64,000 nucleotides of DNA from Cyanobacteria bacterium FACHB-502 (GTDB lineage Bacteria > Cyanobacteriota > Cyanobacteriia > Elainellales > Elainellaceae): NCBI GenBank assembly GCA_014695325.1, contig JACJNZ010000055.1, positions 1 through 64,000 of the forward strand, in the 5' to 3' direction. Within the stretch, counting starts at the first letter, position 1. Each line of letters opens with the position of its first letter. Position numbers and translations under genes: made by a program. Shown here piece by piece: positions 1 through 64,000 of this stretch. The notes beneath the pieces are model-generated. The model was not told the DNA's origin. It saw only the letters and a program-made list of their open reading frames with translations, and made no database searches.

Positions 1-2
1 CT

Positions 3-80
3 CATCTGCATAAGCTTCAGAAGTTGCCGGGGCGCATCGTGCGGTACTTTAAACATCCTGCCATTGCTTATGCTGCCTGA
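3..80 (+). CDS. possible 3' end of a gene cut by the window edge
   Basis: An open frame enters from the left edge and ends at TGA 78-80. Its last 25 residues are basic and well formed (they include KLPGRIVRYF and end IAYAA). Nothing in so short a tail identifies a family, and a chance open frame is possible. It runs convergent to xdhC, whose stop lies 58 bases further on. Confidence 0.3.
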   Translation, partial: HLHKLQKLPGRIVRYFKHPAIAYAA

Positions 81-137
81 CCTTATGCACTCTCTATACT
101 TGCCAGGTTAATAACTATCGTGCCTAATTGTGCCTCC

Positions 138-1121
138 TTACAAACGGCAAGAGAGCGATCGTCCTGATCCCCCTCGTCTCACCATGATCAGTTCTGCCAC
201 AATGCTGACAGCGATTTCTTCGGGGGTGAGTGCGCCAATGTCTAAGCCGATCGGGGCATAAAGGGTTTTGAGTTTTGCTGCTTCAATGCCCGTTTGTTCG
301 ATCGCTTGATACACTTGCCGTACCCGCTTTTTACTGCCAATCATGCCCAGGTAACAGCAGGGGATTTGTTTTTGCAGCAAAACAGTGAGGGCTTCCAAGT
401 CAAACAGATAGCCGCGTGTGACCAGTGCCACGTAAAGCTGAGACTGTGGCTGTAAGCAATCGAGGATTTGGGCGATCGGCTCTCGGAAAATTTGGTTTGC
501 CTGCGGATAGCGGTCTGGGTTTGCCCAGTCGGGGCGATCGTCCTGCACCCAGATTTGGAAACCTGCCAGGTGAGCGACTTTTGCAAGCTGTTCGCCGACA
601 TGGCCTGCGCCAATAATGAGGAGAGTGGGTGGGGGGTGGAGAGTTTCGGTATAGGTAGGTGGAGGAGTGAGAGGATGGGGCGACGGGGGAATGAGAGGGT
701 GAGCGGAGGTAAGGAAAGGGGATTGGTGAGGAGACAGGGGGGTGGTGAGGGTGAGGGAGTGACCGGATTGGAGGAGATCGACGATTTGTTGGGCGAGGGT
801 GAGGGATTCGCTGCCTTGCCATCGTTGGAGCCAGATTTGCATTTTGCCGCCGCAGATGCCTTCTTGCAGTTGATTGGGAGAGCCTGTAAGGTCGATTTGA
901 ACGAGTTGAGGTTCTCCGGTTTCCAGGACGGTTTTGGCTTGCTGGATGACTTTGCCCTCGCCTGCGCCGCCGCCGATCGTGAAAAAGATGCGATCGAGGG
1001 TAAGGATCATTTTTGCGCCTGCTTCTCGCGGTACAGAGCCTTTGACATGGATAACGGTTGCTAGCACTGCCGGGGTGTGGGGGAGAAGCTGCGTGAGTTG
1101 ACGAAAGCATTCCAGGGACAT
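138..1121 (-). CDS. xdhC: XdhC/CoxI-family molybdenum cofactor insertion protein
   Basis: XdhC proteins bind molybdenum cofactor and help sulfurate and insert it into xanthine dehydrogenase. The N-terminal domain shows GSVPREAGAKM (28-38), a GGGAGE turn (50-55) and GICGGKM (88-94). A Rossmann fold begins with GAGHVGEQLA at 171-180, and the C-terminal half carries GMIGSKKR. Length is 327 residues. The start ATG lies 9 bases after the xdhB stop, so it is the last gene of an xdhA-xdhB-xdhC operon. Residues 127-167 form an unusual proline-rich linker encoded by C/T-rich DNA resembling intergenic spacers elsewhere in the window. The family call is firm; the role rests on the neighbours. Confidence 0.9.
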   Translation of the reverse strand: MSLECFRQLTQLLPHTPAVLATVIHVKGSVPREAGAKMILTLDRIFFTIGGGAGEGKVIQQAKTVLETGEPQLVQIDLTGSPNQLQEGICGGKMQIWLQRWQGSESLTLAQQIVDLLQSGHSLTLTTPLSPHQSPFLTSAHPLIPPSPHPLTPPPTYTETLHPPPTLLIIGAGHVGEQLAKVAHLAGFQIWVQDDRPDWANPDRYPQANQIFREPIAQILDCLQPQSQLYVALVTRGYLFDLEALTVLLQKQIPCCYLGMIGSKKRVRQVYQAIEQTGIEAAKLKTLYAPIGLDIGALTPEEIAVSIVAELIMVRRGGSGRSLSCRL

Positions 1122-1130
1122 GGTTTGCCC

Positions 1131-3476
1131 CTATTCAGCGCTGAGGACTGGAAGCCGTTCTGATGCCAGGATGGAGTTGGCTTTGACTTGCTCGATCGCC
1201 CATAGCGTTGCTTCAGGGGTCGCCGGAGCCGCCAGAAGGACTGCATCTGTATTGCCAAATGCCGCTACTGCTGCCCGAATCGCTTCACGGACGGACATTG
1301 CCAGCATGAACGGGGGTTCACCCACGGCCTTGCTGCCGTAAATCACGCCTTCCTGAGCAGCCCGTTGGAGCAAATGCACCTGGAAATGTTCGGGAATCTC
1401 GCTGATCGTGGGAATTTTGTAGGTGCTGGGGGCAAAGGTTCGCAGTCGTCCCTCAGTGTCCCAGACGAGTTCTTCCATGGTGAGCCAGCCCATGCCCTGC
1501 ACAAAGCCGCCTTCGATCTGACCGAGATCGATCAGGGGATTGAGCGATTCGCCCACGTCATGCACAATATCGACCTGCCGCAGCTTAAACGTCCCGGTGA
1601 AACCGTCTACTTCTACTTCGCTAACGGCTGCTCCATAGGCATAGTAATAAAAGGGTCTGCCGTGTCCTTTTACTGCGTCCCAGAAAATATTGGGTGTGCG
1701 GTAATAGCCTGTGGCAGAGAGGCTGATGCGATCGTTATAGGCACGCTGCACAACTTCATCAAAGCCCACGCGCAAACTGGGATAGCCGCGACAGAAGATC
1801 CAGTCTTCGGCAAATTCCAGATCCTCCGGCGCGTCGAGGTTCAGCAGCGGAGCAGCGACAATCGCCAGTCGAGATTTCAGGGTTTCGCAGGCATCTTTCA
1901 CCGCTTGCCCGTTCAGGTCAGAGCCGCTAGAAGCCGCCGTTGCTGAGGTATTGGGGACTTTATCAGTGCTGGTGGGCATGACGCGGAAGCGATCGATCCG
2001 CACCCCCAAAGATTTTGCTGCTACCTGGAGCATTTTCGTGTGGAGTCCCTGCCCCATTTCTGTACCACCGTGGTTGAGCTGAATGCTGCCATCGGTGTAG
2101 ATCAGCAGCAGTGCGCCTGCCTGGTTGTATTGGGTTTTGTTAAACGAGATGCCAAACTTGACGGGTGTGATTGCCAGTCCACGTTTCAGGTCGGGGTTCG
2201 CTTGATTGAAAGCGTTGATCGCTGCCTGTCGTTCTGCATAGTTCGATCGCGCTTTGGCTTCGTTCCAAACGCGCAGAATTCGGTTATCGACAATTTCCTG
2301 ACCGTAGTGAGTCGTATTGCGATCGCCGTCCGCATCGTCTTCGCGGTAAAAATTGCGTTCGCGCACTTGATCGGGGGATAGGTTCAGCTTGCGGGCGATG
2401 CGATCGATGATTTCCTCGATCACGATCATGCCTTGCGGTCCCCCAAAGCCGCGAAATGCGGTATTCGAGACTTTGTGGGTTTTGGCAATTCGTCCCCGCA
2501 CTTCCACATGGGGTAAATAGTAGGCGTTATCAACGTGTAGCATTGCCCTTAGCAGCACAGGCGGCGATAGATCCAGGCTCCAGCCTCCGTCTGCGTAGAG
2601 ATCTAGATCCAGCGCGGTGATCTGACCTTCTGGGGTAAAGCCAACGCAGTATTGCCCTAAAAAGCCGTGCCGTTTTCCGGTCAACATCATGTCCTGGTGT
2701 CGCCGCAGCCGCACCCGCACCGGACGACCTGTTTTTCGGGCTGCCACTGCTGCGATCGCCGCAAATGGATTTGCCTGAGTTTCTTTACCCCCAAAGCCGC
2801 CGCCCATTCGCAGACAGGTAACAGTGACTTGATTGCTGGCAATTCCCAGGACTCGCGCCACAATAATCTGCGTTTCCGAGGGATGCTGCGTTGAGGAATA
2901 GACGTGATAGTGCCCTTCGCCGTCCGGGATCACCCAACTCGCCTGGGTTTCCAGGTAAAAATGATCCTGCCCGTTCATCTCAATTTCGCCTTCCAGCACG
3001 ATGTCCGCTTGCTGAAGGGCGGTTTCAGGCTCTCCTCGGCGGATAACCTGCGGCGCATTGTGAAAGCTATTGGCGTTGATTGCCTCCTGAATTGTGCAGA
3101 TCGGCTGGAGCAGCTCGTATTCCACCACCACCCTGGCGGCTCCCAGACGGGCAGCTTCTTCACTTTCCCCGGCCACCCAGACGATCGCCTGTCCCCAATA
3201 GCTCACGTCCGCCACGGGCAGCAAAACCTCATCCTGCACGATCGCTCCGGTATCGTTTGCCCCCGGTACGTCTTCTGCCGTCAGCACCGTCACCACTCCC
3301 TCGATGTCGTAAGCCCCACTCACGTCGATTCGAGTAATCTGTGCCCGTGCATGGGGAGACAGCACCGGAGAGAGCGATAGCATGCCAATCAGCGATCGCT
3401 GATCGTCGGTATAGACTGCCTTACCGCTCACATGGGAGACTGCGCTTTCGTGGCTTTTGCGTTGTCCGGTGGGCAT
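1131..3476 (-). CDS. xdhB: xanthine dehydrogenase, molybdopterin-binding large subunit
   Basis: This is the molybdenum-cofactor subunit (781 residues) that hydroxylates hypoxanthine and xanthine to urate. Diagnostic motifs are GGGFGGKE at 225-232, AFRGFGGPQG in the middle, and VGEPP near the C-terminus. The Glu of GGFGGKE, the Arg of FRGFGG and the Glu of GEPP match the substrate-binding and catalytic residues of characterised xanthine dehydrogenases, which favours xanthine over aldehydes or CO as substrate. The ATG is preceded by AGGAAGG. It lies 62 bases downstream of xdhA and 9 bases upstream of xdhC. Confidence 0.95.
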   Translation of the reverse strand: MPTGQRKSHESAVSHVSGKAVYTDDQRSLIGMLSLSPVLSPHARAQITRIDVSGAYDIEGVVTVLTAEDVPGANDTGAIVQDEVLLPVADVSYWGQAIVWVAGESEEAARLGAARVVVEYELLQPICTIQEAINANSFHNAPQVIRRGEPETALQQADIVLEGEIEMNGQDHFYLETQASWVIPDGEGHYHVYSSTQHPSETQIIVARVLGIASNQVTVTCLRMGGGFGGKETQANPFAAIAAVAARKTGRPVRVRLRRHQDMMLTGKRHGFLGQYCVGFTPEGQITALDLDLYADGGWSLDLSPPVLLRAMLHVDNAYYLPHVEVRGRIAKTHKVSNTAFRGFGGPQGMIVIEEIIDRIARKLNLSPDQVRERNFYREDDADGDRNTTHYGQEIVDNRILRVWNEAKARSNYAERQAAINAFNQANPDLKRGLAITPVKFGISFNKTQYNQAGALLLIYTDGSIQLNHGGTEMGQGLHTKMLQVAAKSLGVRIDRFRVMPTSTDKVPNTSATAASSGSDLNGQAVKDACETLKSRLAIVAAPLLNLDAPEDLEFAEDWIFCRGYPSLRVGFDEVVQRAYNDRISLSATGYYRTPNIFWDAVKGHGRPFYYYAYGAAVSEVEVDGFTGTFKLRQVDIVHDVGESLNPLIDLGQIEGGFVQGMGWLTMEELVWDTEGRLRTFAPSTYKIPTISEIPEHFQVHLLQRAAQEGVIYGSKAVGEPPFMLAMSVREAIRAAVAAFGNTDAVLLAAPATPEATLWAIEQVKANSILASERLPVLSAE

Positions 3477-3538
3477 TTGCTGACCTTCCTGATGATGTTG
3501 TGCCGATTACCCTGAAGCGAGAACTGCTTTGCATTCCA

Positions 3539-4972
3539 CTAAGCGCCAAGGGCAACAGCTTGACGCTCCATTTCCACAAAAAACTTCTCAAACAAATTAG
3601 CAATGAGCAGCTTGCGATAGTCCGCACTGGCTCGCAGATCGGTCAGTGGCGTAAAGGCTTCGCGCAAATCGGGCTTGACCTGCTGCACCGTTTCCCTTGT
3701 CCAGGACTGACCGATCAATCGCTGCTCCACTTCGATCGCCCGCACCGGAGTTGCTGCCACTCCCCCATAAGCCAGCCGAGCCTGAAGAATTCGATCTTCA
3801 GCATCCAGATCGATCGTGAACGATGCTGCCACAATGCTGATATCGTCTGTGCCTCGCTTGCCGATTTTATAGGACTGGCTGAGGCGACGGGCTGCACCGG
3901 GCGTAGGCTGACGGGGAATTTGGATGGATCGAATTATCTCTCCGGGCTGTAGCTCAGTTTGGCGATAGCCTTTAAAGAATTGCGCGAGGGGAAGCGATCG
4001 ATCTCCCGCTATCCCTGTAATTTGCACTTGTGTATCTAGAGCCAGCAGCACCGGGGGCAAATCGCCGATCGGGGAAGCCGTACCCAGGTTGCCGCCGATC
4101 GTTGCCCGATTGCGAACCTGACGCGCTGCAAACCAGTGCAGCATTTCGTCCAGACTGGGAAAGATGCCGCGCAGCTGAGTTTCCACCTGGCTCAACGGCA
4201 CGGCTGCCCCAATTTCAACAAAATCCGGCGTTTCCCCAATCTGCTTGAGTTCGCTGACCGCCTCCAGGGAAATCAGGATGGGGAAAGATTGCCGATGGTG
4301 ACTCATTTCTAGCCCCAGATCGGTTGCGCCTGCCACCAGAACCGCCTGTGGGTTATGCTGCAACAGATCGATCGCCTCCTGAAGCCGGGTGGGACGAAAG
4401 AACTGCTGCTCATGATCGGTGTAGCGCACTGGCTCCAGATTGGTGGTAGCCGCTACCAGCGTTTGGGAAAAGCGATCGACCGGGGTTGCCTTTGCGACTT
4501 GCTGCGCCGCCCGACGAATTGGCAGGTAGCCCGTACAGCGACAGAGATTGCCCTCTAACGCACCATCATCGAGCGTGCCATCGTAATAAGCCGCAAACAG
4601 ACTCATGATAAATCCCGGCGTACAGTAGCCGCACTGCGACCCGCCCGTTTCCACCATTGCCTGCTGCACCGGATGCAGTGCCCCGTTTGCGATCCCCTCT
4701 ACGGTAATAATTTGCCGCCCTGCTAGCGATCCGATCGGAATCAGACAGCTATTTACTGCTTGATAATGAGGCTGATTGTCTGCCCCTTCTGCCACGATCG
4801 CCACTGTGCAGGCTCCGCAGTCTCCATCCCCGCACCCCTCTTTTGTGCCGACCCATCCGTTAACCCGCAGATATTCCAGGAGCGTCATCGTAGGTGAAAT
4901 GCCCTTTAGCCGAACGCGATCGCCGTTAATCGTGAGTGACAAACTGGTTTCGAGCTGTTCTTGCTGTGTCAC
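3539..4972 (-). CDS. xdhA: xanthine dehydrogenase, Fe-S/FAD small subunit
   Basis: The electron-transfer subunit (477 residues). The N-terminal plant-type 2Fe-2S domain has Cys47, 52, 55 and 76. The second cluster domain shows GYCTPGF and LCRCTGY. The C-terminal half is an FAD-binding domain with VAGATDLGLE and IGGNLGTASPIGDLPP. Both domains sit in one chain, as in bacterial XdhA. The start is GTG with a strong GGGAGGGG Shine-Dalgarno, and it is the first gene of the operon. Upstream, 339 bases separate it from the divergent hpxO. Confidence 0.95.
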   Translation of the reverse strand: MTQQEQLETSLSLTINGDRVRLKGISPTMTLLEYLRVNGWVGTKEGCGDGDCGACTVAIVAEGADNQPHYQAVNSCLIPIGSLAGRQIITVEGIANGALHPVQQAMVETGGSQCGYCTPGFIMSLFAAYYDGTLDDGALEGNLCRCTGYLPIRRAAQQVAKATPVDRFSQTLVAATTNLEPVRYTDHEQQFFRPTRLQEAIDLLQHNPQAVLVAGATDLGLEMSHHRQSFPILISLEAVSELKQIGETPDFVEIGAAVPLSQVETQLRGIFPSLDEMLHWFAARQVRNRATIGGNLGTASPIGDLPPVLLALDTQVQITGIAGDRSLPLAQFFKGYRQTELQPGEIIRSIQIPRQPTPGAARRLSQSYKIGKRGTDDISIVAASFTIDLDAEDRILQARLAYGGVAATPVRAIEVEQRLIGQSWTRETVQQVKPDLREAFTPLTDLRASADYRKLLIANLFEKFFVEMERQAVALGA

Positions 4973-5311
4973 CGTTTCCCCTCCCAGCTGTCTGCAAACC
5001 CGGGTGCGCTCGACTCCTGCATTTTGTTTGTCATTCCGCCCCGTACTCTCAACACTACTATCTGGACTGTAGCGGTTTCGCTCGTCTGTTGCCCAGCAGG
5101 TTAGAAAATCTTGAAATCTTGGGAGTGAAATCGAAACAGAACGGAAACTTATCGCCCAAACTCGATCGACACTCCGACGAAGTTCCCCTCACCCTTCCCA
5201 TCACTCATCACTGCATAGTGTGTACGATCAAACAGACAGAACGGCTGTAACTGCTAATACAATCTACAGACGCAGATTCAAGACACAAAACGGGCAGCGA
5301 GCGGGGGAACA
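4973..5311. other. divergent intergenic region, xdhA / hpxO
   Basis: A 339-base spacer holding the promoters of both purine-oxidation operons. It contains one perfect GTA-N8-TAC palindrome (5247-5260) and a C/T-rich stretch near 5180-5205. I see no convincing ORF in it. Confidence 0.7.
5247..5260. promoter_or_regulatory. candidate NtcA box shared by xdh and hpxO operons
   Basis: The sequence GTAACTGCTAATAC fits the cyanobacterial nitrogen regulator consensus GTA-N8-TAC exactly. It lies 52 bases before the hpxO ATG and 275 bases before the xdhA start. On the minus strand a TACACA-like -10 candidate follows 22 bases downstream; on the plus strand no good TAN3T is present at that spacing. GTAN8TAC occurs by chance about once in 4 kb, so position and function carry the argument. 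Confidence 0.5.
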
Positions 5312-6472
5312 ATGCAGCAGCTAAAGATTGTCATTATCGGGGCGGGAATTGGGGGGTTAACCGCAGGCGTTGCCCTCAGTCGAGCCGGATTTGAGGTCGA
5401 AATCTACGATCGCGTCCGAGAACTGCGTCCGGCGGGGGCAGCGATTTCGGTCTGGTCAAACGGGGTGAAGGTGCTGAATTCCCTCGGCTTGGGTCAGCCC
5501 ATGGCGCAAATCGGCGGCTTGATGGAGCGCATGGAGTACCGCACTCAAAACGGCGATCTGCTCAATGCGATCGATCTCGCTCCCCTGGTGCAAACGGTCG
5601 GACAGCGACCCTATCCGGTAGCTCGAACCGATTTGCAAACAATGCTGCTGAATGCCTTTCCGGGAGAAGTGAAGCTAAACGCTCGCTGCGTTGGTGTAGA
5701 AGAAACCGAGACAGGTGTGATGGCAGTGTTTGAGGATGGACATCGCGCCACAGGCGATCTGGTGATTGCGGCAGACGGGGTGCGATCGGTTCTCCGTGAA
5801 TTTGTGCTGGGGCATTCGGTTGAGCCAATCTACGGCGGCTATGTCAACTGGAACGGCTTGGTTCCCATCAGTGCCGATCTGGCTCCGTCAGACACCTGGG
5901 CAATTTATGTGGGCGACTTTAAGCGGGCTTCGATGATGCCTGTGGCAGGAAATCGCTTTTATTTCTTTTTTGATGTGCCCATGCCCAAAGAAAAAACCTC
6001 GGAACTGGGCGAGATTCGCTCGGACTTATCGCAGTTTTTCCTGGGCTGGGCAGATCCGGTACAGCGGCTGATCGAGCGACTAAATCCTGAAACCACCAAT
6101 CGCGTCTTGATTCACGATGTGGGACCGATCGATCGCATGGTGCGCGGTCGGGTTGCGCTGCTGGGAGACTCTGCCCACGCTACCTGTCCGGATCTGGGTC
6201 AGGGCGGCTGTCAGGCAATGGAAGATGCTTATGTGCTCACACAGTTCCTCCTCACAACAAACCTCAGCGTTCAAGATGCTCTGCACCGCTATGAAGCCGA
6301 TCGCCATCCCCGCACCTGCGCGATCGTCCAAAAAGCTCGTAAACGCGCCGAGCAAATTCACGGTAAAGACCCGGACATTACGCGCCAGTGGTATCGACAG
6401 CTCGCTACTGAAAAACCGACTGACGTGACCGATGCGATCGCCAACACGATCCTGGGCGGACCGTTGAGATAG
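5312..6472 (+). CDS. hpxO: FAD-dependent urate hydroxylase-like monooxygenase
   Basis: Class A flavin monooxygenase (386 residues). The N-terminal Rossmann motif is IIGAGIGGLTAGVALSRAGF, and the late FAD motif is GDSAHATCPDLGQGGCQAMED. HpxO-type enzymes oxidise urate to 5-hydroxyisourate with NADH and O2. Specificity cannot be read from motifs alone, but divergent xdhABC and the immediately following uraD make urate the natural substrate. A GGGG-type ribosome site precedes the ATG. The gene ends 12 bases before the uraD ATG. Confidence 0.85.
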   Translation: MQQLKIVIIGAGIGGLTAGVALSRAGFEVEIYDRVRELRPAGAAISVWSNGVKVLNSLGLGQPMAQIGGLMERMEYRTQNGDLLNAIDLAPLVQTVGQRPYPVARTDLQTMLLNAFPGEVKLNARCVGVEETETGVMAVFEDGHRATGDLVIAADGVRSVLREFVLGHSVEPIYGGYVNWNGLVPISADLAPSDTWAIYVGDFKRASMMPVAGNRFYFFFDVPMPKEKTSELGEIRSDLSQFFLGWADPVQRLIERLNPETTNRVLIHDVGPIDRMVRGRVALLGDSAHATCPDLGQGGCQAMEDAYVLTQFLLTTNLSVQDALHRYEADRHPRTCAIVQKARKRAEQIHGKDPDITRQWYRQLATEKPTDVTDAIANTILGGPLR

Positions 6473-6484
6473 TTGCTGAACCCT

Positions 6485-6994
6485 ATGCCTTTCTCCATCG
6501 CTGAACTGAACGCCTTTTCTCAGGAAGAATTCGTCGCCGCCCTGGGCACAGTTTTTGAAGAAACTCCCTCGATCGCCGCTCGAACCTGGCACAGCCGCCC
6601 TTTTGCCGATCGCGCAGATCTCTTCCAAAAGCTGATCGCCACAATGCAGCAAATGACCCCAGCAGAAAAACTCGCCCTGATCCGCGCTCACCCCGATCTA
6701 GGCAGCAAAGTCAAAATGGCAGCCGACTCCGTCCAGGAGCAATCCGGCGCAGGACTCGATCGCCTCTCCCCAGAAGCATTCGATCGCTTTCAAACGCTCA
6801 ACCACGCCTACAAAACCAAATTCGGCTTCCCCTTCATCATCGCCGTCCGCAACCATAGCAGAGCGAGCATTTTAGCGGAATTCGATCGCCGCCTGCAAAA
6901 CTCGATCGCTGCCGAAACGCAGCAAGCCCTCACAGAAATCACCCAGATTGTTCAATTTCGTTTGGGTGATCGAGTGGTTGATTCTACGTCATAA
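6485..6994 (+). CDS. uraD: OHCU decarboxylase
   Basis: 2-oxo-4-hydroxy-4-carboxy-5-ureidoimidazoline decarboxylase, forming S-allantoin. Visible family features are the HPDLGSK motif with the catalytic His, and KFGFPFIIAVRNHSRASIL near the end. From ATG 6485 the protein has 169 residues, typical for the family; an in-frame TTG at 6473 is less likely as a start. It is cotranscribed with hpxO. No hydroxyisourate hydrolase lies between or beside them, so that step is spontaneous or encoded elsewhere. A 23-bp imperfect tandem duplication begins over the stop codon. Confidence 0.9.
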   Translation: MPFSIAELNAFSQEEFVAALGTVFEETPSIAARTWHSRPFADRADLFQKLIATMQQMTPAEKLALIRAHPDLGSKVKMAADSVQEQSGAGLDRLSPEAFDRFQTLNHAYKTKFGFPFIIAVRNHSRASILAEFDRRLQNSIAAETQQALTEITQIVQFRLGDRVVDSTS

Positions 6995-7032
6995 AGAATG
7001 GTTGAGCAGGGTCATAAAGGATGTTTGAGCAG
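6988..7032. repeat. 23-bp imperfect tandem duplication over the uraD stop
   Basis: Two head-to-tail copies beginning gtcataaag and ending gagcag lie at 6988-7010 and 7011-7032. The first copy carries the uraD TAA. Confidence 0.75.
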
Positions 7033-7182
7033 TCGCCAATCTCCTCCATCGCCCCATTTCCCTATCCATCCACCCGTACCCCGCCCAAAAAATTCAAGCC
7101 AAATTCCGTAAGATAGAAATCTCCCGTTGAAGTACCTTTTTTAACCGCTATCCTCACCTCTTCATTTCCAGGAGCGATCGTT

Positions 7183-8421
7183 ATGCGAGTGGGTTTACAG
7201 GCAGCCTTGAGCGATGCCCATCTCAACCTGGCGCAGGCAAACCACCAAAGACAGCTTGCCGTTTCCCTGTCTGCCCTGCCCGAATCGATCGGCAGAACTG
7301 CTCCGCTTAACCTTTGCCTGATCCTGGATCACAGCGGTTCAATGAACGGGCGACCCCTCGAAACCGTCAAGCAAGCGACGCATCGCATTGTGGATAGCCT
7401 GTCTCCGGGTGATCGGCTTTCGGTCATTGTGTTTGATCACAAAGCCAAAGTGCTAATTCCGAATCAGGTGATCGATCATCCTGCTGATATCAAAGTTGAG
7501 ATTAACCGCATCAAAGCCAGCGGCGGCACGGCGATCGACGAAGGAATGCGGCTCGGCATCGAAGAACTTGCAAAAGGCAAAAAAGACGCAATTTCCCAGG
7601 CATTTTTGTTGACCGACGGGGAAAACGAGCACGGTGATAACGATCGCTGCCTGAAACTGGCAAACCTGGCTGCAAGCTACAACCTGACCCTGAATACCCT
7701 TGGCTTTGGCGATCGCTGGAATCAAGACGTGCTGGAGCAAATTGCCGATGCAGCAGGCGGAACGCTCTCTTACATTCAGCAGCCCGAAGCCGCCGTTAGC
7801 GAGTTTAGCCGTTTGTTTACCCGAATGCAGTCTATCGGGTTGACCAATGCCCATTTGCTGCTAACCCTCAAGCCCCAGGTGCGATTGGCAGAACTCAAAC
7901 CGATCGCCCAGGTCATTCCCGACACGATCGAGTTGCCCGTGACCCCGCAGGGTGCAGAGTATGTTGTTCGATTAGGCGATTTAATGATTGACGTGCCGCG
8001 TGTGGTTCTTGCCAACCTCTACATCGGTACGCTGCCCGAAGGCACAGAGACAATCGCCGAGGTTCAGGTGCGCTACGACGATCCACTGATTGGGGCAGAA
8101 GGGCTGCAGTCTGAACGAATTCCGATCCAGGCAATGACCCAGCAAAACTATCAACCCGCGCTCAATGATCAGGTGCAGCAGCACATTCTGGCACTGGCAA
8201 AATATCGCCAGACCCAAATCGCTGAAAGCAAGCTCCAGCAGGGCGATCGAGCTGGAGCCGCAACTCTGCTTCAGTCCGCTGCAAAAACCGCGCTGCAAAT
8301 GGGCGATCAGGGCGCAGCCACTGTTCTGCAAGAAACCGCAACCCGCCTTCAGTCTGGGGAGGAATTGACCGAGGCCGACCGCAAGAAGACGCGCATTGTC
8401 TCCAAAACAATTCTTTCCTGA
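7183..8421 (+). CDS. VWA domain protein
   Basis: A 412-residue protein with a von Willebrand factor A domain at about 44-215. The metal-site motif DHSGS is at 49-53, and further MIDAS elements (GGTAIDEG, LLTDGENEHGD) follow. The C-terminal third is rich in helices and Ala/Gln. There is no signal peptide or membrane segment, so it is probably cytoplasmic. Such proteins bind a partner through a metal ion, but the partner is unknown here. It stands alone, with crr6 convergent 32 bases downstream. Confidence 0.85.
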   Translation: MRVGLQAALSDAHLNLAQANHQRQLAVSLSALPESIGRTAPLNLCLILDHSGSMNGRPLETVKQATHRIVDSLSPGDRLSVIVFDHKAKVLIPNQVIDHPADIKVEINRIKASGGTAIDEGMRLGIEELAKGKKDAISQAFLLTDGENEHGDNDRCLKLANLAASYNLTLNTLGFGDRWNQDVLEQIADAAGGTLSYIQQPEAAVSEFSRLFTRMQSIGLTNAHLLLTLKPQVRLAELKPIAQVIPDTIELPVTPQGAEYVVRLGDLMIDVPRVVLANLYIGTLPEGTETIAEVQVRYDDPLIGAEGLQSERIPIQAMTQQNYQPALNDQVQQHILALAKYRQTQIAESKLQQGDRAGAATLLQSAAKTALQMGDQGAATVLQETATRLQSGEELTEADRKKTRIVSKTILS

Positions 8422-8453
8422 TTGAAATTATTTCCTGATCGATCCGTTCTGGC

Positions 8454-8933
8454 CTACGCGCCAATCAGGTCAAAGAAGGCATCGTCGATTTCATAGCCCA
8501 CCATCTGCGTCAGAAACTTTACTTTGGTGCGGTTAAAGCTGCCCTGCTGCTGGAGCCAGTCGATCAGCACAAAAACCTTTCCCATCACAAAGATTTCCAG
8601 AGCCTCCGGGTTAAACTGAATTCCCTCAGTGGGGCTGAACTGATGCGGAACCAGCATCGCCGTGTAGCGTCCCAGTTCGCCTGCTTCCCAGTCCAGTAGA
8701 TAGGGTAGCCAGGGATAGCGAGCATCCAGCCGGATAAACCAGAGGCGCACTTCTGGGACCTCAGACAGCTCTCGCGGATCTTCTGGCTCACGCGGAAAGT
8801 CAATCTCAAAGCAAATCTGCTGCCCCTGAGTGCCGATCGACCCGTCTGTAATCCATTTTTCAATCACCGTCTGAGCGGGCGAGAGATCCAGCCGATTTAG
8901 GTGATTTGCATCCAGCTTAATGGTTGTACTCAT
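8454..8933 (-). CDS. CRR6-like NdhI maturation factor
   Basis: The 159-residue acidic soluble protein matches, from memory, the cyanobacterial/plastid CRR6 family, needed for maturation of the NdhI subunit of the photosynthetic NDH-1 complex. Recognisable stretches are LDLSPAQTVIEKWI near the N-terminus and FNPEALEIFVMGKVFVLIDW towards the C-terminus. The ATG at 8933 is chosen because the open frame upstream of it (to 8987) is made of a 17-bp tandem duplication. The assignment is by resemblance, not search. Confidence 0.7.
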   Translation of the reverse strand: MSTTIKLDANHLNRLDLSPAQTVIEKWITDGSIGTQGQQICFEIDFPREPEDPRELSEVPEVRLWFIRLDARYPWLPYLLDWEAGELGRYTAMLVPHQFSPTEGIQFNPEALEIFVMGKVFVLIDWLQQQGSFNRTKVKFLTQMVGYEIDDAFFDLIGA

Positions 8934-8934
8934 A

Positions 8935-8968
8935 TCTTTGCCTGCGAATTGTCTTTGCCTGCGAATTG
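8935..8968. repeat. exact 17-bp tandem duplication upstream of crr6
   Basis: tctttgcctgcgaattg occurs twice without a gap (8935-8951 and 8952-8968), directly before the crr6 start codon, in its 5' leader. A third partial copy of tctttgc follows near 8974. Confidence 0.9.
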
Positions 8969-9199
8969 AGTGAATCTTTGCGGGCACTGCCAGATAAACG
9001 CCAAGTTTTTGGGTGTAGCTTGTTGGGCGCGATCGTTGATACCTAGAGCATTATAGGGCGACAAATTGGAGAATATTAGGAGCGCGTGGCTCAAAGTTGC
9101 TCAAAAATAACTTGCGATCGGTTGTCTCAGTTCGCTACGATGATATGCTGGCAATCTTTTAATCGGAATAGAGCGTACCGCAAGCGTACAGGAAAGGCT

Positions 9200-9661
9200 A
9201 TGGCAAAGCGTATTCAGTTGGTCTTGAATCAAGACGTAAGCAAATTAGGTCGGGCAGGCGATGTGGTAGAGGTCGCTCCCGGCTATGCCCGGAACTATCT
9301 GCTGCCACAGGGGTTTGCAGTCCGCACGACTCCCGGCATTCTCAAGCAGGTCGAGCGTCGCAGAGAAGCTGAGCGGCAAAGATTGCTCGAGCTCAGGCAA
9401 GAAGCAGAAACCCAAAAGGCAACCCTGGAAAAATCCAGCCGTTTGTCGATCTCAAAGCAGGTGGGCGAAGGCGATGCAATTTTCGGTACGGTGACGGCAC
9501 AGGAAGTTGTCGATCTGCTGCAAAGCAATCTGGGTCTGGAAATCGATCGCCGCAGCATCAGTGTTCCCGACATCTCAACGCTGGGTTCCTACAAGATCGA
9601 CATCAAGCTGCACCCCGAAGTCACAGCAACGATCGACATTCAGGTGGTTCCCCTGCGGTAG
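9200..9661 (+). CDS. rplI: 50S ribosomal protein L9
   Basis: Ribosomal protein L9 (153 residues). The N-terminal domain carries the signature [19 protein letters not shown], followed by the long connecting helix (about 42-78, Arg/Glu/Gln-rich) and the C-terminal rRNA-binding domain. The frame is open further upstream to 9086, but ATG 9200 fits the family start ([13 protein letters not shown]). dnaB follows 219 bases downstream behind a terminator-like hairpin. The rplI-dnaB neighbourhood is common in bacteria. Confidence 0.97.
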
Positions 9662-9698
9662 GGCGATTCCAAAGTTTCGCCATGACTGGTGCAGACGG

Positions 9699-9719
9699 GG
9701 GGCTAAAGCCCCTTGTTTT
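9699..9719 (+). terminator. probable rplI terminator
   Basis: A short hairpin ggggc-taaa-gcccc is followed by ttgtttt, 38 bases after the rplI stop. The stem is GC-rich but the T-tract is interrupted. Confidence 0.6.
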
Positions 9720-9835
9720 GTGCTGTTTGATATTCTGCTGTTTAACACGGAGTAAACAGACATTTGATGAATTTGCGGATCGATCGCATTCAGGCGAGCC
9801 GAGTAAGGATAGAATACTGAGTACCAAGCTGACTT

Positions 9836-9849
9836 AGTACGAAAGTACT
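9836..9849. promoter_or_regulatory. LexA-like palindrome upstream of dnaB
   Basis: AGTACGAAAGTACT, a perfect 5-4-5 inverted repeat, lies 31 bases before the dnaB ATG. It fits RGTACNNNDGTWCB, the LexA-box consensus reported for Anabaena. Binding by LexA is inference; cyanobacterial LexA does not always control DNA repair. Confidence 0.45.
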
Positions 9850-9880
9850 GATTTTCCCTGTCCTGCTAAGCGTTCTTTCC

Positions 9881-11242
9881 ATGTCGGGTCTGATGCACGA
9901 ACTTAACTTTCAAGGCTATAGCGATCGAGTTCCGCCCCAAAACATTGATGCCGAAGAAGCCATTCTGGGCGGAATTTTGCTTGACCCGGAAGCGATCGGG
10001 CGAGTGCTAGAAATCCTGCGTCCCGAAGCGTTCTACATCAGTGCCCATCAGGAAATCTATCGGGCGGCAACCACGCTCCAGGCCCAGGGCAAACCCACCG
10101 ACCTGATGAGCGTCACCACCTGGCTCTATGACCACGGACTGCTGGAAAAAATTGGCGGACAGACTCGCTTAGCCGAACTGGTCGATCGCACGGTCAGCGC
10201 GGTCAATATCGATCAGTACGCCCAGCTTGTGATGGATAAGTATCTGCGCCGCAAGCTGATTTATGTGGGAACCGAAGTGGCTCAGTTGGGCTACGACATT
10301 GCTTCTCCGATCGAAAAGATCCTCGATCAGGCAGAGCAAAAAGTGTTTAACATCACCCAGGTTCGCCCCACTCAGGCACTTATCGCCACATCAGACATCC
10401 TCACCTCCACTTTCTCTGACATTGAAAGCCGATCGCTCGGTCTGGTACTGCCCGGAATTTCCTGCGGCTTCTACGATCTAGATGCCATGACCCAAGGTTT
10501 TCAGCGATCGGATCTGATCATCGCAGCGGGTCGTCCTTCGATGGGCAAAACCAGCTTTGTTCTCAATATTGCCCGCAACATTGCCGCCTTTCACAAGCTG
10601 CCGATCGCCGTTTTCAGCCTGGAAATGTCCAAAGAGCAGCTTGTTTATCGTCTGCTGTCTAGCGAGGCACAGGTCGAGAGCGGCAGATTGCGATCGGGTC
10701 GCATTGCCCAAACTGAATGGGAGCCTTTGGGACACGCTATCAGCACCCTGTCTCAACTGCCAATTTTCATTGACGACACGCCGAATATCTCCGTGACTGA
10801 GATGCGATCGAAAGCCCGCCGCTTGCAAGCCGAACAGGGTGGAGCAATGGGTTTAATTTTGATCGACTATTTGCAGCTGATGGAAGGCTCTGGCGATAAC
10901 CGGGTGCAGGAACTTTCTAAGATGACGCGATCGCTAAAAAGCCTGGCGCGTGAATTGCAGGTTCCCATTATTGCCCTGTCGCAGCTCAGCCGTGGGGTTG
11001 AATCACGAACGAACAAACGCCCAATGATGTCGGATCTCAGAGAAAGTGGTTCGATCGAGCAGGACGCCGACCTCGTGATGATGCTGTACCGCGAAGAGTA
11101 TTACAACCCGGATACGCCCGATCGCGGCATTGCCGAAGTCATCCTCACCAAACACCGAAATGGTCCCGTGGGCACTGTAAAGCTGCTGTTTGAGCCTCAG
11201 TTTACTCGCTTTAGAAATCTGGCGGCTCCAACGCGATCGTAG
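9881..11242 (+). CDS. dnaB: replicative DNA helicase DnaB
   Basis: Hexameric 5'-3' replicative helicase (453 residues). The N-terminal DnaB domain starts at about residue 18 (PPQNIDAEEAILGG). The RecA-like motor has Walker A GRPSMGKTS (about 217-225), Walker B LILIDYLQL, and the SGSIEQDADLVM and LTKHRNGPVG motifs. Many cyanobacterial dnaB genes carry an intein; this one is uninterrupted. A LexA-like palindrome lies just upstream, and the gene is convergent with the FKBP gene through a shared hairpin. Confidence 0.97.
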   Translation: MSGLMHELNFQGYSDRVPPQNIDAEEAILGGILLDPEAIGRVLEILRPEAFYISAHQEIYRAATTLQAQGKPTDLMSVTTWLYDHGLLEKIGGQTRLAELVDRTVSAVNIDQYAQLVMDKYLRRKLIYVGTEVAQLGYDIASPIEKILDQAEQKVFNITQVRPTQALIATSDILTSTFSDIESRSLGLVLPGISCGFYDLDAMTQGFQRSDLIIAAGRPSMGKTSFVLNIARNIAAFHKLPIAVFSLEMSKEQLVYRLLSSEAQVESGRLRSGRIAQTEWEPLGHAISTLSQLPIFIDDTPNISVTEMRSKARRLQAEQGGAMGLILIDYLQLMEGSGDNRVQELSKMTRSLKSLARELQVPIIALSQLSRGVESRTNKRPMMSDLRESGSIEQDADLVMMLYREEYYNPDTPDRGIAEVILTKHRNGPVGTVKLLFEPQFTRFRNLAAPTRS

Positions 11243-11290
11243 CAATCAATCGACTAATCCTACTCAACGAAGCCGATTAAACGAAGCCCT

Positions 11291-11332
11291 TTAAAGAGAA
11301 AAGACGCTCGATCGAACGCCTCTCTTTTTTCT
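11291..11332. terminator. possible bidirectional terminator between dnaB and FKBP gene
   Basis: An imperfect inverted repeat (aaagag ... ctcttt) encloses a self-complementary cgctcgatcgaacg core and runs into tttttt. It sits between two convergent genes. Confidence 0.45.
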
Positions 11333-11382
11333 CAATGGTTTTGAGTTGATCAGGATTTCTGGAAATTTTATCGTGAGGGCAA

Positions 11383-11985
11383 TTAGCCGATCTTCAGCAG
11401 TTCCACATCAAAAATCAGCGTTGCATTGGGCGGAATCACACCCCCTGCACCTCTTGCGCCATAGCCCAGATCCGGTGGAATAATCAAACGACGCTGACCG
11501 CCCACCTTCATCGTGCTAATGCCTTCATCCCAGCCTTTGATCACTTGCCCTGCACCTAGCCGGAACGAGAAAGGACGGTTGCGATCGCGGGAGCTATCAA
11601 ACTTCGTGCCGTTTTCCAGTGTGCCCGTGTAGTGGACGTACACCGTCTGCCCTGCTTCAGGAGTCGCGCCGCTGCCCTCGACTTCATCAATATATTTCAA
11701 GCCAGAAGGCGTCGTGACAACGTTTTGATTTTCATTCGCCAGATTTTCGTCAGCCATAGCAATTATCGTATCAGGGGCAGTTACAGAAGGGGCGGTTGAA
11801 ACTTGAGCGATCGTCGGAGCGTTCACTGGGCTGGATGCGGGCACGGCAATTGCCTCTGCACCTCGGTTTGTCAATTGAGCTGCAACAATGATCACCAGAC
11901 ACGCCAGCATCACGCCGAAGCTAATCAAAATTTCTCGCAAAGCAGTCCTCCTGTTTTTCTCAGGTTTTTTCAACGGAATGACCAA
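11383..11985 (-). CDS. FKBP-type peptidyl-prolyl isomerase, membrane-anchored
   Basis: A 200-residue protein with one N-terminal hydrophobic segment (about 20-40) that may be a signal anchor, a linker rich in Ala/Pro/Thr, and a C-terminal FKBP domain from about 92 ([48 protein letters not shown]). It probably catalyses prolyl isomerisation in the periplasm or thylakoid lumen. The chosen start is a TTG; a later start would shorten the anchor, so the exact N-terminus is uncertain. Confidence 0.92.
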
Positions 11986-12070
11986 AAATAATCAATCAGG
12001 CACATTCCTCAGCCTCATCCCTCAGTTTACTGCTTGATGCCCTGGCAAACCCGCTCAAAATCGCAAATTT

Positions 12071-12391
12071 CTATCGCCAAAGCCGATTTTCGAGATCGCG
12101 CACCTGTCGTTCCAGGCGATCGAGCCGTCCGCGCAGTTCATCCATTTCATTTTGGCGCGGCACACCCAGATCCTGGAGCATATTGCGGAGCTGTCGCTGC
12201 ATCTGGGCTTCCCAGTTCGTCTGTTCAGACTTGATCTGCTGCATAATTTCATTTGCCAGATGGGCTGCCTGCTCCGGGTCAATTCGACCGTCCTTGACAA
12301 GCTGGTCGCTCACCTCCCGCAGTTTGTCGGCAACCTGGGACGTAGTATTGATTCCCATCGCAATCAATTCTCTCAGAAGATTATTGTCCAT
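12071..12391 (-). CDS. phasin-like coiled-coil protein
   Basis: A 106-residue, highly charged, almost wholly helical protein. The C-terminal third (RGRLDRLERQVRDLENRL) has a clear leucine/arginine heptad pattern expected to form a coiled coil. It resembles small cyanobacterial proteins annotated as phasin family, which coat or associate with storage granules. No biosynthesis gene for polyhydroxyalkanoate is nearby, so the function is only a suggestion. Confidence 0.65.
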   Translation of the reverse strand: MDNNLLRELIAMGINTTSQVADKLREVSDQLVKDGRIDPEQAAHLANEIMQQIKSEQTNWEAQMQRQLRNMLQDLGVPRQNEMDELRGRLDRLERQVRDLENRLWR

Positions 12392-12644
12392 GCTGATTCC
12401 TTGGTGTCTGCCTGAAGAGGCTAGCTAGAAGACAGTAAGCTGCCCATCGTGAAATCTGGCTGATGGCTCTCAGAAGCGCAACAAGCAAACCGTCTGCTTG
12501 CAGGAAGCCATGAGAGCATTTTTGCCCGTAGCTTTATTCTGGCAAATTTGCCACCCGGTCGAACATTGACGCTACCGTATTCCCCGAACTCTCAAACTGT
12601 AGAATGACGAAAAGATCCAGAGACGTATGCAGGATGAAAAAGGC

Positions 12645-12953
12645 ATGGTAATTGAATGGCTGAAGTTTCGCGTCATGCCGGAGCTTCGAGAAAAGTTTGT
12701 GCAAAAAGATGATGAAATCTGGACGGCAATCCTCTCGCAGTACCCAGGTTTTTTACGCAAGGAAGTCTGGATCAGCCCTGACCAGCTTGATGAAGTGATT
12801 GCCGTCATTCACTGGGAGAGCATGGAAGCCTGGAAGAGCGTTCCTGCGGATGTCCTTGAGCAGACCGACACTCGCTTTGCAGAAGCAATGGGAGCAGGCA
12901 ATCAGGAAATTGTGGGAGCGGCTCGGTATCAGGTGCGAAAGCGGTATCCTTGA
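12645..12953 (+). CDS. conserved cyanobacterial ABM-like protein (TIGR03792 type)
   Basis: A 102-residue protein with the ferredoxin-like alpha/beta pattern of antibiotic-biosynthesis-monooxygenase folds: VIEWLKFRV, then PGFLRKEVWISP and VIAVIHWESMEAW. It appears to match the uncharacterised cyanobacterial family TIGR03792. ATG 12645 gives the family-like start; an upstream in-frame ATG at 12627 adds six residues. No operon partner is evident, and no catalytic role can be assigned. Confidence 0.7.
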   Translation: MVIEWLKFRVMPELREKFVQKDDEIWTAILSQYPGFLRKEVWISPDQLDEVIAVIHWESMEAWKSVPADVLEQTDTRFAEAMGAGNQEIVGAARYQVRKRYP

Positions 12954-13231
12954 AAGCGGTTTTTGGAGTTGCAGAAGATAGCTGCATTGCCTCCTAAATT
13001 CCCCAGCTTTTGACCTGCCGCTCTAAAAGGCTTTTCATCTACCGCTCTCAAAGAGCGAGGGGAGACTTTGAAAACCCAACGGCGATCGCTTCTCGCCTGG
13101 GCAATTGGGCTGAGGATAGGCGAAGATGAACTAAAGCTGAGTTTGCCCTTTTGGACTGTTTCAGAATTTCGCCCTGCCTTTGCTTTGTTTCGATATAAGT
13201 TTCGATTAAACTTTTCGCCGCTTTGCCTCTG

Positions 13232-13591
13232 ATGCCAACTTGCCCTCGTTGTAATCAGCCTGTTGATCCCCAGGCGATCGCCTGTCCCTTTTGCCGAACC
13301 ACGCTAAAAGCGCATGGACATCCGGGAATTACCTTGCATCAGGCAATTGGGTCTGAGTATCTTTGCGATAGCTGCACCTATCACGCCGACGACACCTGCA
13401 ACTATCCTCAGCGTCCCTACGCCAGGGAATGTACCCTTTACCATGACGATCGCCAGCCGTTTCAGCCCGTTCGATCGGCTCGTCCCGCGTCTTTTTCGCT
13501 CTGGTTTCAGCGGTATCTGCCCCAGATTATGATTTTGGGACTATTGGGCGTGAGCTTTTTGATTGTGCTGTATCAGCAGCAGCAGCGTTAG
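13232..13591 (+). CDS. zinc-ribbon membrane protein
   Basis: A 119-residue protein. The N-terminal zinc ribbon has CPRC and CPFC knuckles (about 4-21). A second Cys-rich stretch (CDSCTYH ... CNYP ... ECTLYHD) could bind another metal. One hydrophobic helix near the C-terminus (IMILGLLGVSFLIVLY) would anchor it in the membrane with the zinc domain in the cytoplasm. ATG 13232 is preferred over the TTG three codons earlier. Function unknown; the pattern is familiar from cyanobacteria. Confidence 0.75.
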   Translation: MPTCPRCNQPVDPQAIACPFCRTTLKAHGHPGITLHQAIGSEYLCDSCTYHADDTCNYPQRPYARECTLYHDDRQPFQPVRSARPASFSLWFQRYLPQIMILGLLGVSFLIVLYQQQQR

Positions 13592-13657
13592 GGGTTGGTT
13601 GAGGAGCTGCAGTGCTCCCTAAATCCTTCCTGTAAGAGGTTTATTCATCACATCCGC

Positions 13658-16297
13658 TTAGTCTGTAGCTTCGTTCACGGGGAAGCGATCGATCAACTGA
13701 ATGGCGCGACGCGCATTTTGCTTCAGCTCATCGGCGATATACGGCACGTGAGGAACCTGCGAAAGGAAGTCTACGGTTCGCCGCAAAATTCGCACCACGT
13801 CGCCTTCGTCCAGGGTAGTGTGGCTACAAAGCTCCTGCCATTCGATGCCGAGTGCCCACTGTTCGATTAGCCCGATCCAGTCAGACTCCAGCCAGGCGGG
13901 GAAGGCGATCTGGTAGCGACGCTGAAGCTTCAGCAGTTCTCGCCGCACGCTCCAGACTTCGCTGAGTGCCTCTCCGATTTCGCCGGAAGGCTCGTAGCGA
14001 GTCCAGTTATCGGGACGGGACACTTCGGTGACGAGGGCAGCGCAGACGGCAGCAAGGTGATGGGGTTCCAGCCTGTCCAGTTCGCCCGATGCGAGTGCTA
14101 GCCCCAGCCATAGCTCATTGTCTCCCCGGATCGCGGCGGCAACCTGTCCGAGCGGCGTTGGCTTGTTGTTTGCCAGGCAGCCGAAGTGTCCCAGAACTTC
14201 CATCAAATTCAGGAATTCCTGCCAGTAGCGTTGAGAATATTGAGCAAACTTGCTTTTCCGACTTTCAAGCTCTTCTTCCAGCTTCCAGATGCGCTTTTGC
14301 CGCTTGATCAGATAGCCCGGATCGCCCAGCTTCCGCAACGGATGATTTTGCATCTGCTCCTCGATCGCTGTCACCCGTGCCTGCTGTTCTTCCACTTCTG
14401 GAGCGGCATCCTGTTCTAAGTCAACCACGGGGATTTGACGGACGATCGCCAGCGTATTTTCGTCGCTCCGCTTGATCGAACCGACTTTCGGCGGCAAATC
14501 TTCGGGCGGGGTAAGGCGATCAACCTGCGACAGACGCGGATACTCGGCATGGAGTCCGATGACATCGGAAACAGCGACAACATACCAGCGATTATCCTGC
14601 CCTAAGCAAACTAGATAGGGGAACTGTCCCGATCCCGGCACTTTCATGACCAGCGTGGCAGGCAAAGGCACAGACATTTGCTTAGTTTTCAGCGTCAGCA
14701 GCGTTCCCGATACGGCAAAAGCAACCGCCATTGCCACCTGATCCGCCTGCATTTCCATTGCCTGATGCTGCAAAGTTTTCAGGAGCCGCCGCTCTTCCCG
14801 TAACCGATCGCTCAGCTTTTCGTACTGCGCCACCAGGTCAGCATTAAGTTCTTTAATTTGTGATCGCTGAAGCTCAATTTCGGCAATCAGATCATTAATG
14901 CCCTGCTGCTGGGGCTTTAGATGCAGCGTTGCTAAATAGTGACCAAAACTGCGCTCGACCAGATTCTGCGCTTCTTCGATCGAGTGGGTTTGCAGCAGGT
15001 TCAGCACCATGCCGTAGCTGGGCGTAAACTGGCTCACCAGCGGATCAGCTTTTGATGTTGCCAGATACGCCGCCTCGGTCGCGCCTTCGTAGGGAGTTTG
15101 TACCGTAACCACATGACCCAGAAGATCCATGCCGCGTCGCCCTGCCCGTCCTGCCATTTGCAGAAACTCGGAGGCATTCAAGAGGCGATGCCCGCGATCG
15201 GTTCGTTTAGAAAGGCTGGAAATCACCGTGGTTCGGGCAGGCATATTGATTCCGGCTGCCAGCGTTTCTGTTGCAAACACGACTTTGATTAAGCCCTGCT
15301 GAAACAGCTCTTCAATCAGTCCTTTCCAGGCAGGCAAAACGCCCGCATGGTGCGAAGCAATGCCGCGATAAAGGGATTCGATGTGTCCTACCCGTCCGGC
15401 TTCTGGATTTCGCTCTAAAAATGCGTCGATCTGCTCTTTCAGTGTTGCCGCTTCTCGGTCATTGACCAGCGTGAGATGGCTAAGGTTTTCCACCGCTCGA
15501 TCGCAGCCTCGCCGACTAAAGATGAAATAAATCGCAGGCAGCATATCGCGTTGCTGAAGCTGACCCAACACAAATTCGATGTAGGGAGCCTCCTGCCGTC
15601 CGCGAGGTTTGCCCCCCTTAGGCTTCAGTCGTGGGTTAATTGCCTTCTGGCTATCGTTTAGCAGCGGAAATAGCCCCTTCGGATTGCAGAAATGAAACTG
15701 AAGCGGAACCGGGCGAAAGTCCGAATAAATCAGCTTGGTGGGACCATGCACCCGATCGATCCAGTCGGTCAACTGATCACTGTTGGCGATCGTGGCAGAC
15801 AAAGCAACCAACTGAATTCCAGGTGGCGCGTAGATAATTGACTCTTCCCACACCGTCCCGCGCTGGCGATCGTTCATGTAGTGGCATTCGTCCAGCACCA
15901 CCGCTTCCACATCAATGACCGAAGTTCCTACCTGACCAATCGGCGTACCGTAGAGCATATTGCGGAAGATCTCGGTCGTCATCACGATAATCGGTGCGTC
16001 CCGATTCAGCGATAAGTCTCCTGTCAACAAACCGACGCGATCGGCTCCAAACTCATCCCGGAAGTCACGCAATTTCTGGTTAGAAAGGGCTTTGAGCGGG
16101 GTGGTGTAGAAAACCCGCTTGCCCTTTGCCAGTGCTCGATGGATGGCATACTCCCCGATCAGGGTCTTTCCCGATCCGGTTGGGGCACAAACGACCACAG
16201 ACTCTCCCGCATTCAGCGCGGCGATCGCCTCTTCTTGAAAGTCATCGAGTTTGAACGGAAACAGGCTACGCAGATCGGGAGTTGTGGAAATATTCAC
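13658..16297 (-). CDS. Ski2/Mtr4-like DExH-box RNA helicase
   Basis: A superfamily 2 helicase of 879 residues. Motif I is APTGSGKT (38-45), motif II DECH (136-139), motif III SATIAN, and motif VI QMAGRAGRRGMD. The second half has the DSH-type C-terminal helical region (LGVEWQEL-like and DEGDVVRILRR). Ski2-type enzymes unwind RNA, often to feed exonucleases; related cyanobacterial and plastid proteins (ISE2-like) act in RNA processing. The target RNA is unknown. It is monocistronic as far as can be seen. Confidence 0.9.
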   Translation of the reverse strand: MNISTTPDLRSLFPFKLDDFQEEAIAALNAGESVVVCAPTGSGKTLIGEYAIHRALAKGKRVFYTTPLKALSNQKLRDFRDEFGADRVGLLTGDLSLNRDAPIIVMTTEIFRNMLYGTPIGQVGTSVIDVEAVVLDECHYMNDRQRGTVWEESIIYAPPGIQLVALSATIANSDQLTDWIDRVHGPTKLIYSDFRPVPLQFHFCNPKGLFPLLNDSQKAINPRLKPKGGKPRGRQEAPYIEFVLGQLQQRDMLPAIYFIFSRRGCDRAVENLSHLTLVNDREAATLKEQIDAFLERNPEAGRVGHIESLYRGIASHHAGVLPAWKGLIEELFQQGLIKVVFATETLAAGINMPARTTVISSLSKRTDRGHRLLNASEFLQMAGRAGRRGMDLLGHVVTVQTPYEGATEAAYLATSKADPLVSQFTPSYGMVLNLLQTHSIEEAQNLVERSFGHYLATLHLKPQQQGINDLIAEIELQRSQIKELNADLVAQYEKLSDRLREERRLLKTLQHQAMEMQADQVAMAVAFAVSGTLLTLKTKQMSVPLPATLVMKVPGSGQFPYLVCLGQDNRWYVVAVSDVIGLHAEYPRLSQVDRLTPPEDLPPKVGSIKRSDENTLAIVRQIPVVDLEQDAAPEVEEQQARVTAIEEQMQNHPLRKLGDPGYLIKRQKRIWKLEEELESRKSKFAQYSQRYWQEFLNLMEVLGHFGCLANNKPTPLGQVAAAIRGDNELWLGLALASGELDRLEPHHLAAVCAALVTEVSRPDNWTRYEPSGEIGEALSEVWSVRRELLKLQRRYQIAFPAWLESDWIGLIEQWALGIEWQELCSHTTLDEGDVVRILRRTVDFLSQVPHVPYIADELKQNARRAIQLIDRFPVNEATD

Positions 16298-16475
16298 AAA
16301 AACTGGCTCAACAATAACTGACGCGATCGATCGAACAGCTTAACCACTGCTCTTCCTCATCATAATTCTTATTTGTTTGTCAAGAGCTTGCAGTTCCGCT
16401 TTGGCAGCTGAGAAGGGGCTTGAGAGGCGATACCTGCGATCCGGTAATCTTTAAGGAAACCTTGCAGCAATCCCC

Positions 16476-17078
16476 TCAAAAATCCCTGGACGATCGGCGT
16501 TTTGCTCTCGGTTCTGCCAGCAGTCGTGCCGCTACAATGCCGCCAATAAAGCCAAACAGGTGCATCTGCCACGAGATTCCGGGCATTCCCGGTAACACGC
16601 CCCAGATTAAACCGCCATACATCAGCCCAACGACGATCGAAAACAAAATCGAGCCAATTCGCCGCTCAAAATAGCCCCGCGACAGCAGAAACCCCAAATA
16701 GCCAAAAATCACGCCACTTGCGCCAATATGCAGCGTAAAAGGTGGAGCGACCAGCCAAGTTGCCAGCCCACCGATCAGCATGACGATCGCGCTGACTACA
16801 AAAAAATCGTTTGTGCGGCGCAGCATCACCAACCAGCCCAGCACCAGAAACGGAGCCGTATTCGCGATGAGATGGGGAAAGTTGCCGTGCAGAAAAGGCG
16901 CGAACACAATGCCCCGCAGCCCAACGATCGATCGCGGCAAAATCCCAAACTGATTTAGCAAGCCACTCAGCCCCGTATCAATGATCTCTAAGCCCCACAT
17001 CAGTGCAATAAAAGCAGCCAGAATGCTCACTTGCGCTTTGACTTCGTTGACGAGCCCTCGAACTTCTGACTTGCTCAT
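16476..17078 (-). CDS. rhomboid-family intramembrane serine protease
   Basis: A 200-residue polytopic membrane protein with about six hydrophobic helices. The catalytic serine motif is GASGVIFGYLGF, and the partner histidine lies in HLFGFIGGIVAARLLA. The HGNFPHLIANTAPFLVLG segment matches the conserved helix-2 H/N motif. It should cleave single-pass membrane proteins inside the bilayer; the substrate is unknown. It lies between the helicase gene and ppc, all on the minus strand, with gaps too large to prove an operon. Confidence 0.92.
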   Translation of the reverse strand: MSKSEVRGLVNEVKAQVSILAAFIALMWGLEIIDTGLSGLLNQFGILPRSIVGLRGIVFAPFLHGNFPHLIANTAPFLVLGWLVMLRRTNDFFVVSAIVMLIGGLATWLVAPPFTLHIGASGVIFGYLGFLLSRGYFERRIGSILFSIVVGLMYGGLIWGVLPGMPGISWQMHLFGFIGGIVAARLLAEPRAKRRSSRDF

Positions 17079-17192
17079 AGCTGAATCTGAGATGGATTGA
17101 AATGGGCTGAATCGATCGTGAAACTAGTTCCATTCTAGTCAGAGCAAAATCAAATCAGCCCAACTTTTAGCCCAACCTTTACCCCAAACTAA

Positions 17193-20100
17193 TCAGCCCG
17201 TATTTCGCATTCCAGCGGCGATGCCATTGATCGTGAGCAGTGCGCCGCGCAGCAGTTCGCCCCGACTGTAGCGCGATCGAATCACGCCCGAAGAACTAGA
17301 CTTGTGCTGACGCAGCCGTTTCAGCAGCGATACCTGCAAAAAGCCCAGCGGCACGATCGTACTGTTTCGCAGCTGCACCGATCGCTGCAAATCGGGATCA
17401 CCATCAAGCAGCCGTTTATGTCCGGTGATGATCAGCACTAGATCGCGGGTAAGGTGATACTCACTGGCAATCTGCTCAAACACGCGCTCAAATCGCTCTA
17501 AATCCTCCGGGGGCGAGAGTTCCTGGACGTATTGATGGGCGATCGTCAAATCAACTTTGGAGAGGGTCATTTCGCACTTGGAAATCACCATCTTAAAGAA
17601 GGGCCACTTGTAATAGAAGTAGCGCAACAGCTTCAGGTTTTCTTCGGGTTCTTCTTCCAGGAAGCTTTGAATTGCCGTTCCCACCCCGTACCAGGAGGGC
17701 AGCAGGAATCGGGTTTGCGTCCAGCTAAACACCCAGGGAATTGCTCGCAGCGTCGTCAGGTCTTTTTGCCCACCACTCCGACGCGCCGGACGAGAGCTGA
17801 TTTGAAGCTGGCTGATTTCTTCGATCGGCGTCACGGACAGGAAGAAGTCGAGAAAGTCAGGCTGTTCATAAATCAGCTTGCGGTAGTGGATGCGCGATCG
17901 ATCCGCCAACTCTTCCACAACTTCGCGCCACGGCTCAATGTCATCAAAGCCGCTCTTGAGCAGACTGGCTTGCAGCACGGCAGTGGTCACGGTTTCCAGG
18001 TTGTAGAGTGCTAGTTCCGGCAGATTGTATTTTGATGCCAGCACTTCGCCCTGTTCAGTAATCTTGATGCGTCCGTCAATGCTGCGTCCGGGCTGTGCCA
18101 GAATTGCGTCATAAGCGGGACCACCACCCCGACCTACAGAACCGCCGCGACCGTGGAAGATTCGTAGGGCAACGCCATACTGTTCAGCAATCATTTGAAG
18201 TGCCTGCTGCGCCTTGTGAATTTCCCAATTGCTGCTGAGGAAACCCGAATCTTTGTTACTGTCGGAATAGCCTAGCATCACTTCCTGAAGCGGCTTCACC
18301 GGATTAGACGATTCCGCCTCGCGTCCGGCATAGTCACCTGACAAAGAAGCCCGGTAAAACGGCAGCTCAAACAAACGCTGCATCACTGCCGGGGCACGCT
18401 GAAGATCCTCGACCGTTTCGAACAGCGGTACAACATGAAGCGTTCCGGTTCCCGTTGCAGGATCGTAGAGCCCGGCTTCTTTTGCCAGCAGCAGCACTTC
18501 CAGTAAATCGCTGACGTGATGGCTCATGCTGATGATGTAGGTCTGGCAAATATCAGTGCCAAACTCCTGCTGAAGTCGCCGCACCATCCGCAGCGTTTCG
18601 ATCGTCTCCTTGGTCTTCTCCGAAAAAGGCAGCTCGCTCGGAATTAGCGGACGGCGGGTTTGCAGCTCAGTTGCAAGAAAAATAATCCGCTGGTCTTCGG
18701 GCAAATCACTATAGCCAGTTGGCAGGATTTGTAAGTAGTCAATAATTTCAGTGAGCGTATCCGAGTGGCGATTGCTTTCCTGCCGGATGTCGAGATGGGC
18801 CAGGAAAAAGCCGTAGATTTCCACCTGACAAATCAGATGATCCATCTCGCGGCAGTCTAGCCGGGTTTCCTTCAGGTTGCGCTGGATGAGCTGGAGTTCT
18901 GCCAGAAAGTCTGTGCCCGATCGATAAAAAGTGGTTGGCGTTTCCTCGATCGCTTTTGCCTGGAGATAATCGCTGTTATAAAGCTGCTGACTGCGCTCCA
19001 GCGTGTTTTCCAGCCGCTTTTGAATGTATGCCAGCTTCAGTCGATAGGGTTCCTGGCGAAACTTAATTGCGTGCTGCTCATACACTTCTGGCAACTGAAC
19101 CTGATCCTGCTCTAGCGATTCCAGCAGTTCAGGCAGCACATCACTCCAGTGCAGCGACATACTCAGCAAGTTGATCAGGTTTTTGACGGAGTTGATGTAC
19201 TTCGAGAGCACCAGGTTTCGCTGATAGCAAGCCGTTTTCCAGGTAATCTCTGGTGTGACAGACGGGTTGCCATCGCGATCGGAACCGACCCAGGAGCCAA
19301 ACTTGCAGAAGTTGTACTTCGGCGGACGCAGATCGGGAAACGTGGCTTTGAGCGATCGATTGAAGCGTTGATAAAGCTGCGGAATCGCATCAAACAGCAC
19401 TTCCTGGAAGTAGTGCAGCGCGTAGTCTACCTCGTCCAGCACCGTCGGCTTGAACTGGTGCAGCTCATCCGTCCGCCACCAGAGCCGAATTTCGTCCGTG
19501 AGTCGATCGCGCAAATCCTCGGTTTCCCAGGAAGAAGACAACCCAACCACCTTCAGATTTTCCTCAGCGCGATCGAGCTGCCGCAAAATGTTGGCAATGC
19601 GTCGCTGCTTGTCACGGATCGTGTGGCGCACAATTTCCGTGGGGTGTGCGGTGAAGACCAATCGCACATCAAGGTTGTCAATAATTTGCTGAATCAAGCG
19701 GGGCGGCACGTTGAGGGCACGCAGGCGGGGCAGCAGTCCTTGCAGGGTAACGGCTTCGCGACGTTCTGAAGAATCATGGAGCGTTCTTTCCAGCAGGTCA
19801 GCGTGGAGGTTGCTGCCGTTTGACTCTGCATCTTCGAGCGTTGAAGGAGTTGCGTTAAACACCAGGGATCTGCCCCCAGCTTGCTCGTAGGCAGCTCGAT
19901 ATTGCTGCTGCTGTCCGCGCTGCTCATAGTGCTGCTCAACGATATTAATCAGCTGAAAATAGAGCGCAAACGCACGGGCAGCCCGAATTGCTTCGTTTAA
20001 ATCCAGGGCTTCGATAACCTTTAGCGCAGAGGATTCGATCGCTTCTTGAACGCCTTCTTTTTTCGCGTAAATCAATCGCAGCTGATGCAGCAAATCGACC

Positions 20101-20273
20101 AACTGCTGACCACATTCCTGCTGTAAAACTGCTTCCCACAGATCCTCCACGATCCGCAGTCGATGACGCAAAAATAAATCAGAGGCACTATCAACCGTCA
20201 TATCGTCAAATTCTGCCTCGGTCAGAGTGTTAGAAGGAAAAGCGTCGTCTGAAGGATGCAGGGTGGAGCTCAT
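17193..20273 (-). CDS. ppc: phosphoenolpyruvate carboxylase
   Basis: PEP carboxylase (1026 residues), adding bicarbonate to PEP to give oxaloacetate; in cyanobacteria it feeds amino acid synthesis from 2-oxoglutarate. Catalytic motifs are [13 protein letters not shown] (N-terminal active-site His), [26 protein letters not shown], and the family C-terminus RNTG. Length is usual for cyanobacteria. It is transcribed divergently from the recombinase gene. Confidence 0.98.
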
Positions 20274-20626
20274 AATCTATCCGCGCAAGATCATTTGATA
20301 ATTCTAGGGGTTTTATTCCTGCAAATCCAGATTTTTCGCAGGTTGGCGGGGTAAGACGCAGTTCAAGTTAAGAAGTTCTAACTTTCTTAAGTTTTCTGCT
20401 CGATCGCTTAACGCTCAATCAATTCTTCGAAGGAACAATTTTATGTTGAAGCTTCACAACGCTGTGCTGTACCTAATTTTCTCCAAGCAAAAACTGCTTC
20501 GCATCGCTCTTTTTCCTCCCGATTTTGGCTACTCTATACACGACTCTGTACACAGCATGACTTGTACACAACACGACTTGTACACAGACGCTAAAAGAGC
20601 TTTGTTTTAGTCGATAAAAAGCCACA
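20274..20626. other. divergent intergenic region, ppc / recombinase
   Basis: A 353-base spacer. The ppc-proximal half is AT-rich and shows nothing clear. The recombinase-proximal part contains the TGTACA repeat array. No ORF is convincing. Confidence 0.6.
20535..20590. repeat. TGTACA iteron-like array before the recombinase gene
   Basis: The self-complementary hexamer TGTACA occurs at 20547, 20563 and 20579, exactly 16 bp apart, each followed by CA. A degenerate copy (TATACA) lies at 20535. The 16-bp unit is close to tgtacacaacacgact. The array ends about 37 bases before the recombinase ATG, where an operator would sit. Confidence 0.85.
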
Positions 20627-21976
20627 ATGACCGCTTATTCAAGCATCGACTCTGGAATCGTGCTGGCTTACGCTTACACCGATCCACTCTTTGAGGCAGT
20701 GCCCGATCGAGCGATTTGGGGCAGAACGATCGATCGCATCTATCAGGATTTGGGGGGCGCAAAACAGGCTTCCGCTGAAAGCAATCGACCGCAGCTTCAG
20801 CAGCTTGTGCGCGATTGTCAAACTGAAACGGTCGCTTGTGTGCTGGTGCGTCATCTGGAAGAACTGGGCGACAGTGTAGAAGAGGTGGGCGAGCGCCTAC
20901 GGGAATTTGAGCAGCTTGACATTCCTCTGATTGCGATCGCAGAACCCATTGGATCAGTCGATCAGCCCCTACGTCGATCGGATGTGCTGCATCTGCTGCA
21001 AACGGTTCAGCAAAGCCATGCTAGCCGCAAGCTGAAGCGGGGTCATGCCCAAAATCGCATCAAAACCCTGCCGCCTCCCGGCAAAGCTCCCTACGGCTAT
21101 CGGCGTGGCAAAGACCGCTACACGATCGATCGCAGTACGGCTCCCGTGGTGAAAGATTTCTTTGAGCACTTTTTGCTTTATGGCTCCTTGCGAAGCAGCG
21201 TGCGCTATCTGCAAAAGAAATACGGCAAAAAAATTTCGGCTTCCACGGCAAAACGCTGGCTAACCAGCCCGGTGTATCGCGGCGATCTGCGCTACCACAA
21301 CGGAGAAACGGTGCAGGATACCCACGCGCCCATTTTGTCACGAGACGAAGCGGCTCAGGTCGATCGCCTGCTGCGGCGCAATCGGCGAATGCCTGCTCGC
21401 TCTGCCAGTGCCCCGCGATCACTGTCGGGACTCGTCACCTGTGCCAACTGCGGATCGGCGATGAAAATCAGCCGTGTCAAAGCAACTCGCGCTCACCCGG
21501 AATATCTGTATTTGCGTCCGGTGAACTGTGAACATCAGCCCAAATGCCGCGCCATTCCTTATCAGAAAGTGTTGGAACGCACGATCGATCGCGTTTGTCA
21601 GGATCTCCCTCAGGCAGTAAACACCGCACCCCTTCCCGATATTGACGGTATTCAGCAAGGCATCTCAGGCCAGATCAGTGCCAAACAAGCCATCCTCGAA
21701 CAGTTGCCGTCTCTGGTGCAGCAAGATATTTTGGACTCAGAAACCGCTGACCTTCGCGCCTACAAACTGCGAACCGAAATGGCAAATCTCCAGGTAAAGC
21801 TGGCACAATTGCCTCCAGTGAACCTGAAAACGATCGCTCAAGTGGTTTCAATCCCCCAATTCTGGCTGGATCTATCCGAAGCCGAACGCCGATTTTATTT
21901 CCGGGAGTTTATTCGCGAGATTCAGATTATTCGTGAAGAGAACAATTGGCAGATTAAGCTGGTATTTATTTTTTAG
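20627..21976 (+). CDS. large serine recombinase family protein, catalytic residues apparently lost
   Basis: A 449-residue protein of the resolvase/XisF type. It has an N-terminal resolvase-like domain (about 10-130), a recombinase domain (LPPPGKAPYGYRRGKDRY at about 145; STAKRWLTSPVYRGDL), a zinc ribbon (TCANCGS ... C ... C, about 270-305) and a C-terminal coiled coil. The usual nucleophile region (Y-x-R-V-S) reads AYAYTDP with no serine, and the DRLxR arginine motif reads LEELGDS with acidic residues. This suggests a chromosomal, domesticated DNA-binding protein more than an active recombinase. There is no att site or phage gene nearby. Confidence 0.8.
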   Translation: MTAYSSIDSGIVLAYAYTDPLFEAVPDRAIWGRTIDRIYQDLGGAKQASAESNRPQLQQLVRDCQTETVACVLVRHLEELGDSVEEVGERLREFEQLDIPLIAIAEPIGSVDQPLRRSDVLHLLQTVQQSHASRKLKRGHAQNRIKTLPPPGKAPYGYRRGKDRYTIDRSTAPVVKDFFEHFLLYGSLRSSVRYLQKKYGKKISASTAKRWLTSPVYRGDLRYHNGETVQDTHAPILSRDEAAQVDRLLRRNRRMPARSASAPRSLSGLVTCANCGSAMKISRVKATRAHPEYLYLRPVNCEHQPKCRAIPYQKVLERTIDRVCQDLPQAVNTAPLPDIDGIQQGISGQISAKQAILEQLPSLVQQDILDSETADLRAYKLRTEMANLQVKLAQLPPVNLKTIAQVVSIPQFWLDLSEAERRFYFREFIREIQIIREENNWQIKLVFIF

Positions 21977-22024
21977 AATTCCCCTGCTGGATCTCACCCG
22001 ACTATACGGCTTCGCTAAAGCTGT

Positions 22025-22696
22025 TCACGGCAAACCATCTTCAATTCGTTTCAGTGCATCTTCTGCTGCCTGTGTATTTGCGGCCTCTTTACTGCCTCCC
22101 CTGCCTTCACCAAAAACTTGCTCTCCGATATACACCCGTGCTCTATACAGGGGTTCATGATCAGTTCCTCCAATTCTTTTCGGAACATATTGAGGCAGCG
22201 TTCCAAATTTGAGCTGGGCTAATTCCTGAAGGCGGCTCTTAGGATGTTTATCTGCTCGACTTGAAAGCACTCTAAACGGCACTCCGTCAAACAGATTGTG
22301 AATATGAGGACGTAGCATTCTGAGCTGTTTTTGGCGATCGAGATAGTAGGCTCCCACAACAGCTTCAAAAGTGCTGCTCAGTAATCTTGCCTTTTGCCGA
22401 CCTGTTTCGCTTTCGCCTTCGCCTAATCGCATTCTGTCAGCTAGACCGATCGCGATGGCAAACTGGGCGAGCTGTGCTTCATCCACCAGGGCAGCCCGAT
22501 AGCGAGTCAGTTCACCCTCTTTCAAGTTTGAAAAACGCTCATACAGATACTCGCCACTTAAAAAGTTGAGAACGGCATCGCCCAGAAACTCCAGCCGCTC
22601 ATTGTCCTGCTCGCCGGGATGTTCGTTGGCATAGGAGTCATGGGTCAGGGCTTGCTGCAAAAGCGTTTCGTCACGGAATCTCAGCAGTGGGTGCAT
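22025..22696 (-). CDS. rnc: ribonuclease III
   Basis: Double-strand-specific endoribonuclease (223 residues) acting in rRNA and mRNA processing. The signature NERLEFLGDAVL carries the catalytic acidic residues; a second acidic site lies in STFEAVVGAYYLD. The C-terminal double-stranded RNA-binding domain starts near 148 (SRLQELAQ) and ends in GGSKEAANTQAAEDAL. The gene is convergent with the recombinase gene. An IS701-type element begins only 48 bp upstream of its ATG. Confidence 0.96.
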   Translation of the reverse strand: MHPLLRFRDETLLQQALTHDSYANEHPGEQDNERLEFLGDAVLNFLSGEYLYERFSNLKEGELTRYRAALVDEAQLAQFAIAIGLADRMRLGEGESETGRQKARLLSSTFEAVVGAYYLDRQKQLRMLRPHIHNLFDGVPFRVLSSRADKHPKSRLQELAQLKFGTLPQYVPKRIGGTDHEPLYRARVYIGEQVFGEGRGGSKEAANTQAAEDALKRIEDGLP

Positions 22697-22744
22697 GGAT
22701 GATTCAAATCTTCAAATAATGACTGCGCCTTCAACAGCATATCC

Positions 22745-24135
22745 CTCTTCCATCATTTACGCAGAGTTAAATAGGATGCGGCGCAGCAGTAAGTCGTGAA
22801 TCACTGGGCAATAAAACTGCTGCACTTGCTCAATTAATCGGGCAAATCCTTGCACCAGACTTGGCAGTTGAAATACACCTAACCAGCGTTTGAGCCGGTT
22901 GAAAGCAATCCACGGTTCAAGTACCAAGCGCAAATTGTTGAGCAGGTTTTTCCATCCCCGTTGCTTGTCCCACCACGGATGTTGAGTAAACACCTGATGC
23001 GACAAGGGACATTCTCGGTTAAATGCATCGGCAAATAGACTGACCATCGTGAAGGCACTCATGACAATCTCCCACCACCGCTCGATCTGCTTGTAGTCGG
23101 TCACTCGAAAGTCTGCCCAACCCAGAGCATCTTTACTCTGCTTGAGTCCATACTCAATCCAAGTTCGAAAGCCATAGTGGTCGCCAATCTCCTTGAGTTT
23201 GATGGCTGGCGCAGCAACCAGGAGAAACGAGGTGGAGTTGTCCGGTAACGTTTGCGGGTCTGTCGTCAATAACCAATATTGCTTGCGACGACGTTTGCCA
23301 TAAATCACCTCTGCCATGTAGCGTGTTTCCCTGGTGCCATTGCTAAAGGTGCGCTCAAAGCATTGCCAAGGCTCTTGATAAACTTCCTCTTCCTGAGGCA
23401 ACCACAACCCATGATTACTGCGAATCGCCAGAATATAGGGCAGTTTCAACTCGTCTAGCACATTCACGAAGTTGACTTTGCTTTCACCGTACAAACTATC
23501 TGCCAGCACCAGTTCAAAGTGAAATCCCATTGCTTGCAATTGTCGAATCATTCGGGCAGCAATTTGCGGTTTGCTTTGATAGTCATCCGTTGCTTTGAGT
23601 CGCTCCTTGGGTTTGTAGACGTCAAAGCTTAACGGTAGGATCATGCCCTGAAATAGCCCGTAAGCAGTGACCGCAACAATTCCATTTTCCTTCTTGCCCA
23701 CGTTGCCAATGTATTGTCGTTTGACGTAATCGGTGTGGTTGCCTTTTTTGCAATCTCCGGTTTCATCAATCAGCAATATCATGCTTTGCTCATTCACCAA
23801 TTCCAGAATCAACTTGAGTCGAGTTTGTCGCAATCGAGCAACCGACCAGGGAGACTTCGTCAACACGTGATGTAAGCCTTGTTCATTGTTTAACCCAACA
23901 ACTTTGGCAATGGCAGGTAAAGTCTTGCGCTTGAGCTCTGAGATCATCCCGACGTGCAGGTATTTGAAGGACTCGAAGCTCCGCACTTCAGGAAATAAGT
24001 CAGCGTACATTTCACAATACTCATCCACAAATCGCAGGGTAGGACGAGCCGCACGGGGGTCAACCATCACTGAGCCAGACCAAGTACATTTACTCTTCCA
24101 GTCTAATTATTCCTTCCGTATATGATGGAAGAGGA
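22745..24135 (-). mobile_element. IS701-family insertion sequence
   Basis: A complete element of about 1.39 kb. Its ends carry a 13-bp perfect inverted repeat: cctcttccatcat at 22746-22758 and atgatggaagagg at 24122-24134. A 4-bp direct repeat ATAT (22741-22744 and 24136-24139) flanks it and may be the target-site duplication. It holds one intact transposase gene. Its right end abuts the left end of an IS630-type element. Confidence 0.85.
22757..24070 (-). CDS. IS701-family transposase
   Basis: DDE transposase of 437 residues, in one intact frame. The first catalytic Asp lies in ILLIDETGDCKKG (about 130), the second in LVLADSLYGE, and the Glu region in WIEYGLKQSKDALGWADFRV. Length and motif order match IS701 transposases common in cyanobacteria. 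The gene fills its element and its stop overlaps the inner edge of the left terminal repeat. It looks functional. Confidence 0.92.
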   Translation of the reverse strand: MMVDPRAARPTLRFVDEYCEMYADLFPEVRSFESFKYLHVGMISELKRKTLPAIAKVVGLNNEQGLHHVLTKSPWSVARLRQTRLKLILELVNEQSMILLIDETGDCKKGNHTDYVKRQYIGNVGKKENGIVAVTAYGLFQGMILPLSFDVYKPKERLKATDDYQSKPQIAARMIRQLQAMGFHFELVLADSLYGESKVNFVNVLDELKLPYILAIRSNHGLWLPQEEEVYQEPWQCFERTFSNGTRETRYMAEVIYGKRRRKQYWLLTTDPQTLPDNSTSFLLVAAPAIKLKEIGDHYGFRTWIEYGLKQSKDALGWADFRVTDYKQIERWWEIVMSAFTMVSLFADAFNRECPLSHQVFTQHPWWDKQRGWKNLLNNLRLVLEPWIAFNRLKRWLGVFQLPSLVQGFARLIEQVQQFYCPVIHDLLLRRILFNSA

Positions 24136-24136
24136 A

Positions 24137-24913
24137 TATAGCAATCGAGGGGTTGGTTAGGACAGGTGTCTAAAGGCATTATCCATCACGACGACTCGCC
24201 CTGGCTTCAACTGCCCGACCAGACATTGCTGTATCCAGGTTTCCACCAAAGCCGTATCACAGTAACCCTTGAAGGTCAGCGGTGCCACCACTTGACGATG
24301 ACACCAAGCAGCAATCATACTGACCCGCTGGGTGCGGTGCCCTAACTTCAATGCCTCAACCCGCTCAGATTGAGCATACCAACGTAGGCATAGTCTTCCG
24401 TGTCATCCCCCCCTGCTTCATCGACGTAAACCAGTTGTTCTGCTGCATACGTTTGCAAATGAGCTAGGAAGGCTTGCTGTTGCGCTTCATCCCGCTCTTG
24501 ATAGCCATCGCTCTTTTTTTACGAGTGAAACCAATCCGCCTGAGGGCCTTGCTGATGGTGTGGTCACTAATCGATTCATGCCACTGCGCTGCCATCCCCT
24601 TCTGGGTCAAATGTCCATGCTCAGAGGCAAAGGTTCGAAATTGCTCCAAATCGGCGATCTTCCCTTGAGGACCCCGTCGGTAAGCGCGAATGGCACTAAC
24701 CGAACCCGTTTCCTCCCGTCGTTTGAGCCATAAGTCGATCGTGTTGCGACTGATGTTAAACAAGCGGCTGACGTGAGTTTTGCAGTATCCGATATCAATG
24801 GCATCGAGCACTTTTTGACGCAGGTCATCGCTGTAGGGACTCGGCATGACAGGAGTGTTGAGTGAGGAGAGATACCTCTATATTCTGTCCTAATCAACCC
24901 CTCGATCGCTATA
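24137..24913 (-). mobile_element. IS630-type element, internally deleted and decayed
   Basis: About 0.78 kb, bounded by nearly perfect terminal inverted repeats of about 28 bp (left tatagcaatcgagggg..., right ...cccctcgatcgctata). IS630/Tc1-type elements insert at TA, and TA lies at both edges. The element is shorter than a full IS630 because the transposase loses its C-terminal third directly before the left repeat. The right end abuts the stop codon of the TIGR03943 gene. Confidence 0.75.
24157..24847 (-). pseudogene. IS630-type transposase remnant
   Basis: The N-terminal helix-turn-helix part is open from 24847 to 24464 (MPSPYSDDLRQKVLDAI ... SRNTIDLWLKRREE). A run of seven A near 24520 could be the usual programmed frameshift, leading into AEQLVYVDEAGG. 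Two further frame breaks are needed after that: one in a G-run near 24408, and one near 24385 before WYAQSERVEALKLGHRTQRVSMIAAW. The frame then ends at MDNAFRHLS, just after the second catalytic Asp, so the final Glu region is missing. It cannot make an active enzyme. Confidence 0.8.
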
Positions 24914-25699
24914 TTAGTAGTCGTAGGGATTTTGCGGTTTAGGAATCGCCTGAAGCCGCTCTGCCTGGATCACAAGCTGCCGCTTATTGTCGATCGTCTC
25001 TGTAATCATCTTGCCCTCTACTCGAAACCACTGATCTGCGGGGTAAGCGGCACGGCTGCCAGCAAGCTTCACAGGCAAACCGACCGGATACACATCCGCA
25101 GCACAGCAGGTAATCACGAAGCGAGAAATCATCAGATAATCATCTGGCAAGCTGGGCAGGTGAATCGCAAATCCATCGACGTTTGCTTTTTGCCCTTTGT
25201 AAGCATCCGGTTCGGGGTACACATTCAGTGTTCGCACCCATTCGATGATCGATCGGTCTTCGGGACGCTTATTGCCGCGAAAGGCTTGGGGCTGCGATCG
25301 GGTCATGCTCAGCGTGTCAGTTACGCCTCGATTAAGAGCAACATCGCTGGCAAACGGCTGGGGCGTAAACTGCAAGCCAAACAGTGCGACAGCTAACAGT
25401 AAGCCGCTACTCCATCCCGGCGGAAACAGGGAAAAGTGAGCGGGCATTGCCGTGGGTCTAAGCCGATTCGAGCGACGCATTCGCCAGAGAAACTGCCCCA
25501 GTTTGTACAGACCCAATCCCACCAGAAAAAATCCGGCAGAATATGCCAGCCAGATATAGCCCGGATGCAGCAGCACGTTAATTTTGCCAGTCAGCCAATA
25601 CTTTAGCAGCAGCGCACCCCAAGCAAGAATTGCCAGCACATCCAGCAGGGGTTGCAGCCAGAGCAAGCGAGGAGCGATCGGCTTTGAACTTAGGGTCAT
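24914..25699 (-). CDS. TIGR03943-family membrane protein (YcgQ-like)
   Basis: A 261-residue protein. Two or three N-terminal hydrophobic helices (about 12-110) precede an extracytoplasmic domain with ISRFVITCCAADVYPVG, typical of TIGR03943. Members pair with a permease of the DUF318/UPF0718 type, encoded here by the next gene upstream on the same strand. The transported ligand is not established. The TAA stop directly abuts the IS630-type element, so the last residues (PKPQNPYDY) may have been altered by insertion. Confidence 0.85.
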   Translation of the reverse strand: MTLSSKPIAPRLLWLQPLLDVLAILAWGALLLKYWLTGKINVLLHPGYIWLAYSAGFFLVGLGLYKLGQFLWRMRRSNRLRPTAMPAHFSLFPPGWSSGLLLAVALFGLQFTPQPFASDVALNRGVTDTLSMTRSQPQAFRGNKRPEDRSIIEWVRTLNVYPEPDAYKGQKANVDGFAIHLPSLPDDYLMISRFVITCCAADVYPVGLPVKLAGSRAAYPADQWFRVEGKMITETIDNKRQLVIQAERLQAIPKPQNPYDY

Positions 25700-25737
25700 A
25701 TCAATCGGAAAAGAGAAAACGTCTGCAACAGAAAAAG

Positions 25738-25771
25738 TTTGGTTCAGGGCTAGCTTTGGTTCAGGGCTAGC
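25738..25771. repeat. exact 17-bp tandem duplication over the permease stop
   Basis: tttggttcagggctagc occurs twice without a gap (25738-25754 and 25755-25771). The second copy contains the stop codon of the permease gene and reaches into its last sense codon. Confidence 0.9.
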
Positions 25772-26807
25772 TAACGTAGAGATTTACTAGCAACGCTATC
25801 AGAAACGTCATTTGCCCCGCCAGCAAGAAGAGGTAAACGATCGCCCTTGTCCGAAACACCGACAGCAGCAGCGCAATATTCTTCAAGTCGATCATGGGAC
25901 CAAAGATCAGAAACGCCAGCAGCGATCCAGTGGTAAACGTCGAGGCAAACGACAGCGCAAAAAAGGAATCCACTGTCGAGCAAATCGACACTATGCAAGC
26001 CAACACCATCATTGCCACGATCGAGCTAACCTGCCCCTGTCCCAGCCCCAGCACCACTTCACGCGGAACTGCAATTTGCACGATCGCCGCTACCGCACTT
26101 CCCAAAATCAAAATGCCACCCAGTTCGCGCAATTCTTGAATAATGTTATCTACCATCAGCCGCAGGCGATCGGCAAAGGGCTTTGACAAAACAGGATTCT
26201 CTGGCAGTGCAGCCATCGCAGCCAGATTGCCGTCTAAACGAAAAGGCTGCTCCTGTTGTCCCAGAATGAACGTGCCGGACTGGAGCAGCGTTGGCGTACT
26301 GTTGTCCTGATGCTTGCCTTTGCCTTTTGAGGGTTTTTCGGACGGAACGGGCATCGCACGGGCGATCGCAGGCTGCATCAGCGGACGCAAATCTGCCTGC
26401 GTACTGAACACCCAGCCAATCACCGTGGCAATCAGCAGCGAACAGCCCACCCGCAAAAACACTAGCTCCGGCTGATCGCGAAACGCTGTCCATGTTGCCC
26501 AAAACACGATCGGATTCACCGTCGGAGCCGCCAGCAAAAAGCCGATCGCCATTGCTCCTGGCGCACCTTGCACGATCAGCCGTCGCGCTACGGGAACGTT
26601 CCCGCACTCGCACACCGGAAACAGGAAACCAATCAAACTGCCCACAAATGCTGCTAGCAGCGGGTTTTTCGGCACAAGCTGAATTAACCGCCGCTCATCT
26701 ACAAAAAGCAGCAGCGTACTGGAAAAAAGCACCCCCAGCAGCAGGAACGGAATCGCTTCAACCAGCAGGCTAAAAAAGAGCGTCAGAGCGTTGTTGAGCT
26801 GATTCAT
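25767..26807 (-). CDS. permease of the DUF318/UPF0718 family (YcgR/YraQ-like)
   Basis: A 346-residue polytopic membrane protein with about eight helices in two homologous halves. Family signatures are FPVCECGNVPVARRL (about 62) and ACIVSICSTVDSFFALSF (about 275), whose Cys residues sit in membrane helices. The central loop (about 150-215) is polar and variable. It is cotranscribed with the TIGR03943 gene, forming a two-component membrane system like B. subtilis YcgR-YcgQ. Substrate unknown; a metal or metalloid link is only a guess from the cysteines. Confidence 0.88.
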   Translation of the reverse strand: MNQLNNALTLFFSLLVEAIPFLLLGVLFSSTLLLFVDERRLIQLVPKNPLLAAFVGSLIGFLFPVCECGNVPVARRLIVQGAPGAMAIGFLLAAPTVNPIVFWATWTAFRDQPELVFLRVGCSLLIATVIGWVFSTQADLRPLMQPAIARAMPVPSEKPSKGKGKHQDNSTPTLLQSGTFILGQQEQPFRLDGNLAAMAALPENPVLSKPFADRLRLMVDNIIQELRELGGILILGSAVAAIVQIAVPREVVLGLGQGQVSSIVAMMVLACIVSICSTVDSFFALSFASTFTTGSLLAFLIFGPMIDLKNIALLLSVFRTRAIVYLFLLAGQMTFLIALLVNLYVS

Positions 26808-26924
26808 GCAGAAATAGGGAACCTAAAACAATGTAGAGAACTGTGATTACCCCAAGGGGAACGCCTTCGCATCGGTGAACTGCTGCTGAGCTATTCTACC
26901 CGATCGCCGAAACCAAACGGAGTC

Positions 26925-26996
26925 CTCCCCCTATCTCCTCACTCCGTCATCTCCCCATTTCCTCACCGCTCCACTCATCCACCCTTCTACCCCACA
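26925..26996. repeat. C/T-rich dispersed spacer repeat
   Basis: A pyrimidine-rich run built from variations of ctccccatttcctcac and ctcatccaccc fills the space next to the glmM stop codon. Similar text occurs at about 7036-7085 and 38694-38735 and, on the opposite strand, inside xdhC at 621-743. Confidence 0.6.
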
Positions 26997-28441
26997 TACT
27001 TCTGCACCGCCGCCACCAGAGCCTCCGTCCAATAATGAGTCAGCTCTGCACTCTCAGCCTCTACCATGACGCGAATCACAGGTTCCGTTCCCGATGCCCG
27101 CACCAGCACCCGACCCCGATCGCCCATTACCGCTTCTGCCTGAGCAATCTTCTGCTGAAGTGTGTCGTCCTGCTGCCAGTTGAGCCGATGCTCCCGGTCT
27201 TCCACCCGCACGTTTTTGAGAATCTGGGGATAGGTCTGGAAGCTTTGATCCACCAGTTCTGTGAGCGAAGTGCCCGCTCGCTTGATCAGCGAAGCCAGAT
27301 GCAGAGCCGTTAGTAAGCCATCGCCCGAGACGCCGTAGTGAGGACAGAGAATGTGTCCTGACTGTTCGCCGCCCAGCATGGCACCCTGCTTTAGCATTTC
27401 CGCCTGCACATACTGATCGCCTACCGCCGTCCGAATCAGCGATCCGCCCTGCTTCTTCCAGGCATGCTCAAAGCCGAGGTTTGCCATCACCGTGGAAACG
27501 ATCAGGTTATTGGGAAGCTGATTTGCCTGCCGCAACGCCTGACCCCAAAGATACAAAATGTAGTCACCATCTACAGTGCGACCTGTGCTGTCTACTGCCA
27601 TGACGCGATCGGCATCGCCATCAAACGCAAACCCTAGATCTGCGCTATGAGTCAGAACGGCAGCTTTGAGCGATTCCAAATGGGTCGAGCCGCAGTTAAC
27701 ATTAATGCGATCGCCTTTGGGTTCAGCATGGAGGCTAATCACTTCTGCGCCCATTTGCTGAAAAATGATCGGAGCGACCTGAGCCGCCGCACCCCAAGCC
27801 AGATCGAGAACAATCTTCAGACCCGACAGATTCGGGTAGGACAACAGCGGACGCCGGAGCGAGGCGAGATAATCTTTCACCAGTTCAGGACGATGGTAGT
27901 GCTGTCCCCAGGATGAGGAGAGAGCTTCTGTGCCCCAGTCTGTTTCGCCGCGCAAAGCAGACTCGATCGCTGCTTGCAGTTCGGTTGCCAGCTTTGTGCC
28001 GTTTGCGCCAAAAAACTTGATGCCGTTATCTTCGGGCGGATTGTGGCTCGCAGAAATCATTACGCCGCCGATCGCATCCGTGGCATGGGTCAGCTGAGCA
28101 ACAGCAGGGGTGGGACACAAGCCCAGATTCCACACTTCTAGTCCGGCAGCAGTCAAACCCGCGGACAGGGCCATCGCCAGCATATCGCTGGAGTTGCGGG
28201 AATCTTGACCTAGGATGATCGCACCGTGACTGCTGCTATGCAGACGAAGCACTTGCCCTGCCCAGTAGCCCACCTGAAGCGCAAGCGGCGCCGAAAGCAA
28301 ATCTCCCACCTTGCCTCGGATTCCATCTGTACCAAACAACTTGGCTGGAAGGGTCATCGCTCCCCAATTCAAGCCAGTGCTGGATAGAGCAAAGTTAACA
28401 GGAGGCGATATTTTTCCAGACGGTACAGACGATAAAACCAT
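26987..28441 (-). CDS. glmM: phosphoglucosamine mutase
   Basis: Converts glucosamine-6-phosphate to glucosamine-1-phosphate for UDP-GlcNAc and peptidoglycan. Motifs are [10 protein letters not shown] at the start of domain 1, the phosphoserine loop [15 protein letters not shown], the metal loop [14 protein letters not shown], and [14 protein letters not shown] at the end. From ATG 28441, which follows a GGAG site by eight bases, the protein has 484 residues; the frame is open from a GTG at 28483. The long N-terminal leader before LFGTDG is usual in cyanobacteria. Confidence 0.95.
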
Positions 28442-28975
28442 AAAGACCACTCCATACATCACACTCAAAGCGGAGAATAACACGGTTGCCCGCCAGGAGG
28501 AAATTCACCTCGCGGTTTAGTTTTTCTTACATTGCGCCAAATTGCGTTCAATAGGAATCAAATTCCGTTGAAATCCTGTTGGACAAAGCTGCAAATGACC
28601 TGCTTAATCCAACCCATTGCTGCCTGATTCTTAATTGCGATCGAACCTGCACAAGCCAGATACTCTCCTGGTAGCACGGACTACTGCTCAACCGGATTTG
28701 TTTCGTTAGCTTCGTACACCTTGATAACAAAAATCCTGACAACCAAAATCTTGACAACCAAGATTTAGAACAAAGCAGCGATCGAATTCTGACTGCTCTT
28801 TCCTCTAAAAATTAAACTGCAAGATTAAGTCTCTAAGAATGCTATTTCTTTCTGAAAATACCTCAGTATATCCGGAGAAATCAGTGCAAATATTTATACC
28901 CGATCGGTTGTGAGCTAATTGCGTAGGTATAACCGTATAACTTTAAGCGTTTAACTTATTGAGGAATGAGGTAGC
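28442..28975. other. intergenic region upstream of glmM
   Basis: AT-rich, no convincing gene. It contains a three-copy 15-bp repeat (28731-28775) and presumably the glmM promoter. A 70-codon frame at 28548-28757 (minus) has no family features and is not accepted. Confidence 0.6.
28731..28775. repeat. three-copy degenerate 15-bp tandem repeat
   Basis: Units ttgataacaaaaatc, ctgacaaccaaaatc and ttgacaaccaagatt follow each other without gaps. Confidence 0.75.
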
Positions 28976-29272
28976 CTATAGCCCGATCTCCGCCAACAAT
29001 TCTTCTATATCTGCTAGCGATCGCCCCTGCTCAATGTATCGAGGATTTTGTGGGTTAAAGGGTCCATACAATCGATCGATCGCCGTAATCGTCGCGTTTT
29101 CTGGTAAAACAGGCACCTCTGGATCGTAGGCAGTCGGACGCATTAGCGAACTCGAAAACCCTTTAAAGATGGCGATCTCATCCAGTTCTCCTTCAATCTC
29201 AGCATAAACCAGCAACACTTCTTGAGGACGTTTGAGCGTGTATAGTTCTAGGCGACGGGCGATCGAAGTCAC
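28976..29272 (-). CDS. conserved cyanobacterial protein of unknown function
   Basis: A protein of about 98 residues if started at GTG 29272, giving the N-terminus M-TSIARRLELYTLKRPQEVLLVYAEI. The open frame extends to 29404 (142 residues), but the part before 29272 does not look conserved. Recognisable stretches are IFKGFSSSLMRPTAYDPEVPVLP and a C-terminal helix SLADIEELLAEIGL. The pattern is familiar from cyanobacteria, probably as a soluble cytoplasmic protein; no function can be given. It is divergent from the GH13 gene. Confidence 0.7.
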   Translation of the reverse strand: MTSIARRLELYTLKRPQEVLLVYAEIEGELDEIAIFKGFSSSLMRPTAYDPEVPVLPENATITAIDRLYGPFNPQNPRYIEQGRSLADIEELLAEIGL

Positions 29273-29515
29273 AGCTTCAGCTTCAATAAAACAACTCTCT
29301 GATTGTCTAAGATTTGGGGCACGATCGGATAGGATTGCGATCGATATCGTTAGCGGCTGTATCGCAGGATCTTCTTCAAAGCAGATGCAATTCAACATCA
29401 ACAATTCAATATTAGAAGATACAATCTGGCTAGCCGGAAGGAATGCACCAACCCGAAATGAAGTACTTAGGGTTTACTTGTCGTTCAATGATTAAAGGCA
29501 AAGGGTTTTTGGCGT

Positions 29516-29558
29516 GTACATTGGCGTACACAAAAAATTCCTTGTCCGCTCTGTAAGT
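29516..29558 (+). promoter_or_regulatory. candidate NtcA-activated promoter of the GH13 gene
   Basis: GTACATTGGCGTAC (29516-29529) fits GTA-N8-TAC, inside a longer palindrome tgtacattggcgtaca. TAAGTT at 29553-29558 fits the -10 form TAN3T with 23 bases between, the spacing of NtcA class II promoters (N20-24). The ATG follows 31 bases later. Confidence 0.55.
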
Positions 29559-29589
29559 TTGAATCAAGTGAGTAGGTATTGTAAGGCTT

Positions 29590-31275
29590 ATGCTGGATTT
29601 ATGGTACAAAAACACCATCATTTATTGTCTCGATGTGGAAACCTTTCGGGATAGTGATGGAGATGGTGTGGGTGATTTCCCAGGACTGACTGAATGCCTT
29701 GATTATTTATCAGGTTTGGGAATTACCTGTATCTGGCTAATGCCGTTCTATCCCAGCCCAAATCGTGATAACGGCTATGACGTGACTGACTATTACAATG
29801 TCGATTCGCGTTTGGGCACATTAGGCGATTTTGTTGAATTTACGCGGCAGGCAAATCATCGCGGCATTCGGGTGATTGTCGATCTGGTGGTGAATCATAC
29901 CTCAACCGAACATCCGTGGTTTCAGGCAGCTTGCAGTGATCAACAATCAAAATACCGGGATTACTACGTTTGGAAAGAAAAAAAGCCAGAGGACGCAGAC
30001 GAAGGCATCGTATTTCCAGGGCGACAATCGACCACATGGACGTATCAAGAACAGGCACAAGCCTTCTATCATCACCGCTTTTATGAGCATCAAGCAGACC
30101 TCAACATTGCCAATCCCACAGTGAGGCAGGAAATCTGCAAGATCATGGGCTTCTGGCTTCAGTTAGGTGTGTCAGGTTTTCGGGTGGATGCTGCACCTTA
30201 TCTGATTGAGCTACAGGGCGTGGAAGACCAGGCAGATGTAACCGATCCTTTTACCTACCTGAGCGAATTTCGTGATTTTCTCTCCTGGCGGCGCGGCGAT
30301 GCGATCGTCCTGGCAGAAGCAAATATCAGCATTGAGGAAATGCCCAAATACTTTGGCAATGGCGATCGAATGCAGATGCTATTTGGGTTTATCGTCAATC
30401 AGCAGATGATGCTGTCGCTGGTGCGCGAGGAAGCCGCTCCGCTGGTCAATGCGCTAAAGTCCCTGCCGCCGATTCCCCAGATCGGACAATGGGCAATTTT
30501 TGTGCGAAATCATGATGAGCTGTCGCTCGATAAACTCACCCCCGCTGAACAAGAGGAAGTTGCCGATCAGTTTGCGCCCGATCGCGAGCAGATGTGGATT
30601 TTCGATCGCGGCATTCGCAGGCGGTTACCGCCAATGGTGGAGGGCAACATCCGGCGGATTCAGCTTGCCTACAGCCTCATGCTGACCCTGCCCGGCACGC
30701 CTGTGCTGTTTTATGGCGAAGAGATTGGCATGGGCGAAGATTTATCGCTCGATGAGCGTAATTCTACCCGAACTCCAATGCAGTGGTCGGACGCACCGAA
30801 TGGAGGATTCTCCACTGCGCCAAGCGAGAAACTGATTCGTCCTGTGATTTCCGAGGGGCAATTTGGCTATGCTGCCGTGAATGTCATGGATCAGCGGCGC
30901 GATCCCAAATCGTTGCTCAACTGGATGGAGCGGGCAATTCGGATGCGAAAAGAATGTCCTGAATTTGGCTGGGGCAAGTGGCAAATCCTGGATACGGGAA
31001 AGCCGCAAGTGTTTGCCCACCGCTGCGAGTGGCAGAAGGGTGCGGTAGTTGCGCTTCACAATCTCTCTAGTCAGCCCTGCACGGTAACGCTAAGCAGTTC
31101 GCCGGAAAATAGTCCGCCAGGAAACAGTCCGCCCGAGAACCTGCCGGAGAACGATCACCATTGGCTGGAACTGTTAGGCGACTGCCCCTATGAACCGTTA
31201 AAAGGCGCGTCTCGCGAGATTTACCTGGAGAGCTATGGGTTCCGTTGGTTTCGCGTCTGTTCCCGAGGAGCCTAG
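29590..31275 (+). CDS. GH13 alpha-amylase family enzyme, trehalose synthase-like
   Basis: A 561-residue glycoside hydrolase family 13 protein with a (beta/alpha)8 barrel. Conserved regions are DLVVNHTS (I), GFRVDAAPYL (II, nucleophile Asp), VLAEANIS (III, general acid Glu) and FVRNHDEL (IV). The start (WYKNTIIYCLDVETFRDSDGDGVGDFPGLTECLDYL, here quoted in part) and the region after it resemble maltose-trehalose isomerases, but the maltokinase-type C-terminal domain is absent. The substrate could be maltose, trehalose or another alpha-glucan. A good NtcA-type promoter lies just upstream. Short proline/serine repeats (ENSPPGNSPPEN) occur near residue 510. Confidence 0.85.
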   Translation: MLDLWYKNTIIYCLDVETFRDSDGDGVGDFPGLTECLDYLSGLGITCIWLMPFYPSPNRDNGYDVTDYYNVDSRLGTLGDFVEFTRQANHRGIRVIVDLVVNHTSTEHPWFQAACSDQQSKYRDYYVWKEKKPEDADEGIVFPGRQSTTWTYQEQAQAFYHHRFYEHQADLNIANPTVRQEICKIMGFWLQLGVSGFRVDAAPYLIELQGVEDQADVTDPFTYLSEFRDFLSWRRGDAIVLAEANISIEEMPKYFGNGDRMQMLFGFIVNQQMMLSLVREEAAPLVNALKSLPPIPQIGQWAIFVRNHDELSLDKLTPAEQEEVADQFAPDREQMWIFDRGIRRRLPPMVEGNIRRIQLAYSLMLTLPGTPVLFYGEEIGMGEDLSLDERNSTRTPMQWSDAPNGGFSTAPSEKLIRPVISEGQFGYAAVNVMDQRRDPKSLLNWMERAIRMRKECPEFGWGKWQILDTGKPQVFAHRCEWQKGAVVALHNLSSQPCTVTLSSSPENSPPGNSPPENLPENDHHWLELLGDCPYEPLKGASREIYLESYGFRWFRVCSRGA

Positions 31276-31303
31276 TGATTTATGAATTTAATCTATGAGC
31301 CTA

Positions 31304-31327
31304 CAAGTGAAACAGCAAGTGAAACGG
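31304..31327. repeat. 12-bp tandem duplication between convergent genes
   Basis: caagtgaaacag and caagtgaaacgg lie head to tail in the short gap between the GH13 gene and the next, minus-strand gene. Confidence 0.7.
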
Positions 31328-31337
31328 CAATCGATTG

Positions 31338-31688
31338 CTAGTAATAACCTGCGCTGTCGTGCTGCTTAATAGCTGCCTGATACGCACGATCGGCTAAAAG
31401 ACGTGGAACGAGCTGTCCGTTTTCATCGAGCAAGCCTTCGCGCTGCATGAATTTGTAGATAATTTCGGACATCAACCGTTCAACGTGCAACGTTTCGCCT
31501 TCAAGCCATTGATGAATTTCGAGGGCTTGAGGTTCTTCTTTCGGACAATTGGCAGTGTAGTAGCGAAACTTCCGAACTTCTCGGAGCAAACCAACTAGAT
31601 AAGCAGGACATTCACAGGAGATAACATCAGAGATATTGCAGATCTCTTGAAGCTCCTCATCGGAGAATTGGGGAGTGATTGCAGTCAT
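31338..31688 (-). CDS. conserved cyanobacterial protein of unknown function
   Basis: A 116-residue soluble protein from ATG 31688; the frame is open to 31787 but that extension is not protein-like. The N-terminal part (FSDEELQEICNISDVISCECPAYL) has a Cys-x-Cys pair after a helical stretch, and the rest is helical (REVRKFRYYTANCP; MSEIIYKFMQREGLLDENGQLVP). The CECP and NCP cysteines could be redox- or metal-active. I recognise the pattern from cyanobacteria but not a function. Convergent with the GH13 gene. Confidence 0.65.
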   Translation of the reverse strand: MTAITPQFSDEELQEICNISDVISCECPAYLVGLLREVRKFRYYTANCPKEEPQALEIHQWLEGETLHVERLMSEIIYKFMQREGLLDENGQLVPRLLADRAYQAAIKQHDSAGYY

Positions 31689-32252
31689 TGGGAAAATGAA
31701 TCTCCTAACACGATCCACAGGGGTTCCACAGAGACATTCTGGCAGGGCGGTTAATGTTGCCAGGATAAACGTAGATGCTTCGATCAACGTTCAAAAACAG
31801 GGACTACAGGTTGAAAGGCAAATGGAGATAGAGTGTATCTCAGCCGATCCTTAAATTGCACATCCTTCTTAACTGCACTTATAGGATACCCATTGAGGAT
31901 TTGGTTTATTTTAGCTGGGAGCCACACCCGGAAAAAATACCTCTAGAGGAGTAGAAACTACGTAATTGTTAAGCATTAGAAGGTGATATTAAATACACGA
32001 ATCTACTCTTAAAGGGGCACTTTGCTAATACAGTCGAGCAGCAATCGTCACAATCACGGCTCAGGAGAATTGTTGGTGAGTATCCGAGGTGCGGCATGGT
32101 TGCCCCAATTCCTGAGTGCTGCCTCAATCCCTTAATGTTAAAGGACTTTCTAGAGGACTTTAAAGCTCTCAAGCTCAGGCTTCTGTCTTGAATCAAGCTG
32201 ATACAATCAATCGTATTTTCCCGCAACGCCCAATCTTTTTGCAATTCCTTTC
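31689..32252. other. intergenic region upstream of the acyl-CoA synthetase gene
   Basis: A divergent spacer of 564 bases. Nothing convincing was found; a 91-codon minus frame (31969-32244) is compositionally unlike the neighbouring genes and is not accepted. Confidence 0.5.
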
Positions 32253-33794
32253 ATGACTGCAACGCTACCTCCATCTACAACATTACTCGATTTGCTACTT
32301 GGTGAAGATGACCAGATCGCGCTGATTGCGCCCAATTCTCCCGGCATTTCCTATCGCCAACTGCGGCAGCACGTCGTTGCTCTGGTAGAAACGCTGAACC
32401 AGTTTGGCATCGGTCGAGGCGATCGGATTGTGATTGCAATGCCCAACGGCGTCGAGATGATCATCACGTATCTGGCGGCGGCAATGTGCGGCACAGCAGC
32501 CCCTCTCAACCCGAAATACAAGCCTGAAGAATTTGCTTTTTACTATGAAGACACGCAGGCAGCCGCGCTGATTACCCTTAATGACGGCATCGAAGCTGCG
32601 CGGTCGTCTGTCCTGCCAGAGATGCTGCTGATTAAAGCCACAGCAAACCCAGACGGAATGCTGACCTTTGAGAAAACTGGAGGAGCCGCTCGACCCGCAA
32701 AATCGCCGGAATTAGCCGTTTCTGAAGACGTAGCAATGATTTTGCACACCAGTGGCACTACCAGCCGTCCGAAGCGAGTTCCGATTCGCCATCGCAATCT
32801 GGCAGCCTCGGCGACAAATATTATCGGAACCTACGGCCTCACCGCCGCCGATCGCGCTTTGTGCATTATGCCGCTGTTTCATGTGCATGGCATTGTCGCT
32901 TCGATGCTGTCTACCCTGGCATCCGGCGGTACGGTGATCTGTCCGAATGGCTTTAACGCAATGGAGTTTTGGAGCATTCTGACCGAATTTCAGCCAACCT
33001 GGTATTCCGCCGTGCCCACCATGCACCAGCTTCTTTTATCACGGGCAGAGCGCAACCGAGAGGCGATCGCCGCCAGCCGCCTCAGATTTATTCGATCGAG
33101 CAGTTCTTCGCTCCCGCCGATCATCCTGGAGCGGCTAGAGCAGACCTTTAACGCGCCCGTGCTGGAAGCCTACAGCATGACCGAAGCTGCCCATCAGATG
33201 ACCTCGAATCCTATGCCTCCGGCAGCACACAAAGCAGGCACAGTCGGCTATGGTCACGGTGTTGAAGTCGGAATTATGAATGAGGCAGGCAATCTCCTGG
33301 CATCCGGCGAACTAGGGGAAGTGGTGGTTCGCGGCGCAAATGTCGTAGACGGCTACGAAAATAATCCAGAGGCAAACGCCAAAGCATTCACCAACCGCTG
33401 GTTTCGCACGGGAGATCAAGGCTACCTTGATCCAGAGGGCTATTTATCCCTGACCGGGCGCATTAAAGAGCTGATCAACCGGGGCGGCGAGAAGATTTCT
33501 CCGCTTGAGGTCGATAACCTGCTGCTGCGTCATTCGGCAGTGGCAGAAGCGATCGCCTTTGCAGTTCCTCATAAAATGCTGGGCGAAGATATCCATGCGG
33601 CAGTGGTGCTTAAGGGCGATCGGACGGCGAGCGAGAAAGAGCTGCGCGACTATTGCGCCGAACATCTGGCAGAGTTCAAAATTCCCCGGCAATTTCACCT
33701 TCTGACTGAGATCCCCCGTGGAGCAACCGGGAAGCTGCAACGACTCAAAATGGCAGAACTGCTGAATCTAAGCGCAGAGGGCAAATCACCATGA
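32253..33794 (+). CDS. AMP-dependent acyl-CoA synthetase, oxalyl-CoA synthetase-like
   Basis: ANL-superfamily acid:CoA ligase (513 residues). Core motifs are LHTSGTTSRPKRVPIRHRN (P-loop, about 166), AYSMTEAAHQMTSNP (A5), RTGDQGYLDPEGYLSLTGRIKE (hinge, quoted in part) and the catalytic Lys in PRGATGKLQRLKM near the end. The TEAAHQM segment is like plant/yeast oxalate-CoA ligases (AAE3/Pcs60), so a small dicarboxylate is plausible. It overlaps the next gene by four bases (ATGA). Confidence 0.85.
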   Translation: MTATLPPSTTLLDLLLGEDDQIALIAPNSPGISYRQLRQHVVALVETLNQFGIGRGDRIVIAMPNGVEMIITYLAAAMCGTAAPLNPKYKPEEFAFYYEDTQAAALITLNDGIEAARSSVLPEMLLIKATANPDGMLTFEKTGGAARPAKSPELAVSEDVAMILHTSGTTSRPKRVPIRHRNLAASATNIIGTYGLTAADRALCIMPLFHVHGIVASMLSTLASGGTVICPNGFNAMEFWSILTEFQPTWYSAVPTMHQLLLSRAERNREAIAASRLRFIRSSSSSLPPIILERLEQTFNAPVLEAYSMTEAAHQMTSNPMPPAAHKAGTVGYGHGVEVGIMNEAGNLLASGELGEVVVRGANVVDGYENNPEANAKAFTNRWFRTGDQGYLDPEGYLSLTGRIKELINRGGEKISPLEVDNLLLRHSAVAEAIAFAVPHKMLGEDIHAAVVLKGDRTASEKELRDYCAEHLAEFKIPRQFHLLTEIPRGATGKLQRLKMAELLNLSAEGKSP

Positions 33795-34765
33795 GAATCT
33801 GCATTGTTGGGGCGGGTGCGATCGGCGGCTATCTGGGTGCAAAGCTGGCACTTGCCGGAGAACAAGTGACCCTTATCGCACGAGGGGCGCACCTGGAAGC
33901 GATCCAGACCCACGGGCTAAAACTGAGATCGCCCAATGGAACCGAAGAAGCGGTGAAAGAAGTGTTTGCGACCCAGGACATTCGCCAGGCAGGAACCCAG
34001 GATATCGTCGTCGTCGCGTTAAAAACCCAGAGTGTCCCTGCGATCGCCCCCCAATTGCCCGCCCTTTACGGATCGGAAACGATCGTCGTCACCGCACAAA
34101 ACGGCATTCCCTGGTGGTATTTCCGCAAGCTGGACACCCCTTATGCAGATTACCGGATTCGGGCAGTTGATCCTGACGGAACAGTCGAGGCAAATATTTC
34201 GGTCGATCGTGTGATTGGCTGCATTGTTTATCCGGCGGCAGAACTGGCGGCTCCCGGTGTGGTGCAGCATTTGAAAGGCGATCGGTTTACCCTGGGCGAA
34301 CTAGATGGCTCCAAGAGCGATCGGCTGCAAAAACTCGCGCAAACGTTCCGGCACGCAGGCTTAAAGGCTCCTGTACGAAACCAGATTCGCAATGAGCTAT
34401 GGGTCAAGCTCTGGGGTAACCTGGCGTTTAACCCCCTCAGTGCCCTCACGCGCGCTACCCTAGAGCAAATCTGTCAGTATGCCCTCACCCGTGATCTGGC
34501 ACGAGCCATGATGCAGGAAGCCCAGACGATCGCTGAAAAGCTGGGCGTAGAGTTCGGCATTTCCCTGGAGCAGCGGATTCAGGGCGCAGAAGAAGTCGGG
34601 GCACACAAAACCTCTATGCTGCAAGATATCGAAGCCAGACGACCAACCGAAGTAGACGCGATCGTCGGGTCTGTTGCCGAACTGGGAAGGCTGACCCAAA
34701 CGCCAACCCCTCACATTGATGCAATTTATGCCAGCGTTAAACTGCTAGAGGAGCAGTACAAATAA
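33791..34765 (+). CDS. 2-dehydropantoate 2-reductase family protein
   Basis: A 324-residue NADPH-dependent oxidoreductase of the ApbA/PanE family. The Rossmann motif GAGAIGGYLGAKLA lies at 7-20, and the C-terminal helical domain shows RNELWVKLWGNLAFNPLSAL and DIEARRPTEVDAIVGSV (catalytic Lys and substrate residues). PanE makes pantoate for CoA. Many paralogues have other substrates, and the four-base overlap with an acyl-CoA synthetase suggests a shared, possibly different, pathway. The name panE is therefore withheld. Confidence 0.85.
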   Translation: MRICIVGAGAIGGYLGAKLALAGEQVTLIARGAHLEAIQTHGLKLRSPNGTEEAVKEVFATQDIRQAGTQDIVVVALKTQSVPAIAPQLPALYGSETIVVTAQNGIPWWYFRKLDTPYADYRIRAVDPDGTVEANISVDRVIGCIVYPAAELAAPGVVQHLKGDRFTLGELDGSKSDRLQKLAQTFRHAGLKAPVRNQIRNELWVKLWGNLAFNPLSALTRATLEQICQYALTRDLARAMMQEAQTIAEKLGVEFGISLEQRIQGAEEVGAHKTSMLQDIEARRPTEVDAIVGSVAELGRLTQTPTPHIDAIYASVKLLEEQYK

Positions 34766-34800
34766 CGATCGGATGAGATCTCCCTGAAGGAGCACCGATT

Positions 34801-35332
34801 ATGACTCGCGATGCAGCAATTAGCCATGCCCAACTCGAACAGCTCCAAATGATTAACCGCAGCGGTGAACACTTGCTGATGCTGATTAATGACGTTTTAG
34901 AGATGTCAAAGATTGAAGCAGGTAGAACAACATTAAACGAAAATAGTTTTAGTCTATATCAGCTTTTGCAATCAAACGCAAAAGGACTGGAACTTACTTT
35001 TGAGCAGAATGGGAATGTTCCGGAATATCTCCAGGCAGATGAAGGGAAACTGCGGCAGGTCTTAATTAACCTGATTGGCAACGCGATCAAATTTACAGCA
35101 AGTTGACGGGTTACGGTTCGTACGGTTGTGAGTAATCAGTCTGATTGTTGAAGACCGATGGGGAAATCACCAGTGGCTCGATCGCCTGCTCACGCTAACA
35201 GAATTTGAATTGCGCGAAGACCAAACTGCAATTGCCCAAACTCTGAGTGATCTGGTCGATCGCCTTCAGTTTCAAGAGATTGTCGCGCTGACGCAAAATT
35301 TCGCTACCCCAACCAGTCATGAGCTAGATTAA
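34801..35332 (+). pseudogene. hybrid histidine kinase remnant
   Basis: Residues of a hybrid sensor kinase survive in two pieces. The first (34801-35106) begins after the phospho-His box, with INRSGEHLLMLINDVLEMSKIEAG, and ends at the N-box LRQVLINLIGNAIKFT, followed by a stop. The second (35141-35332) contains the start of a receiver domain (LIVEDRWGNHQ) and a C-terminal tail (IAQTLSDLVDRLQFQEIVALTQ). The His box, most of the ATPase domain and most of the receiver are gone. A good GAAGGAG site still precedes the first ATG. Confidence 0.8.
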
Positions 35333-35357
35333 AAAACCGTGCTTGGAGTTAGCACGG
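35331..35357 (-). terminator. terminator of the PEP-CTERM gene
   Basis: Read on the minus strand: ccgtgct-aactcca-agcacgg followed by six T. A perfect 7-bp stem with a T-tract, about 107 bases after the stop codon. Confidence 0.8.
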
Positions 35358-35463
35358 CTCATGCATTACACAAATTGAATTAAATCTGCCAGGTAAACTG
35401 CACCCTGAAAAAATAAAAATCACTGTATCTCGGTATGCACAATCAAGAATCGGTGCGAGTGCT

Positions 35464-36324
35464 TTAGCCCTCCTGATGGCTTGGCATCGACTCAACCGAT
35501 CTGCGCTTCAATAGTTTGGCTGCTCCGATCGCACTTAGAACGATCGCCGTAGTCACACCTGGTTCGGGAACCTTCGCAGGTGGGGCTGGAGGTGGCGACA
35601 CAAGAACGACAGGAGGAATATAAGGAGCCGGAACCGGAGCTGGAGCTGGAGTCGAGTCTTGAGTCGGAACTGGAGCCGGAGCCGGAGCTGGAGCCGGAGC
35701 TGGAGCTGGAGCCGGAGCTGGAGCTGGGGTCGGAGTTATGGGAGCGGTTCCCACCAGCTTACTGCTGCCCTCACGATTCGTTCCGACGCTTTGAACGCGC
35801 ACCCCAAAGCTTTGATTCGTAAACAGAGACAGATCTAACTTGTGACCCAGTTTATGAGAGAGGGTAAAGACTGTCGATTGAATGTCATCACCGGCACCAA
35901 TTCCTTGTGTACCAATCTCAACACCGGCATCAAAGAATTGCTTCTCACCCTTTCTACCCTCACCGTTCAGGTTGTTTCCGTTACCCAGCTCATTCACCTT
36001 ACCGGCATCAAAGAGAAATTGGGATACGTTTGCTCCAGTTATGGTGAGATTCTTCAAAAGCGAATCATCACTAATGTTGAAGAAAATTCCCCGCAGATCT
36101 GCGAGATTAACGGTTCGATCGACATCCACCTTGAACTGAATGTTTCCAGCTCCGGCTGCCTGATCGTCTAGCGTGAAGTTTATTTTGGCAGGATCGCCTG
36201 TAAACGGGCTGACGCTAAAGGACAAAGAAGCCGCACTTGCAGACGAAAAGTTGCCTGCAACCAGGGGAAGAGAGACTGCGGTCAGGGCCACGGGGAGGAG
36301 CCTTGTTAAAACAATATGCTTCAT
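35464..36324 (-). CDS. PEP-CTERM sorted surface protein with a Pro-Ala stalk
   Basis: A 286-residue secreted protein from ATG 36324, which follows a GGAG site. A signal peptide (MKHIVLTRLLPVALTAVSL ... SSASA) is followed by a beta-rich globular domain (about 35-195). Next comes a Pro-Ala stalk (TPAPAPAP..., about 200-245) encoded by a degenerate repeat at about 35620-35735. The C-terminus is a PEP-CTERM signal: VPEP, a hydrophobic helix (TTAIVLSAIGAAKLL), then KRR. Exosortase should anchor it for export to the cell surface. Function of the globular part unknown. A strong terminator follows. Confidence 0.85.
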   Translation of the reverse strand: MKHIVLTRLLPVALTAVSLPLVAGNFSSASAASLSFSVSPFTGDPAKINFTLDDQAAGAGNIQFKVDVDRTVNLADLRGIFFNISDDSLLKNLTITGANVSQFLFDAGKVNELGNGNNLNGEGRKGEKQFFDAGVEIGTQGIGAGDDIQSTVFTLSHKLGHKLDLSLFTNQSFGVRVQSVGTNREGSSKLVGTAPITPTPAPAPAPAPAPAPAPAPAPVPTQDSTPAPAPVPAPYIPPVVLVSPPPAPPAKVPEPGVTTAIVLSAIGAAKLLKRRSVESMPSHQEG

Positions 36325-36519
36325 GGAAATCGACTCCGCGTTGCAATAAAATAACAGAGTTACTGTATGCAACCTACACTATTTTCAAGGAAAACAAATC
36401 ACGATTTCCACGCGCTTAATTGACTTTTTATTGATTGCAAAATCAATCCGAGAAAGTACGGAATTGCAAAATTTATCTCGGAAATTACCTGCGTTTTCGA
36501 TCGCTCAATTTCCTTTTAA

Positions 36520-36837
36520 TTAAGCCGTTTTGTGCGGCAAAGCCTGTACATTTACGGATGGTTGCATCGGCGGTTTACCGTTTGCTTTTGCAGTTGCAGG
36601 GGGTAGAGGTTGGATTAGATCAGATTGGGAACCATTTTGAGTGCTATTGACGCTGCTAGTTCCGTTACCAGGGTTAGGCATCCACCAAGCCATAATTCCC
36701 GTAACGCCGCCCCAATAGAGTGCCTGATAGCTATCCTGCTGGTCGGTAACTGCGAGTTTGTAGAGGCTAAATGTTAAGACGACCGTACTAAATGCGACCT
36801 GAACAAAAAACTTCCAGGTTTCCTGATTATTTTTCAT
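36520..36837 (-). CDS. small two-helix membrane protein
   Basis: A 105-residue protein. Two hydrophobic segments (about 9-28 and 40-53) are followed by a flexible Ser/Asn/Gln/Pro-rich tail (NGTSSVNSTQNGSQS...). It starts MKNNQETWKFFVQVAFSTVV. I do not recognise a family, though similar short membrane proteins are widespread in cyanobacteria. It stands alone between the PEP-CTERM gene and dnaA, on the same strand as both. Confidence 0.6.
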   Translation of the reverse strand: MKNNQETWKFFVQVAFSTVVLTFSLYKLAVTDQQDSYQALYWGGVTGIMAWWMPNPGNGTSSVNSTQNGSQSDLIQPLPPATAKANGKPPMQPSVNVQALPHKTA

Positions 36838-37059
36838 GAACTTGGCCTTGAAGATAAGTGACAGCTAGGTGAAGTGAAAAGCGTGTTGAGCAGCAGAGTT
36901 TTTTCGCTGTCTTTCGCTATGAATAATCCTCAAGAGAGAGATCGGAAATTTCGTAAATCCCGAACAGCTTTATCAACCTGTTATCGCTCTATCCGCGAAT
37001 TCTCTAAATTCTTCAATCCAAGCAAGACTAAAGCAACAGAAACTAGTTCCTATCCGGCA

Positions 37060-38448
37060 TCAGCGGCGGGATTGATTCGGAGCGTGATTGGGAAGCGTAA
37101 TTCGATCGCTAATTTGACGTAGATTCCTTGCCATTTCTGGATCAGCATTCTTTTGCTGAGAAATTTTCTCGCAGCTATACATCACGGTCGTATGATCCTT
37201 GCCGCCAAACACTTCGCCAATTTTTGGCAGACTCAAACCTGTATGCTGACGCATCAGGTACATTCCAATCTGTCTTGCCGTGCTAATTTCTCGACGACGC
37301 GAACTGCCCTTTAGATCTTCGATCGAGATGCCAAACGTTTCGACGATCGCATTCATCACGGCATCGGGGGAGGCTCCCACCTGGTCGCTGGGCGGATTAA
37401 GCACCGGGGCAATGTTCTCTACCGTCATCGGCAAACCGGAAATCGAAATATAGGCAACTGCCCGAATCAGTGCCCCTTCCAGTTCCCGAATGTTAGAGGT
37501 GTAGCTGCTGGCGATATATTCAATCACTTCACGAGGCAACCGCATATTCTCGTACTCTGCCTTTTTTTGCAGAATTGCCATGCGGGTTTCCAGATCGGGC
37601 GGCTGAATGTCGGCGATCAGCCCCATTGAGAACCGGGAGCAAAGCCGTTCTTGCAGACGGGGAATGTGATTGGGCGGACGATCGGAAGCGAGAACCACCT
37701 GCTTGCCTGCTTCGTGCAGCGTGTTGAACGTGTGAAAGAACTCTTCCTGCGTGTATTCCTTGCCTTCGATGAACTGAATATCGTCTACCAGCAGCACATC
37801 AACTGCGCGATAATGCTCCCGAAAGCTCTGCATACTGTCTTTCCGAATTGCAGCAATCAGGTCGTTGGTAAACTGCTCAGTTGAGACGTAGAAGATTTTC
37901 GAGCGCGGGTCGATCTCTAGCCGATAGTGCCCGATCGCCTGCATCAGGTGAGTTTTGCCCAGTCCAACTCCCCCGCAGAGAAACAGCGGATTAAACTCGC
38001 GTCCGGGGGACTCTGCCACTGCGAGCGAAGCGGCGTGTGCCATGCGGTTGTTTGCACCAACGACGAAGCGCGAAAAAATGTACTTCTGATTTAGCTCGGT
38101 ATGCCGCACCCGGTTGGCAGGCGGTTCTGCCGGGGGAACTTCCGCAGGCTGCGACCATACCATTTCTGAAGTTTCGGGCAAACCCTCGGACTCTGCCCCC
38201 GGTTTTACCACAATATGGATATCCACCGATCGCCCCAAAAGCTCTTGTACGACCTCGGCGATCGTCTTGACATAGTACTTCTGGAGCCAGTTTCGAGCAA
38301 AGGGGTTGGGGGTGCAAATCACCAGACAGTGATCGTCGAGCCGCTCGGCAGTGGCAGATTTAATCCAGGTTTCAAAAGTCGGGCGACTAAGTTGGAGTTG
38401 CAGCCGCTCCAAAACCTGATTCCAGAAGTTTTCCAGGCTAATTTCCAC
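37060..38448 (-). CDS. dnaA: chromosomal replication initiator DnaA
   Basis: Initiator ATPase (462 residues). Domain I is at about 5-80. The AAA+ domain starts near 110 with [19 protein letters not shown], Walker [11 protein letters not shown], Walker [10 protein letters not shown] and sensor ASDRPP. The C-terminal DNA-binding domain has the signature [27 protein letters not shown] (quoted in part). The start is GTG with a GAGGTGA site. No dnaN follows and I see no cluster of DnaA boxes on either side, so this is not an obvious origin. Confidence 0.97.
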
Positions 38449-38726
38449 TGCTCACCTCAATGCTCGATCGCCACAGGACAAAATGAATGCTCAAATATCG
38501 TCACGTTCACCCACCTACACTCAAATCCTGCCAGTCTATTTCATATTCTTTTCCTAAGGGAAATTATTGCTGGATGCCCAGCCCACTTCAAGCAGCCCGC
38601 TAGATGTTGCGTAGAGGATGCCCTTTCGATCAAGATGTGGTGATATTATGCAGACAAACTGCCAAGAAAGCTAGAGAGCGATTGTTCTGATTCCACCCCT
38701 CACCGTCTCATTCCCTCACTCATCCC

Positions 38727-39743
38727 CTAATCCACCCGCTCGAGCTGCCAAAGAATCTGATTTCCCTCCCGCCGCACTCGCGAAACAACCCAATTGCGCC
38801 ACACCCAGTTATCGCCGCGACTGGTCACTGCGCTCGCGTTCACATCCATTAGGTCTGCCAGCTCGGAACTGGTAATCAAGTAGCCCTGCTGAGCAATTTC
38901 GTCTGCCATTCGCAGCGTTTCGACTAGGCCTCGCAACATCGAGACCCGGACTTCACGCGGCAGGTCTGACCCCTCAGTCAGCGCAGATGAGTTGGTGGAA
39001 TCTACCATAGTTAAGTCTGAAGTTAAGTTTGATCCGGCTTGATCCGCGATCGAAAACTCGTGGGGTTGTCTGTGCGGTTGAGAGGATTGTATCGCTTCCT
39101 TCTGAGTCTGGTCAGTATTTACCGTAGCGAGATTGAGTATAGCTGGAGCTGTTGAACCGTTTTCTGGAGAAATGCGGCTCTGTGGCTCCCACTCAACAGG
39201 ATCCCGCTCACTGGAACCCTGATTACCAGAACCCCGATCACTGGGACTCGGCGTCTTTTGGCTCAAGGCGGGAGTTTGTCCCAGCGAAAAGGCACGGGCG
39301 ATCGTATCACACCGTTCGTTGCCTTCGTTGCCCGAATGTCCGCGCACGTACTGCCACTTAAAAGCCGGAATCTGCTGCACTGCTTTTTGATTGAGCTGAT
39401 CGAGCAGTTCCCAGAGATCCTGATTCAGAACGGGCTTTCCCGCAGAAGTTTTCCAGCCTTTGCGCTTCCAGCCGCTAACCCACTTGGTAATGCCGTTTTT
39501 GACATACTCGCTGTCGGTGTAGAGCGTCACAGATTCGGTCTGCGGGGAATTGAGCAAGTATTCCAGGGCTGCGATCGCCGCCTGCATTTCCATCCGGTTG
39601 TTGGTCGTTTGGCGATCGGCTCCGCCTAGCTCATACACCGAACCGTCGTCATAATAAATCACCGTGCCCCAGCCTCCTGGTCCTGGATTGCCAGAACAGG
39701 CTCCATCGGTATAAATACGCTGAATATTGGGTTGAGCAGTCAT
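38727..39743 (-). CDS. rnhA: ribonuclease HI with an extra C-terminal domain
   Basis: The N-terminal 155 residues are a complete RNase HI that removes RNA from RNA-DNA hybrids: YTDGACSGNPGPGGWG, NNRMEMQAAI, LYTDSEYVKNGITKW and the late HSGNEGNERCD. A low-complexity linker (about 160-255, Ser/Gln/Pro/Asn-rich) leads to a conserved C-terminal domain of about 75 residues (REVRVSMLRGLVETLRMADEI ... SSELADLMDVNASAVTSRG) that looks like a winged-helix DNA-binding fold. Standard RNase HI has about 155 residues; this one has 338. Confidence 0.92.
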   Translation of the reverse strand: MTAQPNIQRIYTDGACSGNPGPGGWGTVIYYDDGSVYELGGADRQTTNNRMEMQAAIAALEYLLNSPQTESVTLYTDSEYVKNGITKWVSGWKRKGWKTSAGKPVLNQDLWELLDQLNQKAVQQIPAFKWQYVRGHSGNEGNERCDTIARAFSLGQTPALSQKTPSPSDRGSGNQGSSERDPVEWEPQSRISPENGSTAPAILNLATVNTDQTQKEAIQSSQPHRQPHEFSIADQAGSNLTSDLTMVDSTNSSALTEGSDLPREVRVSMLRGLVETLRMADEIAQQGYLITSSELADLMDVNASAVTSRGDNWVWRNWVVSRVRREGNQILWQLERVD

Positions 39744-39812
39744 GGAGGAAAAGGCATCGATTACAGCAGCTTATTAATATACCGTGCAAGTCGATCAGTG
39801 GATAAAAATCAG

Positions 39813-41048
39813 CTAAGCCTGGAGAAGTTCCCAGCAGTCCCGTGCGATCGTCCAATCTTCCTGCGTGTGGATCACCCAGACGGGAATTGCCGAATCAGGG
39901 GCAGAAATCAAGGCGTCTTCCGAAGAAACCGTTTGAGCCGGATCAAGCTTTACGCCTAGCCAGGTTAACGGCTCACAAGCAGCCGATCGCACCAGGGCAG
40001 AATTTTCGCCCACACCGCCCGTAAACACCAGTGCGTCCAGTCCTCCCAGGCTCATCAGCATTCCCCCAATTTCTCTTCGGAGCCGATGCAGATAAATGTC
40101 GAGTGCCAGCCGAGCCCGGTAGCTTCGCTGTTCCCCGGAGGGGTCATCGTTCCCAGATTCGATTGCCTGCATGACCGCTCGCATATCGTTAGATACGCCG
40201 GAAATGCCCAGCAGTCCTGATTCTTTATTGAGCAATTGATCGAGGCGATCGGCGGTGTAGCCCTCTTGTCGCATGAGATAAATCAAAATACTGGGGTCAA
40301 CACTGCCTGAGCGTGTGCCCATCATTAATCCATCCAGGGGAGTGAAGCCCATTGTCGTATCAATGCTGCGCCCGTTTTGAATCGCAGCCAGCGAGCAGCC
40401 GTTGCCCAGGTGACAGGTAATCAGCTTTAGTTCGCTCAGATCTCGCGCCATCAAGTCCGCCGTGCGCTGGGCGCAGTAGCGGTGGCTCGTGCCGTGAAAC
40501 CCATAACGACGAATTCCTTTTTTGATCCAGTCATAGGAACCGGGATAGATCGCGGCGGCATCGGGCATCTGGGCATGAAAGGCAGTGTCAAAGACAGCAA
40601 CCTGCGGCACATCGCCTAAGATTTGCTCGATCGCCTCAATACCTTCTAAGTTGGCAGGATTGTGAACGGGCGCAAGGGTTGAGAGCCGATCGATAGTGGC
40701 TTTGACCTCCGACGTGATCCGGATGCTTGTGTGATAGTCCTTGCCACCATGAACCACCCGATGCCCGACAACCTGAACTTCTTGCGGATTGGCAATCACC
40801 TGCGTTGCCCCTGTCCAGAGGGTTTCCAGCAGACGGTTTATCACCTGAGCCCGGGGCGAAGCGGGTAATTCTGCTTTTACCTTGCCGCCTTCAGTCGTGA
40901 CGCTTAGTTCTGCCACGTTGGGCTGATGCGTCCAGTCAATCTTTGCCTCCCAGAGCGGATTTGGGGGCTGTGTCGGCAGCAAATCGCCAATCTCATAAAG
41001 ACAGCTTTTCTGGCTACTCGATCCGGCATTCATCACCAGAATCTTCAT
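39813..41048 (-). CDS. ackA: acetate kinase
   Basis: Interconverts acetyl phosphate + ADP and acetate + ATP in fermentation and acetate use (411 residues). Motifs are MNAGSSSQK at the N-terminus, HRVVHGG, FDTAFHAQMP, RRYGFHGTSH, HLGNGCSLAAIQNG, DGLMMGTRSGSVDP and FTGGVGENS. ATG 41048 matches the family start (MKILVMNAGSSS) better than an in-frame GTG at 41084. No pta gene is next to it. Confidence 0.96.
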   Translation of the reverse strand: MKILVMNAGSSSQKSCLYEIGDLLPTQPPNPLWEAKIDWTHQPNVAELSVTTEGGKVKAELPASPRAQVINRLLETLWTGATQVIANPQEVQVVGHRVVHGGKDYHTSIRITSEVKATIDRLSTLAPVHNPANLEGIEAIEQILGDVPQVAVFDTAFHAQMPDAAAIYPGSYDWIKKGIRRYGFHGTSHRYCAQRTADLMARDLSELKLITCHLGNGCSLAAIQNGRSIDTTMGFTPLDGLMMGTRSGSVDPSILIYLMRQEGYTADRLDQLLNKESGLLGISGVSNDMRAVMQAIESGNDDPSGEQRSYRARLALDIYLHRLRREIGGMLMSLGGLDALVFTGGVGENSALVRSAACEPLTWLGVKLDPAQTVSSEDALISAPDSAIPVWVIHTQEDWTIARDCWELLQA

Positions 41049-41177
41049 CAGCTCACATCCTGTGCGGTCAGAAATGATCACCAATGTTAACTATTACTGC
41101 AATTCTTCGATATAGCGTCCCGTTTTTTGGTAAAACTCCGAAACAAGCGATCGTTAATAATCAAAGGAGACAAACCC

Positions 41178-41438
41178 TTGTTTACTGCTCTCATCGCTGA
41201 TGTTGTTGCAAGACTACCTGAGTGGACTCCCACCGTTGGTTTAATCATGCTTGCCTGTAACCTGGTTGCTCTGGCGATCGGGAAGGTGGGCATCCGCTAT
41301 CCCAAAGTGGGACCCGGAATTCCCATTCTGTCAGATACGCTGGGTCTGAGTGCAGCAGCAATCCTGGCAGCGACCAGCTTTGGTCATATTATCGGTACAG
41401 GCGTCATCCTGGGCTTGACAAACGCTGGCGTGATTTAA
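41178..41438 (+). CDS. psaK: photosystem I reaction centre subunit X (PsaK)
   Basis: Two-helix photosystem I subunit (86 residues) at the edge of the complex. Helix 1 is VGLIMLACNLVALAIGKVGI; after a loop with PKVGPGIPI, helix 2 is LSAAAILAATSFGHIIGTGVILG. The start is judged to be TTG 41178 because AAGGAGA (41164-41170) sits seven bases before it and the length then matches PsaK. An upstream ATG in frame (41127) would place the ribosome site inside the gene. A strong terminator follows. Confidence 0.93.
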   Translation: MFTALIADVVARLPEWTPTVGLIMLACNLVALAIGKVGIRYPKVGPGIPILSDTLGLSAAAILAATSFGHIIGTGVILGLTNAGVI

Positions 41439-41932
41439 CCCAAATTTTGCTGTAATTCGTTTTATCGAACAGTTCTCTTTTTTGCTTTTATTCCGCTTAA
41501 GGCGATCGGTCAGGGTTAACTCCCTGACTTTTTTGTTGGTTCTTATCTGTTAGTTCTTATTAAAAATGTTAATTCTGGGGACTAGACCACTTGCACGAAT
41601 GCGGCCCTCGCCTTAAATTCCTCTTCCAGAACGTAGAAAGACTTGAACCTTACTGAGGCTCTTTTGTCTTGCTCCCCTTCGCTCTCGGTGAGAGAAAGAG
41701 TTAAGGGATGAGGGGAAGCTTGGATTCTTGCAGGAGACATCATGATCAATCGTGCTCATCACCACGAATGAAACGCAATTTTCATAGGAGGGCTATTGTC
41801 TCAGCCTGGCAATCAAGCTGCGATAATTCTGCCTCGATCGCCGCTTAGAAGGCAAACCCTCGCGCATGAGACTATAACACTGCTGAAAGGACTCTGCTGA
41901 AAAAAGCAGGCGGTTTTGGTGAAGTTCGCAAG
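41439..41932. other. intergenic region downstream of psaK
   Basis: A convergent spacer of 494 bases. It contains the psaK terminator, then a region of no recognisable content around 41570-41930. No ORF is convincing. Confidence 0.6.
41509..41534 (+). terminator. psaK terminator
   Basis: gtcaggg-ttaact-ccctgac followed by six T: a perfect 7-bp stem, 71 bases after the psaK stop. Confidence 0.85.
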
Positions 41933-43060
41933 TTATTGGAGACTGTCCTTTAGGGCGTAAACAATCTGATCCTGCTGGAGCGGTGAAAGTTCTGGAAACA
42001 TTGGCAGAGACAGCACTTCCTGCGCCATTTGTTCAGAAACGGGCAATTGACCCGGCTGATAGCCGAGCGACGCATAAACGGGCTGCAAATGCAGGGGCAT
42101 CGGATAGTAGATCATGGAGCTGACCTGCTGCTCCTGAAGACGTTGCCGCACTCGATCGCGCTCATCAGACAACTTGCCCTTGCTGAGCACCCGAATGGTG
42201 TACTGATTCCAAACCGAGGTTCCGCCTGCGATCGTTTGAGGCGACTGGATACCGGGGAGGGGCTGAAGCAGTTGGGTATAGCGATCGGCGATCGTCTGAC
42301 GCTGGGCATTCCACTGATTGAGATAGCGCAGTTTAATCAGCAAAATGGTTGCCTGTACTGCATCAAGGCGGCTGTTCACGCCAACTTCTTCGTAGCGATA
42401 TCGCTGATATTGTCCGTGGTCACGCAGAATTCGCACCCGGCTAGCGATCGTCGGATCGTTTGTTGTAATGGCTCCCCCATCGCCGCAGGCTCCCAGATTC
42501 TTAGTTGGGAAAAAGCTAAAGCAGCCCACATGACCGATACTGCCAACTTTTGCCCCATTCCACTCTGCCCCGGTGGATTGAGCGCAGTCTTCAATCACAG
42601 AGAGGTGGTGCTTTTGGGCGATTTCCATTACCCGCGTCATATCCACAGGCTGACCAAACAGATGTACCGGGATAATGGCTTTGGTGCGATCGGTAATTGC
42701 GGCTTCTACCTGATCGAGATTCAGATTAAACGTTGCCGCATCGATGTCCACAAAAACGGGCGTTGCGCCCACTGCGCTCACTGTTTCAGCCGTAGCAACG
42801 AAGGTAAACGGCGTGGTAATGACTTCATCCCCTGCGCCAATATCGAGCGATCGGAGTGCGAGATAAAGCGCATCGGTTCCAGAATTGCAGGTAATGCCGT
42901 GAGCCGTACCAACAAACTGCGCGAACTGCTGCTCAAACTGCTCCACCGGACTGCCGCCAATATATCGCCCAGATGCGAGAACTTCTAGGACAGCAGCACC
43001 CACTTCTTCGCCAATCAGCTTGTATTGCTCAGTTAAATCAAATGGGGGAATCGAATTCAC
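41933..43060 (-). CDS. DegT/DnrJ/EryC1/StrS family aminotransferase
   Basis: PLP-dependent sugar aminotransferase (375 residues). The PLP lysine lies in FSFFPTKNLGACGDGGAI (about 185-200). Other family signatures are GTDALYLALRSLDIGAGDEVI, ALIPVHLFGQP-like IPVHLFGQPVDM, and DHGQYQRYRYEEVGVNSRLD. Such enzymes aminate keto-sugars for cell-surface glycans, and the substrate cannot be told here. The start is GTG. There are no other sugar-pathway genes alongside; gmd is 11 kb away. Confidence 0.92.
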   Translation of the reverse strand: MNSIPPFDLTEQYKLIGEEVGAAVLEVLASGRYIGGSPVEQFEQQFAQFVGTAHGITCNSGTDALYLALRSLDIGAGDEVITTPFTFVATAETVSAVGATPVFVDIDAATFNLNLDQVEAAITDRTKAIIPVHLFGQPVDMTRVMEIAQKHHLSVIEDCAQSTGAEWNGAKVGSIGHVGCFSFFPTKNLGACGDGGAITTNDPTIASRVRILRDHGQYQRYRYEEVGVNSRLDAVQATILLIKLRYLNQWNAQRQTIADRYTQLLQPLPGIQSPQTIAGGTSVWNQYTIRVLSKGKLSDERDRVRQRLQEQQVSSMIYYPMPLHLQPVYASLGYQPGQLPVSEQMAQEVLSLPMFPELSPLQQDQIVYALKDSLQ

Positions 43061-43299
43061 TTGCGTTTACCGGGTTTTTAAGTCGAAATGCGATTTAGCT
43101 AAACAGGACTATCTTGCCTTATCTGGCTCGCGATCGGAAGAGACGCACTTTCGTAAAAAGGATGGTTAAAGAGGTTTGAAACAGATAGCGTGCCCAAAAC
43201 TGCTTCCTGCCCCCAATTCTGGAGGGAACCGAGCCAATCACGCTCACGTTCAAAGTCCTCCAAAGTTGGGGGATTTAGAGGGCAATAGTAGGATTGCCA

Positions 43300-43343
43300 C
43301 GCCTTAAACCACCTAGAGACACGCCGCAAACCACTTAGAGAGA
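43300..43343. repeat. 22-bp imperfect tandem duplication beside the amidase stop
   Basis: Two copies beginning cgcc and containing aaaccac(c/t)tagaga lie at 43300-43321 and 43322-43343, ending two bases from the amidase stop codon. Confidence 0.75.
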
Positions 43344-43345
43344 GT

Positions 43346-45238
43346 CTATGGAGTCGAACTCCGAGCATCAATCCAAGCCTGAATTCCATCTGCCAGCGCG
43401 TCAGCAAGCCGCTCCTGCTCCTGGGGATCGGTGATCCACTCAAACTCATCTGGATTAATCATAAAGCCCAGTTCGAGGAGGACAGTTGGGGAAACGGTGG
43501 GTCGAGTCAGAGCCAGATTGTTCCAGAAAGTGCCGTAGGAAGGGCGATCGAGCTTTTCTACCAGGTAATCGTGCAGAAATACCGCCAGGTCGTGGGACTG
43601 CGGGTTGTACCAGAAGGTGCCAACGCCCGCTGTGTTTTCTGCGTCTCCGTTATCGGGCAGCGCGTTGTAGTGGATGCTGAGCGCGATCGTCGGTTCTTGT
43701 GCATCAATAAAATCCATACGCGGACGCAAATCCAGATCGATATCGGCTTCTCGCGTCATAGAAACCCTTGCCCCTCTCGCTTCGAGCCGATCGCGTAGCA
43801 GGTTAGACACCACCAGAACCGCATCTTTTTCGGGGTAGCCCGTTGGACCTCGCGATCCCAGATCTTCGGGCCCGCCATGTCCGGGATCAAGGACAATCGA
43901 AACACCTTCTAGCTCTCGTCCCGTTCTCGTCGGCGGATGCCGGAATGCCAGAATCAGGGTGGTTCCCTCATAGCGCATCCGGTAGCCCCACTGCTGGTCT
44001 GACTTCAGATGAAAAACGTATTGCACCTGATTGGGGCTGGGCTGTTGCCAATCCATTCGCCGAATCACGGGATCATTGTCCATATAGATCGTGTCGGTCT
44101 GGGCAGTAGTGTTGTACAGGTTCAAGGTGAAGGTGCGATCGTCCTCTTGTACGCTCAAGGGCACGGCAACCTGGAGGGGAAACAGCACTTCTGTCCAGTC
44201 TCCGGCTTCACGCGATCGAATGCTGCGAATCAGGCTTTGGGGCGGCATCGCGTTGGCAATTACTTGAGTTTCGGAAGCGCGAATCCAGGCTCCGTAGTCT
44301 AACCGCAGCCATTCTCCAGTGCGGGCGGTAACGGAGGCTCTGGTTCCTTTCGGGAGGGGAGTCAGGCGCGAATAGTCAGTGCTAGGTCCGGTGCGGGCGG
44401 CTCCCGGATCAGCAGTCACTTCCACCACTTGAAGCTGATTCGGCGAGAGCAGTTCCACTTTGCCGCTGCCTTGTTGAGTTACGGTTTGCCCGTTCAAGCT
44501 GAGGCGAAAAGTGGGAAAGCCCAAATCCTCAGTTCCACGCGCAGGCGCGAGCATAAAACCGCTTTGAATCGCATTCCCATCGCTTAACCTCGGCTGAAGT
44601 TCAGACGGAAACGTGGTGCAGCCCTCATAGGCGATCGCCTCTGACATTGCATTCGATGAAGTCGGCTGGTTTTGCAGCGTCAGAACGGCAGCATTGGGCG
44701 GCAAACTAACCGCATTGGGCTGAGGCAACAGCGGGAGCGATCGATCCTTTAGCGTCACCGAAACAGTCGCATTCGCAGGCGCGATCGCACTAAAGCAAAT
44801 CGGCTCATTAGGCAGGCGAGCAATATTTTCCGCAGGGGAGAGCGACCCTTCTGCAAAAGCAGTTCCCACAGGAGCAGGCGGCTGGCCAGACGTGCGAATG
44901 ACACGCAAGGTCAGCGTTTGGGAGCTAGCCTGGAGCGTGAAAACATTCTCTCCTATCTGAAGCGGAAAGCTGGGCGCAAAATGTCCTGCCGCACTGCGAT
45001 CGATTGTTTGTCCGTTGACCATAACCGTCTCGCTTGCCGGAGCCGTGCCGATAAGAAAGATGCGATCGGAAGTGGTTTCGTGCTGGTCAGGTGGATAGAC
45101 CACCGAAAGCGGCTGTTCTGCACTGGCGGGCTGTTCTGCTCTAGCACTATCTACAAGAAATGTCATGCCGATCGCTATCCCAAATCCAATAGCTCCAACA
45201 CCGATCAAGCGGCGGAAATTGCTCATGCGGTTGCTCAT
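43346..45238 (-). CDS. N-acetylmuramoyl-L-alanine amidase, secreted
   Basis: Cell-wall amidase of 630 residues from ATG 45238 (an in-frame start 18 bases earlier is possible). A signal peptide (RRLIGVGAIGFGIAIGMTFLVDSARA) is followed by beta-rich sections with Ig-like/AMIN-like features and an SH3-like segment (TDYSRLTPLPKGTRASVTARTGEW, quoted in part, about 290). The C-terminal Amidase_3 domain has IVLDPGHGGPEDLGS, the zinc-ligand Glu in GYPEKDAVL, IALSIHYNALPD and VLLELGFMINPDE. It cleaves between MurNAc and L-Ala in the periplasm, as in septum or junction remodelling. Confidence 0.93.
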   Translation of the reverse strand: MSNRMSNFRRLIGVGAIGFGIAIGMTFLVDSARAEQPASAEQPLSVVYPPDQHETTSDRIFLIGTAPASETVMVNGQTIDRSAAGHFAPSFPLQIGENVFTLQASSQTLTLRVIRTSGQPPAPVGTAFAEGSLSPAENIARLPNEPICFSAIAPANATVSVTLKDRSLPLLPQPNAVSLPPNAAVLTLQNQPTSSNAMSEAIAYEGCTTFPSELQPRLSDGNAIQSGFMLAPARGTEDLGFPTFRLSLNGQTVTQQGSGKVELLSPNQLQVVEVTADPGAARTGPSTDYSRLTPLPKGTRASVTARTGEWLRLDYGAWIRASETQVIANAMPPQSLIRSIRSREAGDWTEVLFPLQVAVPLSVQEDDRTFTLNLYNTTAQTDTIYMDNDPVIRRMDWQQPSPNQVQYVFHLKSDQQWGYRMRYEGTTLILAFRHPPTRTGRELEGVSIVLDPGHGGPEDLGSRGPTGYPEKDAVLVVSNLLRDRLEARGARVSMTREADIDLDLRPRMDFIDAQEPTIALSIHYNALPDNGDAENTAGVGTFWYNPQSHDLAVFLHDYLVEKLDRPSYGTFWNNLALTRPTVSPTVLLELGFMINPDEFEWITDPQEQERLADALADGIQAWIDARSSTP

Positions 45239-45472
45239 GCGAAAAACGAGAAACAAAACCTGACTTCAAAATCATCCCTTATCCTATCGAACTCAGGACG
45301 CTTATCCCGCAGAAGCCGTTCCCAGTTGCAGCCCAAACCGTCAAAGGCTCAGTCAGCCCAACATCGAGCTAAAGAATCTCTAATAACAATGCGGCGATCT
45401 CAGAATAAATGCCTACAATGAAGACAGTTAGACTAAGTACATATACACATTGCAGTTAAGCGAGCACTGGTT

Positions 45473-45799
45473 ATGACAATGAGCGGCGAGACGCAAAATG
45501 CTGGAAGCCTTTCCGAGCGGGAACTCCAAATCGTTGAGCTGGTCGCGGCTGGTTTAACTAACCAGGAAATCGCTGCAAAGCTTGACATTAGCAAACGCAC
45601 CGTAGACAACCATATCAGCAACATCCTGACCAAGACCGCAACCGGAAATCGAGTGGCACTGGTGCGCTGGGCATTGCAGTGGGGCAAAGTCTGCATTGAC
45701 GAAGTTAACTGCTGTACGCTACCGATCGCCAGAGACGCGCTCCCGCCTGCCACAGAGATGCCTGAAGAAGAAATAATGGCTACCGAAGATTTGCTCTAA
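45473..45799 (+). CDS. small LuxR-type regulator, PedR-like
   Basis: A 108-residue protein that is almost only a LuxR-type helix-turn-helix (LSERELQIVELVAAGLTN at 13-30; ISKRTVDNHISNILTKT at 39-55), with no receiver domain. Size, the domain alone and Cys74/80/81 (VCIDEVNCC) recall PedR of Synechocystis, a photosynthetic-electron-transport regulator controlled by thioredoxin through a cysteine. If correct, it switches genes during high light. The C-terminal tail (83-108) is longer than I expect. The identification is by resemblance. Confidence 0.75.
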   Translation: MTMSGETQNAGSLSERELQIVELVAAGLTNQEIAAKLDISKRTVDNHISNILTKTATGNRVALVRWALQWGKVCIDEVNCCTLPIARDALPPATEMPEEEIMATEDLL

Positions 45800-45833
45800 C
45801 CGACTCCATCTTTTCGCTTTCTGAAAACCTTTC

Positions 45834-45893
45834 GTATCCCGAAAGTTTGTATCCCAGAAATCTGTATCTTAGAAAACACAGTGTCAGAAACCT
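45834..45893. repeat. four-copy degenerate 15-bp tandem repeat
   Basis: Units gtatcccgaaagttt, gtatcccagaaatct, gtatcttagaaaaca and cagtgtcagaaacct run head to tail just after the PedR-like gene. Confidence 0.75.
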
Positions 45894-45949
45894 GTGAAAG
45901 AATGGGTAATACCTGCACAAACCCATGCCCCCTCACCGAAACTGCTTGA

Positions 45950-46222
45950 ATGAATGCCTCTTTAACTCCTGTTCGACTGGTTTGTCCCCAGTTACCGCTT
46001 GCAGTCTACTGCGAAGTTGCTGCCCACCTGAGACAGGTTGATGGGGTTGAAGCAGACTTGCTGCCGCAAACTTCTCAACAGTTCAGCTATCAAGAAAGTC
46101 AGGTCGGCGGACTCTGGCTCCGCTACACCTCAGCCGCAAATACAACTGCTCAGCAGCGCGTCGAGCAAATTCTGCGCTACTATGCCGATCGCTTTGGAGG
46201 GTGGGAACGGCTGAATTCCTAG
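45950..46222 (+). CDS. conserved cyanobacterial protein of unknown function
   Basis: A 90-residue protein with an alternating strand-helix pattern: VRLVCPQLPLAVYCEVAAHLRQVDGV, then FSYQESQVGGLWLRY, and a C-terminal helix QRVEQILRYYADRFGGW. It resembles short proteins seen next to hisS in other cyanobacteria. No catalytic motif. hisS begins 125 bases downstream on the same strand. Confidence 0.7.
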   Translation: MNASLTPVRLVCPQLPLAVYCEVAAHLRQVDGVEADLLPQTSQQFSYQESQVGGLWLRYTSAANTTAQQRVEQILRYYADRFGGWERLNS

Positions 46223-46347
46223 AGGGTGGGGCGATCACCTGCCGCACGAGTTGAGCTAAGATTTATTGCTTGGGAATTGATGCAAAAGCGATGCAAAACA
46301 GTTTCCCCTGCGCGGTAATCGCCTTTTTCACTCTCTAGATCTGATCC

Positions 46348-47634
46348 ATGAGCGGAATTCAAGCCATTAAGGGAACACGCGACATCCTGCCCGATGAGGT
46401 GGGCTACTGGCAGTGGGTTGAGTCCGTTGCCCGGACAATTCTTAGCCGCGCCGCCTATCGAGAAATTCGCACCCCTATCTTTGAGCAGACCGATTTGTTT
46501 GAGCGCGGAATCGGGGAAGCCACCGACGTGGTCGGCAAGGAAATGTACACCTTCCTTGATAAAGGCGATCGATCGATCACGCTGCGCCCTGAAGGCACTG
46601 CTGGAGCCGTGCGGGCATACATCCAGCGTAGCCTCTATGCCCAGGGAGAAACTCAGCGGCTCTGGTACACCGGACCCATGTTTCGCTACGAGCAGCCCCA
46701 GGAAGGACGGCAGCGACAGTTTCACCAGCTTGGGATCGAATCAATCGGCAGTGCTGATCCCCGTGCCGATGTGGAAGTGATTGCGCTGGCGATCGACATT
46801 CTCAAAACCCTGGGTTTAGACAACCTGCGCCTGGATTTGAACTCAGTCGGAGATCCAGACGATCGCCGCCAGTATCGCGAAGCACTCATCAACTATCTCA
46901 TGCCCTATCAGGCAGACCTGGATACCGATTCCCAAAACCGCCTGGAGCGAAATCCCCTCAGAATCCTCGACAGCAAAGACCCCAAAACAAAGCAAATTGT
47001 CCAGGACGCGCCTAAAATCTGGGATCACTTTTCGCCAGACTCCCAGCAGCGATTTGAACAGGTGCAGCAGCAGCTAACGGATTTGGGCATCGCCTATCGG
47101 CTGAATCACTGCCTAGTGCGCGGTTTAGACTACTACACCCACATGGCATTTGAAATCATTGCCGACACGGGACTGGGGGCGCAAAATACAGTCTGCGGCG
47201 GCGGTCGCTACGACGGGCTGGTGAAAGAGCTGGGTGGACCCCAAACTCCGGCAGTCGGCTGGGCGATCGGCTTAGAACGGCTCATCATTCTGCTGCGACA
47301 GGCGACTGAGGCAGCTCCGGCAGCTCCGCTGGATTTTTATTTAGTATCAAGGGGCGATCGGGCAGAAGCTCAGGCAACCCAGCTTGCGCAGATGCTGCGG
47401 CATCAGGGCTTTTCAGTAGAGCTGGACTTAAGTGGCAGTGCGTTTGGCAAACAGCTGAAACGTGCCGATCGGAGCGGCGCAACTGCCTGTCTCGTTCTGG
47501 GTGATGCAGAAGCAGATAGTCAAACAGTGCAGCTTAAATGGCTGGCTTTGGGTCAGCAGGAAAAAATTACTCAAGCCGATCTCTCTACAAAGGCAGATGA
47601 GTTTCGGGAGCGGATTGCTCAAGCTAGGGCCTAG
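46348..47634 (+). CDS. hisS: histidyl-tRNA synthetase
   Basis: Class II aminoacyl-tRNA synthetase (428 residues). The N-terminus IQAIKGTRDILPDE is typical. Motif 2 region is TLRPEGTAGAVRAYI ... YTGPMFRYEQPQEGRQRQFHQLGIE, the His-binding loop is LVRGLDYYT, and motif 3 is PAVGWAIGLERL. The C-terminal anticodon-binding domain begins near 325 (LDFYLVSRGDRAEA). Complete and ordinary. Confidence 0.97.
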   Translation: MSGIQAIKGTRDILPDEVGYWQWVESVARTILSRAAYREIRTPIFEQTDLFERGIGEATDVVGKEMYTFLDKGDRSITLRPEGTAGAVRAYIQRSLYAQGETQRLWYTGPMFRYEQPQEGRQRQFHQLGIESIGSADPRADVEVIALAIDILKTLGLDNLRLDLNSVGDPDDRRQYREALINYLMPYQADLDTDSQNRLERNPLRILDSKDPKTKQIVQDAPKIWDHFSPDSQQRFEQVQQQLTDLGIAYRLNHCLVRGLDYYTHMAFEIIADTGLGAQNTVCGGGRYDGLVKELGGPQTPAVGWAIGLERLIILLRQATEAAPAAPLDFYLVSRGDRAEAQATQLAQMLRHQGFSVELDLSGSAFGKQLKRADRSGATACLVLGDAEADSQTVQLKWLALGQQEKITQADLSTKADEFRERIAQARA

Positions 47635-47755
47635 CCAGTTCGGGAACCGACACATCTTGATTCCGGTCAATTTACCCACTGATTACAATCTGGAATCAGG
47701 TTTAAGATAGAATACCCCTGTGGTGTGAATGAGTAATAATTACTAGTCCAAGTTA

Positions 47756-48010
47756 ATGAACAGCATAATTTCTTCTAATTCTGGTGTTACCGCTGAATCG
47801 GCTCAAAGAATGGCTGCATCATCTTCATTCCAGCCATCGCCCAATCGGAAACTGCCTTACCAGGCAACTCATCAAGTTGAGTTAATGCATCTTGAGGCAG
47901 AAACAGAAGCACTCTTGCAGCATCTTCAGGCATTGAAACAGCGTCGTCAAATCGTTCAGAATGTTTCGCAACCAGCGGGACAGCTCGAGCCTGCACTGGC
48001 AATGCGCTAA
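47756..48010 (+). CDS. small helical protein, unknown
   Basis: An 84-residue protein with a Ser-rich N-terminus and one amphipathic helix (HQVELMHLEAETEALLQHLQALKQRRQIV, part quoted) with coiled-coil spacing of leucines. The start ATG is in a plausible position, but only weak support exists for translation. A hairpin terminator lies about 120 bases downstream. No family recognised. Confidence 0.5.
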   Translation: MNSIISSNSGVTAESAQRMAASSSFQPSPNRKLPYQATHQVELMHLEAETEALLQHLQALKQRRQIVQNVSQPAGQLEPALAMR

Positions 48011-48028
48011 TCTGGCTTGGCCGAGTTT

Positions 48029-48070
48029 GTTTTACTGGGCCTGTCTTAACTGGTCCGTTTTAACCTGACG
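48029..48070. repeat. three-copy degenerate 14-bp tandem repeat
   Basis: Units gttttactgggcct, gtcttaactggtcc and gttttaacctgacg follow one another directly after the small helical protein gene. Confidence 0.7.
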
Positions 48071-48127
48071 GTCGCGCTCACAACTGCCATTTCACAGTTG
48101 CAACCTTATGATCCGAATAAGTTTTTT

Positions 48128-48158
48128 GCCTGCACTCGATCGAGCTGTAGGCTTTTTT
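48128..48158 (+). terminator. probable terminator
   Basis: gcctgca and ctgtaggc flank a self-complementary ctcgatcgag core, followed by tttttt. Likely ends transcripts from the 47.8 kb gene. Confidence 0.7.
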
Positions 48159-48641
48159 GATTTCCGCCTGTTTCTCGCCTGGCTGGCTTTGTCGCCTCAG
48201 GCCGTCTTTACTGCCTCAGAGGTTATTGGACAGTAAACAACTTGATCGAGACCGTGAAAATGGGCTTGGAGTCACACGATTTAATGAGTCTTTCCGAAGA
48301 AATAGATTAGTTTTTCTGATCTCCCATTCCCCAAAAGCTTCTTTTTCTCAAGCAGGAGCAGGCCTCGATCGCTTTTGTTAAGAAGATTTAAGCGATCTGT
48401 TCAAGCCGAACATTCTTCGAGCGCGCCCCTTGCTACAAATACTTCATCCTAGAGAAATACCTATGTAGGGGGTGGTCGCTTTGTCAAACAATTGTTATCT
48501 TCTGTAATATGCAAGTGATAACCTGTATTTGTTTAGGGAACACTGCATTCACCAGGCAGCTAGAAGCAAAAGTCTTTTTTGATGCTCTGCTCCATGCCTG
48601 AGTCCCTCGGTTCACTACTTCACTTCAACTTGGAGTTAATT

Positions 48642-48839
48642 ATGAGTCAGCCTATCGAACTCTCACTAGAACAGCAATTCAACCTTCGTTCGTTTGAAAC
48701 TCAAGTCGAGCGGATGAGCCGTGAGCAGGCTCAAGATTTCTTAATCAAGCTCTATGAGCAAATGATGGTAAAGGAAAATATGTACAAGCATTTCCTGAAG
48801 CATCAGTGGGGAATTGAGACTGCGAACCAGTACGAGTAA
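48642..48839 (+). CDS. nblA: phycobilisome degradation protein NblA
   Basis: NblA adaptor (65 residues). It binds phycobiliproteins and Clp protease to dismantle phycobilisomes under nitrogen or other starvation. The family pattern is plain: PIELSLEQQFNLRSFE, QVERMSREQAQDFLIKLYEQMMVKE (part quoted), then LKHQWGIE. ATG 48642 follows GGAG by six bases; the longer frame from 48579 is not likely. Transcribed alone behind a long leader. Confidence 0.96.
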   Translation: MSQPIELSLEQQFNLRSFETQVERMSREQAQDFLIKLYEQMMVKENMYKHFLKHQWGIETANQYE

Positions 48840-49339
48840 TCGTCTGCGACCTTGTGGACGACCTCCCTCTCTTGCTTTGTTCCAGAAGAGAAAGGGGCTG
48901 GGGATGCTGGGGCGTCAACTCGGAAGCTCATTTGCTTAAAAATCTAATGATGATAGCCTTTAATCAAGCCGCAAGCCGTCTTCTGAAGAGATAGTCGATA
49001 CAGTCAAAAGACACAGATAACAGGTGGCTCAGGCGTAAGTTCAAAAAGACAATGGGTCAGACTGATCGGGAAAAGTGGGGAAAGAAAAACAGCATTATTC
49101 ATACCCGATCGCTCAAGACTAGACCAAAATTCAAACTTATTTCAACGATTGAACTGTTCTCAAATCGTCATTTCGAGCGATAAAGCTGCTGAAATTTCTT
49201 AGGTTCAGCAATAGAGATGACCAACCGGAGAAAGGGCATTACTGGAGCCGTTGCTCGCAAAAATCACCGCATTTAGAGAATTGAATTCCCAGCAGGAATG
49301 GTAGGTTAAGAGGAACAGTCATCCTGCTTAGTTGCTACC
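48840..49339. other. intergenic region downstream of nblA
   Basis: A spacer of 500 bases between nblA and the USP gene, same strand. No ORF, no hairpin with T-tract, no tRNA seen. It may contain the USP promoter or a small RNA; nothing specific supports this. Confidence 0.5.
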
Positions 49340-50212
49340 ATGTTCCAAAGGCTTCTTATCTGCACTGATTTCATTGATGGTTTGCAGCGCATGGTGCATT
49401 TTGTACCGAATCTTGCTGCAAGCGGCATTCAGCAAATCACGTTTCTTCATGTGATTCCGCTGGACAGCGATCGGCAAATTCCCAGAATCGATTCGGACAA
49501 AGCGCGTCAGATTCGCGATCGCCTTGCAGTCGCTCAACAAGCAGTGCCAGATGGGGTTGAAGTCAGAATTGAGGTGCAGTGGGGCCGCCCCATAGATGCG
49601 ATCCTGAAGACTGCCCAGGACAATGCGACTGATTTGATTTTGCTTGGAACAGCAGCCCGGAGTTTATTGACCGAAAAACTGTTTGGCAGTACAGCAGTTG
49701 GAGTGTGCCAGCGCACCTCTGTTCCGGTGATGGTTTTTCGACCACAGCTCCTCTCGACTTTTATGGTGGAAGAGTTAGCACTACGATGCCAAAACCTTTT
49801 TCGATATTTCCTGATTCCTTACGACAGTTCCAATGAAGCAGAATACCTGCTACAGCGAATTCGTCAGCTTGCTCAGTCTGGCAAGGGACCGTTAAAAGAG
49901 TGCCTCCTGACATGGGTCGTTAGCTCTAGTGGACGGCGAGAAGTTCCCAAGGATTATCAGATCAAAGACGCAGAAACTCGACTGGCCGCTGCCAAATCCA
50001 CCCTGGACTTGCCCGACCTCACGATTCACACCAGAGTGCTCGAGGGTGAACCGGTCGCCGAAATTCTGCTAGCAGCGATCGACTACGATATCAGCGCAAT
50101 TACGCTAAGTTCTAAACGGTTTGGCAAGCTGAGCGAACTCCCAACCCCCAGTTTTGCAGGGGAGATGCTGCGGCGAAGCTGGCATCCCATCATTTATTTT
50201 CCGCATTCCTAA
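49340..50212 (+). CDS. universal stress protein with two USP domains
   Basis: A 290-residue protein of two tandem USP folds. The first (1-135) ends with an ATP-site-like pattern LILLGTAARSLL ... LFGSTAVGVCQRTSVPVMVFRP. The second (about 150-290) ends SAITLSSKRFGKLSEL ... MLRRSWHPIIYF and has a degenerate glycine motif, suggesting that only one domain binds nucleotide. It is convergent with the Ser/Thr kinase gene; role in stress survival inferred from the family. Confidence 0.88.
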   Translation: MFQRLLICTDFIDGLQRMVHFVPNLAASGIQQITFLHVIPLDSDRQIPRIDSDKARQIRDRLAVAQQAVPDGVEVRIEVQWGRPIDAILKTAQDNATDLILLGTAARSLLTEKLFGSTAVGVCQRTSVPVMVFRPQLLSTFMVEELALRCQNLFRYFLIPYDSSNEAEYLLQRIRQLAQSGKGPLKECLLTWVVSSSGRREVPKDYQIKDAETRLAAAKSTLDLPDLTIHTRVLEGEPVAEILLAAIDYDISAITLSSKRFGKLSELPTPSFAGEMLRRSWHPIIYFPHS

Positions 50213-50258
50213 GGGATAGCCCATTCGACAAAGCCTTTAAAGCATGCTGCAGTTCTAA

Positions 50259-51806
50259 TCATGCCGATGGACTTTTAAAGGCAGTGAAGCCACTGCTGTA
50301 GAGCGTCTCTAGCTTGGTGAGAATCTGAGGCTTGATTTTTTCTAGCTCGTGCTTTAGCAAATCCTTGCTCACCGTTGGGTTAGGCGGAATTCGAGATGCC
50401 TGTCCTACCATTGCCCATTCATGCAGCAGTTGACACTGAGCTGGGGCGATCGACACTGACTGAATGCTGGCACAGCGCATCGGATCCTCAAGGGCGAAAA
50501 ACAGGATGCGGTATTGTCCAGTGGTGCCTAAGAGCGTGGCCATTTGCCGACCCGGTGGACTTTTCAGATCGAGATAGCAGGGCAACCAGCGTGGCTCATG
50601 TTCCCGGTTGTAAAGCACAGTAAGCCACAGCAGCATCGGATGCGGCATTTCCAGAAAAAGAAACTGGTTATAGCGGCTACACGTCACGCGCTTGTGAATC
50701 TCGATCCGGGGCAGCATCACCCATAGGGTTGGCAGCATTCCCTGGCTGGTTTGCATTGGCTTGGGAAAGACAATCTCCGCGATCGGCATTTGGGGGGGCC
50801 AAGTAGCGAGCCGATAGAGTTCATCGCCTTCCAGGAAGTTCGAGGGCTGAGCGGCTGGGGTGACAGGCAGGCGAGACAGGGATGCTTTAATTCGCTGAGC
50901 GACTTGCAGCCCGGTTCCAAATCGTTCTTCGAGCGGTCCAAGCGCGGTTACAATTTCGGCAACTGACTGAGGACGATCGCCCGCCGATTTTTCCAGGCAG
51001 CCCATCACCAAATTTTCAAGGACTTTTGGCACTTTGACGCTGGGGTTGACGGTAGCGATCGGCTGGGGCTTTTGAAAATGATGTGCCTTGTACCAGCCCC
51101 CAAACGAGTGGGTATCGGCGTTGAGCGGCATTTTGCCTGTCAGCATTTGAAACATCAGCACGCCCAGGCTGTAGATATCGGAACGGGCGTCAAGTTCACG
51201 TCCTTCCATTTGTTCGGGCGACGAGTAGGCAAGCGTGCCCATAAAGCAGTTGGTTTGATGACCTTCGGGCTGAAGTACCTTAGCGATACCAAAATCCAGA
51301 ATTTTGACGAGTTCCCCTAAACTATCGTTCTGCGTCACCAGAATATTGCTGGGTTTAATATCGCGATGAACGATCGGGAAGGTTTGTCCCTCGATTTGGA
51401 TTCCCCGGTGAGCGCACTGTAGCCCCAGACAGATTTGCTTCAGCAGATGCAGAAAGCGAGGAACCACCATCGCCTGCTGCGCGACCAAGTCGCTGAGGTT
51501 AGAGCCTTTGAGGTACTCCATCACGTAGAACGGAATGCCTTCTTCGTCTACCCCATAGTCGGTCACACGCACAATGTGAATGCTGCGCTGTCCAAGCTGG
51601 GCGCAGGTTTTTGCTTCTCGCTCGAAGCGATCGCGCATTCGCTGATTCAGCAATGCCTGAGAGAGAAATTTGATGGCAACAGGAATCCCACCCAGCGCGT
51701 CGTCATCGGCTCCGTACACGCGCCCCATCGACCCCTGACCGAGCAACTGCCGCAGGTGATAGCGATCGTGTAAAACTCGCCCGACATTAGCATCCGTCAT
51801 CATCAC
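50259..51806 (-). CDS. serine/threonine protein kinase with unknown C-terminal domain
   Basis: Hanks-type kinase (515 residues). The catalytic domain is about 15-275: GQGSMGRVYGADDD, the Lys in VAIKFL, HRDIKPSNIL, DFGIAK, APE-like SSPEQMEGRELDARSDIYSLGVLMFQMLTGK (part quoted). All catalytic residues are present. The remaining 220 residues have no transmembrane helix and no recognised repeat domain, and look globular (WVMLPRIEIHKRVTCSRYNQF; LLWLTVLYNREHEP). This C-terminal part is probably a substrate or ligand module peculiar to cyanobacteria. Confidence 0.92.
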   Translation of the reverse strand: MMMTDANVGRVLHDRYHLRQLLGQGSMGRVYGADDDALGGIPVAIKFLSQALLNQRMRDRFEREAKTCAQLGQRSIHIVRVTDYGVDEEGIPFYVMEYLKGSNLSDLVAQQAMVVPRFLHLLKQICLGLQCAHRGIQIEGQTFPIVHRDIKPSNILVTQNDSLGELVKILDFGIAKVLQPEGHQTNCFMGTLAYSSPEQMEGRELDARSDIYSLGVLMFQMLTGKMPLNADTHSFGGWYKAHHFQKPQPIATVNPSVKVPKVLENLVMGCLEKSAGDRPQSVAEIVTALGPLEERFGTGLQVAQRIKASLSRLPVTPAAQPSNFLEGDELYRLATWPPQMPIAEIVFPKPMQTSQGMLPTLWVMLPRIEIHKRVTCSRYNQFLFLEMPHPMLLWLTVLYNREHEPRWLPCYLDLKSPPGRQMATLLGTTGQYRILFFALEDPMRCASIQSVSIAPAQCQLLHEWAMVGQASRIPPNPTVSKDLLKHELEKIKPQILTKLETLYSSGFTAFKSPSA

Positions 51807-52189
51807 AAAATCGCCCTTAAGAAAATGGACGCTACGACGGACATTAATCTGGGTCGTTTAACGGCTGTATTCAATCCTGAGTCGTTCACAGGCTTAGAGT
51901 GTTGCGACTGAAAGTGCTAAAACTCGACGTAGAGACCCGCCGGATTCTCAAAAGAGACTGTTGGAACCAATGGAGCAATAAAATTGTCTCGATCAAAGGA
52001 AGCTTCTTTAAGCACAGGTGGAAGTCCTTTCCAAGAGCAACTGCCCCTTCAAGCTGGAAAGCAAACCGAAGTAATGGCTATTTTAGCGATTTCATCTGTC
52101 GATTGGGGTAAGTATAAACCCTCTAAAGGGGTTCTGCTGTAGAGTGCCCTGAAACAACCCCATACACACCCGTCTACCCAGAATTTCGG
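51807..52189. other. intergenic region, kinase / proB
   Basis: A 383-base spacer. The only open frame (51899-52111, plus) lacks protein-like composition. Presumably holds the kinase promoter. Nothing else seen. Confidence 0.5.
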
Positions 52190-53299
52190 CTAGCTGCTTA
52201 ACACCAGGTTGTCGCGATGCACTACCGTCTCCGCCCCACCATAGCCTAAGATTTTTGGAATTTGCTCGGAATGACAGCCGCGAATCTTTTGCAGTTCACC
52301 GCTGGTGTAGTTGACAATGCCCCGCGCCACTTCCTGACCCGATCGATCGCAAAGTAACACTGCATCGTGCATCTGGAACTCGCCTTCTACCTCGCGCACT
52401 CCTGCCGCCAGCAACGACTTTCCGGCATCCCGAATTGCCACGATCGCCCCTGGGTCTAAAACCAGCTTTCCGGCAGGAACCAGACCATGAGCAATCCAGC
52501 GTTTACGGGCATTAACGCGATCGGGCTGCGGCTCAAATCGAGTGCCGATCGACTCTCCTGCAAGGATCTTGAGCAAATTTTGGGGCGATCGACCTTCGGT
52601 GATCACGGTGCGGATTCCAGCGAGTGTGGCAATGCGGGCGGCTGCAATTTTAGTCACCATGCCGCCTGTGCCCCAGCTTGTGCCCTGGTCACCCACTTCT
52701 ACAAACTGGCTGAGCTGCTCGATATCTTCCACCACGGGAATCGGCTGAGCGTCTGGATGGGAACGCGGATCGGCGGAATAAAGGCGATCGACATCGGTAA
52801 GCAAAAATAGCCAATCTGCCCCCACCAAGCTGGCAACCCGCGCCGAAAGGGTATCGTTATCCCCAAATTTGAGTTCTTCGACGGCAAGCGTATCGTTTTC
52901 GTTCACGATCGGAATCACGCCCAGCTTCAAAAGTTGCCGAAAGGTGCGGTAGGCGTTGACATAGCGGCTGCGCTCCATCAGGTCAGTGCGGGTAAGCAAT
53001 ACCTGGGCGATCGGCTGCTGAAGCGAACTAAACAGGTCATCATATACCCGCATTAAGCGACCCTGCCCTACGGCTGCGACTGCCTGCTTCATGGCCATGC
53101 TGCGTGGACGCTCGGTTAACCCTAGCCGGGCACAGCCCACCCCGACTGCTCCCGAAGAGACCAGAATCACATCATGCCCCTGCTGCCGAAGCTGGCTGAG
53201 CGTTTCAACCAGCTGGGCGATCGTCGCCAATGCCAAAAATCCGGTGTCGGGTTGAGCCAGACTTGAAGTGCCAATTTTAACGACCAGCGTGTGACCCAT
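52190..53299 (-). CDS. proB: glutamate 5-kinase
   Basis: First enzyme of proline synthesis (369 residues). The amino acid kinase domain shows [40 protein letters not shown] and [11 protein letters not shown]-terminal PUA domain starts near 280 ([30 protein letters not shown]), as in the long form of ProB. ATG 53299 ([10 protein letters not shown]) is preferred to the start two codons earlier. Confidence 0.96.
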
Positions 53300-53898
53300 G
53301 ACCAAAAGAAGCAGGATAGAAGAAAAGGATCAGAAAACCAATGCGGTGTTCCAGATTCAGGATTGTATCGAATTTTGTAGGCTTCCGGGCAGGGCGGGCT
53401 TTCACCGAATTTTTATTAATCACTTACAAAACCTTCAAGACCAACTATACGGATATGCTTCTGAATCCCGTGAAATAATGCAAAGAAGGAGCGCCAATTC
53501 GTTCTTCTGATAGTTCAAGTGGTGGCTGAAGTGATCGTACGGTCAGCTCCCTTTGAGTTCACCTTGAGTTCAACAAACTGTTGACCTTTGACGTTCGAAA
53601 GCTGTTTCTCGCCAAGGTTCTGTTACGAATCGGACAGCCGATGGGAATTAAAGCTCTGTCTGCGGGAATGCTAGTTCATGACAATCTTGGATTTGACATG
53701 ACGACTACTTTGACATCACAGCAGGTTCGCATGATCACGGGTTTGCATAATTATCAGAAAGCGACTTTGACCTAGAAAACGTCGCCTGACCCGGCAAATG
53801 ACTGGGAAAACAATACAAGCTTGCCCCCCGGTTTAGCAAACGGTCGGGAGAACGATGAGCTTGCCAATCGTCTAAGTCCTTATACAAAAGAAAGCAGC
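53300..53898. other. intergenic region upstream of gmd
   Basis: A divergent spacer of about 600 bases. Two short plus-strand frames (53298-53510 and 53581-53775) have no family features or ribosome site. A 12-bp near-repeat (ctttgagttcac / cttgagttcaac) lies at about 53548-53572. No RNA gene recognised. Confidence 0.5.
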
Positions 53899-54972
53899 AT
53901 GACTGAACAGAAACGCGCACTGATTACGGGGATTACGGGTCAGGATGGCTCCTACTTAAGCGAACTGTTGCTCGAGAAGGGCTATGAAGTTCACGGCATT
54001 ATTCGCCGCACCTCGACCTTCAATACCGATCGCATTGATCATATCTACGACGACCCCCACGAAGAGCAAGCCCGCCTGTTCCTGCATTATGGCGACCTGA
54101 CCGACGGGACGACGCTGCGCCGGATTCTAGAGGAAATTAAACCCCACGAAATCTATAACCTGGGAGCCCAATCCCACGTTCGTGTCAGCTTTGACTCCCC
54201 CGAATACACCGTCGATTCTGTCGGAATGGGAGCGTTGCGCCTGCTTGAAGCTGTTCGCGATTACCAGCAGCGTACCGGAATCGAAGTTCGCTACTACCAG
54301 GCTGGTTCTTCCGAGATGTACGGCAAAGTACAGGAAGTGCCTCAAAAAGAAACCACGCCCTTTTATCCCCGCAGTCCCTACGCCTGTGCAAAGGTCTATG
54401 CCCATTGGCAAACGGTGAACTACCGCGAATCCTACGGGCTATTTGCCTGCAACGGCATTCTGTTTAACCATGAATCGCCCCGACGTGGTGAAACTTTCGT
54501 GACCCGTAAGATTACTCGTGCCCTAGCGCGAATCGTTGCAGGACAGCAGAACAAGCTGTTCATGGGCAACCTGGACTCTAAGCGGGACTGGGGCTATGCC
54601 AAAGATTATGTGCGCGCCATGTGGCTGATGCTCCAGCAAGAGCAGGCGGATGACTATGTGATCGCGACAGGCGAAACCTATTCTGTAAAAGAATTCCTCG
54701 ACCTGGCATTTGGCTATGTGAATCTGAACTGGCAGGACTATGTGGAGTTTGACGAGCGGTATCTGCGTCCGGCAGAAGTGGATCTGCTGATTGGCGACCC
54801 GACCAAGGCAAAAACTAAGCTGGGTTGGGAACCGAGCGTTACCTTTGAACAGCTCGTGCATTTGATGGTTGAAGCAGACCTGAAGGCAATGGGCTTAGTG
54901 CCCCTTAACGGTCACATCCTTCAGCCTGTGCTAGATCACGCAACGGTTCGGCAAAAAGTAGTAAGCCGATAA
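53899..54972 (+). CDS. gmd: GDP-mannose 4,6-dehydratase
   Basis: Short-chain dehydrogenase fold enzyme (357 residues) making GDP-4-keto-6-deoxymannose, precursor of fucose and rhamnose-type sugars. Motifs are [35 protein letters not shown], the catalytic [10 protein letters not shown], and [21 protein letters not shown] 53899 matches the family start; the frame opens at 53821. The usual partner, GDP-fucose synthase, is not adjacent. Confidence 0.95.
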
Positions 54973-55048
54973 TCGTCCCCATGAAGGAGGTAGGTTGCAG
55001 GACGATCGCCAACAATGAGGTTATTCAGTGTCAAGTTGAGAAAAACCA

Positions 55049-55240
55049 ATGAAAATTCTGAAATACCTTTTGGCGATCGTTCTACCTCCTGTGGCAATTT
55101 TGTTTACCTACGGCGTCAGTAGCGCACTGGCTATTAATATTGGGCTAACTCTGCTGGGTTGGGTTCCCGGAACTATTCACGCGCTCTGGGCAATCTCGAA
55201 GCACGAAGAAAAATTTGGCAGCGGTGTGACCAATTCATAA
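55049..55240 (+). CDS. Pmp3/YqaE-family small membrane protein
   Basis: A 63-residue protein with two hydrophobic helices: ILKYLLAIVLPPVAILFTYG and IGLTLLGWVPGTIHALWAI, followed by a charged tail. The LPP and GWxPGxIHAxW elements are diagnostic for the Pmp3/YqaE family (UPF0057), which in yeast and plants affects membrane potential under salt stress. Sits between gmd and lipA on the same strand. Confidence 0.9.
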   Translation: MKILKYLLAIVLPPVAILFTYGVSSALAINIGLTLLGWVPGTIHALWAISKHEEKFGSGVTNS

Positions 55241-55327
55241 GCCCCACAAGTCTAGAAGTGTAACAATGGGTCGATCGCTTGCTGTTAAGATGGATTTGTT
55301 TCATTTAGCGATCGATCCAGGATTTTT

Positions 55328-56197
55328 GTGATAGTTAAGCCAGAGTGGTTACGAGTTAAAGCTCCGCAGTGGGAGCGGGTCGGTAACGTTAAAGAAGTGC
55401 TGCGCGATTTGGGACTGAATACGGTGTGTGAAGAGGCATCCTGTCCCAACATTGGTGAGTGCTTCAACGCTGGAACCGCTACGTTTCTGATTATGGGTCC
55501 AGCCTGCACGAGAGCCTGCCCCTACTGCGACATTGACTTTGAGAAAAAGCCGAAGGCACTCGATCCCAGCGAACCCGATCGTTTAGCTGAAGCAGTGCGA
55601 AGAATGCGGCTCAATCATGTCGTAATTACTTCGGTGAACCGGGACGATCTGCCCGACGGCGGTGCATCACAGTTTGTTCGCTGTATTGAGGCGGTGCGAT
55701 CGGTTTCTCCCCAAACGACAATCGAAGTCCTGATTCCCGATTTGTGCGGCAACGGGACTGCACTGGAACTGATCTTGCAGGCGAAGCCAGAAGTTCTCAA
55801 TCACAATACCGAAACGATTCCCCGGCTCTACAGGCGAGTGCGCCCCCAAGGAGACTATGCCCGATCGCTGGCAGTTTTGAGCCAGTCGCGCCAGAGTGCT
55901 CCGTCGGTCTACACCAAGTCAGGAATCATGGTGGGCTTAGGCGAAACTGACGAAGAAGTACGGCAGGTGATCCAGGATTTGCGATCGGTAGACTGCGACA
56001 TTTTGACGATCGGGCAATATCTCCAGCCCAGCCAGAAGCATTTAGGCGTTCAGGAGTTTGTGCCGCCGGAGCAGTTCGACGCATGGCGCAAGTTTGGGGA
56101 AGCGATTGGCTTTTTGCAGGTGGTTTCGTCGCCGCTGACGCGCAGTTCCTATCATGCGGAGCAGGTGCGTGAACTGATGCAGAAGTATCCGCGATAG
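55328..56197 (+). CDS. lipA: lipoyl synthase
   Basis: Radical SAM enzyme (289 residues) inserting two sulfurs into octanoyl groups. The auxiliary 4Fe-4S cluster cysteines are Cys34, 39 and 45 ([12 protein letters not shown]), and the radical SAM triad is Cys60, 64 and 67 (CTRACPYC). The conserved C-terminal RSSYHAEQ is present. The start is GTG 55328; the N-terminus [10 protein letters not shown] fits the family. Cyanobacteria often have two lipA copies, and only one is in this window. Confidence 0.96.
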
Positions 56198-56321
56198 GGA
56201 TTTCATAACCGAAAACTCAATGACCCGAACACCCGCAAAGCAGCGGCGCAAGCCTGGAGCGTATAATTTAGCGGACGAGTAAAAGCTTTTTGGCTTTTGA
56301 GGAGTAATGCGCTCCGCTCCG

Positions 56322-56924
56322 CTAAGGCATCCTAGGGCTCTGCAACTGTTCAGGAACGAGATGACCGATCAATAGCTTCAGAAACAGGGTCGGAATAAAC
56401 CACTCTATGCCCGGCGTTGGGCTAATCCCGTACAGCTCGATCGCAATGACAACTAGATATAGCCCTGCGGCGATCGGTCGTTTAAGGTAACTGCGGACAG
56501 ACACTACAACTAAGGTCGCAATAAGCAGGTAAGAGCTAATCAAGCCAAAATAATGCCAGTCGAACTGAGGCGAATCTCGAAAAAGCCACGAGACGATCGC
56601 TACATGGGTAAGGTGGAGCAGGACGAAGGCAAGGTGTTGAACCCAGGTCACTTCAGGTCGGTGATACCATCGCTTTGTAGTGTCAGTTGCATTGCAAACG
56701 GCTCCACCAAGGATGTCAAAACTGAGGATGGCTCCTATAACGAGATGCAGGGGGTCAAACCCTAGCCACCAAAGTCGCAGTACAGCCCCAAACGTACCCG
56801 CAATAGAGCTGACTACGATTAAAGTATTTTCGGCTGGGGTAGCACCCGGTCCAATAAGCCGATCCCACAGCCCAGCTAAGCCACTGCGGGGAACCAGAGA
56901 ACCAAAATCTTTTGCCATCTCCAT
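56322..56924 (-). CDS. integral membrane protein, unknown
   Basis: A 200-residue protein with about six hydrophobic helices, beginning with a soluble stretch of about 30 residues. Notable elements are a glycine-rich helix (LVIGAILSFDILGGAVCNATDTTKRW, part quoted), HLTHVAIVSWLF and a final amphipathic end. The conserved-looking GGAVxNxTxxxKRW segment may be functional. I do not recognise the family. Convergent with lipA; 174 bases separate it from the PRK-like gene upstream. Confidence 0.8.
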   Translation of the reverse strand: MEMAKDFGSLVPRSGLAGLWDRLIGPGATPAENTLIVVSSIAGTFGAVLRLWWLGFDPLHLVIGAILSFDILGGAVCNATDTTKRWYHRPEVTWVQHLAFVLLHLTHVAIVSWLFRDSPQFDWHYFGLISSYLLIATLVVVSVRSYLKRPIAAGLYLVVIAIELYGISPTPGIEWFIPTLFLKLLIGHLVPEQLQSPRMP

Positions 56925-57098
56925 CTAGACTTGTATTTGCCGATTGATGTCAAGTTTAGCTGAGCAAATATTCGATGAATCGTGTTCTACTCATCGCTGC
57001 CTCTGCTGCCTCCGCTAGAACTGCCACTCCCTCCGCTACCAGATTAGCTGCCAATTCATTGTGTTTTTTGCCGGAAGAAGTAGGGGAACTTGCGGAGC

Positions 57099-58034
57099 TT
57101 AAAGGTTGAGTGCCTTTAGCATGTGGTAGGTGATCAGGAGCTGGGTAATCGCTAGTGGATAGCTCTGGAGCGTTTCGCCCGTAGTGCCGACGACTTTGCC
57201 GATCGTCGATTCGCTGCCTGCAATGCTGCAAAACTTACCCAGGTAAGGCACTTCGTTGCAGAGCATTCTTTCGAGCTGCTGCACCTGTTCTGAGGTAGCG
57301 TGACCGTCAATTTCTAGCAGGTCTACGGGTTTACCCATATCGCGATCGAGTCCGAGGCGCACTGCAGAGCTAACTGGAGCACCGCAGGGCAGAATATTGC
57401 AAAAGTCAGGATGGGGAATGGTCGGGCGCAACACCAGCCGTACATTCAGCAGCAAATCGTCTTGCGGAGTGCCGCTATTGGAAGGGTAAAACGATACGAT
57501 GACATCTGCCCACTGTCGCTGCGGACGGATAAAAGCTTCCGAGTCGGATTCTCGCTTACGCATCTGATCCATCACCTGCTCTTCGGTGTAGCCGCGCTTG
57601 CGGGTGTCTCGCTTAATTTTCCAGTTAGTTCGCAGCTCTTCTGGGGGCGCAAGATAAACCTTGACATCGTAAGAATCACGCATTCCGCGTGTCGAGTAGC
57701 CGAGCAGCCCTTCAACAATTACAAAGCGGCTGGGTTTGATGTACTCTGGCGGATCAAACATCCCCGTCGAGTGATTATAAATCGGCTTCAGAATCGGCTG
57801 TCCGCTGCGGAGCAGGCTGAGGTGCTGCTGAATAATGTCGAGATAGTTGCAGTCGGGATGGAGCGCAGAAATTCCCAGCTCTGCCCGCTGCTGGCGATCG
57901 TAGCGGTGGTAGTCGTCGGTGCAGATTACAGTTACATCTTCTTCGCCCAATACCTGAGCGATGCCACGTGTCAGAGTAGTTTTTCCAGCTGCGCTATCTC
58001 CGACAATGCCAACAATAATCGGGCGATCAGACAT
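57099..58034 (-). CDS. phosphoribulokinase/uridine kinase-family protein (PRK paralogue)
   Basis: A 311-residue P-loop kinase. Walker A is GDSAAGKTT (12-20), followed by VICTDDYHRYDRQQR and PIYNHSTGMFDPPEYI, which bind the pentose phosphate in PRK, and FVIVEGLLGY. It therefore looks like a phosphoribulokinase. Unlike the Calvin-cycle enzyme of cyanobacteria, the P-loop Cys of the redox pair is Ala here (only Cys38 remains), and the C-terminal third differs. It is probably a second PRK-like gene with its own role, so the symbol prk is withheld. Confidence 0.75.
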   Translation of the reverse strand: MSDRPIIVGIVGDSAAGKTTLTRGIAQVLGEEDVTVICTDDYHRYDRQQRAELGISALHPDCNYLDIIQQHLSLLRSGQPILKPIYNHSTGMFDPPEYIKPSRFVIVEGLLGYSTRGMRDSYDVKVYLAPPEELRTNWKIKRDTRKRGYTEEQVMDQMRKRESDSEAFIRPQRQWADVIVSFYPSNSGTPQDDLLLNVRLVLRPTIPHPDFCNILPCGAPVSSAVRLGLDRDMGKPVDLLEIDGHATSEQVQQLERMLCNEVPYLGKFCSIAGSESTIGKVVGTTGETLQSYPLAITQLLITYHMLKALNL

Positions 58035-58036
58035 CG

Positions 58037-58062
58037 GTTTTCCCCGCTAGTTTTCCCTGCTA
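58037..58062. repeat. 13-bp tandem duplication at the PRK-like gene start
   Basis: gttttccccgcta and gttttccctgcta lie head to tail two bases from the start codon, so the leader's G-rich ribosome site is duplicated (minus strand). Confidence 0.8.
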
Positions 58063-58146
58063 GAAGTCGCTGTTTCAAATGACTAAATTTTAAGTCTTCT
58101 TATTCTATGGGTTCTGGAGATCAGAGGAAGGTAAAGTTTTTTAGCG

Positions 58147-58172
58147 ATCGATTACAAATATCGATTACAAAA
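58147..58172. repeat. 13-bp tandem duplication in the spacer
   Basis: atcgattacaaat followed by atcgattacaaaa, one mismatch. Confidence 0.7.
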
Positions 58173-58350
58173 CTGATTTTTGCCTACTAGGAGGGAGAGC
58201 CGGAGAAAAGAAGCAGATGAGTTTTGGCTATTCCGTAGAACCACTCATTGATTAGACCCCGGTCAAGTAGATCCACTTAACCAAACTTTGAAATTTGTAT
58301 GAGGACGAGTGGATTTGGGCATAATGGGTTAGCTATGACGCTTTATTAGG

Positions 58351-59118
58351 ATGAGCATGACATCCGAACCCTTTCTGACCATTGACGAACAGCCCATCAC
58401 CATCGGGCAAATCTTTCGATATTTACAGGCAAGCCGCAAACTAGACGGCTTTATTGGTGATATTGTGCGGCAATTTGTGATCGAGCGCGAGCTTCAGGCG
58501 CAAAGCCAACAAGCCATGAGTTCGGTAGCGATCGAACAAGCCGTGATCGACTTCCGGTTGCAAAACCAGCTGACCGACCCCAACCAGTTTCAGCAGTGGC
58601 TCAACGAACACGGGCTGACCTATGAAGCGTTCCACACCCAGCTTGCGACCAATTTTCGGCTGAAAAAGCTCAAAGACGACATCACCGAGCCGAAATTGCA
58701 GGAATACTTTATCGGACGCAAGGTGTTCCTCGATCGCGTCGTTCTCTCCCGAATTATTGTTGCAGATAAGGAACTGGCAGAGGAATTAAAGAGTCAGTTG
58801 CAGGAAGGTAGTAGCTTCGAGCAGCTTGCCAAAGACTATTCGCTCACGGACGATCGCCTGATGAATGGAATGGTCGGTCCGGTCAGTCGCGGCACCATGC
58901 CCGATATTCTGCGGGCGGCGATCGATCTGGCACAGCCAGGGGAGGTCGTGGGTCCGATTGGCATGGAAGAACGCTGGGGGCTATTTCGCGTGGAGGCACT
59001 GCTTCCGGCAACGCTCGACGATCCGCAGCTTCATCAGAGCTTGCAGGATGAGCTATTTGAACAATGGCTGGGCGAGAAGATGCAAACGCTACCGATTAAG
59101 ATTCAGGTGAATGCATGA
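58351..59118 (+). CDS. parvulin-type peptidyl-prolyl isomerase
   Basis: A 255-residue protein of SurA/PrsA type without signal peptide. An N-terminal helical chaperone-like part (about 1-130) is followed by a rotamase domain (about 131-230: VVLSRIIVADKELAEELKS; SSFEQLAKDYSLTDD; GEVVGPIGMEERWGLFRVE). It overlaps the exporter gene by four bases (ATGA), so the two are translationally coupled. In cyanobacteria such isomerases are often found beside type I exporters and may keep cargo unfolded in the cytoplasm; this role is inferred. Confidence 0.88.
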   Translation: MSMTSEPFLTIDEQPITIGQIFRYLQASRKLDGFIGDIVRQFVIERELQAQSQQAMSSVAIEQAVIDFRLQNQLTDPNQFQQWLNEHGLTYEAFHTQLATNFRLKKLKDDITEPKLQEYFIGRKVFLDRVVLSRIIVADKELAEELKSQLQEGSSFEQLAKDYSLTDDRLMNGMVGPVSRGTMPDILRAAIDLAQPGEVVGPIGMEERWGLFRVEALLPATLDDPQLHQSLQDELFEQWLGEKMQTLPIKIQVNA

Positions 59119-61643
59119 TTACCAATGACCTGCTTGCCAATCTCGACTGGCAAAATCCGCCCCTTTCCTGGCTGAATCCAGAGCAGCAGCTTTTGCTTAA
59201 AGGTCGGGCCAAGACCCGCTCCTGTAATTTGGGCGAAGTGATCTGGTCTACGGAAACGCCGGGCAGTCAGTTTGTGGTGCTGACGGGCAAAGTGCGGCTG
59301 GTTCCCAGCGAGGGCAGTCCGGTGCTGCTAAAAGCAGGGGATTGGTTTGGCGATTTGCTGCACCTGACCGACCAGTGGAAAGCCAGAGCCGCCGATAAAG
59401 CAGTGGTGGTTGCCGAGTGGAGCCAGTCGGACTGGGAATTGCTCAATACAACGGAGCTACGGCAGTTTTGGGCATCGGTACGATCGCGCTATCAGCCAAA
59501 CTATTCCGCCGCGCCCCAGCCCATTTCCGGCTATCCGTTTGTTGCGGGCTTGAATACCGCCGCCGCCAGTCTCACAATGCTGGCACAGCACCTCGATACG
59601 CCCGTGCAGTTGGAATGGATGCAGCGACAGTTGCGCGGTCGGCGTCCCAAAAATGTGATCGACGGGGCAGAAAAAGCGGGGTTTCAGCTTCGCCGCCTGC
59701 TGATTGGCAACTGGACGGATCTGCGGCAAATCAAATTCCCGGCTCTATTACAGTGGCAGCAGCCGGAACACTGGGTCGTGGCTTATGGCGTGCGGGGCGA
59801 TCGTCTAATTATTGGCGATCCGATGAATCCGGGGCGCACCTGTGAAACCGTGCCACGTGCGCTGGTCGAAGAATCCTGGGATGGGCAGCTTTGGCAAGCG
59901 GAGCTAATTCATAAGCAGGAACAGTTCAACCTGGGCTGGTTTTTGCCCGCTGTCTGGAAGTTTCGGACGCTGCTGACCGAAGTTTTGATTGCGTCGTTTA
60001 CGCTTCAGCTTTTGGGTCTAGTTACGCCCGTCGTCACTCAGGTCATTATCGACAAAGTGATGGTGCAGGGCAGCATTCCTACGCTGGACGTGATGGTGTT
60101 CGCGCTGCTGGGAGCGGCAGTCTTTGAGGCATTGCTGGGCATCCTGCGGATGTTCATCTTTACCCACACGACAAACCGCCTGGATATGGCATTGTCGGCT
60201 CAGCTTTTCCGCCATTTGCTGCGCTTGCCGCTGTCTTACTTTGAGGCGCGTCGAGTTGGGGATACAGTGGCGCGGGTGCAGGAGCTAGAGGAAATCCGTC
60301 AGTTTCTGACCAGTACGGCTCTCACGGTGGTGCTGGACAGCATCTTCTCCGTGATTTATCTGGTGATGATGTTTTACTACAGCCCGACCCTGACCGGGGT
60401 TGCGCTGGCGGCGATTCCGCTGTTTGCAATTCTGACGCTGATCGCTACGCCGATTTTGCGAACCTGGCTGAATGAAACCTTTAACCGAAGCGCGGATAGC
60501 CAGTCTTTCCTGGTGGAAACGATCACAGGGATTCATTCGGTGAAGGCACATGCAGCAGAAAAAACCTCACGCGATCGCTGGGAAGGACTTTACGCCCGCT
60601 TTGTTCGTACCGGATTCAAAGCAGCCACAACGGCGAATATCAGCAACCACGTCGGCGATTTTCTCACCAGCTTTTCTGCCCTACTGATTCTCTGGTTTGG
60701 GGCGCATCTGGTAATCAAGCAGGAACTCACGATCGGTCAATTAGTCGCTTTCCAAATGCTGTCTGGTCGGGTGACGGGTCCGCTGCTGCGATTGGTGCAG
60801 CTCTGGCAGAGTTTACAGGAAGTGCTGCTCGCGGTCGATCGGATTGGCGATATTCTCAACGTTGCACCGGAAGCAGAACCAGGAACCGGACTAATGCTGC
60901 CGCCGCTGCGAGGTCAGGTTAACTTTGAGCAGGTGTTTTTCCGCTACCAGGAAGCGCAGGAGCCAATTTTGCGCGGCATTTCCTTTGATGCGGAACCGGG
61001 AATGTTTGTCGGTATTGTGGGGCGAAGCGGTTCCGGGAAAAGTACGCTGTCGAAGCTGATTCAGCGGCTCTATCAGCCCGAAGGCGGGCGAATTTTGATT
61101 GATGGATTTGATGTCAAAAGTGCAGATCTGGCATCACTGCGTCCTCAAATTGCTGTCGTGCTGCAAGAAGACTTCTTGTTTAACGGCACAATCCTGGAGA
61201 ACATTACGCTGGGCAATCCGGAAGTCACTGCAGAACAGGTAGTGGAAGCGGCGCGGCTGGCTGTGGCACACGACTTTATTTGCGACCTGCCCAACGGCTA
61301 CGAAACCAATGTAGGCGAACGCGGCACCTCACTTTCGGGTGGACAGCGACAGCGAATTACTCTGGCACGACTGTTTCTCTCGACTGCGCCGATTCTGATT
61401 CTGGATGAAGCTACCAGCAGCCTCGATGCCGAAACCGAACAGCAAGTCTTAGAAAACCTGAAGCGGGTTTCTCCCGGACGCACGATGTTTATGATTGCCC
61501 ACCGCTTTTCGCCCCTCAAACGAGCTGACCTGATTCTGACAATGGAGAAGGGCGTGATTGTTGAGCGGGGCAAACACGATGAACTGCTTCAGCAAAAGGG
61601 ACTCTACTGGTCGCTGTATCAGCGTCAGCAGGCAGCGGTTTAA
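59115..61643 (+). CDS. HlyB-like ABC exporter with N-terminal cyclic-nucleotide-binding-like domain
   Basis: Type I secretion exporter (842 residues). A cNMP-binding-like barrel (about 20-125) comes first. A C39-peptidase-like domain follows (about 138-275); its DCG active-site position reads LNT, so it cannot cleave and should act as a cargo-docking domain as in HlyB. Next is a six-helix transmembrane domain (about 285-565), then the ATPase: Walker A GRSGSGKST (about 636-644), LSGGQRQR, ILILDEATSSLD and the switch His in IAHRF. A membrane-fusion HlyD partner is not in the window. Confidence 0.92.
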   Translation: MITNDLLANLDWQNPPLSWLNPEQQLLLKGRAKTRSCNLGEVIWSTETPGSQFVVLTGKVRLVPSEGSPVLLKAGDWFGDLLHLTDQWKARAADKAVVVAEWSQSDWELLNTTELRQFWASVRSRYQPNYSAAPQPISGYPFVAGLNTAAASLTMLAQHLDTPVQLEWMQRQLRGRRPKNVIDGAEKAGFQLRRLLIGNWTDLRQIKFPALLQWQQPEHWVVAYGVRGDRLIIGDPMNPGRTCETVPRALVEESWDGQLWQAELIHKQEQFNLGWFLPAVWKFRTLLTEVLIASFTLQLLGLVTPVVTQVIIDKVMVQGSIPTLDVMVFALLGAAVFEALLGILRMFIFTHTTNRLDMALSAQLFRHLLRLPLSYFEARRVGDTVARVQELEEIRQFLTSTALTVVLDSIFSVIYLVMMFYYSPTLTGVALAAIPLFAILTLIATPILRTWLNETFNRSADSQSFLVETITGIHSVKAHAAEKTSRDRWEGLYARFVRTGFKAATTANISNHVGDFLTSFSALLILWFGAHLVIKQELTIGQLVAFQMLSGRVTGPLLRLVQLWQSLQEVLLAVDRIGDILNVAPEAEPGTGLMLPPLRGQVNFEQVFFRYQEAQEPILRGISFDAEPGMFVGIVGRSGSGKSTLSKLIQRLYQPEGGRILIDGFDVKSADLASLRPQIAVVLQEDFLFNGTILENITLGNPEVTAEQVVEAARLAVAHDFICDLPNGYETNVGERGTSLSGGQRQRITLARLFLSTAPILILDEATSSLDAETEQQVLENLKRVSPGRTMFMIAHRFSPLKRADLILTMEKGVIVERGKHDELLQQKGLYWSLYQRQQAAV

Positions 61644-61665
61644 AAGCTCTGCCAAAAACGATCGA

Positions 61666-61701
61666 TCGTCCTTCATCTAAGTTCTGAAGGGCGATTTTTT
61701 T
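61666..61701 (+). terminator. exporter operon terminator
   Basis: tcgtccttca and tgaagggcga form a 10-bp stem with one G-T pair around a 9-base loop, followed by seven T, 23 bases after the exporter stop. It separates the exporter from the candidate cargo gene. Confidence 0.85.
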
Positions 61702-61795
61702 ATGACCAGCAGTTTGTATCTTCAATCACAAAATCAAGGATTGTAAATATTTCCGGAAGAATCCCCAGCTGAACTGTTGACAAAAGCAGGAGTTT

Positions 61796-63676
61796 ATGGA
61801 AGAGAAGCCCTCTATGGCACAAGATTCTGGAAATACGTTGCTCTCTGCCCGATCGCTGAATCTGGCAACGGGTCCAAAGACGCGCAGAGAAACGATCGGC
61901 GGCAGTAGTGATCCCCGCGACTTCTTCAAGTTCAATCTGACCAGCCGCAGCAGCCTGGATTTAAGCCTGAAAAAGCTGCGATCGAATGTTGATGTGTCGC
62001 TACTCGATAGCACCCGCAAAGTCATTGCCTCTTCTCGCCGAGCCGATCGCTTGTCAGAATCGATTAAAACCACGCTGGATGCAGGCACGTTCTATATTCG
62101 GCTAAACACGAAGGAAGCGAGTACAGGCTATCAGCTCCAGGTTGCCGCAACACCAATTCCAGGAAGTGGAACTCCGGGCGGTGGAACTCCGGGTGGCGGA
62201 ACTCCGGGTGGTGGAACTCCGGGTGGTGGAACTCCGGGTGGTGGAACTCCGGGTGGTGGAACTCCGGGTGGCGGAATTCCAACCAATACTGCGCCAACGA
62301 TCGGCACTAACACGGCACTAATCGTCAGCCGGAACGGAACGGGGACGATCGGACGAACCAATCTGTTCTCTAGCGACACGCAGCAAACCGCAGACCAGCT
62401 TTTGTATCGTGTCACCAGTTTGCCTGCTTCTGGATCGCTCTTCCTTAACGGAACCCCGCTTGGAGTGGGAAGTGCCTTCACGCAGACTGACATTGACACC
62501 AACAAGCTGACCTACAAGCAAAACTCTGCCAAGGACATTCCTAATGCAGGTCGACAAATATCTAGCGATGCTTTCCCACAGATTTCTGGCTCTAATGTAG
62601 TCTGGGGCGCAAAGGACAGCACTGGGGACACAGAAATTTTCTTTTACAACGGCATAAATAAAGCGATCACTCAACTCAGTGACAACACAGTAGAAGATAG
62701 TGGGCCCAAAATTTTTGGCTCGAATGTCGTCTGGGAGAGCGGCACAGGCACAGATGCTGAAATCTACTTATACAACGGTACATCTGGAGCAACCACACGC
62801 CTGAGTGACAATCCGCTAGCAGACACGAACGCCAGAATCTCGGACAGCTTTGTGGTCTGGCAACGGAGGTATCCGTCAGGAGAGCATGATATTCGGTACT
62901 ATCGGCTCAGCGATGGAGCTTCGGGAGCAGTTAACAACAGCATAACCTTAAACGATATTGATCCTGCTTTATCTGGTTCCAAACTAGTGTTTCAGCGCGA
63001 TAATATCGCAGGCGCATCGACAAACGCAGATGATGGAATTTTTTATTATGATCTGGCGACGTTAGGACCAACGCAAACTCAACTGAGTGTTGGAAACTCT
63101 GCTTATACCGATCGCAGAGCGCAGATTTCGGGTTCCGCTGTAACCTGGGAACGTCGGAACTCAACTGAATCCGATATTTTATATGATGCAGACGTTACCA
63201 CATCAGGCGGAGTCAGTTCAATTAACGTCAGTGCAGACGACGATACTAACCCGCTCATCTCTGGTTCAAAAATTGTCTTCCAACGCAGCGGTACAACAGG
63301 CGGAACCAACGACGGAATTTATTTGTTCACGATCGGCGGAGCCGCAACCCGAATTATTCCTCCGTCTACAACTACTGCTGATGTGACGAGCTTTGACGGC
63401 AACAAAGTTGGCTATACCAACACATCAGGAGGCGGCTTCAAAGCAGCAGTTTATGACATCCTTGCAGGCAATTCCCAGGATCTGGTTGGGGGTGCAGCTG
63501 TTGAGGGAATACCTGTTGTTTCGGGCAACAATGCTGCCTGGATCGGTGGAGGGAGTTCCGCTTTGATTGACCGCCTCTTCTTCTACGACACTTCGATCGT
63601 TTCTGACAACTTTGGCTTCAGCGTCAGCGATGGCTTGCTAACGACAAACGGCACATTTAATTTCACGATCGGTTGA
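61796..63676 (+). CDS. candidate secreted protein: PPC domain, Gly-Thr-Pro linker, beta-propeller inside a cadherin/CSPG-like repeat
   Basis: A 626-residue acidic protein with no N-terminal signal. A PPC-like beta domain (about 10-118; DPRDFFKFNLTSRSSLDLSL) is followed by a tandem GGGTP linker (about 122-161). Next begins a cadherin/CSPG-like repeat (162-247; LPASGSLFLNGTPLGVGSAF, DIDTNKLTY). It stops, and about eight propeller-like blades follow (ISGSNVVW, IFGSNVVW, ISDSFVVW, LSGSKLVF, ISGSAVTW, LISGSKIVF and two weaker). The CSPG ending returns at 600-626 (SDNFGFSVSDGLLTTNGTFNF). Position next to a leaderless-type exporter suggests it is cargo. An alternative start is ATG 61814. Confidence 0.85.
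   Translation: MEEKPSMAQDSGNTLLSARSLNLATGPKTRRETIGGSSDPRDFFKFNLTSRSSLDLSLKKLRSNVDVSLLDSTRKVIASSRRADRLSESIKTTLDAGTFYIRLNTKEASTGYQLQVAATPIPGSGTPGGGTPGGGTPGGGTPGGGTPGGGTPGGGTPGGGIPTNTAPTIGTNTALIVSRNGTGTIGRTNLFSSDTQQTADQLLYRVTSLPASGSLFLNGTPLGVGSAFTQTDIDTNKLTYKQNSAKDIPNAGRQISSDAFPQISGSNVVWGAKDSTGDTEIFFYNGINKAITQLSDNTVEDSGPKIFGSNVVWESGTGTDAEIYLYNGTSGATTRLSDNPLADTNARISDSFVVWQRRYPSGEHDIRYYRLSDGASGAVNNSITLNDIDPALSGSKLVFQRDNIAGASTNADDGIFYYDLATLGPTQTQLSVGNSAYTDRRAQISGSAVTWERRNSTESDILYDADVTTSGGVSSINVSADDDTNPLISGSKIVFQRSGTTGGTNDGIYLFTIGGAATRIIPPSTTTADVTSFDGNKVGYTNTSGGGFKAAVYDILAGNSQDLVGGAAVEGIPVVSGNNAAWIGGGSSALIDRLFFYDTSIVSDNFGFSVSDGLLTTNGTFNFTIG
62162..62281 (+). repeat. eight-copy 15-bp in-frame tandem repeat
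   Basis: Units close to ggtggaactccgggt encode GSGTP, six GGGTP and GGGIP. Silent differences (ggc/ggt) show modest divergence; such arrays vary in copy number between strains. Confidence 0.9.
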
Positions 63677-63988
63677 TCAATTCGCAACATCGTTTGCAAT
63701 AACCGGATCGAAAACCTGTTTAGGGCGCACGTTAGGGAGGAGTTGTTGATTCAATTCTTCCCTTTTCTATGGGGGATTCAAGCTGAAATCAGCCGCAAGC
63801 TGCATTTTATGAAAAATATCAGCTTGTACAATTGAGAAGGATTCTCATTCCTAAGTTAGTGCAAGCGAAAACCACAGCCTAGAAAAGAAGCCGTCTTTTA
63901 CTCCGGTCTTAACTGCCTGCGCTTGTTACTTAAATCGGTATGACGTAAAATCGATTGCTTCACAGTTCCCGGAAGGGGGATTCGCCTT
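63677..63988. other. intergenic region at the right end
   Basis: A 312-base spacer after the secreted protein gene. Contains the Fur-like palindrome at 63834-63849 and the leader of the next gene. No ORF seen. Confidence 0.6.
63834..63849. promoter_or_regulatory. candidate Fur box
   Basis: GAGAAGGATTCTCATT matches 13 of 16 positions of the classical Fur consensus GATAATGATTATCATT and contains the inverted repeat TGAGAA-GGA-TTCTCA. It lies 140 bases before the last start codon of the window. Confidence 0.5.
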
Positions 63989-64000
63989 ATGAAAGAACTT
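63989..64000 (+). CDS. start of a gene cut by the window edge
   Basis: ATG 63989 follows a strong GGAAGGGGGA ribosome site (63971-63980) by eight bases and begins M-K-E-L. The rest lies outside the window. The Fur-like box upstream suggests iron control. Confidence 0.55.

Follow-up and report, generated by a model that had tools for sequence, protein, structure and literature searches.

A large serine recombinase family without its catalytic residues as a candidate domesticated DNA-binding protein of Cyanobacteriia

What keeps a serine recombinase gene in frame when the residues of its active site have gone? This question is raised by a gene at positions 20627-21976 (+) of the 64,000-nucleotide stretch of Cyanobacteria bacterium FACHB-502 DNA analysed here, which is called the window throughout. 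A preliminary description had proposed that such a gene has acquired another selected role, as a domesticated DNA-binding protein. Domain searches, family alignments, selection estimates, neighbourhood comparisons and structure prediction were combined to evaluate this proposal.

Domain architecture and active site

The open reading frame starts with ATG, encodes 449 aa without internal stops, and is present as a single copy in the window genome. Pfam matches of the protein were Resolvase (PF00239, 33 bits, residues 39-138), Recombinase (PF07508, 44 bits), and Zn_ribbon_recom (PF13408, 29 bits). The resolvase match leaves the first 36 profile positions, including the nucleophile, unaligned. 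A second, weaker PF07508 match of the window genome (G000:C94:8496-8681) lies in a 555-aa frame and possibly represents an intact large serine recombinase (LSR) of a mobile element.

The order of domains is that of LSRs. A degenerate N-terminal resolvase-fold domain (residues 11-110; 20657-20956, +), delimited by AlphaFold2 (AF2) secondary structure, is followed by the aE-RD linker TLPPPGKAPYGY (147-158; 21065-21100, +), the recombinase DNA-binding domain (151-255; 21077-21391, +), a zinc ribbon (266-322; 21422-21592, +) with cysteines 272, 275, 301, and 307, and a helical hairpin or coiled-coil motif predicted by AF2 (339-393; 21641-21805, +). ORF, Pfam and AF2 data agree with the earlier statement that recombinase domain, zinc ribbon and coiled coil share one open frame. 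The AF2 model, computed with 57 sequences from the window and the named loci, reached a pLDDT of 82 and a pTM of 0.65, with moderate confidence for the N-terminal domain. Its best PDB matches in Foldseek were DNA-bound LSRs (YokA, A118, Bxb1, and phiC31). The N-terminal part alone matched the catalytic domains of Sin and TP901-1, with gamma-delta also among the PDB matches of this domain, so that a resolvase fold is indicated by these hits together with the weak Pfam match.

Four intact LSRs from related genomes, carrying motifs such as YARVS and DRLSR and including one above-threshold XisF, served as controls for the catalytic columns. In alignment with these, resolvase R8 corresponds to Y17, R68 to E79, and R71 to D82, and S10 to D19, the latter placed by register as MAFFT opens a one-residue gap at that column. 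The former nucleophile motif reads AYAYTDP (residues 14-20; 20666-20686, +) and the former DRLxR motif LEELGDS (residues 77-83; 20855-20875, +), both as initially described. The loss itself was thus confirmed; it is not peculiar to this genome but ancestral to a cyanobacterial family. Among 169 unique full-length orthologues, Y17 was found in 164, D, E or N at position 19 in 161, D or E at position 79 in 165, and D, E or N at position 82 in 160. These counts indicate a fixed family trait rather than chance or sequencing error. The catalytic set R8, S10, R68, and R71 was complete in all four active controls and in none of the 169 members, a single arginine of the set being kept in one sequence. 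No serine is fixed at either position flanking residue 19, and alignment with active LSRs revealed no catalytic set of serine and arginines displaced to other positions in any member. Other positions of the domain are retained: Y15 is invariant or nearly so, D41 is kept in 169 and R54 in 166 of the 169 members. By alignment we take D41 and R54 to be the probable counterparts of resolvase D36 and R45. Since the lost residues mostly became conserved acidic ones and D41 and R54 stay, the active site is, as judged from the aligned sequences, remodelled rather than decayed.

Distribution, inheritance and selection

With a permissive cut-off, 49 of 60 relatives carry an orthologue. At an E-value of 1e-30 the family was detected in 231 of 382 Cyanobacteriia genomes of good quality and in 118 of 157 genera. 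When both searches are pooled, 37 of the class's 45 family codes contain one member or more. In the 382 genomes there was nearly always one match per genome. No member was found in the small picocyanobacteria-like genomes (f2) or in the groups f7, f11, f14, f15, f22, f30, and f33, of which f14, a 4.7 Mb lineage, is presumably Gloeobacter. Because it is absent altogether from the picocyanobacteria-like genomes and several other groups, the gene is not essential to the class. The matches included no genome of the same phylum outside Cyanobacteriia, and in phage and plasmid collections no match exceeded about 27% identity. A gene tree of 106 rows largely tracks the family codes, with 20 changes compared to a minimum of 15 and a mean of 60.6 after shuffling; this was a quick tree with long branches, which leaves its deep order unsure. 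Inheritance of the family hence appears to be mostly vertical and chromosomal.

The dN/dS analysis (Nei-Gojobori, 32 independent pairs) yielded 0.103 for the whole gene, 0.139 for the catalytic domain, 0.049 for the recombinase domain, 0.110 for the zinc ribbon, and 0.109 for the C-terminal part, i.e. purifying selection throughout. Conservation, expressed as mean majority, was highest of all segments in the aE-RD linker (0.90), followed by the recognition helix (0.86) and the RD-ZD linker (0.84), compared to 0.62 in the catalytic domain. In the A118 integrase-DNA structure these same three segments touch DNA, the aE-RD linker lying in the minor groove, Tyr295 and Tyr297 contact bases, and zinc is held by four cysteines (PMC3783163). 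The four zinc cysteines and Tyr293-x-Tyr295 are invariant in our family, and this tyrosine pair, matched by spacing, may be equivalent to the base-contacting pair of A118; all of these contacts were transferred by alignment rather than from superposed coordinates. The catalytic domain, although dead by prediction, is still under selection in most members, and its retention with D41, R54, and Y15 points to a role that goes further than plain DNA binding.

Some lineages, at least two, have discarded this domain completely. In G114 and G122 the products comprise about 340 aa and start just before the linker; the preceding gene is petD-like in G114, at a distance of 71 bp, and hemF-like in G122, at 62 bp. 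The G095 product of about 342 aa is encoded 35 bp after the neighbouring gene; those of G227 and of the likewise truncated G260 are shorter still. Upstream of the genes in G114, G122, G095, and G227 no remnant of the catalytic domain was detected, except that G114 and G122 retain the last part of the connecting helix. The truncated members keep recombinase domain, zinc ribbon and coiled coil in frame and are located beside housekeeping genes. These losses fall into two family codes (f24 and f31), and the genus of G095 also includes a full-length member, G230, which implies at least two losses. The sequences thus show the catalytic domain to be dispensable in some lineages.

Genomic setting and known relatives

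In the window the gene is flanked by ppc (17193-20273, -) as divergent and rnc, encoding ribonuclease III (22025-22696, -), as convergent neighbour. Both neighbours named in the preliminary description were confirmed. This setting, however, is local to the clade of the window genome: about nine related loci likewise have ppc next to the gene, and elsewhere other neighbours are found. The commonest is a conserved 119-aa VOC/glyoxalase-like gene (PF00903) directly upstream (e.g. L059 5528-5908, L074 5544-5903, and L079 5606-5998). In roughly 43 of 80 named loci the two genes share a strand and are no more than about 200 bp apart; in Planktothrix they overlap by 4 bp. The pairing occurs in 12 family codes, whereas the VOC orthologue of the window genome is on a different contig. 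In other lineages the neighbours, named by eye from their sequences, are nrtA-like, chlL/chlN-like, glgA-like, and petBD-like genes. Two deep-branching families (f5 and f29) have the gene directly before chlL-like and chlN-like genes (L157 5767-10878 and L150 2903-6887). As neighbours differ among lineages, the gene has changed its surroundings while remaining single copy.

In line with the earlier description, att-like flanking repeats are absent, and we found neither an excisable element nor a phage or plasmid orthologue. The repeats near the gene are not att-like: one is inside the gene, one is a distant weak pair, and the others are the ends of two insertion sequences past rnc. An IS701-family insertion sequence (22739-24139) just past rnc carries a 437-aa transposase gene and 23-nt terminal inverted repeats. 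It is abutted by a short element (24135-24915) with 31-nt inverted repeats (94%) and a 127-aa IS630-like transposase fragment.

Rfam gave no match at the locus. Three TGTACAC repeats (TGTAC-type, 16-bp spacing) at about 20547-20586, upstream of the window gene, are absent from relatives, and the regions upstream of the gene and of the VOC gene share only HIP1, A/T-rich and start-codon words and no operator. HIP1 (GCGATCGC) was considered as a target and rejected. The gene is present in families without HIP1 in the sampled stretch (f5, f17, and f21) and missing from the HIP1-rich genomes G045, G058, and G084, and thus there is no tight link between the two.

The top NCBIfam match is XisF, the recombinase excising the fdxN element (NF041201), which shares the architecture of the window protein and has a similar C-terminal FW..L motif. 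The score of 137 bits is far below the cut-off of 375, while the XisF control reached 453 bits. In contrast to the window protein this control retains YARVS and DRLSR, and XisF excises an element whereas the window gene is inside none. Resolvase fold, recombinase domain, zinc ribbon and coiled coil are also shared with the large serine integrases that gave the best PDB matches (A118/LI integrase, 4kis; SPbeta YokA, 9dxh). Unlike these, the family lacks the catalytic serine and arginines, is chromosomal and vertically inherited without att sites, and includes members devoid of the catalytic domain. Serine recombinase homologues with a predicted lack of activity are already known elsewhere: vaccinia F16 is listed as such (PMC11980589). 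It was likewise kept after predicted loss of catalysis, a likeness drawn from its description only, and is a poxvirus protein, whereas our family resides on cyanobacterial chromosomes. No earlier description of the family was found in the open-access papers searched; it also goes unmentioned in the surveys among them that treat recombination elements, repair genes or domesticated mobile elements in cyanobacteria.

Functional interpretation and alternatives

The reading we consider likely is an LSR that was domesticated long ago, is catalytically dead, and serves as a sequence-specific DNA-binding protein of the chromosome with mostly vertical inheritance. This role, and with it the initial proposal, is supported by purifying selection, by occurrence across the class, by mostly vertical inheritance, and by the lineages in which the entire catalytic domain was lost. 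An ancient XisF-like LSR was probably captured by a cyanobacterial ancestor, lost strand cleavage, and then descended mostly vertically as a DNA-binding protein. Recombinase domain and zinc ribbon would hold one half of an att-like site. The coiled coil could connect subunits or two sites on DNA, as could the resolvase-fold domain in members that have it, and the complex on DNA might regulate transcription or organise the chromosome. The acidic pocket left by remodelling probably precludes phosphate binding or takes its place. A bolder version, which we regard as rather unlikely, is an integrase-derived class-wide chromosome-organising or regulatory protein whose coiled coil bridges conserved att-like sites and whose pocket (D19, D41, E79, and D82) senses a metal ion or metabolite that controls binding.

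A narrower form of the domesticated DNA-binding protein would be a transcription regulator of the adjacent VOC gene in a two-gene operon. The frequent close pairing and the Planktothrix overlap speak for it, but the pairing is missing in many lineages, including the window genome, and a common palindromic operator is lacking, which makes this a possible though doubtful function. Since the DNA-recognition half is kept, a dead integrase could in principle also compete with incoming mobile elements for attachment sites and confer superinfection immunity. Such a decoy appears improbable: the collections hold no close phage or plasmid integrase, the DNA-binding domain evolves slowly, which would not be expected in an arms race, and no PADLOC model matched, a result by which a known anti-phage defence protein was rejected as well.

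A still active recombinase with a displaced nucleophile, e.g. threonine or serine at residue 18, would fit the presence of one of these in most members. Yet this position is variable (also N, H, L, R, A, and Y) and corresponds to Val/Ile in active enzymes, no arginine is left but for the one exception given above, the site is lined by acidic residues, and some members have no catalytic domain at all, so that activity of this kind is very improbable. LSRs act as dimers and tetramers, and the protein might accordingly assist an active LSR of its own cell as an accessory subunit. Of 16 genomes tested, however, 14 contain no other PF07508 match, which largely refutes this and renders it exceedingly improbable. 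Finally, an integrase-type origin and broken gene copies in a few genomes (G342 and G300) are what a decaying pseudogene of a mobile element would leave, but this reading, to which we assign virtually no probability, is refuted by the dN/dS of 0.10 and by a frame that is intact in most genomes throughout the 37 family codes.

The long retention of a mobile-element integrase as a chromosomal protein without catalysis, in most of a bacterial class, would be one of the rare clear examples of domestication, its path traced by natural intermediates in which the dead domain is either kept or deleted. For model cyanobacteria the family raises the question which site is recognised by a fixed, selected integrase DNA-binding domain and why it is kept. 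Some cyanobacterial genes annotated as recombinases would then not be recombinases, which affects counts of mobile elements and genome minimisation.
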